A stretch of DNA of 35,561 nucleotides from Cystobacterineae bacterium (lineage in GTDB: Bacteria; Myxococcota; Myxococcia; Myxococcales; Myxococcaceae), in NCBI GenBank assembly GCA_009782175.1, contig WRKR01000031.1, positions 1-35,561 of the forward strand, read 5' to 3'. Numbering within the stretch: position 1 is the stretch's first letter; each line of letters opens with the position of its first letter. The position numbers and the translations under genes were made by a program. Shown here piece after piece: positions 1-35,561 of the stretch. Below the pieces are notes generated by a model. That model was not told where the DNA came from and did no database searches. It saw nothing but the letters and a program-made list of their open reading frames with translations.

Positions 1-46
1 TAGGAAGCAACCGACGATGAGCCCCGCAGGGCCCTCGGAGAGTGGC

Positions 47-550
47 TTTTTTTGGTTACTTTTTTTGTCCAGACAAAAAAAGTGACTCGCCGGGAGGCGA
101 AACCTCCCCCCGCTGAAAGCGAAAAAAACCCTTCGCCGGAGGCGACTCTCCCCTCCCCGGAGGGGAAAAAATAAAAACCCCCCACAAAAAAAACTTTTTC
201 CTTTGAAAATAGCCGGGCCGCAGGCCCACTCTGCAAAACAACCCTGCCCGGGAGGGCAAAAAAAACCCTCATTTAAAATGCCCGCGCCAGGCGAAAAAAC
301 AGTTCTGAATCAATTTTGCTTCATCCAATAAACAAAGAATGCTATGTTCCTCGTGCTGCACGAAATATCGTGTGGCCGGGCTTAGTAGTCCGCGTTACGT
401 AATGAAGAAAGGTAGGTGAAGCGAAAGAAGGGCCTTCGCTCCTCCCTTTTAGAGCCTCCGGGTTGCCCGGCGGCGCAGGCGCAGGAGCCGAAAGGCTCGC
501 CGGTCTTTCGTTACGTACCGGTCTACTAACTCGTTTGGGCCGCCATACAT
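47..550 (+). repeat. Structured intergenic repeat, left copy
   Basis: This non-coding block shares collinear segments with the reverse complement of 35083-35490. Shared parts, in order, are a T7/A7 hairpin (54-86), the string CTTCGCCGGAGGCGAC, the string CTCATTTAAAATGCCCG, AACAAAGAATGCTAT, a GAAA-loop hairpin near 485-498, and CTAACTCGTTTGGGCCGCC near 529-547. Many short GC-rich stems with 2-4 nt loops occur throughout. The divergent stretches between conserved blocks, and the retained stems, suggest an old repeat or a structured RNA rather than a coding sequence. ORFs here are short and overlap in several frames without a ribosome site. The block ends about 100 bp before the small gene at 648. 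Positions 1-46 show nothing I recognise. Confidence 0.75.
54..86. terminator. T-rich hairpin, possible bidirectional terminator
   Basis: GGTTACTTTTTTTGT and ACAAAAAAAGTGACT form a 15-bp stem with two G-T wobbles around a CCAG loop. The stem is mostly T/A7 flanked by a few GC pairs. The same hairpin occurs inverted at 35445-35478. It could terminate transcription arriving from beyond the window edge on either strand, or be the boundary of the repeat element. Confidence 0.5.
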
Positions 551-592
551 GCGTCTCAAACGAGGGTTTGGGCTGCTGCACTGAGCCCAAAC
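530..592 (+). other. Two consecutive hairpins in the leader of the 648 gene
   Basis: Two perfect inverted repeats lie side by side. CTCGTTTG (530-537) pairs with CAAACGAG (557-564), loop 19 nt. GTTTGGGCT (566-574) pairs with AGCCCAAAC (584-592), loop 9 nt. They share the GTTTGGGC core, so the copies could also pair with each other in alternative folds. They lie 55-118 bp upstream of the ATG at 648, where a structured 5' leader would be expected. There is no T tract that would make either a clear terminator. Confidence 0.5.
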
Positions 593-647
593 GGCGCCGA
601 CCACAGGGTGGAAAAATTTAACCCCCAACACGGAAGAGGAAGGCACC

Positions 648-1109
648 ATGGCCGACAATGGAGAAAACAGAAAAGCTGAGCAGCCCCTGCACAACAGACA
701 AAACCCGCAAGGCAAATACCCCAACAAAACAGGCAGGGGTATACACGAAAAAACCACAATTATACTCAAGGCGGTGGAGCCTCCTGAAGAAGAAGCTGAA
801 GCTGAAACAACACCCCCACCTCAAAGGGTGTGGCCCCCAAGGCCCCCACCGCCACCTCTCAAACAAGCGAGGGTTTTGCCGCGCCAAAGTTTTTTTAAAA
901 AACTGCTGGAGCCTTTTTTGGCGCCCAGGCGCATTGAGAAACGCTTGGAAGAGTTTTGGGTAGAGTTGGGCAAGGGGGAGCAAAGCAATGGGGCGTTGCA
1001 CTGCAGAATAGAAATACTCAACAAGGTGGTTATGGAGCAGCAGCTCAGCATTGACAAAATGTGGGGTGTGCTGGCCAGAATGTCCGACCGCATTTGGGAG
1101 CGCAAATAG
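648..1109 (+). CDS. Small hypothetical protein (153 aa), Pro-rich then helical
   Basis: I do not recognise this protein. The ATG at 648 has a strong ribosome site (GAGGAAGG, 5 nt spacing), the main reason for calling it real. Residues 1-50 are polar and probably disordered. Residues 44-70 hold an acidic run followed by proline tracts (TTPPPQRVWPPRPPPPP). Residues 80-153 are charged and look helical, ending in a segment with LSIDKMWGVLARMSDRIW. There is no signal peptide or membrane segment, so it is probably cytoplasmic. It stands alone, converging on mnmA, and is preceded by the left copy of the structured repeat. Its C-terminal D-x-MW-xx-L pattern loosely resembles that of the unknown protein at 34579-35001 (KMDAMWAGLTERLSKF), which follows the other repeat copy; this may be chance. 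Confidence 0.6.
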   Translation: MADNGENRKAEQPLHNRQNPQGKYPNKTGRGIHEKTTIILKAVEPPEEEAEAETTPPPQRVWPPRPPPPPLKQARVLPRQSFFKKLLEPFLAPRRIEKRLEEFWVELGKGEQSNGALHCRIEILNKVVMEQQLSIDKMWGVLARMSDRIWERK

Positions 1110-1115
1110 TTTCAA

Positions 1116-1390
1116 GAGGCAAGCTAAAGCTTCCCTCCGCTCCATGAAGGAAGAAAATGCACTTGCTTAAGTGAAAACAACGGCATTGCCCCAAGGCGCG
1201 TTTTTCACTCCCTAACAGTGTCAGTTTTTGTTGACATTTTGTCGTTTAAAACATGACACAATGTCGGGTTCTGTTGACATTGGGTGCATGGGTTTGAGCT
1301 GTGTTCCTTCATGGAGTGGAGTAGGCGGGCAAAGCGAGCCTCGCTTTAGCTCGTCTCACGAAGAGCTTATGTCAACATAAAACCACCCTA
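1116..1390. repeat. Convergent-intergenic repeat element, copy A
   Basis: This fills the gap between the convergent 648 gene and mnmA. It begins GAGGCAAGCT and ends with a 33-bp block (1358-1390) matching 29463-29495 at 25 of 33 positions without gaps; in both copies the final CTA is the reverse complement of the neighbouring gene's TAG stop. Inside are long inverted arms: 1135-1152 pairs with 1304-1321 (core TCCATGAAGGAA), and AGCTAAAGC (1122-1130) pairs with GCTTTAGCT (1343-1351). AGTGAAAA (1170-1177) pairs with TTTTCACT (1202-1209). There is no ORF or ribosome site. It looks like a MITE-like or REP-like element; no transposase is nearby. Confidence 0.55.
1219..1279. promoter_or_regulatory. 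Array of three TGTC-N10/11-GACA inverted repeats
   Basis: Three dyads follow each other: 1219-1236 (TGTC, 10 nt, GACA), 1240-1258 (TGTC, 11 nt, GACA) and 1262-1279 (TGTC, 10 nt, GACA). Their centres are 21.5 bp apart, about two helical turns, so proteins bound to them would sit on one face of the DNA. Outer dyads also share TGTTGACATT. TTGACA matches a sigma-70 -35 box, but no -10 box follows at 16-18 bp. Because the array lies between two converging genes, an ordinary operator for either is unlikely. The binding protein is unknown. Confidence 0.55.
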
Positions 1391-2485
1391 AGGTAGGTGG
1401 ATCCACCCTCTGCCGAGGACGCGGCTCTGTGCATAAAAAACAGCTGCTTGCCCGGGTGTAACCGCGCGAACGGGGTGGTGGAGCTCCACGGTGACGCAGC
1501 TGCCCTCGCGTTTGAGCAGGGTTGCTTGCACAGCGGCGTGGCGGGAGCGGACTTGGACCTCGCACACACTGCCTGGCGCCGGCTCCACAAGCCAATTCAT
1601 CCCCGTCGCCACAAAGCGGTGTGAGAGCAAAGCCTCTTCCCGGTCCGTCACGATAAGGGCAGCATCCTCATTGCGCAGCGCTTTCACCCACAGCCGCTTG
1701 CTTGAGGGCACCTCTAAGCCCCTGCGCTGGCCGACAGTAAAGTTGTGGAGGCCTCGGTGCTGCCCCAACGGCTTGTTTGCCTCATCCACAATGGGCCCCG
1801 CTCTGCCCACAGCGCAAAAGCGCTCGCGCAGCATGTCGGCGAAGGAGTTTTCAGCGCTGACCAGGCAGGCATCCTGGCTGTCACGCACCTTGGCGGTGCT
1901 AAGCCCCATGGCGCACCCCAGCGCGCGGACGGCTGCCTTCTCGAGGTGGCCGAGGGGAAAGAGGACTGCGGAGAGTTGGGCCTTGCTCAGGCCTGCGAGA
2001 AAATAGGACTGATCCTTCTCCCCATCCACCCCGCGAAAGAGGGCGGGCTCACCCTTAAGGGAGTGCTCCACTCTGGCATAGTGGCCTGTTGCGACCTGCG
2101 GAATGCCGAGGCGTTGCGCCCAGGAGAGCAGCAGGCCGAATTTGATGTGCTCATTGCAAAGCAGGCAGGGGCTGGGCGTCCGGCCGGCCGAATATTCCTC
2201 CCAAGCGGGGCGGAGGACTTCCAGCTCAAACGCCCGCGTGCAATCCACAACATAGTGCGCAATGCCCAGTTGCCCCGCTACTGCACGCGCCCGGGCAATG
2301 CCATCCACGCCGCAACAAGAGCGGCTCTCTTTGGCCTCGTGGCACTCTTGGAGCTTCAGCGTAACGCCAATGGGCTGTAGCCCCTCTTTTTGGAGGAGAG
2401 CAGCAGCAACACTGCTGTCAACGCCGCCACTCATGGCGACGACAATGCGTGGGCCCTGGCGCGCTCCAGAGGCTTCCCAACTCAT
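1388..2485 (-). CDS. mnmA: tRNA-specific 2-thiouridylase MnmA
   Basis: MnmA transfers sulfur to U34 of tRNA Lys, Glu and Gln with ATP, making the s2U part of the wobble modification. At 365 aa it has the family's usual length. The PP-loop SGGVDSS is at residues 19-25. The two catalytic cysteines are C110 in PCLLCNEHIKFG and C207 in DSQDACLV, and the tRNA-binding ATGHYAR and QRRGLEVP segments are present. The ATG at 2485 follows GGAGGG and overlaps the stop of the upstream cysteine desulfurase by 4 bp (ATGA), so the two are translationally coupled. The desulfurase is the natural sulfur donor for this enzyme. The TAG stop coincides with the end of repeat copy A. Confidence 0.96.
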   Translation of the reverse strand: MSWEASGARQGPRIVVAMSGGVDSSVAAALLQKEGLQPIGVTLKLQECHEAKESRSCCGVDGIARARAVAGQLGIAHYVVDCTRAFELEVLRPAWEEYSAGRTPSPCLLCNEHIKFGLLLSWAQRLGIPQVATGHYARVEHSLKGEPALFRGVDGEKDQSYFLAGLSKAQLSAVLFPLGHLEKAAVRALGCAMGLSTAKVRDSQDACLVSAENSFADMLRERFCAVGRAGPIVDEANKPLGQHRGLHNFTVGQRRGLEVPSSKRLWVKALRNEDAALIVTDREEALLSHRFVATGMNWLVEPAPGSVCEVQVRSRHAAVQATLLKREGSCVTVELHHPVRAVTPGQAAVFYAQSRVLGRGWIHLP

Positions 2486-3621
2486 CGACCCTCCCGCATG
2501 CTTTGGGTGGCCTGAACGAGAATTTCAACTGCACGCAATACCTCCTCCTGGCTGTTCTCTCGTCCGAAGGAGAAGCGCAAGGAGGAGCGGGCCTGTGCGG
2601 GTGAGCGCCCCATCGCCATGAGTATATGCGAGGGCTCATGGCTCAGGCTGCTGCACGCCGCCCCCGTGGAAATACACAGCCCAAGGAGCTCAAGCTTTAT
2701 GGCGAGTGCTTCCCCGTCCAAACCTTCAAAGCTCAGGTTGGAGGTGTTGGAAAGCCTCGGGGCCGCTTGAGCATTCACCACCACCCCGGGGAGCCGCTCG
2801 AGGGCTGCAGCCTCGAAGGAAGCGCGCAGAGCACCCATGTGGGCGGCGTCTTCCTGGAGGCGCTCTGCGGCAAGCTCGCAAGCCTTGCCAAAACCCACAA
2901 TGGCCGCAACGTTTTCCGTGCCAGGCCGAAGCCCGCGCTCCTGGTGCCCTCCAAAGCTGAGCGCGGACAAGGGTGTCCCCCGACGCAGAAACAACGCGCC
3001 CATGCCCTTGGGGCCGTGCAGCTTGTGCCCAGACAAGGAAAGCATGTCCACGCCAAGCGCCTTCACATCAATGGGAATTTTTCCTGCTGCCTGCACAGCA
3101 TCGCTGTGGAGCACAATGCCAAGCTCGCGAGCTCTCTCGGACAGAGCGCCCACCGGCTGCAGTGTGCCCATGTCATTGTTGGCCAGCATGAGCGAGGCCA
3201 TCAGCATGCCTTCGCAGAGTGAGGAGCGCGCCGCAGCCAACTCGAGAAGGCCGTCGCCGTCGACGCCGAGCAAGAGGAGTGTGCCACCCCTTTCTGCCAC
3301 GTGGCGGCAGGGAGTGAGGACGGAATGGTGCTCAATGGCGCTTGCAGCCATGCGAGGGTGAGGGCAACGCGAGGAGGCCACTGTCCCCAGGAGGGCGAGG
3401 TTGTTGGACTCGGTTCCGCCACTCGTAAAAACCAACTCGTCAGGCTGCGCGCCGATGAGGTGGGCCACCTGCGCACGGGCCTTGTCGAGTGCTCGACGCG
3501 CTTCTTGTCCGAAGGTGTGGATGCTTGATGGGTTGCCGAGCCTTGGGCCAAGCCACGGCAACATTTCCTCCAGCACGGATGGATCCACCGCCGTCGTCGA
3601 GTTATGGTCGAGGTAGAGCAT
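2482..3621 (-). CDS. Cysteine desulfurase, NifS/IscS family
   Basis: This is a PLP enzyme that takes sulfur from cysteine as an enzyme persulfide and hands it to partners such as MnmA and Fe-S scaffolds. Numbering from the ATG at 3621 (379 aa), the Schiff-base lysine is K200 in SLSGHKLHGPKG. The persulfide cysteine is C323 in STGAACSSLSHEPSHIL, a NifS-like active-site loop. YLDHNSTT lies at the N terminus as expected. The ATG at 3621 follows GAGGGGGAGCC. An in-frame ATG at 3681 also has a good site (AAGGAGG) and would add 20 residues without family similarity, so the shorter start is preferred. It overlaps mnmA by 4 bp. No iscU or iscR is adjacent, so tRNA thiolation is the clearest role. NifS and IscS cannot be told apart here. 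Confidence 0.93.
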   Translation of the reverse strand: MLYLDHNSTTAVDPSVLEEMLPWLGPRLGNPSSIHTFGQEARRALDKARAQVAHLIGAQPDELVFTSGGTESNNLALLGTVASSRCPHPRMAASAIEHHSVLTPCRHVAERGGTLLLLGVDGDGLLELAAARSSLCEGMLMASLMLANNDMGTLQPVGALSERARELGIVLHSDAVQAAGKIPIDVKALGVDMLSLSGHKLHGPKGMGALFLRRGTPLSALSFGGHQERGLRPGTENVAAIVGFGKACELAAERLQEDAAHMGALRASFEAAALERLPGVVVNAQAAPRLSNTSNLSFEGLDGEALAIKLELLGLCISTGAACSSLSHEPSHILMAMGRSPAQARSSLRFSFGRENSQEEVLRAVEILVQATQSMREGR

Positions 3622-3690
3622 GGCTCCCCCTCTCACTTCCGCGTGCGGACAAGCTGAATGCTTGTGCCGCCCTCTCCACATGTGCCTCCT

Positions 3691-3942
3691 TCACAACAGC
3701 CTGGCCTCCTTCTCCCGGGTGCTGAGCAGCTCATTCATGGAGGCGCTGCAATAGCCCTCCAGGGCGACATACCCACAGCCCTTTGGGCGGCAGATGTGGA
3801 CACTCTGCTGGCGAAGCTCAGTCCCCATGGCGTGCGGAAGTTCCGCGGGCAACGCTTTGCCTCGTTTCGCTCTCTCCATAGAGGGGTTATCTAACCCATG
3901 CATAAGGCGTATGCTTATATTTAACTTGTGAGGAACAACCAT
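3691..3942 (-). CDS. Doubtful small ORF upstream of the cysteine desulfurase
   Basis: An 83-aa reading frame lies 70 bp upstream of the desulfurase start on the same strand. It has a small Cys cluster (CRPKGCGYVALEGYC, near residues 51-65) but no family that I recognise. Starts at 3942 or 3879 lack a convincing ribosome site. It could be a short leader peptide gene, a decayed gene or chance. The Cys spacing made me consider an IscR-like remnant, but nothing else agrees. Confidence 0.25.
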   Translation of the reverse strand: MVVPHKLNISIRLMHGLDNPSMERAKRGKALPAELPHAMGTELRQQSVHICRPKGCGYVALEGYCSASMNELLSTREKEARLL

Positions 3943-4087
3943 GGAAACTCAACCAGAAGGGGTTTTAGGCTGTGGCATAGGTTGTTTTCAGAAGAAAGTT
4001 TTTTTTGCGGCTTTCTAAAGCTCACCTGGCCCCGCTCTGTCCCGTTGCCGCCGAGGGGGCAGGGGAAGTGGAGCGAGGCCAGGAAAG

Positions 4088-4106
4088 AGGCCCTTGGCCA
4101 GGGCCT
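4088..4106 (-). terminator. Candidate terminator after the lipoprotein gene
   Basis: AGGCCCT (4088-4094) and AGGGCCT (4100-4106) form a perfect 7-bp stem with a 5-nt loop, 31 bp beyond the stop of the minus-strand lipoprotein gene. On the minus strand the stem is followed only by CTTTCC, so the T tract is poor. The rest of 3943-4136 shows no gene; it includes a shorter stem AGAAAG/CTTTCT with a T8 run near 4000-4016. Confidence 0.4.
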
Positions 4107-4136
4107 TTGGAGAGCATTCTGTGTGGAGGCTTGTTA

Positions 4137-6851
4137 TTAGCCCAAGGGGGTGAAGCAGGTGCATGTTTTGGTATCGCAGCGCATTCCTGCGGGGCAGCCA
4201 CCGCAGGGGGTGGGCTCAGTTGGGCAAGTGCAGACGTCTTTGTCAATGTCACATACCTGTCGTCCCTTGCAATAGTCCAGCTCTTGGAAGTCAAAGGAGA
4301 AGTCATTTTCGCAAGGCAAACGGTTTTCATGGGTGGTTTCCCAAGTGCGATAGGAAATGGCCATGCGGCTATCCTGGTTGGCGGCCGGTCGGCAGTCACC
4401 AAAGAGAGAAACCGACTGGGAGCGGCCGTCATAGTCAAAACCGTGTTGTCGGCTCCTGGGTACGTTGGTTTTGTCACAGGTTTCGCTGTTGAGGGGGTGT
4501 TGAATGGCCACGCGCAGGGAAGCACCCAGGAGGGGTTTTTGTGTTTTCACGCCTCCGTCGCCAATGGCTCTGTCCACAATTTCCGCCATGCTGGTGGAAA
4601 TAGCCGTATCCACGAGGATGGAGGAGGCAACGCCACCTGTGGCATTCACCACACGTTGTATACGTGTCTCTTCGGGGGATTTGGGGACGGTATCATCACC
4701 GCAGGTTTTGCCTGCCGGGCAATATACCGCATTCACCCGAATGGTTTTTCCGGGGCGAATGGCGGGCACAGAAACGGTGGTTTTCCCGTTGGGCACAACG
4801 GTGTCTTTTCCCTGGAAAAAGTCGACAAAGTGTTGAATGCCCTCCCAGGTGGACGCGCTTGCGTTCGCGCCATAGAGGCTTGTGGTTTGATCCTCCGCAT
4901 CGCTCAAAGCAATCACCACAATGTTGGCATCCTCCCTAAGCCGAATGTGCTCTTTCGCCCCAGGTGCGCTCATGTCCATGAGTGCCAGGCGTGCAGCCCC
5001 CAATGTACCTTCATAGCCATGGCCGGAAATGCCAATCCAACAGCCGCCGTTGTTTCCATGGAGGGTGGTGTTTCCGCCGCAGGTCGGCGCAGGCATAGCA
5101 CTGTTCCACTTGCCTGTGCACTTGCCTGCGTTGCACGTGCTGTCTTGGGTGAGCCAGGCTTGGAATTGTTGCGCATTGTTTGTGAAGCCGCGGACAATGC
5201 CCGTGTTTCTCTCGCCACTCGTATGATAGGAAGAGGTCACCAGGGCCACGCGCCAATCCAGAGTACTGTTGTTTAAGGCTTTGGCCATGGCGGTGGCGGC
5301 CGAAGAGAGTCTGTTTTGCGAAGTCCCCATGGAAGCCGAATCATCCACGACAAACAGAATGTCCACGGGTTGGCGCATGGCCATGGAGCGCTCGCAGTGC
5401 ACCACGGTGCGGTCAAAATAGCGCGCCAAAGCCGCGCCACCGGCCACGTCAGCCACACCGAAAAATCCACTGCTTCCACTGAAGGCGTTGTTGTCGAGTG
5501 CCACCGCCACCACCACAATAACTTCGCCATTGCTGCGCAGCACATATTGCGCGCGAATATATTGAGTGCTGCCGGTTGGGCTGTTGTGTGTGGGCAAGGT
5601 GTCCTCTCCATTTCCCTCCCCCAGGAGAAGCCGGGCAATGTCATTCGCACGCGCTGCGGGGCTCATATTGCCCGGTCCAGAAACGGTGAAAGTGAGGCTC
5701 AAAGCATTGGCTTCTGTTGAAGGTGCATCCCAGGAGGCGAAGTCACTCATAACTGCGTTTCCGCCGAGGTAGACGGATTGAGCCATGGCCAAAAGGCGCA
5801 AGGCCGCAAGGCTGTGCACATCTCCCATGTCCTGCCACGCCGCATGTCGCCAAGCCACGAAGGCAACATGCCTTGAGGCATCCAAGCCCATAAGGCCCCT
5901 GGTGTATATACCCGCATGCTCACGCCGAATGTCAACATGGCTATCTGCAAAACCCATGGGCAAACCCAGCGCTATTTGCGCGGCAAAATGTCGTTGTATG
6001 TCAATCTGCACCAGGTTGTCTGTGCGGCAAGCATTCAGTGTCTCTTCGTCGCTGGGGTCCTCCGGGTTTAAGTTGTCTGTCTCTTGGAGTTCCATCTCAA
6101 AGCAACCATTTTTGTTGGTATCCTCGGCACCGTCTTCAATGCCATCTCCGTCGGTGTCGGGGTTGAGAGGGTTGGTTATTCTGCGTTGGCTTTGAGTGGG
6201 GCATTCTGTGGCATAGCGCGTCACTTCTGAGCAGAGGGGGTCCGGGTGTTTGTCATGCCTTTTTTCTCTCAGCAACAGCCCTTGCATGACACCCCATTCC
6301 AATCCATCCCAGAGGCCGTCATTGTCGCTATCGGGGTTGGTTGGGTTTGTTTCTTCCCTATCCATGCGGCCATTTTTATTTTTGTCTTCATCTCCGTCTG
6401 AAAGGCCGTCGCAGTCGGTGTCAATGCGCGTGGGGTCCGTCATGGTTCTTCCCGTCGCGGACAGCAAATGTGTGGGGAAATAATTTTCGCACAGAGGGTC
6501 CGGAGAAAAAGAGCGGCCTGTTTCAACGCCATCCCAAATGCCGTCGCCATCGGTATCGCGCTTGAAAGGGTCCGTCTTCCGTCCGTTGGGATAGACTTTT
6601 TCTATTTCTTCTCTGTCTGGAATTCCGTCACAATCCAAGTCGTGGTGGGGGTCGTCCGGGTTAAGCTCACGCAGTGGAGGCAGAGGTACTTCTTCAAAGG
6701 AGCCATAATGCTCTTTGGGTTTTGTGGGGGGCTCTATTTCGACGACTTCTTCTGGTGCTTCTGGCCAATCCCAGTAGCCTGAATCTATCCTCCCTCCTGA
6801 GCACCCCAGAGGAAACAACAGCAGCATGGACCATATGGATAGGATTTTCAC
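4137..6851 (-). CDS. Lipoprotein with thrombospondin type 3 repeats and a vWA domain
   Basis: A predicted surface or periplasmic lipoprotein of 904 aa. The GTG at 6851 is preferred because AAGGGAG lies 8 nt upstream and it gives a clean signal peptide (MKILSIWSMLLLFPLGC) with the lipid-carrying Cys at 17; an upstream ATG at 6884 would add 11 charged residues. Residues 70-250 hold repeated calcium-binding D-x-D-x-DG motifs of the thrombospondin type 3 kind (DTDGDGIWDG, DTDCDGLSDG, DSDNDGLWDG, DTDGDGIEDG). Residues 495-700 form a von Willebrand A domain with the MIDAS motif DDSASMG. The C-terminal 60 residues are Cys-rich (VCTCPTEPTPCGGCPAGMRC). Such proteins are common in Myxococcota; the ligand is unknown. 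The gene stands apart, 368 bp from map. Confidence 0.85.
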   Translation of the reverse strand: MKILSIWSMLLLFPLGCSGGRIDSGYWDWPEAPEEVVEIEPPTKPKEHYGSFEEVPLPPLRELNPDDPHHDLDCDGIPDREEIEKVYPNGRKTDPFKRDTDGDGIWDGVETGRSFSPDPLCENYFPTHLLSATGRTMTDPTRIDTDCDGLSDGDEDKNKNGRMDREETNPTNPDSDNDGLWDGLEWGVMQGLLLREKRHDKHPDPLCSEVTRYATECPTQSQRRITNPLNPDTDGDGIEDGAEDTNKNGCFEMELQETDNLNPEDPSDEETLNACRTDNLVQIDIQRHFAAQIALGLPMGFADSHVDIRREHAGIYTRGLMGLDASRHVAFVAWRHAAWQDMGDVHSLAALRLLAMAQSVYLGGNAVMSDFASWDAPSTEANALSLTFTVSGPGNMSPAARANDIARLLLGEGNGEDTLPTHNSPTGSTQYIRAQYVLRSNGEVIVVVAVALDNNAFSGSSGFFGVADVAGGAALARYFDRTVVHCERSMAMRQPVDILFVVDDSASMGTSQNRLSSAATAMAKALNNSTLDWRVALVTSSYHTSGERNTGIVRGFTNNAQQFQAWLTQDSTCNAGKCTGKWNSAMPAPTCGGNTTLHGNNGGCWIGISGHGYEGTLGAARLALMDMSAPGAKEHIRLREDANIVVIALSDAEDQTTSLYGANASASTWEGIQHFVDFFQGKDTVVPNGKTTVSVPAIRPGKTIRVNAVYCPAGKTCGDDTVPKSPEETRIQRVVNATGGVASSILVDTAISTSMAEIVDRAIGDGGVKTQKPLLGASLRVAIQHPLNSETCDKTNVPRSRQHGFDYDGRSQSVSLFGDCRPAANQDSRMAISYRTWETTHENRLPCENDFSFDFQELDYCKGRQVCDIDKDVCTCPTEPTPCGGCPAGMRCDTKTCTCFTPLG

Positions 6852-7219
6852 GGAACAATCTCCCTTCGAGCCTTGCCGGCCCAAGGCTTTTGGATGTCGC
6901 TTTCATGCCCCCTGTCCAATGCCAACGCCGCCGGCACCACAGCAACAGCGCCACAGCACCGCGGCCACACCACAGCGGCAGCACGGTTCCAAAGAGAGGT
7001 TCCCACGCTCTTCATCTTTGTAGAGTTAACCTAGCCATGCATTTCCCCGGCGCAATGTATCCATTTGTCAGCCGGCTTCATTTTTTTCATTCCACTTTTG
7101 AAAGCCCCCCGTTTTGCGTGGAATGTAGAATAGAAAATGCGGTGTGGGTATTGCTGAAGTGTGTTGTGGTGCGGGTGAAAGCTGAAGGAAGGAATGTCTG
7201 GAAGTGTTGGGGTGGTTTT
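6852..7219. other. Intergenic region without a recognised gene
   Basis: This is the 368-bp gap between map and the lipoprotein gene, both on the minus strand. It holds the lipoprotein's ribosome site and presumably its promoter, though I find no convincing -35/-10 pair. One perfect 8-bp inverted repeat is present, CATTCCAC (7088-7095) and GTGGAATG (7118-7125), with a 22-nt spacer. Reading frames on the plus strand here lack ribosome sites and extend antisense into the neighbouring genes. Confidence 0.5.
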
Positions 7220-8227
7220 TTATGTGTTGGAGTTGGGCTCTTGTGTCAGCACTTCTGCACCTGTTTCTGTCACGAGGATGGTGTGCTCAAATTGGGCGGT
7301 GCGGGCCAAGTCTTCTGTGACAGCGGTCCACCCATCATTCCAGTGCTCGGCGTGTGGGCTGCCGAGCGTAAGCATGGGCTCAATGGTGAAAGTCATCCCC
7401 GGCACCATGAGGGTGGTGGCCTCAGCGGTATCCACATGGGGGATTTGCAAGCCATTTTGAAAAACGTCGCCTATTCCATGGCCGCAATAGTCACTGACGA
7501 CGCCCAAGCCGTGGGCATGGGCATGGTTTTGTATGGCCTGGCCGATGACGCGTATAGGGAGGCCTGGTTTAACGGCGTGGATGCCTTTCCATAGGGACTC
7601 ATGAGCCAGGCGGATGAGGTGGGTGGATGTTTCGTCGATGGTGCCTACGGCGAAAGTCGCATTGGTATCTCCGTGCATGCCTTCGAGGAAGACGGTGACG
7701 TCGATGTTGAGGATGTCACCGTTTTGGAGAGGTCTGCCATCGGGGATGCCGTGGCAGATAATTTCATTGGCCGAGGTACAAATGGATTTGGGGAAGCCGC
7801 GATAATTGAGTGTGCTGGGATAGCCTCCCAAGGCTATAATGGCTTCGTGGGCGATGGCGTCCAGCTCGTCGGTGGTTATTCCGGGTTGGATGGCGGCGCC
7901 GGCCAGTTTCAACACCTGGGTAGCGGCCAGGCAGGCTTTGCGTAGCCTGGAGAGCTCTTCCGGGTTCAGTGTTTTTTTTCCGCTGCCTCGTCCGGGGCGT
8001 CCATTGAGGGCATAGTCTGGCGCGGCAATATGGGGGGGGACCATGCGTCTTGGGCTTATTTCCCCGGGTTTTATGCGTGTTAACTCATTGCGTTTTCGCT
8101 CTTCGCGCCATTCTCTGTTGTCGGACTCTTTGTGGCAGCGTTTATATTTGAGGCCGCTTTTGCACCAGCACAAGTCATTGGGTCGGGCATAAAAGCGCAA
8201 GGGTGTTTTGTGAGGGGGCGTTGTCAT
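7220..8227 (-). CDS. map: Methionine aminopeptidase type I with N-terminal SEC-C zinc motif
   Basis: Removes the initiator methionine from new proteins in the cytoplasm. From the ATG at 8227 (335 aa) the five metal ligands have exactly the E. coli spacing: D177, D188, H251 (in GHGIG), E284 (in FTIEPM) and E315. Residues 16-32 carry a SEC-C-type zinc motif (LCWCKSGLKYKRCH), as in the long bacterial MetAPs, where it may promote ribosome association. The start is uncertain: neither the ATG at 8227 nor the one at 8293 has a clear ribosome site. I chose 8227 because the extra 22 residues precede the usual N terminus of SEC-C-bearing MetAPs and span a 12-bp palindrome (GCGCTTAAGCGC, 8280-8291). An inverted repeat CCTGAG-GTG-CTCAGG lies at 8314-8328. 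Confidence 0.93.
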   Translation of the reverse strand: MTTPPHKTPLRFYARPNDLCWCKSGLKYKRCHKESDNREWREERKRNELTRIKPGEISPRRMVPPHIAAPDYALNGRPGRGSGKKTLNPEELSRLRKACLAATQVLKLAGAAIQPGITTDELDAIAHEAIIALGGYPSTLNYRGFPKSICTSANEIICHGIPDGRPLQNGDILNIDVTVFLEGMHGDTNATFAVGTIDETSTHLIRLAHESLWKGIHAVKPGLPIRVIGQAIQNHAHAHGLGVVSDYCGHGIGDVFQNGLQIPHVDTAEATTLMVPGMTFTIEPMLTLGSPHAEHWNDGWTAVTEDLARTAQFEHTILVTETGAEVLTQEPNSNT

Positions 8228-8372
8228 GGCAGAAGCTGAAACTTCTAACAGGAAATGTTGTTGAGGGCACACGTTTTCTGCGCTTAAGCGCATGAGTTTT
8301 AGCCAGGGTGAAGCCTGAGGTGCTCAGGTGGAGTTGAAGTGGCCTGGCAAAGTGCAGAGCCCAAGGAAGGCC

Positions 8373-8885
8373 CTATCGACGGATATAGCGTTCGCTTAAA
8401 GCGCGGCAGAAGTTGCAGAAGGAGGCTTCTGTGCTGGCCTGGGGAAGGGTCCATGGGGGATACATGGCGCAGCGTGGATCCAAGCAATGGTGAAGTCCGA
8501 AGTTATGTCCCAGCTCGGCGATGGCGAGGCGAAAAATTTGTTTTTGAAGGCGTTCCAATTCTTCATGGGGAGGGAGGCTGAGGAGTGCGCGCATGCCTTT
8601 ATATTGGCTAAGCCCGGAGGTATGCAGCTCTCCGGTGAGGAGTTTGCGCGTTTGTAATTTGCGTTGAGTCAAATAGAGGGTGCGGTCGCTGGGCAATCCG
8701 TCGATTTTGGGGGCGGTGTTGAGCAGGAGGAGGCCATCGACGGGGCTGTTGGGCTCTCTATTTTCCAGGGGCCATGGGACGCATCCTGCTTGCTCGCAGC
8801 CCAGGCCGAAGGAGGTATACAAATGGCGTTGGAGTGCGCGGAGGAATTTGGGCTCATATTCTTCGAAGTGGGCAATGCGGATCAT
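8373..8885 (-). CDS. carG: CarG-like archaemetzincin-fold zinc protein, protease motif broken
   Basis: A 170-aa archaemetzincin-family protein. The family's active site begins HExxH, followed by a fixed pattern of cysteines. Here residues 123-134 read AELGHNFGLHHC, followed by C139, M141 and C157-NF-C160. All zinc cysteines and the second and third histidines are present, but the first His of HExxH is Ala (codon GCC), so normal peptidase activity is unlikely. Its ATG overlaps the stop of carD by 4 bp (ATGA). In Myxococcus xanthus, carD is followed by carG, which encodes a zinc-bound, archaemetzincin-like, non-proteolytic partner of CarD; family, order and coupling all agree. I infer that it is a CarD cofactor rather than a protease. 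The symbol rests on this context. Confidence 0.82.
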   Translation of the reverse strand: MIRIAHFEEYEPKFLRALQRHLYTSFGLGCEQAGCVPWPLENREPNSPVDGLLLLNTAPKIDGLPSDRTLYLTQRKLQTRKLLTGELHTSGLSQYKGMRALLSLPPHEELERLQKQIFRLAIAELGHNFGLHHCLDPRCAMYPPWTLPQASTEASFCNFCRALSERYIRR

Positions 8886-9793
8886 AAGGCCTTTTTCTTT
8901 ATAGAGGTGCGGGAGGCGGCTTTGTCTGTTTTAGGTGCGGCTTTGGTTTTGCTTGCTGAGGAGGGGGCTTCTTTTTTTGTTTTAGGTGCAGGCGTTTTTT
9001 TGGCTAAAGCCGCGGCATTTTTTTGAGGGGAGGTTTTGCTTGTTTTGGGAGGGTTGTTGGCTTTGGTTTTATTTTTTTTGGTTTCTTTTTGAGGAGCAGC
9101 GCGTTGTTTTAAAGCGTTTATTTCGTCTGCACTCAGGCTTTCTTCCAACTCTTCTTCTTCGGGTTGCTCTTCGGTTTCCTCTTCTGTTTTTTCGAGGAAT
9201 TCGTCTTCGTCCAGAGAGAGCAAGTCCTCATCCATGGGGGACTCGAAGGCGAGTTGAAACTCCTCAAGGGTACGGCGTGGGCGGGCTTTGCCGACGGGGA
9301 AGAGGACGAGGTCGATGGTATCTTCGGCCTCGCAGGGCTCCATTTGCAAGGAGGCGGCCATCTCTTCGACGAGCATGCTGCGGGCGTTGTTATAGAGCTC
9401 TCTCTCTTTGGTGGGCAGCGGTCGCAACTCGGAGAGCACCTGGAGTGCTTTGACGACTTCAGCCAAGCCCATGAGGCTTCCCCGCGCCATGTGCTCCGTA
9501 TTAATGCGCGCGCGCGTTTTCCAATCCAACGAGGCTTTGTCGCTGTCGGATTTGAGGAACTCCAGCACAGAGAGCACCTCCGCATGCGTAGCCACCTTGC
9601 GCAAGCCGATTTGGAGGGCCTTTTCTGTGGGCACCATAACTTTGGCGTCATTGTTGAGGCGGACGAGGTGGATGAAGAGCAACTTTTGGTTTGCAACTTC
9701 TTTCTCTTCAATGCCGGTGACATTGCAGAGGCCTTGGTTTGGATAAACAACCGTCTCTCCAATAGAAAAGGGGAGTGGAGTGGAGGGGGCCAT
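8882..9793 (-). CDS. carD: CarD-type transcription factor with acidic and basic C-terminal tails
   Basis: A 303-aa protein. Residues 1-165 form the CarD/CdnL domain (FSIGETVVYPNQGLCNVTGIEE start), which binds the RNA polymerase beta subunit. Residues 185-225 are strongly acidic. Residues 230-303 are Lys/Ala/Pro-rich and repetitive (KKTPAPKTKKEAP), like histone H1 tails. M. xanthus CarD has the same order: interaction domain, acidic stretch, then a DNA-binding HMGA-like tail. I see no AT-hook RGRP core here, so DNA binding would be through a histone H1-like tail. CdnL proteins, by contrast, stop after about 165 residues. The ATG at 9793 follows GAAAGG with 5-nt spacing. The gene is divergent from mraZ across 192 bp and coupled to carG. 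Confidence 0.9.
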   Translation of the reverse strand: MAPSTPLPFSIGETVVYPNQGLCNVTGIEEKEVANQKLLFIHLVRLNNDAKVMVPTEKALQIGLRKVATHAEVLSVLEFLKSDSDKASLDWKTRARINTEHMARGSLMGLAEVVKALQVLSELRPLPTKERELYNNARSMLVEEMAASLQMEPCEAEDTIDLVLFPVGKARPRRTLEEFQLAFESPMDEDLLSLDEDEFLEKTEEETEEQPEEEELEESLSADEINALKQRAAPQKETKKNKTKANNPPKTSKTSPQKNAAALAKKTPAPKTKKEAPSSASKTKAAPKTDKAASRTSIKKKAL

Positions 9794-9888
9794 GTTTGCC
9801 TTTCAAAAGGGGCTTTCGAAGATACCGACAGTATTTGGCACTTTATGAGAGGGGATATTGAAAAACCAGGAGGTTTTTTCCAAACAGC

Positions 9889-9923
9889 TGGATGAAAAGT
9901 GGAAAAAAGTGGAAAATAGTGGA
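9889..9923 (+). promoter_or_regulatory. MraZ operator repeats upstream of mraZ
   Basis: TGGA occurs at 9889, 9900, 9910 and 9920, the last three as GTGGA with exact 10-bp spacing and A-rich spacers. MraZ proteins bind three or four direct TGG-containing repeats at about 10-bp period upstream of their own gene, so this is a textbook autoregulatory operator. It lies 63-97 bp upstream of the mraZ GTG. The promoter must lie close by; a weak candidate is TTGGCA near 9834 with TATTGA 15 bp later. Because carD diverges from here, bound MraZ might also affect carD. Confidence 0.8.
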
Positions 9924-9985
9924 TAAAAAAACCAAAAGAGAAGCAAAAGAAGCAGAGGAAGAGAAAGAAGAAGGAAGGGCAGACC

Positions 9986-10438
9986 GTGTTTCGCGGCGTA
10001 TACGAGCACCAAATAGACTCCAAAGGTCGCACCAGCTTTCCCTCCAAAATGAGGGAAATTTTGCTGGCCTCCAGTGAGGACAAACTCATTGTGACGACGG
10101 CCTTGGATGCATGCCTACACGCCTATCCCCTCAAGGAGTGGGAGCAGTTGGAGCAGGCGCTTGGAAAGCGCAACCCCATGGAGTTGGGGGTGAAGACGCT
10201 GATGCGCCTTTATATAGCCAACGCGCAGGAATGCCCGCTGGACAGGTTGGGGCGCATATTGCTTCCACAGGCTTTGCGCAGCCATGCACGGCTGGAGAAG
10301 GAGGTGTTGTGGGTAGGCATGGTGAGGCTCATTGAGTTGTGGTGCAAAGAGGGTTGGCAGGAGGCGCAGAGAGAGGCGCGCGAGGCGGTGGAGTCCGCTT
10401 CTCTGTTGAATGTTTTGGCGGAGTTACGCCGCAGTTAA
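9986..10438 (+). CDS. mraZ: Transcriptional regulator MraZ
   Basis: A 150-aa AbrB-fold DNA-binding protein that heads and represses the dcw operon. It carries the two family signatures, DSKGRTSFP (residues 11-19) and DRLGRILLP (86-94), which form the DNA-binding loops in the ring-shaped oligomer. The start is a GTG with a GGAAGGGC ribosome site about 5 nt upstream. Four TGG direct repeats lie just upstream. The STAS gene starts 11 bp after the stop. Confidence 0.95.
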
Positions 10439-10449
10439 AAGGAGGTTTT

Positions 10450-10833
10450 GTGAGTGCATTGCCCTTGGTTTTTTCCATTGAAGCGGATGGGGTGGCCATT
10501 GCACGCCTGGAAGGAGAAATAAACCGGGATGACATGAAGGCGGCGCTGGATGCTTTTTCGCGTTTGGTGGCGCGCGGCATTTTCGAGTTTGTTGTCGACT
10601 TTTCAGAGGTTTCCCATGTGGACTACCGTGGGCTTTGCGCATGGGTGCCCTTTGCACACTCCCTCAAAAAGCTGGGTGGGGAGATGAAGGTTTGCGGCCT
10701 CTCCCCCTATATTTATGCCATTTTTTGCTCAGCGGGGGTGCAAGGGGCCTTTGAGTATTATGAGGGCATTTGGCCTGCGCGCGCCTCATTTGGCGGCCTG
10801 GCCATGGCAGAGGGGGCAAGGCTTTGGCCTTGA
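10450..10833 (+). CDS. STAS-domain protein within the dcw operon
   Basis: A 127-aa single STAS domain (SpoIIAA-like fold). The GTG at 10450 has a perfect AAGGAGG four bases upstream, while longer frames begin inside mraZ. The core FEFVVDFSEVSHVDYRGLCAWV matches the anti-sigma antagonist pattern, but the usual D-S-[ST]-G phosphorylation site reads D-Y-R-G (about residues 58-61), so it cannot be regulated by the standard serine phosphorylation. It lies between mraZ and rsmH, 11 bp and 6 bp from them, so it is certainly co-transcribed. No anti-sigma kinase is nearby. It could be a constitutive antagonist or a structural partner of a division protein; its role is unknown. Confidence 0.85.
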   Translation: MSALPLVFSIEADGVAIARLEGEINRDDMKAALDAFSRLVARGIFEFVVDFSEVSHVDYRGLCAWVPFAHSLKKLGGEMKVCGLSPYIYAIFCSAGVQGAFEYYEGIWPARASFGGLAMAEGARLWP

Positions 10834-10839
10834 GAGGGT

Positions 10840-11757
10840 TTGGAAAGCCATGGACACCAAAGCGTATTGCTCCAGGAGGCCTTAAGCATGCTGAAGCCTG
10901 AGGCGGGAAAAAGCATTGTGGATGCTACCCTGGGGGCAGGTGGGCATGCGGAGGCGCTGCTTTTGCATGGGGCGAGGGTGACAGGGGTGGATCAGGACGC
11001 GCAGGCCTTAAGTTTTTGTGAGCAGCGCCTTCAACGCTTTGGCGCTCAGTTTAGGGGTGTGCACGGAAATTTTGCCGAAGTTTTGGAGGAGCTTTCAGAG
11101 CCTTGTGATGGGTTGCTTTTGGATTTGGGCCTTTCTTCGCGCCAGCTGGAGGCGAAGGAGCGCGGGTTTTCTTTTCAGCACAATGGCCCTTTGGATATGC
11201 GTATGTCCCAGAAAGGGAAGACGGCGGCCGAGCTTGTGGCGCTTTTAGACGAAAAAGCCTTGGCAGGCATTTTGAGTGTATTTGGCGAAGAGCGCTTTGC
11301 GCATGCCATTGCACGCGAGCTGAAGCGAGGGCTTCCGCAAACCACCTTGGAGGCTGTCTCTTGCATTGAGCGCGCTGTGCCGCGCGCCATGTGGCCTCGA
11401 AAAATTCATGTGGCGACAAAATCCTTCCAAGCTTTGCGCATTGCCACCAACAGAGAGTTGGAAGCCCTTCAGTCGGCTTTGGAAAGCATACCCCGGTGCC
11501 TCAAGGTGGGCGGTGTTGCCACCATCATCTCCTTCCACTCTCTGGAGGACAGGTTGGTGAAGCAAAAATTTTTGGCACTCAGCGGGAGGAGGCCACTTTT
11601 GGCCCAAGAGGCCCGTTTGCCCATAGCTGGCGAGTTTGTGAAGGAGGCAGCCTTTTTGCTTTTGACGCCCAAAGCCATTCGTCCTTCAGAGGAAGAAGTC
11701 CTTCAAAACCCACGTGCGCGCAGTGCGAAGTTGCGTGCCATTTTAAGGTTGGTGTGA
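10840..11757 (+). CDS. rsmH: 16S rRNA m4C1402 methyltransferase RsmH
   Basis: Methylates N4 of C1402 in the 16S rRNA decoding centre using S-adenosylmethionine. At 305 aa it has normal length. The N-terminal HQSVLLQEAL motif and the SAM-binding DATLGAGGH (28-36) are present, followed by DLGLSSRQL and the FSFQHNGPLDMRM segment. The start is a TTG at 10840; it is the only candidate because an in-frame stop (the STAS stop) lies 6 bp upstream and the conserved motif begins at residue 6. GAGAGGG is very close to the TTG, so initiation may depend on coupling with the STAS gene. Confidence 0.95.
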   Translation: MESHGHQSVLLQEALSMLKPEAGKSIVDATLGAGGHAEALLLHGARVTGVDQDAQALSFCEQRLQRFGAQFRGVHGNFAEVLEELSEPCDGLLLDLGLSSRQLEAKERGFSFQHNGPLDMRMSQKGKTAAELVALLDEKALAGILSVFGEERFAHAIARELKRGLPQTTLEAVSCIERAVPRAMWPRKIHVATKSFQALRIATNRELEALQSALESIPRCLKVGGVATIISFHSLEDRLVKQKFLALSGRRPLLAQEARLPIAGEFVKEAAFLLLTPKAIRPSEEEVLQNPRARSAKLRAILRLV

Positions 11758-11759
11758 AG

Positions 11760-12077
11760 ATGGCGTTGGCTATTTCCAAACGTTATGGCCTGACGTTGAG
11801 TGGTATTTTTGGGGAGGTGTTGCCCTTCGTCCTGCTCTGGGGTGCCGTGGTATGTTTAGGGGTGGTTTATGTCTCTTCCCACGTTATGGCGGTGAAAATG
11901 GGTTATGAGCTTTCCACTTTGGAGCAGCAGAACCAGAAACTTCAGCGGGAGCATGCCATACTTAAATTGGAGTTGACGACGCTGAAGTCTCCCCTGCGGC
12001 TTGAAAAGCTGGCCAGAGAGCGGGAGGGGATGGGAGCTCCTGGGCCAGGCAGCGTTATACGCCTGGAGCCTTTATGA
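11760..12077 (+). CDS. ftsL: Cell division protein FtsL
   Basis: A small bitopic division protein of 105 aa. One membrane segment spans residues about 20-42. A periplasmic coiled coil follows (YELSTLEQQNQKLQREHAIL, 49-68), in the pattern expected of FtsL, which recruits and activates FtsW-FtsI together with FtsQ and FtsB. The ATG at 11760 lies two bases after the rsmH stop, and the gene overlaps ftsI by 4 bp. Sequence identity alone would not identify FtsL, but position plus topology makes it secure. Confidence 0.92.
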   Translation: MALAISKRYGLTLSGIFGEVLPFVLLWGAVVCLGVVYVSSHVMAVKMGYELSTLEQQNQKLQREHAILKLELTTLKSPLRLEKLAREREGMGAPGPGSVIRLEPL

Positions 12078-14119
12078 GTTTGAGAGACGCCAAACGCATT
12101 GCTGCTCACTCCCCTTTTGAGAAGTCTCCCGCGCGGTGGATGCGCTTTCGCGTGTTTTTGGCGGGCCTCTTTTTTTTGTTGGCCCTTTCAGGTGTGTGGA
12201 GCCGCGCTGCTTTTTTGCAAATTGAGCAAAATGACAGTTTGAGGAGCATGGCTGAAGAGCAATATGTGCGGGCCATTGAAATACCGGCCAAAAGAGGCCT
12301 CATTGTGGACCGGCATGGGGCCGCATTGGCCCAGAGTGTGGACATTGACTCTATTTGGGTGGATCCGCATTTGCTGCCTTCGCTCCCCGAGTCCGCCAAG
12401 CTTTTGGCGCAGAGTTTGAAGTTGGATGAGAAGGAGTTGCTGGCGCGCCTTTCGCGCGCGCGCCGCTTTGCGTGGATAAAGCGCCAGGCCACCCAAAGCG
12501 AAGTGGCCAAAGTCCAAGCCCTCCATTTGCCCGGCCTGCATTTTGCCAAGGAGCAAAGGCGCTATTATCCGCACAGGGAGTTGGCCGCTCACCTGGTGGG
12601 CGTGGTTGGCCTGGATGGACATGGCTTGGACGGCCTGGAGTTGCTCTATGAGAGGGAGCTTTCGGGGGAAAACATTCGACGTGAAAGCATAAGGGATGCG
12701 AAGGGTCGCAAGTTGGCGACCAACCCGCTTGAAAACTGGAGTGTGCTGGAAGGGGCCAAGGTTTTTCTCACCTTGGACAGAAACATTCAGAGAGTTGCCG
12801 AGAAGGCCATTGCCAAAGCGGTGACAGAAACCCAGGCCGTTGCCGGCATGGCTGTGGTGATGGATGCCCAAAGCGCGGAGCTGTTGGCCATTGCCAACCA
12901 TCCGCCCTTTAACCCCAACCTGGCCAAGGAGGTTTCCAAGGCCCACATGCGCAACCGCGCTTTGGTGGACTTGTTTGAGCCGGGCTCCACTTTCAAACCT
13001 TTTGTGGTTGCAGCGGCCATGGAAGAAAAGCGTATTGCGGCTGACACGCTGTGGGACTGTGAAAAAGGGCGCTGGCGGGTTGGAAAAAAGGTTATACATG
13101 ACACACACCCTTATAACCAGTTGACAACACACCAGGTTTTGCAAGTATCCTCCAACATAGGCATTGGAAAAATAGGCCAGGTTTTGGGGCGTGAAAAATT
13201 GCATGAATATGCGAAAAGTTTTGGTTTTGGAGAAAAGCCGCGCACGGGTTTGCCCGGGGAAGCCAAGGGTTTATTGCCTTACCCTCAGGCCGAGGTCTCC
13301 CTGGTCAACCAATCCTTTGGGCAGGGCTTAAGTGTATCAGTCCTCCAAATGGCTGCAGCCTATGGTGTTTTGGCCAATGGTGGCCTATGGAAGCAACCTT
13401 ATGTCGTTTCAAGGGTTGTAGACTCAGCAGGAAATGTTTTATTGGAAAACCAGCCTCAGGTGGTTCGGCGTGTTATATCAGAGTCGGTGGCGAAGTCCGT
13501 TGTTTCCATGTTGGAAAGCGTGGTTGAGAAAGGAGGAACAGGCACTCAGGCCAAATTGGAAGAATATCGTCTTGCAGGCAAAACAGGGACAGCCCAGAAG
13601 GCAGATTTGGTGGTGCGAGGTTATTCAGATAAGCGCATTGCTTCTTTCATGGGGGTGGCGCCGGCTGACCAGCCCCGGGTGGTAATAGCTGTGGTTATAG
13701 ATGAGCCTCAAACAGAAGTATTCGGCGGCCGCGTAGCAGCCCCGGTTTTTCGTGAAATTGCAGCAGAGCTATTGCCTTATTTGGGGGTTTCTCCCATAAA
13801 AATACCACAGGCGGCTTCTCCTGTGGCAGTGTTGGCGGATGCTCCTGAGGTGTTGCCAAAGTCTGCGGTGGTTGAGGCCATTGAGCGTATGCAGGCAATG
13901 ACAGATGAGGATGAAGAGGAGGGGTGGGTGAGAGTCCCAGACGTTCGAGGGCTTTGGGGGCGACAGGCAGTTTATGAAGTGTTGTCATCGGCGTTGACGC
14001 CACAAATTTATGGGAGTGGAAAAGTTGCCATGCAAAAGCCACCTGCTGGAGTTTTGGCCCCCAAGGGCACACAGGTTTTATTGGAATTAACAACCTCTAT
14101 TTCCACAACTTCGCGCTGA
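12074..14119 (+). CDS. ftsI: Septal transpeptidase FtsI (PBP3) with PASTA domain
   Basis: Class B penicillin-binding protein, 681 aa, that cross-links septal peptidoglycan. It has a short cytoplasmic tail, a membrane anchor at about 26-46 and a dimerisation domain (RGLIVDRHG at 74-82). The transpeptidase domain carries S305-TFK, S359-S-N361 and K503-TGT. Residues 619-672 form a C-terminal PASTA domain (VPDVRGLWGRQAVYEVL), absent from E. coli FtsI but frequent in deltaproteobacterial and Gram-positive homologues. The ATG overlaps the ftsL stop by 4 bp. An acidic linker (DEDEEE, 611-616) precedes the PASTA domain. Confidence 0.96.
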   Translation: MSLRDAKRIAAHSPFEKSPARWMRFRVFLAGLFFLLALSGVWSRAAFLQIEQNDSLRSMAEEQYVRAIEIPAKRGLIVDRHGAALAQSVDIDSIWVDPHLLPSLPESAKLLAQSLKLDEKELLARLSRARRFAWIKRQATQSEVAKVQALHLPGLHFAKEQRRYYPHRELAAHLVGVVGLDGHGLDGLELLYERELSGENIRRESIRDAKGRKLATNPLENWSVLEGAKVFLTLDRNIQRVAEKAIAKAVTETQAVAGMAVVMDAQSAELLAIANHPPFNPNLAKEVSKAHMRNRALVDLFEPGSTFKPFVVAAAMEEKRIAADTLWDCEKGRWRVGKKVIHDTHPYNQLTTHQVLQVSSNIGIGKIGQVLGREKLHEYAKSFGFGEKPRTGLPGEAKGLLPYPQAEVSLVNQSFGQGLSVSVLQMAAAYGVLANGGLWKQPYVVSRVVDSAGNVLLENQPQVVRRVISESVAKSVVSMLESVVEKGGTGTQAKLEEYRLAGKTGTAQKADLVVRGYSDKRIASFMGVAPADQPRVVIAVVIDEPQTEVFGGRVAAPVFREIAAELLPYLGVSPIKIPQAASPVAVLADAPEVLPKSAVVEAIERMQAMTDEDEEEGWVRVPDVRGLWGRQAVYEVLSSALTPQIYGSGKVAMQKPPAGVLAPKGTQVLLELTTSISTTSR

Positions 14120-14139
14120 AGCGTTGAAAGAATTCACAC

Positions 14140-15645
14140 ATGAAGCTGAAAGAACTCTTGGCAGGCACAGGTGTAGATCCTGCCCTAAGCTCAAAGGTTA
14201 AAGCTGAAATTCAAGGGCTTTGTACCGACTCACGCCAAGTGAAGGAGGGTGAACTCTTCATCGCCCTTCCCGGCGTACACACAGATGGAATTGCTCACAT
14301 TGCTGAGGCCATTAACCGCGGTGCGGTTGCTGTACTCAGCGAAAAAGAGTTGGGCGAAACAAAAATACCTGCGTTGGTGGTTTCCTCCGCACGCAAGGCA
14401 TTGGCCGTTTTGGCTGCCAATTATTATGGACGCCCCGCCGACGCTTTGGACCTTATTGGTGTTACGGGAACCAACGGCAAAACGACGGTGGCCTGGCTGG
14501 TAGAGTCCATTTGTGCGGCAGGCGGCTCTTCCACAGGGCTTTTAGGCACCATTGCCAACCGCTATGCAGGCAACTCCTTTGAGCCCAATTATACGACGGC
14601 AGAGCCCATTGAGTTGCAAGGATATTTGCGGAAAATGGTGGACGCCGACATAGAGACAGTGGTGATGGAAGTGAGCAGCCATGCCCTCGCTCAGGAGCGC
14701 GTGCATGGGCTGACATTCCGCTCCGCCGCATTTATGAATTTGTCCAGAGACCATTTGGACTACCACAGGGACATGGAGGAATATTTCCAAGCCAAGCGCA
14801 AGCTTTTCTCCGAGAACTTGTCCTCGGGCGGCGTGGCCGTTGTTTCAGCAGAAGACAGCTATGCCTTGCGCATTTTCAACGAGTTTAGGGTTGGACGCCG
14901 CACGGCCTGGAAGTTTTCCATGGCAGAAAGCGCTGAGCTTTTTGCTGCCAACACAAGCTTCAGCGCCGAAGGTATTGTGGCCACACTCAAAACACCTGCC
15001 GGGGACATTCCCATAAAAAGCCACCTCATTGGTGCACACAACCTGGAAAACATTCTAGCAGCAGCAGGTTTGACATTGTCCCTGGGCTTTTCACGCAAGG
15101 ATGTGCAAGTAGGCGTTGAAAGCATGAAGCACATTCCCGGTCGCATGGAGAAGGTGGTGGCCCATGGCGTGACGGCCTTGGTGGATTTTGCTCACACAGA
15201 GCTGGCCTTGCGCAGCGCTTTGCTGTCCGCTCGAAAAATATGCACAGGAAAACTGACCGTGGTGTTTGGTTGCGCAGGCGAGAGGGACCATGGAAAGCGG
15301 CCTTTAATGGGAGAGGTTGCCGCAGAGGTTGCTGACCTGCCCATTTTGACGACAGACAACTCCAGAAGCGAAGACGCTGAAGACATTGTTTCAGAAATTG
15401 TGCCGGGGCTGGAGAAGCACAACTTGAGAAGAGTGGGGGTGGCCAAAATCCGCTCCGGCGAACGCGGCTATGTTATTGAGCTTAACCGCGCCCAAGCCAT
15501 CCAAACAGCCATTTCCCTGGCCAAGCCGGGTGACGTCATCCTCATTGCAGGCAAAGGCCACGAGCGCCACCAGGAACAAGAAGGGATACGCGAGCCTTTT
15601 GATGACCTGGAGGAGGCACGCAAGGCCCTTCAAGGAATTTCCTGA
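14140..15645 (+). CDS. murE: UDP-MurNAc-tripeptide synthetase MurE
   Basis: Adds the third residue of the peptidoglycan stem to UDP-MurNAc-L-Ala-D-Glu, using ATP. At 501 aa, the P-loop is GVTGTNGKTT (107-116) and the ATP domain has VMEVSSHAL. The amino-acid-selecting motif is DNSR (406-409), against DNPR in meso-diaminopimelate enzymes. The retained Arg suggests meso-DAP, with Pro replaced by Ser. The motif usually read as DYAHTPD is DFAHTELA here, and the downstream GCAGERDHGKRP is close to the usual GCGGDRDxGKRP. The gene starts 20 bp after ftsI. These changes leave the fold intact, so I expect an active enzyme. Confidence 0.94.
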   Translation: MKLKELLAGTGVDPALSSKVKAEIQGLCTDSRQVKEGELFIALPGVHTDGIAHIAEAINRGAVAVLSEKELGETKIPALVVSSARKALAVLAANYYGRPADALDLIGVTGTNGKTTVAWLVESICAAGGSSTGLLGTIANRYAGNSFEPNYTTAEPIELQGYLRKMVDADIETVVMEVSSHALAQERVHGLTFRSAAFMNLSRDHLDYHRDMEEYFQAKRKLFSENLSSGGVAVVSAEDSYALRIFNEFRVGRRTAWKFSMAESAELFAANTSFSAEGIVATLKTPAGDIPIKSHLIGAHNLENILAAAGLTLSLGFSRKDVQVGVESMKHIPGRMEKVVAHGVTALVDFAHTELALRSALLSARKICTGKLTVVFGCAGERDHGKRPLMGEVAAEVADLPILTTDNSRSEDAEDIVSEIVPGLEKHNLRRVGVAKIRSGERGYVIELNRAQAIQTAISLAKPGDVILIAGKGHERHQEQEGIREPFDDLEEARKALQGIS

Positions 15646-15647
15646 GC

Positions 15648-17138
15648 ATGGCCTGTTTTTCCCTGGCAGAGGTGCTGTGGACAACCCAGGCCATACGGGC
15701 ATGCTTGGGCCGCGAAACTTTGCCTCCCAGCACCCCTGAGGCAAGCTTGCCTCAGGCCCATGCCTCTCATGAAGTTGTGTTTTCCAGCGTGTCCACCGAC
15801 ACGAGGACACTCCAACCTGGCGCCCTCTTTATAGCCCTGCAAGGGGCCAACCATGACGGGCAGGCCTTTGTTGCACAAGCCGCCCAAAAAGGGGCGAAGG
15901 GGGCTGTGGTGCTCCACCGTTTTGTGCCACAGGCCCCTCTCCCAGCGGATTTTTTCTTGTTGGAAGTGGAAAACAGCCTGAAGGCCCTGGGCCAACTGGC
16001 CCACCTCCACCGCACACGCAACCCCATCCCCTTAGGCGCCATTACGGGCTCCAATGGAAAAAGCACCACCAAAGCTTTGGTAGCTTCCATTTTGAAGCAA
16101 CGCGGCAAAGCCCTGGCCACCGAAGGCAACCTCAACAATGAAATAGGCCTCCCCCTCACTTTGTTGGGCCTCTGCTCAGAACATTGGGCCGGCGTGGTTG
16201 AAATGGGAATGAGCGGCCCTGGCGAAATTTCGCGCCTTGCAGCCATTGCCGCACCCCAGGCAGGGCTTATTACCTCCATACACGAAGCCCACCTTGAAGG
16301 AGTGGGCAGCCTTGAAGCCGTTGCCCAAGCCAAGGGTGAGCTGTTTGAAGCCCTTCCCGCAGAAGCAACCGCCCTCATATGCGCAGATGAGCCCCATATT
16401 GTGGAACAAGCCAAACGCTGCAAAGCCCTCAAACTCCACTATGGCAAAACGGCAGATGCAGACTTAAGGCTTGCCAAGGTGGCTTTGCTGGGCCTGCAAG
16501 GGCAACACCTGCACTGGGAGTGGAGGGGGCAAACCCTAGAAGCCCACTTGCATGTGCTGGGGAAACACAATGCCCTCAACGCGACAGCCGCCTTGGCCAT
16601 GGGCCTGGCTTTGGGCTGCGAGGTGGCCGAGTGCCTGCGCGGCCTTGAGGCTGCCCGGGCCATGCCGCGCCGCCTGAGTGTGCGCCAGGGGCATGGGGGA
16701 ACGCTGATCCTCGATGACTGTTATAACGCCAACCCTGCCTCCATGCAGGCCGCTATATACACGGCTGCACAGCTGGCCTCGCCCAAACGCCCCATATTGG
16801 TTTTAGGGGATATGCGGGAGCTGGGCGAAAGCGAAGCCCAAGCCCACTCACTCATGGGAGCATTGGCCGCCCAATATGCACGGCTGGCCATTTTCATCGG
16901 CCCTCGCATGCACCTGGCCTGGGAGAAGGCACGCCCCCACATGGGAGAGGCAGCCTTATGGTTTGAAAAAACTCCAGAGGCGACAGAGGGGCTTTTGCCC
17001 TTGTTGCGCCCAGCTGAGGTGGTGTTGGTGAAGGCAAGCCGCAGCATGCGCCTGGAGCGCATTGTGGAAGCACTCTCTTTGAGTGAAGGAGAAAAAGAAG
17101 GAGAAGCTGCATGCTGTTTGCACTCTATACCCTCTTAG
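15648..17138 (+). CDS. murF: UDP-MurNAc-pentapeptide synthetase MurF
   Basis: Joins D-Ala-D-Ala to the UDP-MurNAc-tripeptide with ATP, completing the soluble precursor. At 496 aa it is slightly longer than typical. P-loop ITGSNGKSTTK lies at 132-142 (K138), then GNLNNEIGLPLTLL and the C-terminal DDCYNANPASM. The ATG lies 2 bp after the murE stop. The N-terminal region has an extra segment around residues 25-42 (ETLPPSTPEASLPQAHAS), and a perfect 22-bp palindrome falls exactly in it at the DNA level. The last 28 bp overlap mraY in another frame. Confidence 0.95.
   Translation: MACFSLAEVLWTTQAIRACLGRETLPPSTPEASLPQAHASHEVVFSSVSTDTRTLQPGALFIALQGANHDGQAFVAQAAQKGAKGAVVLHRFVPQAPLPADFFLLEVENSLKALGQLAHLHRTRNPIPLGAITGSNGKSTTKALVASILKQRGKALATEGNLNNEIGLPLTLLGLCSEHWAGVVEMGMSGPGEISRLAAIAAPQAGLITSIHEAHLEGVGSLEAVAQAKGELFEALPAEATALICADEPHIVEQAKRCKALKLHYGKTADADLRLAKVALLGLQGQHLHWEWRGQTLEAHLHVLGKHNALNATAALAMGLALGCEVAECLRGLEAARAMPRRLSVRQGHGGTLILDDCYNANPASMQAAIYTAAQLASPKRPILVLGDMRELGESEAQAHSLMGALAAQYARLAIFIGPRMHLAWEKARPHMGEAALWFEKTPEATEGLLPLLRPAEVVLVKASRSMRLERIVEALSLSEGEKEGEAACCLHSIPS
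15735..15756. repeat. Perfect 22-bp palindrome inside murF
   Basis: Eleven bases, CCTGAGGCAAG, are followed immediately by their reverse complement. The central GAGGCAAGCTTGCCTC shares its left half with the first bases of both convergent-intergenic elements (GAGGCAAGCT at 1116 and 29260). The murF palindrome encodes PEASLPQ in a low-conservation N-terminal segment. About 0.01 such perfect palindromes would be expected by chance in random sequence of this length. Confidence 0.7.
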
Positions 17139-18277
17139 AAGGTAGCGAGTGGGCCCGCTGGCTGAATTTTTTGCGCTACCCCACCTTCCGCATTGTGGCC
17201 GCCGGCGTTACTGCCCTTGCCCTGGGCATGTGGTTGGGCCCCAGCCTCATTAAAAGGCTACGCTCCGCCCAACATGGACAAGACAATGTGCGTGAAGACA
17301 CCCCCGAAGGACACCAGAAAAAAAAAGGTACCCCCACCATGGGCGGTACTTTGGTGTTGGGCTGTTTTTTCCTGGCCACTTTGCTGTTTGCCGACTTAAG
17401 CTCCCGCCCCGTGTGGGCCGTTTTGTGGATAAGCGGCACCTTCGGCGGCATTGGTTTTTTGGATGACTATTTGAAGCTCTCCAAACGCAACTCCAAGGGT
17501 TTGGCAGGGCGCTATAAACTGCTTTTGCAAACCCTCTCCTATGCGGTGGCCATGGCCTTCATCCTCTGCTCCTGGGAGGGCGGAGCGCCGCACTTGCTTG
17601 TGGATACCAAACTGGTGGTGCCCTTTGTGCCCACGCGCTGGATGAACCCGGATTTGGGTTGGTATTATGTGCTTTTTGGGTGGCTGCTGGTGGTGGGCAC
17701 CTCCAACGCCGTCAACCTCACCGACGGCCTGGATGGCCTCGCCATTTCCCCCGCCATTGTTTCCGCCATGGTGTTTGCGGTGCTGTGCTATGTGGGCGGA
17801 AGCACCGTGGCCATTGCGGACTGGGCGCCCGGCGCCGAAGGCCAGCGCCTGGTGGGCCTCCCCATCCACCAATACCTCGGCATTGCCCCGGTGGTCGGCG
17901 GGGCAGAGTTGGCGGTGGTGTGCGCCAGCATGGTGGGGGCGGGCATTTCCTTCCTTTGGTTTAACACCTACCCGGCCTCCATTTTTATGGGAGACGTAGG
18001 CTCCCTGGGCTTGGGAGGCGCCCTGGGGAGCCTCGCCATGCTCAGCAAAAATGAGTTGGTTTCCGCCATCATCCACGGCGTATTTTTGGTGGAGGCTTTG
18101 TCCGTGGTGCTGCAAGTGCTTTCCTTCAAAACAACAGGGCGCCGCATATTCCGCATGGCGCCGGTACACCACCATTTTGAGTTGAAGGGCTGGGCAGAGC
18201 CCAAAATTATTGTGCGTTTTTGGATTATGTCCATAATGTGTGGAGGCGTGGCGTTGCTGGCATTAAAACTGAGGTAG
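17111..18277 (+). CDS. mraY: Phospho-MurNAc-pentapeptide transferase MraY
   Basis: Integral membrane enzyme making lipid I from UDP-MurNAc-pentapeptide and undecaprenyl phosphate. At 388 aa it has about ten membrane segments. The signature HQKKKGTPTMGG is at 68-79, the Mg-binding aspartates D118-D119 in FLDDYLKL, NLTDGLDGLA at 202-211 and the HHHFELKGW loop at 353-361. The ATG at 17111 lies inside murF (28-bp overlap) with AGAAGGAG upstream, so translation is probably coupled. The loop after TM4 (HLLVDTKLVVPFVP) is typical of the family. Confidence 0.96.
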   Translation: MLFALYTLLEGSEWARWLNFLRYPTFRIVAAGVTALALGMWLGPSLIKRLRSAQHGQDNVREDTPEGHQKKKGTPTMGGTLVLGCFFLATLLFADLSSRPVWAVLWISGTFGGIGFLDDYLKLSKRNSKGLAGRYKLLLQTLSYAVAMAFILCSWEGGAPHLLVDTKLVVPFVPTRWMNPDLGWYYVLFGWLLVVGTSNAVNLTDGLDGLAISPAIVSAMVFAVLCYVGGSTVAIADWAPGAEGQRLVGLPIHQYLGIAPVVGGAELAVVCASMVGAGISFLWFNTYPASIFMGDVGSLGLGGALGSLAMLSKNELVSAIIHGVFLVEALSVVLQVLSFKTTGRRIFRMAPVHHHFELKGWAEPKIIVRFWIMSIMCGGVALLALKLR

Positions 18278-18286
18278 AGAGGTTTT

Positions 18287-19657
18287 TTGTCTTTCATGCA
18301 GCATTTTAAGCTTCCTTCAAAGGCCTTGGTGTTGGGCCTGGGAAAGAGCGGGCGCTCCGCTGTGCAACTCCTTCGCCACAAAGGCATAGAGGTGTTGGCG
18401 GTGGATGAAAACCCCGCCCTAGAGGTAGAAACACTGTGGGCGCTGGGCGCAAAAACAAAGCTGGGCCCCTTGCCTTCGCATTTTTGGGAGGACGCAGAGG
18501 TGGTGGTTTTAAGCCCCGGGTGGCCCCCCGCCTCCCCTGCATGCCAAGAGGTTTTGAAGCAGGGCCTTCCCCTCTGGGGTGAGGTAGAGTTGGCCTTTCG
18601 CTGTTTGCCTGAAGGTGCAGGCCCCCTCTTGGGCATTACGGGTACCAATGGAAAAAGCACCACCACCGCCTTGCTGGGCCACCTCCTCTCCCAAACCGCC
18701 TCCCCTGTTTTTATAGGCGGCAATTTGGGATGCCCCTTCTCTCAGGCCTGCACCCAAACTTTTGCGGCACATGCGGTGGAGCTTTCCAGCTACCAGCTGG
18801 AAACCTTGCATGAGGCCTGTTTTGTGGGCGCCGCCTGGCTTAACCTCTCGGACGACCACCTGGCGCGCTATGGCACCCTGCAGGCCTATGCCCAAGCCAA
18901 ACTACACATTTTTGAGCGCCCTCCTCCCGGAGCCTATGCCGTTTTAAATGCGGATGACGCACAGGTGTGGAAGCACGCCGCCTCCCTGCAACAGCAGGGG
19001 CGTGCCCTGTGGGGCTTTTCCTTGGCCAAGGACAAAGCCGAAGGCGCCGCAGGCTGGGCCCAGGCGGCGCCGGGAGGCATAGCCTTGCATACCCCGCAAG
19101 GCAGGCATTTTTTGCCGCTGTGCAACCGCGCTTTGCGCGGGCGCCACAACCTTTGCAATGCCATGGCCGCCCTGTGCATGGCCTGCGCGCAAGGGTTGCC
19201 CGTGTCGGCTTTGGCCCAGGGACTGAGCTGTTTTGAGGGCCTTGCGCACCGCCTGGAGTTTATACGCGAGGTGGAGGGCGTGGAGTGGGTGAATGACTCC
19301 AAGGCCACCAACATGGAATCCACCCTCGTCGCCCTCGAGGCTATAGCAGCCCCCATGTGGTTGATTGTGGGTGGACTTGGGAAAGGTGCCTCATATCAAC
19401 CCCTTGTAAATGCTTCGCGCAAAAAAGTGTTGGGAGTGCTCACTGTAGGAGAAGATGCTCCTGTGTTAGCAGAAGCTTTTGCCGGAGAGAAGGATTTGTG
19501 GGCATGTGGAACGCTTGAGAAAGCGGTTTTGCAGGCGAGGCGTTTGGCCAAGCCTGGCGACGTGGTGCTGCTCTCCCCAGCCTGTGCCTCCTTGGACCAA
19601 TTTAAAAATTTTGAAGAGCGCGGCCAGCTGTTTCGCCAATATGTGGAGGCGCTGTGA
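18287..19657 (+). CDS. murD: UDP-MurNAc-L-alanine:D-glutamate ligase MurD
   Basis: Adds D-Glu to UDP-MurNAc-L-Ala with ATP. At 456 aa, the N-terminal UDP-binding ALVLGLGKSGRSA is at 13-25, P-loop GITGTNGKSTTT at 116-127 (K123), AVELSSYQLE, and the C-terminal WVNDSKATN. The start chosen is TTG at 18287, four bases after GAGAGG; an in-frame ATG three codons later (18296) is possible but is 13 bases from that site. The gene follows mraY by 9 bp and overlaps ftsW by 4 bp (GTGA). Confidence 0.95.
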   Translation: MSFMQHFKLPSKALVLGLGKSGRSAVQLLRHKGIEVLAVDENPALEVETLWALGAKTKLGPLPSHFWEDAEVVVLSPGWPPASPACQEVLKQGLPLWGEVELAFRCLPEGAGPLLGITGTNGKSTTTALLGHLLSQTASPVFIGGNLGCPFSQACTQTFAAHAVELSSYQLETLHEACFVGAAWLNLSDDHLARYGTLQAYAQAKLHIFERPPPGAYAVLNADDAQVWKHAASLQQQGRALWGFSLAKDKAEGAAGWAQAAPGGIALHTPQGRHFLPLCNRALRGRHNLCNAMAALCMACAQGLPVSALAQGLSCFEGLAHRLEFIREVEGVEWVNDSKATNMESTLVALEAIAAPMWLIVGGLGKGASYQPLVNASRKKVLGVLTVGEDAPVLAEAFAGEKDLWACGTLEKAVLQARRLAKPGDVVLLSPACASLDQFKNFEERGQLFRQYVEAL

Positions 19658-20826
19658 GTGAGGTGAAAAAGCCAAGCTTTGATGGGTGGCTGCTCATGGC
19701 CGTGCTTGCACTCTCGGCGATCGGCCTGGTGATGGTTTATTCCTCAAGCGCCATTTTGGCCCATGAGCGTACCGGGGACAGTTTTTATTTTTTGAAAAAA
19801 CAGTTGGTGGCCGCAGGGGCAGGTTGGTTGGCTTTGGTGCTGGGGCTAAAGCTGGGCTACCGTCGGCTGGCGCGCCTGGCCTACCCCCTGTTGCTTTTGG
19901 CCATTGCGCTGATGGTTTTGGTATTGGTACCGGGCATTGGCGTCAAAGCGGGCGGTGCCTACCGTTGGATGCGCCTGGGGGCTTTTTCTTTCCAACCCTC
20001 GGAGTTTGCCAAGTTGGTTTGGGTTATTTATTTGGCCTACTCTCTGGCCAAAAAGCGCGAGAAAGTGCGCTCCTTTTCCATTGGTTTTTTGCCGCACCTT
20101 CTCCTTGCGGGCTTGTTGGTGGGCCTGTGCATGTTGGAGCCTGACTTTGGCAGCTCCGTGGCGCTGTTGTTTTTAATGTTTGTTATGCTGTTTGCGGCGG
20201 GAACCAAGCTTTCCTATTTGGTGGGCTCCGTGCTTTTGGCCATTCCCTTTGCCTACCATGCCATTATTTCCTCTCCCTACCGCTACCAACGCATTATGTC
20301 CTTTTTGGATCCGTGGGCCAACCGCCAAGGGGCAGGCTACCAAGTGGCCGAATCCCTCATGTCCGTAGGCTCCGGCGGCCTGTGGGGCCTGGGCCTGGGC
20401 GAGGGGAGGCAAAAATTGTTTTTCCTTCCAGAGGCGCACTCTGACTTTGTATTTGCCATTTTAGGCGAAGAGTTGGGCCTGTGGGGCATAACACTGGTTA
20501 TTCTCCTTTATGCCATTGTTGTGTGGCGCGGAATACGCATTGCATTAAAAGCTGCAGAGCCTTTTGGCTGTTATGTGGCATTGGGCATAACGGCATTGTT
20601 TGCATTCCATGCCGTTGTTAACATGTCCGTTGTTTTGGGGCTGCTCCCCACGAAGGGGCTGACTTTGCCTTTTATTTCCTATGGAGGCTCCTCCCTCATG
20701 GTGTGTTTGGCCGCGACAGGCATTTTGCTGTCCATTGCTCCAAGCACGGAACGGCAGCAGCAAAAAAGCGGCGTTGCTGTCCGCCGCCCCAAACCTTCAC
20801 CACGCGTGGCTGAGGTACCACTATGA
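19654..20826 (+). CDS. ftsW: Septal peptidoglycan polymerase FtsW
   Basis: SEDS-family glycosyltransferase of 390 aa that polymerises lipid II at the septum with FtsI. About ten membrane segments are visible. Family motifs include FQPSEFAKL, YRYQRIMSFLDPW, LGEGRQKLFFLPEAHSDF and LPFISYGGSSL. GTG start overlapping the murD stop (GTGA). Its position between murD and murG and the long periplasmic loop point to FtsW rather than the elongation paralogue RodA. The C terminus ends in a short basic cytoplasmic tail. Confidence 0.95.
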   Translation: MSEVKKPSFDGWLLMAVLALSAIGLVMVYSSSAILAHERTGDSFYFLKKQLVAAGAGWLALVLGLKLGYRRLARLAYPLLLLAIALMVLVLVPGIGVKAGGAYRWMRLGAFSFQPSEFAKLVWVIYLAYSLAKKREKVRSFSIGFLPHLLLAGLLVGLCMLEPDFGSSVALLFLMFVMLFAAGTKLSYLVGSVLLAIPFAYHAIISSPYRYQRIMSFLDPWANRQGAGYQVAESLMSVGSGGLWGLGLGEGRQKLFFLPEAHSDFVFAILGEELGLWGITLVILLYAIVVWRGIRIALKAAEPFGCYVALGITALFAFHAVVNMSVVLGLLPTKGLTLPFISYGGSSLMVCLAATGILLSIAPSTERQQQKSGVAVRRPKPSPRVAEVPL

Positions 20827-21932
20827 AACTTCTCGTTGCCGGCGGAGGGACAGGGGGGCACATTTTTCCGGGCATTGCCGTCGCCGAAGAGTTGACGACG
20901 CGAGCGCCCAACAATGAAGTTGTTTTTGTAGGCACCCAACAAGGCATTGAAGCCAAAGTTGTCCCCCAGGCAGGTTTTAGGCTGCGCACCATTCCTTCTC
21001 GGGGCTTAAAGCGGGTGGGGTTTTGGAAAAAGCTTAAAGGGCTGTTGCTGCTGCCCTACTCGTTTTGGGCGGCCCTCAGGGTTTTGTGGGCGGAAAAGCC
21101 GGACATTGTTTTAGGCGTAGGCGGCTATTCCTCCGGCCCCCTGGTGCTGACGGCGGTGTTTTTGAGGATACCCACGGCCATACAGGAGCAGAATGCGGCA
21201 GCAGGGGTGACAAACCGCATTTTGGGGCGCTTTGTGAAGGCCGTGTTTTTGGCCTTTGAGCAGGCGGCCAAGGATTTTCCCGCACGCAAGGTACATGTGG
21301 TGGGCAACCCCGTGCGCCGAAAACTTTTTGACAACTATTTGCGCTCCAGCTCCCCCCACCCCGGCTTTAATGTGTTGGTGTTCGGCGGAAGCCAGGGTGC
21401 CCGAAGCATTAACATGCGCATGCGGGAGGCCCTGGCCTTTTTGGAGGACTTGAAGGGGGAGCTGCATTTTGTACACCAGACGGGGAAGAACGACCTCACC
21501 GACATAAAAGCCGCCTATGCCGAGCACCATTTTTCCGCAGAGGTGTTGCCCTTTATTGACGACATGTCCGCTGTTTATGCGCGCTCCGAGCTTATTATAT
21601 GCCGGGCAGGGGCCGTCACTTTGGCGGAGTTGACGGTTTGCAAAAAGCCCTCCATTTTAATTCCCTTCCCCTATGCGGCGGACGACCACCAGACGAAAAA
21701 TGCCAAGGCCATGGAAGAAGCAGGGGCGGCCGTTGTTTTTTTAGAGGCCGAGCTGACGGGAGAGCGCCTGGCGGCAGAAATTCGGTCGCTGGTGGGGGAC
21801 GCAGAGCGGCGTAACAGAATGGAGCGCAAAGCGGGGTTGATGGGGAGGCCGGAAGCAGCGAAGGAGTTGGTGGATATGTGCACCACGCTTGTTTATGGAA
21901 AAAAGAAGCTGCTTGTTTCAGGAGAGAGTTGA
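20823..21932 (+). CDS. murG: UDP-GlcNAc:lipid I GlcNAc-transferase MurG
   Basis: Peripheral inner-membrane GT-B enzyme (369 aa) that converts lipid I to lipid II. The N-terminal glycine-rich [11 protein letters not shown] lies at 7-17, followed by [21 protein letters not shown] and the donor-binding [11 protein letters not shown] and [12 protein letters not shown]. The ATG overlaps the ftsW stop by 4 bp. The stop overlaps the murC start by one base (TGATG). Confidence 0.95.
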
Positions 21933-23323
21933 TGAACAGCCGTTTTAAAACGAGGCATTCCGCCCGCGTACATTTTGTGGGCATAGGCGGAACGGGCATG
22001 TGCGGCATTGCCGAGGTGCTGGTGAATTTAGGCTATGTGGTTTCAGGCTCCGACATGAAGCGCACAGAGGTGACAGAGCGCCTTCAGGCACTGGGTGCCG
22101 TGGTGAGCCAGGGGCACCGCAAGGAGAATTTGAAAGAGGCCGACGTGGTGGTGGTTTCCTCCGCCATAAAGAGAGACAACCCGGAAGTGCTGGCGGCAAG
22201 AGAGGCCAAAATTCCCGTCATTCCACGCGCAGAAATGTTGGCCGAGTTGATGCGCCTCAAATATGCCATTGCCATTGCCGGCTCCCACGGGAAGACGACA
22301 ACCACCTCCATGGTGGCAACCGTTATGAATGCCGCAGGCTTGGACCCAACGGTGGTGGTGGGGGGCAAGGTGAATGTGCTGGGCTCCAACGCCAAGCTTG
22401 GCAGAAGCACATTTATGGTGGCTGAGGCCGATGAGTCCGACGGCTCCTTTTTGCGCCTCTACCCTTCCATTGCGGTGGTGACGAACATAGATGCAGAACA
22501 CTTAGAACACTACCACTCCCTGGACACACTCAAAGAGGCCTTTATAACTTTTTGCAACAGCATTCCGTTTTATGGCCTCAACGTGCTGTGCCTGGACCAC
22601 CCCAACGTGCAAAGCCTTTTGCCCAAAATAGAGAAGCGCGTGGTGACATATGGCACCGCACAAAGTGCGGACTACCACTTGTCCGAAGTGCGCTTGGATG
22701 GTTTTTTGACACATTTTAAGGCGGCCAGGCGCGGGGACTCCCTGGGGGAGTTTAGCGTGAAAATGGTAGGCGCACACAACGCACTCAATGCCATGGCGAT
22801 GATTGCCATTGCCGATGAGTTGGACATTCCCCTTGAAACCGTACGCAAAGCCCTGAAGGAGTTTGAGGGCGTGCAAAGGCGGTTTACCGTACGCGGAGAA
22901 GAGAAGGGCATTGCGGTGGTGGACGACTATGGACACCACCCCGAAGAAATAAAAGCCACCTTGCGCGGGGCCAAAGAGGCCTTTAAACGCCGCGTGGTGG
23001 TGGCCTTCCAACCCCACCGTTATACGCGCACCAGAGACTTGCTGAAGGAGTTTGCCTGCGCCTTTAACGATGCTGACGTGTTGGTGTTGCTCCCCATTTA
23101 TGCGGCGGGAGAAGAGGCCATTCCAGGAATAAGCAGCGCGTTTTTGGGGCAGGTGGTTGCCGAGCACGGGCACAAAGAGGTGGTGGTGGCCAGCAGCCAG
23201 GAAGAAGCCATAGAGTGCCTTTGCCACTGCACACAAGCTGGAGACATGGTGTTGACTTTGGGCGCAGGCAGCATAACGCAGCTTGGCCCCATGTTGCTTG
23301 AGCGCTTAAGAGGTGTTGGATGA
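21932..23323 (+). CDS. murC: UDP-MurNAc:L-alanine ligase MurC
   Basis: Adds the first stem residue, L-Ala, to UDP-MurNAc with ATP. It has 463 aa from the ATG at 21932, which follows GGAGAG and overlaps the murG stop by one base; a longer frame from 21878 lies within murG and adds unrelated residues. UDP-binding [17 protein letters not shown] is at 14-30, P-loop GSHGKTTTT at 117-125 (K121), then [23 protein letters not shown] and FQPHRYTRT. It overlaps murB by 4 bp. Confidence 0.95.
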
Positions 23324-24243
23324 AAGCCTTGCCGTGGTTGCCGGGGGTTTTAGAGTGCCTTAGCGCAGGGGAGGTGTTGCTCAACGCCCCCATGTCCTCA
23401 CGTTGCACCGTCCGTACAGGAGGGGAGGCGGCGGCCTTATGCAAACCTCAAAGCACAGAGGCTTTGCTCTCCCTGCTCCGGTTTTTGCAGAAGGAACATA
23501 TAGACTTTTTTGTGCTGGGCAAAGGTGCCAACCTCCTGGTAGGCGACAAGGGCTTTGAGGGTGTGGTGCTGAGCTTAAGCGAGATGCCCGCCGAAGAAGA
23601 GGTACAGCTTTTTGAAGAGGGCGGCGAGTTGACGCTTTCAGCAGGGAAACCCATTGCACAGCTGTTGAGTTTGGCTTTGAAGCAGGGCCTGGTAGGGGCA
23701 GAATTTTTGTCCGGCATACCCGGCACACTGGGGGGCGCATGCGCCATGAATGCGGGGACATGGCAAGGGGAGTGCATGGCTTTGGTGAAGGCGGTGGAGT
23801 TGGCCACAGCAGAGGGTGTGGGCTGGGTGGATGCCCAACAACTCCCCCACGGCTACCGCTATACCCAGCTCCCCCCAGAAAGCATTGTGCTGAGGTTGCG
23901 CTTTGCTCTCCCCAAGGGAGATGTGGCGCTTTCCAAGGAAAAAATACGCAAAGACTTGGCGCACAGAAGACATACGCAGCCCCTGGCATGGCCAAGCTTT
24001 GGCAGCGCATTTAAAAACCCCGAAGGAGAATATGCAGGCCGGCTTATAGACTCGGTGGGCCTCAAGGGCGCAAGGTGCGGCGGCGCACAAATTTCCACCC
24101 GGCATGCCAATTGGATTATAAACCTGGGCACGGCAACAGCCTTGGACATTGTCCGCTTAATGGAAATGGTTGCCTCGCGCATAGAAGCCCAGCACGGCAT
24201 AAAGCTTGTGCCCGAAGTGAAACGAATGGGAGTTTTTGAATGA
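23320..24243 (+). CDS. murB: UDP-N-acetylenolpyruvoylglucosamine reductase MurB
   Basis: FAD enzyme (307 aa) reducing enolpyruvyl-UDP-GlcNAc to UDP-MurNAc with NADPH. The FAD site is [16 protein letters not shown] (66-81), followed by [17 protein letters not shown] (130-146). The proton-donating serine is S229 in [10 protein letters not shown], in the compact type II arrangement. R180 in HGYRYTQLP and the glutamate in PEVKRMG complete the site. MurA, the preceding enzyme, is not in the window. The gene overlaps murC and ddl by 4 bp each. Confidence 0.94.
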
Positions 24244-25169
24244 AGAAAGAAGAAATAAAGCAAAAGCGCATTGCCGTGCTGAAGGGAGGGCTTTCCCGGG
24301 AGAGGGAGGTGAGTTTGAAGACAGGAGCCGCCATAGCCGGTGCTTTGCGCAGCCTGGGCTATGAGGTGGTTGAAATTGACGTGGGCGTGGACTTGGCGGC
24401 GCGCCTGCTGGAGGCAAAGGCAGAAGTGGCCTTTATTGCCTTGCATGGCCGCTTTGGCGAAGACGGCTGCGTACAGGGGCTTTTAGAGTGCATGCGCCTC
24501 CCCTATACGGGCTCCGGTGTGTTGGCCTCTGCCGCCGGCATGGACAAAGTATTTTCCAAACGCATTTTTGATGCTTTTGGCATTCCAACCCCCGCGTGGA
24601 CTTTTTTTGACAGCCATGAGGCCGCCCAGGCAGCCCCCTTGCCCTTTGGCTTTCCGGTGGTGGTGAAGCCCTCGCGTGAAGGCTCCTCCATTGGGGTTGG
24701 CATTTGCAAGGATGAGGGGGAATACAGGGCAGCACTCGAGCAGGTAGCGGGTTTTGAGGGGCAGGTTTTGGTCGAGCCGTTTGTGAAGGGCCGCGAAATA
24801 CAAGTGGGCTTTTTAGACGGAGACATATTGGGCGCCATTGAGGTGGTGGCCGCACGCGCTTTTTATGACTATGAGGCCAAATATTCCGCAGGCAGCGGCA
24901 CCCGCTATATTTTTCCAGCAGAACTGAGCCCCAAAGCCCAAGAGCGTATTTTTGAAGTTTGCTTAAAAGCCAACCAGGCCTTAGGCTGCGAGGGAGCAAC
25001 GCGCTCAGATGTGCTGCTGACCGAAGGCGCAGAGGTTTTCCTTTTGGAAGTTAATACCTTACCTGGGATGACCGAGACGAGTTTGCTTCCCAAAATTGCA
25101 GCGGGGAAGGGCTTGGATTTTGGGGCCTTATGTGAGCGCTTGCTGCTGGGGGCCCGCCTCAAGGCCTAA
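24240..25169 (+). CDS. ddl: D-alanine-D-alanine ligase Ddl
   Basis: ATP-grasp ligase of 309 aa making D-Ala-D-Ala for MurF. The N-terminal LKGGLSREREVSLKTG (14-29) is the substrate loop, ALHGRFGEDGCVQGLLE (68-84) is typical, and the metal-binding end is EVNTLPGMTETSLLPK. The YTGSGVLASA segment is the normal D-Ala-specific type. ATG overlaps the murB stop by 4 bp. After its stop the tightly packed run is interrupted for the first time, by 90 bp before ftsQ. Confidence 0.95.
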   Translation: MKKEEIKQKRIAVLKGGLSREREVSLKTGAAIAGALRSLGYEVVEIDVGVDLAARLLEAKAEVAFIALHGRFGEDGCVQGLLECMRLPYTGSGVLASAAGMDKVFSKRIFDAFGIPTPAWTFFDSHEAAQAAPLPFGFPVVVKPSREGSSIGVGICKDEGEYRAALEQVAGFEGQVLVEPFVKGREIQVGFLDGDILGAIEVVAARAFYDYEAKYSAGSGTRYIFPAELSPKAQERIFEVCLKANQALGCEGATRSDVLLTEGAEVFLLEVNTLPGMTETSLLPKIAAGKGLDFGALCERLLLGARLKA

Positions 25170-25204
25170 CAGGCTGCTACAGCGACGTTGTTGTGGCAAA
25201 AAAT

Positions 25205-25259
25205 TTGCGCCCAAACCCAACTAAGGTGACAATGTGGGTGTGCACATTGGGTTAGCCGC
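25205..25259 (+). promoter_or_regulatory. ftsQ leader with two mutually exclusive stems
   Basis: AACCCAA (25214-25220) can pair with TTGGGTT (25247-25253). CAATGTG (25230-25236) can instead pair with CACATTG (25243-25249). The two right arms overlap, so both cannot form fully. No Shine-Dalgarno sequence precedes the ftsQ ATG; the right arm ends 6 bp before it. A weak promoter is possible (TTTGCG at 25205, 18 bp, GACAAT). The blocks ACCCAA, AATGTG, TGTGCAC and GGGT recur in the same order in the ftsZ leader. Confidence 0.4.
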
Positions 25260-26105
25260 ATGAAGGCCTCGACGAAAAAGAACCGCTGGAAAAAAAGCAG
25301 CCCCCGTCAAGTGGAGCAGAGGATTGCCCGACGGCAGAAGCTGCGTTTTTGGACGCAGCTGTTGTTGGGTTTTGCGGTGGTGAGTGCGCTGGGCCTCTGG
25401 GGTAGCAGGGCCTTATGGCATTGGGCTTTGGAAACGCCCTTTTTCGCGTTGAGTGAGGTGGCCTTTGAAGGAAACCAGCGTGCAACCCGAGAAGAGTTGA
25501 TGCGGCTTTCAGGGCTGAACGAAGGCGAAAACCTTTTGCAGTTGGATGCGCTGCGCGTGCAGCAAGCCATGCTGACACACCCGTGGATAAAGTCCGCGAT
25601 GGTGAAAAAACATTACCCGAGAGGGCTGCAAATCCACCTGATAGAATACCAGGAAATAGCCATATTGGCCCTGGGAGACTTATATTTAATGGACGCAGAA
25701 GGCAAACCCTTCAAAAGGATACAAGCGAATGAGCGGGTGGATTTGCCTTTGGTGACGGGCATGCATAAAGAGGCTTTTGTGGAGCACCCTGAGCAAAGCC
25801 AAACGGTGTTGAGGACAGCTTTGGCGGCATTGCGTGCTTTTAGGGCAGAGCACCAGGGGTTGGAGGGGCTTTCTGAAATAAGGATGGAGGGTGGGGAGGC
25901 AGCGCTGCTGTTGAGCTCAGGGCAAGAGGTTTTATTGGGAGAAAGTGGTTTTGAGAAAAAAATTCGCAAACTAAAACGTGTGCAAGAAGAGTTGGCGCAG
26001 AGAAAGCTTTTGGCGCAAACCATAAGGTTGGACAACAGAGTGAGGCCTGAAAGGGTGACCATTCAAGTGGCGAGGGCCCTTCCTGAGAAGGAAGGCGCTC
26101 GCTGA
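25260..26105 (+). CDS. ftsQ: Cell division protein FtsQ
   Basis: Bitopic division protein of 281 aa. A strongly basic cytoplasmic tail (1-29) precedes a membrane segment at about 30-48. A POTRA domain follows (61-130; FALSEVAFEGNQRATREELMR region), then the beta domain. FtsQ links early FtsA/FtsZ assembly to FtsL-FtsB-FtsW-FtsI. The position between ddl and ftsA is canonical. No ribosome site is seen, so initiation may depend on the leader structure. Confidence 0.93.
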   Translation: MKASTKKNRWKKSSPRQVEQRIARRQKLRFWTQLLLGFAVVSALGLWGSRALWHWALETPFFALSEVAFEGNQRATREELMRLSGLNEGENLLQLDALRVQQAMLTHPWIKSAMVKKHYPRGLQIHLIEYQEIAILALGDLYLMDAEGKPFKRIQANERVDLPLVTGMHKEAFVEHPEQSQTVLRTALAALRAFRAEHQGLEGLSEIRMEGGEAALLLSSGQEVLLGESGFEKKIRKLKRVQEELAQRKLLAQTIRLDNRVRPERVTIQVARALPEKEGAR

Positions 26106-26146
26106 TTTTGAGGCTTTCCTCGAAAGAGGAGAGCAGCGGAGAGAAC

Positions 26147-27379
26147 ATGGCAAAGCAGAAAGCCGGAGAAATTATTGTTGGGTTGGACATAGGCACAACA
26201 AAAATATGTGCCATTGTCGGCGAAGTTACCGAGGAAGGAATTGACATTATTGGCATAGGCATGCACCCCTCCACCGGCCTTCGCAAGGGTGTGGTTGTCA
26301 ACATAGAAAGCACCGTGGCCTCCATTCGTCGCGCCATTGACGAAGCTGAAGCCATGGCCGGCACAGAAATTTCCACCGTCTACACGGGCATTGCCGGCGG
26401 CCACATTAAGGGTTTTGGCAGCCGCGGTGTGGTGGCGCTCAAAGACAAGGAGGTGCGCGAAGCCGACATTGCCCGCGTTATAGAGCAAGCCAAAACCATT
26501 AACATTCCGGTGGACAGAGAAGTCATCCACGTGTTGCCGCAGGAATTTATTGTGGACGACCAGAGCGGCATAAAAGAGCCCTTGGGAATGTCCGGGGTGC
26601 GGCTGGAAGCAAAAGTACACATCGTCACCGGGGCGGTGGCCTCGGCGCAGAATATTGTGAAGTGCGCCAACCGCACGGGTTTGAATGTGGCTGACATTGT
26701 GCTGCAGCCTTTGGCCTCCAGCGAGTCCGTGTTGACGGAGGAGGAGAGAGACTTAGGCATTTGCCTGGTGGACATAGGCGGCGGCACAACGGACATCGCC
26801 ATTTTTTCCGGTGGAGCCATTGCGCACACGGCTGTTATTGCTTTGGGTGGACACAACCTCACCAATGACATTGCAGTAGGTTTGCGAACCCCCGTGCACG
26901 AGGCAGAGAAAATAAAGCAGAAATATGGTTGTGCATTGGCCTCCATGGTGGACAAGCAGGAGATGATAGAGGTGCCCTCCGTAGGAGGCCGTCAGCCGCG
27001 GGTGATGGGGCGACAAATTCTCTGTGAGATATTGGAGCCGCGGGTGGAGGAGATTTTCCAGCTGGTGCAGAGTGAGGTGGAGCGCAATGGTTTTGCGGAG
27101 ATGCTGACTTCAGGCGTCGTCATAACGGGCGGCTCCACATTGCTTCCGGGGATGAATGAGTTGGCGGAGGAGATAATGGGCGTTCCCGTAAGGCGAGGGA
27201 CTCCTGCGGGGATAGGGGGCCTGGTGGATGTGGTGCGTAGCCCCATTTATGCAACCGGTGTAGGTTTGGTGGTTTATGGAGCCCGGCATACGGACAGGCG
27301 GCTTTTTAGAATACGCGAGGAGAATGTTTTCAAAAAAGTCAAAAGCCGCATGAGGGATTGGTTGCAAGAAGTATTTTGA
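26147..27379 (+). CDS. ftsA: Cell division protein FtsA
   Basis: Actin-like ATPase (410 aa) that tethers FtsZ to the membrane. Phosphate-1 motif GLDIGTTKICAIVGEV lies near residue 12, the second motif is VDIGGGTTDIAIFSGG, and GGSTLLPGMNELAEE is the adenosine motif. The last 16 residues (KKVKSRMRDWLQEVF) form the amphipathic membrane-targeting helix, as expected. The ATG at 26147 with GGAGAG is preferred over an upstream in-frame start at 26108, which adds 13 unrelated residues. It lies 41 bp after ftsQ. Confidence 0.96.
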   Translation: MAKQKAGEIIVGLDIGTTKICAIVGEVTEEGIDIIGIGMHPSTGLRKGVVVNIESTVASIRRAIDEAEAMAGTEISTVYTGIAGGHIKGFGSRGVVALKDKEVREADIARVIEQAKTINIPVDREVIHVLPQEFIVDDQSGIKEPLGMSGVRLEAKVHIVTGAVASAQNIVKCANRTGLNVADIVLQPLASSESVLTEEERDLGICLVDIGGGTTDIAIFSGGAIAHTAVIALGGHNLTNDIAVGLRTPVHEAEKIKQKYGCALASMVDKQEMIEVPSVGGRQPRVMGRQILCEILEPRVEEIFQLVQSEVERNGFAEMLTSGVVITGGSTLLPGMNELAEEIMGVPVRRGTPAGIGGLVDVVRSPIYATGVGLVVYGARHTDRRLFRIREENVFKKVKSRMRDWLQEVF

Positions 27380-27410
27380 GGAAGAGCGACATGGGCTGGC
27401 TAGAGAGGTG

Positions 27411-27460
27411 TGTCAAAAACTTTTTTTCTCACCCAACCCGAATAGAATGTGTGCACGGGT
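27411..27460 (+). promoter_or_regulatory. ftsZ leader, possible promoter with ftsQ-like motif
   Basis: The 116-bp gap between ftsA and ftsZ contains TAGAAT (27443-27448), a good -10 hexamer, preceded by a T-rich stretch instead of a clear -35. TCACCC (27429-27434) and GGGTGA (27457-27462) form an inverted repeat around it. ACCCAAC, AATGTGTGCAC and GGGT lie in the same order as in the ftsQ leader. A separate ftsZ promoter is common in dcw clusters, so a transcription start here is plausible. Confidence 0.4.
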
Positions 27461-27495
27461 GAAAGTTCCGTTTTAGCGCGAGAGGAAGTCGAACG

Positions 27496-28737
27496 ATGGA
27501 AGTACATATGGATAGCGACAAGCAGACGGCCAAAATTCGAGTCATCGGTGTTGGTGGAGCAGGGTGCAATGCAGTTAATACCATGATTGCCAACAAGCTT
27601 GAGCGCGTGGATTTCATTGCCTGCAACACGGACATTCAGGCTTTGCAATTTAATGAAGCCCCCATACGCATTCAAATGGGGCAGAGTTTGACGAGGGGTT
27701 TAGGGGCGGGGGCCAACCCGGAAGTGGGACGTCAATCTGCAACAGAATCGCGCGATGAGATTGCCCACTATTTAGAGGGGGCAGACATGGTATTTATTAC
27801 GGCGGGCATGGGAGGCGGCACAGGGACGGGGGCGGCACCCGTTATTGCCGACATTGCAAAATCCATGGGCTGCTTGACGGTTGGCGTGGTGACAAAGCCT
27901 TTTTTGTTTGAAGGCAACCGGCGCAGAAAGGCTGCGGAGCAGGGCATTCAGGAGTTGAAGGCGGCTGTGGACACGCTGATAACCATTCCGAACCAGCGCC
28001 TGCTGACTTTGTCGAATGAGCCCATGCCGCTTTTGGATACCTTTCGCCGGGCAGACGAAGTGCTTTTGCACGCGGTGCAAGGCATCAGCGACTTAATCCA
28101 ATACCATGGCTACATTAATGTGGACTTTGCGGATGTGAAAACCATTATGAATGAGCAAGGCCTTGCCCTCATGGGCACAGGGCGCGCCAGCGGAGAGAAG
28201 CGAGCGCTGCGTGCCATGGAGCAGGCCATTTCCAGCCCTTTGCTTGAGGATGTGAGCATTGATGGTGCCCGGGGGATGCTGATTAATATTACGGGTGGGC
28301 GCGACATTACCTTGCAAGAAGTGAACGAGGCCATTTCCCTGGCGCACGACTCAGCGGACCCTGAAGCCAACATTATTTTTGGCTCCCTCATTGACGAGAC
28401 GGTGAAGGATGATGTGAAAATTACCATTATTGCGACGGGCTTTGTTGGGCGTGAGAACAAAATGCTGCGCCCTCCCCAAATGCAGGCAGAGCAACGCCCC
28501 GCTGCAGGTGCCGTTCGCCTTCCCCTCGCGGCAAGCGCAAGCTCCACCCCCATTCCCCTCGCACACGAAGAGTTGGTCAGCTTAGTCCCCTCCAAAACCT
28601 CCGCTCGCTCTCTGACGGGGGAACACCGCACCGCCGCCCCACGCCTTTATACGACGAAGGAGGCATTGCCTTTGGATGAAGACCAATATGACATTCCCAC
28701 CTTCCTGCGCAGACAAGGCCACAACGAATTGCCCTGA
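27496..28737 (+). CDS. ftsZ: Cell division GTPase FtsZ
   Basis: Tubulin-like GTPase of 413 aa forming the Z ring. GTP-binding GMGGGTGTGAAP surrounds residues 106-112 and the T7 loop NVDFADVKTIM begins at 208. A variable linker of about 75 residues follows the globular domain. The conserved C-terminal peptide is YDIPTFLRRQGHNELP, the FtsA/ZipA-binding tail, with six extra residues at the end. The ATG at 27496 has GAGAGGA upstream; an ATG four codons later is a minor alternative. It is the last gene of the dcw run. Confidence 0.97.
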   Translation: MEVHMDSDKQTAKIRVIGVGGAGCNAVNTMIANKLERVDFIACNTDIQALQFNEAPIRIQMGQSLTRGLGAGANPEVGRQSATESRDEIAHYLEGADMVFITAGMGGGTGTGAAPVIADIAKSMGCLTVGVVTKPFLFEGNRRRKAAEQGIQELKAAVDTLITIPNQRLLTLSNEPMPLLDTFRRADEVLLHAVQGISDLIQYHGYINVDFADVKTIMNEQGLALMGTGRASGEKRALRAMEQAISSPLLEDVSIDGARGMLINITGGRDITLQEVNEAISLAHDSADPEANIIFGSLIDETVKDDVKITIIATGFVGRENKMLRPPQMQAEQRPAAGAVRLPLAASASSTPIPLAHEELVSLVPSKTSARSLTGEHRTAAPRLYTTKEALPLDEDQYDIPTFLRRQGHNELP

Positions 28738-28751
28738 AGCCATGCCTTGAA

Positions 28752-28785
28752 AAGCGACACCTGAGGGGGCCGCACCCCCCCGCTT
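28752..28785 (+). terminator. Candidate dcw terminator after ftsZ, first hairpin
   Basis: AAGCG (28752-28756) and CGCTT (28781-28785) enclose a GGGGG-CCGCA-CCCCC stem (28765-28779). This composite hairpin starts 14 bp after the ftsZ stop and is followed by GTGTTG rather than a T run, so it would be a weak intrinsic terminator. Confidence 0.45.
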
Positions 28786-28826
28786 GTGTTGCCGCCAGCC
28801 GACCCTAGGGCCGTGTCTCCTTGTTT

Positions 28827-28844
28827 CCCCCAAGAGAAAGGGGG
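28827..28844 (+). terminator. Second GC hairpin after ftsZ
   Basis: CCCCC (28827-28831) and GGGGG (28840-28844) enclose an 8-nt A-rich loop, followed 8 bp later by ATTTTCATTTT. Together with the first hairpin it probably ends the dcw transcript before the small lipoprotein gene. Confidence 0.45.
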
Positions 28845-28907
28845 CCTTGCCATTTTCATTTTGCACACTCCAATGCATGGCCAGAGGGTGCTTGTTAGCT
28901 GTTGGTT

Positions 28908-29261
28908 ATGCGACAAAGCCTGGTATTTTTTCTCGTGGCACTTGGGGGTGGGCTATACTCATGCGCTGAAACGGCTGAGAATGCCAAGGGTGCTTGTGAT
29001 GCTGTTATAAAAGCGGCATGCAAGAAGGCTTTTGAGTGCGCGCCCCCCGATGAATTCGAAAGCGTGGAGGCGTGTATTTTCAAAAGCATGGAGACGCAAT
29101 GCCCGGAAGTAGAAATTAAAGCAGCCGAAGAAGGCTGCAAAACGCAGGGGAAGAAGGTGGATTTAAGCTTTGTTGAGCATTGCGAGGCGGGCTATAGGGA
29201 GGCCACGTGTGCGGACTATAGCCTGGGCGTTGCTTGTCATTTTGCCATGCGCTGCAAATGA
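28908..29261 (+). CDS. Small Cys-rich putative lipoprotein
   Basis: A 117-aa exported protein of unknown function. The N terminus MRQSLVFFLVALGGGLYSC is a signal peptide ending in a lipobox-like LYSC, with the lipid Cys at 19. The mature part has ten further cysteines in an even spread (CDAVIKAACKKAFEC and similar), implying several disulfides, a style common among Myxococcota surface proteins. The ATG at 28908 has no good ribosome site; a TTG at 28902 is slightly better placed behind GAGGG. It follows ftsZ in the same direction but is separated by two hairpins, so it is probably its own unit. Confidence 0.7.
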   Translation: MRQSLVFFLVALGGGLYSCAETAENAKGACDAVIKAACKKAFECAPPDEFESVEACIFKSMETQCPEVEIKAAEEGCKTQGKKVDLSFVEHCEAGYREATCADYSLGVACHFAMRCK

Positions 29262-29495
29262 GGCAAGCTTCAGTCTGCCTCACCCTGTGCTCACCCTGTG
29301 GGACGCCATAGCTCTCTTTAACCTTTAACAGGCCCTAGACCGTTTTCACTTAGAACTGATTTGATTATCCAGACCGGTTTCAATTTGGCATGAGGTCGAG
29401 GCGGGCGAGGCTTTTGTGAGGGGAGTGCACTTAAGTGCATGACCCGAACAAAAACGAGCCCAACGAAGAGATCATGTCAAAGTGAAACCGGTCTA
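29260..29495. repeat. Convergent-intergenic repeat element, copy B, with 124-bp imperfect palindrome
   Basis: This lies between the converging lipoprotein and CNB-domain genes. It begins GAGGCAAGCT at the lipoprotein stop and ends at the CTA that encodes the other gene's TAG stop. From 29371 to 29494 it forms an imperfect palindrome centred on TGCACTTAAGTGCA (29426-29439). Its outer 27 bp (29371-29397 with 29468-29494) pair at 23 positions plus one wobble, with AGACCGGTTTCA at the tip. A further partial copy of that tip is at 29336-29351, and CTCACCCTGTG is tandemly duplicated at 29279-29300. The last 33 bp match copy A at 25 positions, and GTTTTCACTT (29342) is the inverse of AAGTGAAAAC in copy A (1169). 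There is no ORF. Confidence 0.65.
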
Positions 29496-30035
29496 GTGGG
29501 CTGCTGGCGGGTTTTCATTTTTCAGCGAGGCCAGAGGGTCCGCGGCGCCAAAGGGTGAGGTGGTGTCGGTATGGACGCCAAACGAGGCCATGGTTAAAAA
29601 GTTGCGCATGCGCTCATTGGTTTCTCGAAGGCGTTGCGCCAGAGTGCGCACCAAAGTCCACAGCAGCGTATAAGCAATTTCCTTGTGTGTGAACATGACT
29701 TCATTGAAGGCGTGGTTGCTCAACTCATAGAGGAGGCAAGGGGAGTGGGCAATGGCGAAAGAAGAGCGAGGGCTATCATCAATGAGGGCCATTTCCCCAA
29801 AGTGCTGGCCTGTCTCTATGAGGGCCATGGCCTCTTCGCCTACGCCGTCAATAATTTGGGAGAGGCGGACTTTTCCCGTGGCGATGATGAACATAGAGTC
29901 ACCTTTTTCGCCTTCGGAAAAAATGCTGGCGCCGGCGGCATATTCACGTGCTTTGAGTACCCGTTTAATGGTGCTGAGCTGGCGAGAAGTGAGCCCTTCA
30001 AAAAGAGCGACTTTTCGGAGGATTGACAAGTCCAT
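29493..30035 (-). CDS. Cyclic nucleotide-binding domain protein without DNA-binding domain
   Basis: A 180-aa protein with one CRP-type cNMP domain (residues about 8-125). The phosphate-binding cassette FGEMALIDDSPRSSFAIA keeps the Glu and Arg that hold cyclic nucleotide. A helical segment follows (LLWTLVRTLAQRLRETNERM, about 134-153), then a short tail; no helix-turn-helix and no catalytic domain is present. It may be a stand-alone nucleotide sensor acting by protein contacts. I chose the ATG at 30035 because MDLSILRKVALFEGL is the normal family N terminus; a GTG at 30062 adds nine residues. Neither has a clear ribosome site. The gene is divergent from trxB, and its stop codon lies in the repeat element. 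Confidence 0.88.
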   Translation of the reverse strand: MDLSILRKVALFEGLTSRQLSTIKRVLKAREYAAGASIFSEGEKGDSMFIIATGKVRLSQIIDGVGEEAMALIETGQHFGEMALIDDSPRSSFAIAHSPCLLYELSNHAFNEVMFTHKEIAYTLLWTLVRTLAQRLRETNERMRNFLTMASFGVHTDTTSPFGAADPLASLKNENPPAAH

Positions 30036-30188
30036 GGGAAATAACTCGTAGCATGAGTGCACTTGAGATAAAAGTCAGAAGCTTCAAATGCCCTGTGGCA
30101 GAAGCCAAGAAAAAAACCATGGAGAAAAACCCATGGGGAAAAGACAAAAGAGAAAATACAAAAAAAGAAAAAAACAAGGGAGGAAACC

Positions 30189-31151
30189 ATGCCCCATGAG
30201 ATGCCGCTTCAAAAAGTAGTTATTATAGGCTCCGGGCCGGCAGGCTGCACGGCCGCCATTTATGCAGCGCGTGCCGCCATGCAGCCTTTGGTTTTTGCAG
30301 GCGGCCCCAGCTTGTCAGACGCCCAGCGCGTCCCCGGCGGGCAGCTGACAACCACGACGGAGGTTGAAAATTTCCCTGGGTTTCCCGAGGGGGTTGAAGG
30401 CCCAGAGTTGATGCAGCGCATGCACCAGCAGGCCAAGCGCCTGGGCGCCCAATGGCTTTTAGAAAATGTGCAGAAGATAGATTTTTCGAAGAAGCCCTTC
30501 CTTATAGAAGGAGAGAGCACGCGTGTTTTGGCGCAGACGATAATAATTGCGACGGGGGCTTGTGCGAAGTGGCTGGGTGCCAAAGGGGAGGACACCTATA
30601 GGAACAAGGGCGTTTCTGCATGTGCAACCTGTGATGGCTTTTTTTTCAAAGGCAAAGAAGTAGCGGTGGTGGGTGGAGGCGACACCGCCATGGAGGAGGC
30701 CTTGTTTTTGGCCAATTTATGCAGCAGGGTGACGGTGGTGCACCGCCGCGAAGCGTTTCGCGCCTCGCAGGCCATGCAGCAGCGCGTGCGCAAAAACCCC
30801 AAAATAAAAATGGCCCTTGGGGTGGTGGTTGAAGAAATTTTGGGCAATGGCCAAGAGGCCACAGGGCTTTTGTTAAAAAACCTCGAGACAGGGGTGCAAA
30901 GCACTTTGCCTGTGCAAGGGGTTTTTATGGCCATAGGGCATAGCCCGGTGACAGAATTGGTGGAGGGGGTGCTTCAGAAGCAAGAAAACGGTTATTTAAA
31001 ACTAAAGCCAGGCTCCACGCATACCAGCCTTGAGGGTGTTTTTGCTTGTGGAGATGTTGCGGATGCGCGTTACCGCCAGGCCATTACGGCAGCGGCCACC
31101 GGGTGTATGGCGGCTTTGGATGCAGAGCGTTATTTGATGGAGCTGAGCTGA
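30189..31151 (+). CDS. trxB: Thioredoxin reductase
   Basis: NADPH-dependent flavoenzyme that reduces thioredoxin. At 320 aa it matches the bacterial low-molecular-weight type. FAD motif GSGPAG is at 14-19, redox pair C145-AT-C148 in SACATCDG, NADPH motif GGGDTA near 167 and the C-terminal FACGDVAD. The ribosome site GGGAGG is ideally spaced. The 110 bp upstream are unusually A-rich and shared with the divergent CNB-domain gene. Confidence 0.95.
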   Translation: MPHEMPLQKVVIIGSGPAGCTAAIYAARAAMQPLVFAGGPSLSDAQRVPGGQLTTTTEVENFPGFPEGVEGPELMQRMHQQAKRLGAQWLLENVQKIDFSKKPFLIEGESTRVLAQTIIIATGACAKWLGAKGEDTYRNKGVSACATCDGFFFKGKEVAVVGGGDTAMEEALFLANLCSRVTVVHRREAFRASQAMQQRVRKNPKIKMALGVVVEEILGNGQEATGLLLKNLETGVQSTLPVQGVFMAIGHSPVTELVEGVLQKQENGYLKLKPGSTHTSLEGVFACGDVADARYRQAITAAATGCMAALDAERYLMELS

Positions 31152-31220
31152 CAGCAGCTATACCTGAGGCCAACTTTTTCTCCTTGGCTTTTTGTCACAA
31201 AGCAACCAGAAGGCGAATGT

Positions 31221-33989
31221 ATGATTGAGTGGATGTTTCGGAAAATTGTTGGCACGAAGAATGACCGTGAGCTGAAAAAGGCTTGGCCAAAAATAGCTCG
31301 CATTAACGAGCTGGAAGCCCAAATGAAGGCGCTTTCAGACGATGCGTTTGCTCCCTATACCAGCCGGTTGAAGCAAGAGGTTGCCAATGGTCGCCCGTTG
31401 GATGAGGTGTTGTTTGAGGCTTTTGCTTTAATGCGCGAGGCGGCTTTGCGCGTTATTGGCCAGAGGCATTTTGATGTGCAATTAATAGGCGGCTTGTTTT
31501 TGCACCAAGGTTGCATTGCCGAAATGCGCACGGGTGAAGGCAAGACGCTGACGGCAACCTTGCCGAGTTATTTGAATGCGCTGACAGGGCGGGGTGTGCA
31601 TGTCGTCACGGTGAATGACTATTTGGCCCGTCGCGACGCGGAGTGGATGGGGCGCATCCACAGCTTTTTGGGACTCAAGGTGGGTTGTGTGTTGAATGGG
31701 CTTTCGGACAAAGAGCGTCAGGAGGCCTACCGCGCGGACATTACGTATGGGCAAAACAATGAGTTTGGTTTTGACTATTTGCGCGACAACATGAAATACC
31801 AATTGGTGGACTATGTCCAACGCGAGTTGAATTTTGCGATTGTTGACGAGGTGGACTCCATTCTCATTGACGAGGCGAGGACACCTCTCATTATTTCAGG
31901 CCCCACCGAAGATGCGACGGACCAATATTACCGTGTGGACAGGGTTATTCCGGGGCTTGTTGTGGATCAGGACTTTGTCCTCGACGAGAAAGCCCGCACG
32001 GTTTCCCTCACAGATGCGGGCATTGAGAAAGTGCAAGAGCGCCTCAAAGTCCACAACCTCTATGCGCCGGATCAGCTTGAAACCCTGCACCATGTGGACC
32101 AGGCCCTGCGTGCGCATATGCTTTATAGGCGCGACAAGGACTATGTTGTCAGCAACGGCGAGGTTATTATTGTGGACGAGTTTACGGGGCGCCTCATGCA
32201 TGGTCGCCGTTGGAGTGATGGTTTGCACCAGGCCATTGAAGCCAAAGAGGGTGTCACCATTGAGGCTGAAAACCAGACCTTGGCGACCATTTCATTCCAA
32301 AATTATTTCCGCATGTATTCCAAGTTGTCCGGCATGACAGGAACGGCCGACACTGAGGCTGAGGAGTTTGCGAAAATTTATAAATTGGAAGTCCGCGTCA
32401 TCCCCACCAACCGGCCCATGGTGCGCGAGGATTTGGATGATCTGGTCTATCGCACGGAGCGAGAAAAATTTGAAGCTGTGGCTGATGAGTTGGAGGAGCT
32501 CCACAAAGCAGGCCAACCTGTTTTGGTGGGGACTGTCTCCATTGCCAAGAGCGAAATTGTCTCCCAATTCCTCAAAAAGCGAAACGTTCCCCACCATGTG
32601 TTGAATGCCAAGCAACACCAACGCGAGGCAGATATTGTTGCCCAGGCCGGACGCAAAGGCGCTGTTACCATTTCCACCAACATGGCAGGTCGCGGAACGG
32701 ACATTGTGTTGGGTGGCAACCATGAGGCAGCCGCCAAAGCCATTGTAGGGGTTTTTGAGCCTCCGCTCCCTCAGGCCAACCAGTCTCCAGAAGAATATGC
32801 TCAGGTGCTTTCTCTGGCCCAAAAAAGTTATGGTGAGAAGTTGTCCAAGGAAGAGGCCAAGCAAAAAGCCATTGCAGAGGAGGAGCGCAAAGAAGTGCTT
32901 GAGGCAGGGGGCCTGTTTATTTTGGGGACAGAGCGGCACGAGTCACGACGTGTGGACAACCAGCTGCGGGGGCGTGCGGGCCGTCAGGGGGATCCGGGTA
33001 CCTCTAAATTTTTCTTATCCCTGGAAGACGACTTAATGCGTATTTTCGGCTCCGAGAGGTTGATGGGGCTCATGGAGCGCCTGGGCATGGAAGAAGGCGA
33101 GGTGATAGAACACCGCTATTTGTCCAAGGCCATTGAAGGTGCCCAAAAACGTGTCGAAGGCATGAATTTTGACATACGCAAAAACACGCTGGAATATGAC
33201 GACGTCATGAATCAGCAGCGGAAGACCGTCTATCGCTTGCGCAAGCAAGTGCTGGCTTCAGGTGCGGGCATTCCTCTGGTGGAATATGAGGAAGACAAAA
33301 AGACGCAGCTGAAAACCCGAACGGAAAAATTGCTGAGCTATGCGGACTTAAAAGAGATGGTTTTGGATGCCATTGAGGATGTTATTGTCAACTTGACAGA
33401 CACTTATGCTTCTTCCAAAAACCCGGATGCGTGGGAGTTGAATGCTCTGCAAAGGAGCGTCAAAGAGACATTTAACGTGGAGATGGAGTTTCAGGCCAGT
33501 GGACGGCCTGAAGAGCTACAAGAGCAAATATATCGCGTGGTCGAGAAGAATTTTGCAGATCGCGAAGCGGATTATGGGGAGAATTGGTTCCGCTTTTGTC
33601 AAGTGCGCTATTTGGCGACGATCGATCAACAATGGAAGGACCATTTGCTGGGGATGGACCATTTGCGGCAAGGCGTCGGCTTGAGAGGTTATGGCCAAAA
33701 AAACCCCAAGCATGAGTATAAACGAGAAGGTTTTGACGGTTTTGTCCGCATGCTCTCAACGACGAAAGCGCAATTCATCTCCCAAATATGCAAAGCTCAA
33801 CCGCGCAACGCCCAAGCGGATGCGGAAAAATTGCAAGAGCAACTCGAAAGCAGACGCAGAGCCACCATGGCTGCTCAAAACGCCGCCGCTTCCGCCAAGT
33901 CCGAGCCCAAAGCAGGGCAAGTCAGCAAAAACGCACCATGCCCCTGCGGCAGCGGCAAAAAATACAAACGCTGCCACGGCTCCGAATAA
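31221..33989 (+). CDS. secA: Protein translocase ATPase SecA
   Basis: Motor ATPase (922 aa) driving preproteins through SecYEG. Walker [15 protein letters not shown] has K108, the Walker B region is [19 protein letters not shown], and the second nucleotide domain has [13 protein letters not shown] and [10 protein letters not shown]. The C-terminal SEC-C zinc finger has C907, C909, C918 and H919, used for SecB and ribosome contact. The start has AAGG 8 nt upstream; a second ATG four codons later is possible. It follows trxB by 69 bp in the same direction. No strong terminator lies beyond it, only the weak CCCTCAAGGG near 34000. Confidence 0.97.
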
Positions 33990-34065
33990 TTTTTTTGCCC
34001 CTCAAGGGTAGGCCATGAAAAACAAGCTTTTTTCTTTTCCCAAGGCAGGTGAGCTTTGGAGAGAC

Positions 34066-34524
34066 TCACTCCAGTGGACTTTTCCCATATAAAAGTGTTG
34101 TTTTTTTTGGCCTGGGCTCTTCTGTAGTTGAGGGGGAAATAGAAGTTGAAGCTAAAGCTGAAGCTTCAACTGAAGCCATGGTTGAAACCACAGCTGAAGC
34201 CTGATCATGCGCAGCTTTAGCTTCCCACAAGTTTTGGAAGAGCTGCTCCAACTCTTTGGCGTGTTGCGTTTCTTCAACAATGGCGTTGTCTACAAACTCG
34301 GCCAAAGCCATCAAGTGTAGCGTTGCTTCAGGTTGCCCTCTGTCCGCAAAACGTATTGTTTCTTTCAACTTCCTCCCTATTTTTTCTGCATAGTGCGCAC
34401 CGGACACCGCAGACAAAGCTTCAAACTTTTCTCTCAACAAAGCAGCGCCCTCAAAGCCTCTATTTTGGAGGCGCCTTAACATGCCTATGATGGCTTCCAC
34501 TTTTTCATTCTCAGTTTTGTGCAT
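34066..34524 (-). CDS. Unknown helical protein (152 aa), second of a tandem pair
   Basis: No recognised family. The protein is all-helical in appearance from residues 1-110 (KVEAIIGMLRRLQNRGFEGAALL start), then has a low-complexity Ser/Ala/Thr stretch (ASAVVSTMASVEASALASTS) and a short basic end. No signal peptide is seen. The ATG at 34524 follows GAGGG; a GTG at 34557 with AGAGG would add 11 Cys-containing residues. It begins 54 bp after the neighbouring gene ends, in the same direction. The pattern RG[FY]xxAA, Gxx Y, and GxP shared with its neighbour suggests they are diverged duplicates. Confidence 0.7.
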   Translation of the reverse strand: MHKTENEKVEAIIGMLRRLQNRGFEGAALLREKFEALSAVSGAHYAEKIGRKLKETIRFADRGQPEATLHLMALAEFVDNAIVEETQHAKELEQLFQNLWEAKAAHDQASAVVSTMASVEASALASTSISPSTTEEPRPKKTTLLYGKSPLE

Positions 34525-34578
34525 GACGCCCTCGGCGCAAGAGAAAAAACAACTCACGTTGCCTCTGAAAAAAAAGTT

Positions 34579-35001
34579 TCAACTCCAGTGAGAGGAGCGC
34601 CTCAAAACTTCTGCCACTCCCCACGGCTTAAATTTGCTTAAGCGTTCTGTGAGCCCGGCCCACATGGCGTCCATTTTCTCTTTGGGTATTTCCGTGTTGT
34701 TTTTTTTGGCTTCCTCAAGCGCTTTGAGAAAGCACTGCAGCTCGTGGCTGAAAACCGCCAAATACTTCCTGAGGCCAGGGTGGCCTTGCACGGCGTCCAA
34801 GCTTGCCTCAGCAACCAAAGCAGCAATGCTGTGCAAATAATTTTTTCCCCCGGGCAGCTGAATTATATGCATCGCCTGGCAATAAACACTCGCCGCATCC
34901 CAATAGCCGCGTATACGCAGCTCAATAAGCTGTTGCTCCAGGGTTTTCACAACCTGCCCTTCCTCGGCATTGAGGAGCGGCGCCGCTTTTTCTTCACTCA
35001 T
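34579..35001 (-). CDS. Unknown helical protein (140 aa), first of a tandem pair
   Basis: No recognised family. It appears entirely helical (QVVKTLEQQLIELRIRGYWDAASVY near 19-42), with a GKNYLHSIAALVAEASLDAV segment near 56-75. No export signal is seen. The ATG at 35001 follows an excellent GGGAGGAGG; a longer frame from 35079 lacks one. The right copy of the structured repeat ends 82 bp upstream in the same orientation, the same arrangement as at the left edge. A short inverted repeat (GAGCAGCATTGCTGTTC) lies in the leader. Confidence 0.75.
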   Translation of the reverse strand: MSEEKAAPLLNAEEGQVVKTLEQQLIELRIRGYWDAASVYCQAMHIIQLPGGKNYLHSIAALVAEASLDAVQGHPGLRKYLAVFSHELQCFLKALEEAKKNNTEIPKEKMDAMWAGLTERLSKFKPWGVAEVLRRSSHWS

Positions 35002-35082
35002 AAAACCCTCCTCCCTCTGAAAAAACGTAGAACAGCAATGCTGCTCTCCAAGGGAGAAGCTGGGCGTTTGGGGAGCCAAAAT

Positions 35083-35490
35083 TATGGCGGCCCAAACGAG
35101 TTAGAACACCGGATATTCTAGGAAAACCGGCAACCTTTCGGTTCCCGCCTGGGCCGCCATACATCGGCGGCCGTCAGAACGAAAAAGTGCCGCGCTACTG
35201 GGAGTGCCTTTTCGCTCCTAGAATAATTAATGGGGTTCTATGCCCAGCCGCACCCTTTTCGCGCAGCAAGAGGAATATAGCATTCTTTGTTTGTTTGAGG
35301 AAGCAAAATATTTCAGAACAATTTTTTCGCCTGGCGGCGGGCATTTTAAATGAGGGGGGTTTTTGTTTTTTTTCCTTCCAGGGGGGGGAGTGTCGCCTCC
35401 GGCGAAGGGTTTTTTCGCCCTGCGGGCGCAGCTTGCCTTCGGCAAGTCACTTTTTTTGTATGAACAAAAAAAGTAACCAAAAAAAATCAC
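35083..35490 (-). repeat. Structured intergenic repeat, right copy (inverted)
   Basis: This is the inverted counterpart of 47-550. Read on the minus strand it runs T7/A7 hairpin, GC-rich stems, ACCCTTCGCCGGAGGCGA, CTCATTTAAAATGCCCG, AACAAAGAATGCTAT, a CC-GAAA-GG hairpin, then CTAACTCGTTTGGGCCGCC, the same order as in the left copy. It is about 100 bp shorter, mainly by lacking part of the hairpin string and the segment around 390-480. Positions 35491-35561 show nothing recognisable. Confidence 0.75.
35445..35478. terminator. T-rich hairpin, right copy
   Basis: AGTCACTTTTTTTGT and ACAAAAAAAGTAACC form the same stem as at 54-86, inverted, with loop ATGA. Loop bases differ between the copies while stem bases are retained, as expected for a functional hairpin. 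Confidence 0.5.
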
Positions 35491-35561
35491 CCTGCCGGGG
35501 GCTTACGGATGGCCCCAGGAAGGTTTTAATACGAGCAACCGTCGGCGCACTAAACTCTCTA

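Follow-up and report, generated by a model that had tools for sequence, protein, structure and literature searches.

A CarD-CarG pair in a small-genome member of the Myxococcaceae with a pseudo-active site unlike that of Myxococcus xanthus

Introduction

The CarD-CarG pair of Myxococcus xanthus serves many ECF sigma factors (PMC8156234), and the part of CarD that binds CarG is the CarD_C domain (PMC4374960). One published account gives the CarG motif as HQx2Hx2Ex2HC and describes a protein without protease activity to which two zinc ions bind (PMC8156234), and another reports that a single Cys-to-Ser change at any of the four cysteines abolishes function (PMC3427221). CarG shares its fold, its Cys4 zinc segment and its Met-turn with the archaemetzincins AmzA (2x7m, 3zvs, 3lmc), which, in contrast to the protein described here, keep HEXXHXXGXXH intact and have no CarD partner. 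On the CarD side, the orthologues accepted as such include H1-like proteins, among them those of Anaeromyxobacter dehalogenans and Vulgatibacter incomptus, which have basic tails without AT-hooks (PMC9304148).

The DNA analyzed here, referred to as the window, is a stretch of 35,561 nucleotides from a myxobacterial assembly (contig WRKR01000031.1). A first-pass annotation of its sequence had reported a carD-carG pair in which the CarG-like protein reads AELGH in place of HELGH. The present analysis places this pair in its family and in its host genome.

The carD-carG locus

The features of the locus are as follows.
8373..8885, minus strand: carG, archaemetzincin-like pseudo-protease of 170 aa (ORF; PF07998; AF2 model)
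8882..9793, minus strand: carD, 303 aa, with an RNAP-binding domain, CarD_C and a disordered acidic/basic tail (ORF and Pfam)
8882..8885, minus strand: ATGA overlap of the carD stop and the carG start, 4 bp common to both ORFs
9593..9769, minus strand: CarD RID (RNAP-interacting, Tudor-like) domain, residues 9-67 (PF02559)
9311..9568, minus strand: CarD_C domain, residues 76-161 (PF21095; alignment)
8885..9298, minus strand: CarD tail, an acidic segment followed by a K/A/P-rich basic segment, with no AT-hooks (no GRP)
8487..8519, minus strand: degenerate metzincin motif of CarG, A123-E124-L-G-H127-N-F-G130-L-H-H133, codons 123-133
8517-8519, minus strand: Ala123 codon GCC within that motif
8406..8486, minus strand: Cys4 structural-zinc segment, with C134, C139, Met-turn M141, C157 and C160
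9986..10438, plus strand: mraZ, first gene of the divergent dcw cluster (ORF)

The window pair is orthologous to CarD-CarG of M. xanthus (43% / 59% identity, CarG being the 43%). CarD matches CarD_TRCF_RID with 44.6 bits and CarD_C with 70.5 bits (Pfam), and the Peptidase_M54 match of CarG reaches 28.9 bits against a Pfam gathering cut-off of 24.4. The presence of RID, CarD_C and an acidic/basic tail, together with separate CdnL-like and Mfd-like genes, identifies the upstream gene as carD, and carG lies directly downstream on the same strand, sharing the ATGA at 8882-8885 just as initially annotated. M. xanthus (L089) has the same gene order, a CarG of the same 170 aa, the same Cys4 and Met residues and likewise a pseudo-catalytic site; the window differs from it in having A-E for H-Q, G for E at position 130, and an overlap of 4 bp where M. 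xanthus has a gap of 58 bp. Thus, the description of the overlap as typical of myxobacteria holds for 45 of the 107 pairs but not for M. xanthus itself. The -4 overlap is found in 44/52 pairs without AT-hook tails, compared with 1/55 of those with them.

The pair was also said to lie beside the dcw cluster, which is true of the window genus; elsewhere mraZ lies 2-11 kb away, also head to head. carD and mraZ are divergently arranged at all loci in which both were identified (window 8882-10438, L095, L101, L104, L108, L118, L138, L143, L144, L181, L183-L187), and they are about 0.2 kb apart solely in the window genus. No mraZ was found within 18 kb of the Anaeromyxobacter-type locus L182.

The window CarD retains, by alignment, the essential M. 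xanthus basic stretch K93/R95/R97 as K92/R94/R96. The M. xanthus protein itself has four RGRP repeats, and since GRP is absent from the window tail, the window CarD falls outside the HMGA-type (AT-hook) subgroup and is of the H1-like kind. The earlier comparison of this tail with histone H1 is therefore apt as to the missing AT-hooks, although the variant was already known from A. dehalogenans and V. incomptus (PMC9304148). Unlike those H1-like CarDs, the window genus is nested, together with L017, among AT-hook Myxococcaceae in the joint tree described below, and its tail thus looks secondary rather than a retained ancestral state.

CarG of the window

The window CarG motif is AELGHNFGLHHC, i.e., A123-E124-L-G-H127-N-F-G130-L-H-H133-C134, with C139, M141, C157 and C160 retained. 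The AELGH reading is borne out by the ORF, in which the remaining zinc-motif residues, all four cysteines and the Met-turn methionine are present. The Cys4 segment fits the CarG pattern HC-x4-C-x-M-x15-16-C-x2-C. The three histidines plus glutamate of a competent archaemetzincin (HEXXHXXGXXH) are incomplete, the first histidine being alanine, and the motif is of the degenerate, non-catalytic type seen in CarG. In line with this, the window protein has probably lost proteolysis, and because one histidine is replaced by alanine it is predicted to bind one zinc ion rather than two.

An AlphaFold2 model of the protein (25-row alignment; pLDDT 93.3) shows an archaemetzincin fold, and archaemetzincins are its best matches among solved structures (2x7m, Z 18.4 with an rmsd of 2.9 over 164 residues; 3lmc, Z 17.5; 4axq, Z 17.4). 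Within the window genus, AELGH occurs in L003 and SELGH in L004, which come from separate assemblies, and CarG is under purifying selection (NG86: dN 0.08-0.14, dS 0.57-0.97, dN/dS about 0.1-0.25); together these observations show that Ala123 is not a sequencing error.

Variation across the CarG family

Homologues were present in 60/60 relatives examined. Named contigs place these relatives in the Myxococcales, the order being understood to include M. xanthus, which broadly agrees with the published view that CarD-CarG is confined to Cystobacterineae (PMC9304148). Among 110 distinct CarG sequences, 107 have CarD upstream on the same strand, and the other three lie at contig ends. Outside the order but within the same class, L146 (G163:C6:239000-247000) holds a CarD-CarG pair with a -4 overlap, whose CarG motif, QHMGFLWGLRRC, has lost all three histidines and retains Cys4 and Met. 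One Myxococcaceae genome (G159, 98% complete) yields a match at paralogue level only and is apparently without CarG, and at G091:C122:102093-102642 the CarG match is split between two reading frames, in pieces that overlap, possibly through a frameshift.

The first two positions of HExxH occur in 17 combinations across these 110 sequences: HQ 40, QE 16, HA 10, QQ 7, HY 7, HE 6, HF 6, HH 5, HV 3, AE 2, HD 2 and six single combinations. The initially stated change of the catalytic glutamate in M. xanthus CarG agrees with both the literature (PMC8156234) and the sequence of L089, HQLGHLWELHHC, which matches the published motif. The loss of a histidine ligand in the window (A-E) is thus a different defect from the HQLGH of M. 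xanthus, and HQ, present in just 40/110, is a lineage trait rather than a definition of the family. At position 127, 94 sequences have His, 11 (Corallococcus and close MAGs) have Thr and 5 have another residue, and position 133 is His in 106/110. All Corallococcus-type CarGs (L036, L098, L101, L102, L104, L105, L107, L109, L111, L113, L115) have Thr for the second zinc histidine (HQLGT); as the L101 protein shares 87% identity with M. xanthus CarG, HQLGT amounts to a cultivable natural mutant.

The Cys/Met set is complete in 88/110 sequences, and in 18 one of the last two cysteines is replaced by Asp. On the CarG tree, parsimony requires at least 9 changes at H123, 18 at E124, 5 at H127, 15 at G130, 3 at H132 and 2 at H133, compared with 0 at C134, 0 at C139, 1 at M141, 3 at C157 and 3 at C160. 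With a column median of 15, E124 behaves much like an average column, position 123 lies below the median, and changes at H127 and H133 are even fewer. Because the three histidines change more slowly than the median, the catalytic site is loosened but not wholly free. The first two cysteines are invariant across the tree. By these alignments, the Cys4 zinc site is conserved across the family, whereas zinc binding by three histidines is not; the initial statement that zinc binding was kept accordingly stands for Cys4 but not for the catalytic triad, which is broken in the window and in many relatives. An apparent association between His123 and an acidic residue at 130 (73/77 His rows versus 2/30 non-His) comes down to 5 independent pairs, is not significant and may reflect shared ancestry, and was discarded.

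A literature search, to which the original CarG and CarD papers were out of reach, found no description of this family-wide erosion. The pattern, in which catalytic residues erode by many routes while Cys4 stays, is a useful result, and its priority is uncertain.

NCBIfam NF033824, a family of non-proteolytic archaemetzincin-like proteins of myxobacteria, resembles CarG in its M54 fold and HQ-type pseudo-site, but it was rejected as the CarG family: it represents an unlinked paralogue (320 bits for L069, the Myxococcaceae type of this paralogue, against 24 for M. xanthus CarG and 27 for the window protein). This second M54 family (L062-L071) is unlinked to carD, is pseudo-catalytic, mostly with HQAGH (one DAVGQ), and is absent from the window genome.

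Trees and direction of change

In a CarG/M54 tree built without the motif columns, the window protein clusters with M. xanthus CarG, separate from the unlinked archaemetzincin paralogues and other M54 proteins. A joint tree of the CarD N-terminal domain and CarG, again excluding motif columns, unites the QE, AE and SE rows and L015 in one clade with 98/98 support. The QE members of this clade (e.g., L006 and L083, 'Archangium sp.' and 'Myxococcaceae' MAGs) share with the window the loss of the first histidine and the retention of Glu and Gly130; they differ in having Gln for Ala/Ser and, in most cases, AT-hook tails on CarD, mostly with two or three hooks. Since the window genus sits within the QE clade, its Ala/Ser most likely replaced Gln, and the histidine would have been lost before the genus arose. 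The idea that inactivation arose through different substitutions is thus right in that changes vary by lineage, but alanine is not a one-step alternative to the Glu-to-Gln change.

Two CarGs, L015 (HEVAHTYGLHHC) and L052 (HEVGHLLGLRHC), carry the full HExxHxxGxxH, which leaves the inactivity of the entire family unproven. The nesting of L015 (HE) within the QE/AE/SE clade implies a return to His, and a weakly supported placement puts L052 close to lineages without the second His. That a full protease motif was reassembled at least once in a drifting pseudo-enzyme is nonetheless judged distinctly unlikely.

Host genome and remaining regulators

The host genome (2.70 Mb, 99.95% complete, Myxococcaceae) encodes a single M54 protein and three CarD-type RID domains: one in a frame of 1206 codons consistent with Mfd, one in a frame of 190 codons consistent with CdnL, and that of CarD. 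GC content in the window is 55%, whereas Myxococcaceae relatives have about 69-71%. The genus contains two further genomes, both MAGs (WQYA01000008, Emb289P3bin65; WQTM01000153, Co191P4bin16) whose sample codes denote two termites, Embiratermes neotenicus and Cornitermes sp. (PMC7024585), and the genus thus suggests a termite-gut origin for the window genome as well.

Six sigma-70 region 2 matches were found, compared with 38-49 in full-size relatives. Two of the six are of ECF type by sequence: a zf-HC2 anti-sigma gene comes after one of them (L172) and an ORF without a Pfam match after the other (L173). CarF is absent from the host genome, and a search with PF00494 as a probe for loss of carotenoid synthesis left one divergent squalene/phytoene-synthase-like match (G000:C42:15814-16479). 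By analogy with M. xanthus, where CarD-CarG serves many ECF factors, the pair may act on these two.

Explanations considered

Very probably, the locus is a retained CarD-CarG regulator pair of reduced-genome gut Myxococcaceae, in which CarG is a non-protease scaffold held by Cys4 and its catalytic site is decaying. CarD would bind RNA polymerase through RID, CarG through CarD_C, and DNA through its basic tail, and the window CarG would accordingly be the partner of the window CarD. CarG itself would be a folded archaemetzincin scaffold held by the Cys4 zinc, with no protease role. If CarG serves only as a scaffold, its former catalytic site should be weakly constrained, leading to lineage-specific decay, plausibly from E to Q in Myxococcus, from H to Q and then A/S in the window clade, and, in other lineages, by loss of the second or third His. 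Most CarGs still retain H127 and H133, which speaks against wholly free decay.

A rival reading is that the QE/AE/SE site still binds metal, with Glu124 or the CarG-specific His132 as third ligand in place of the lost His, so that two zincs would be held in an altered geometry, perhaps for sensing. Glu124 and Gly130 are indeed retained throughout the QE/AE/SE clade, and H132, which is S/Y/L/A in the paralogues, hardly varies in CarG (3 changes). However, the metzincin glutamate is a general base, not a ligand (PMC3427221), and neither His123 nor Glu124 is present in QQ, QL and RQ CarGs, making such a site unlikely. An active archaemetzincin that adjoins carD by chance is barely credible: the fold (Z 18.4) and the retained catalytic Glu would suit it, but a zinc ligand is replaced by Ala/Ser and the tree groups the protein with CarG. 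The long stem branch of the window genus (1.24 changes per site in the CarG tree, 0.91 in the joint tree), the 2.7-Mb genome and the missing CarF could instead suggest that CarG is decaying along with a shrinking genome, the lost histidine being a step towards a pseudogene. This is very improbable and already largely refuted by overlapping ORFs that are intact in three assemblies, by the low dN/dS, and by the conservation of Cys4 and of the CarD basic stretch. The retained pair with a decaying pseudo-active site is thus the preferred reading.

Significance

The window pair is a known system whose pseudo-active site differs from the textbook one. Natural variation in CarG makes any role of the catalytic-type zinc testable, as lineages that have lost one, two or three histidines yield direct predictions on zinc content and function; examples are the cultivable Corallococcus HQLGT, Archangium QQ, the window AE and G163 with none. 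If L015 or L052 cleaves peptides, a transcription cofactor would have regained proteolysis, and the CarD partner could then be a protease-regulated factor in some species. At the window locus itself, an ordinary CarD-CarG pair is retained in an unusual host, and its survival in a genome that lacks CarF and has just two recognized ECF sigma factors is relevant to the purpose of CarD-CarG where light-induced carotenogenesis has presumably been lost.
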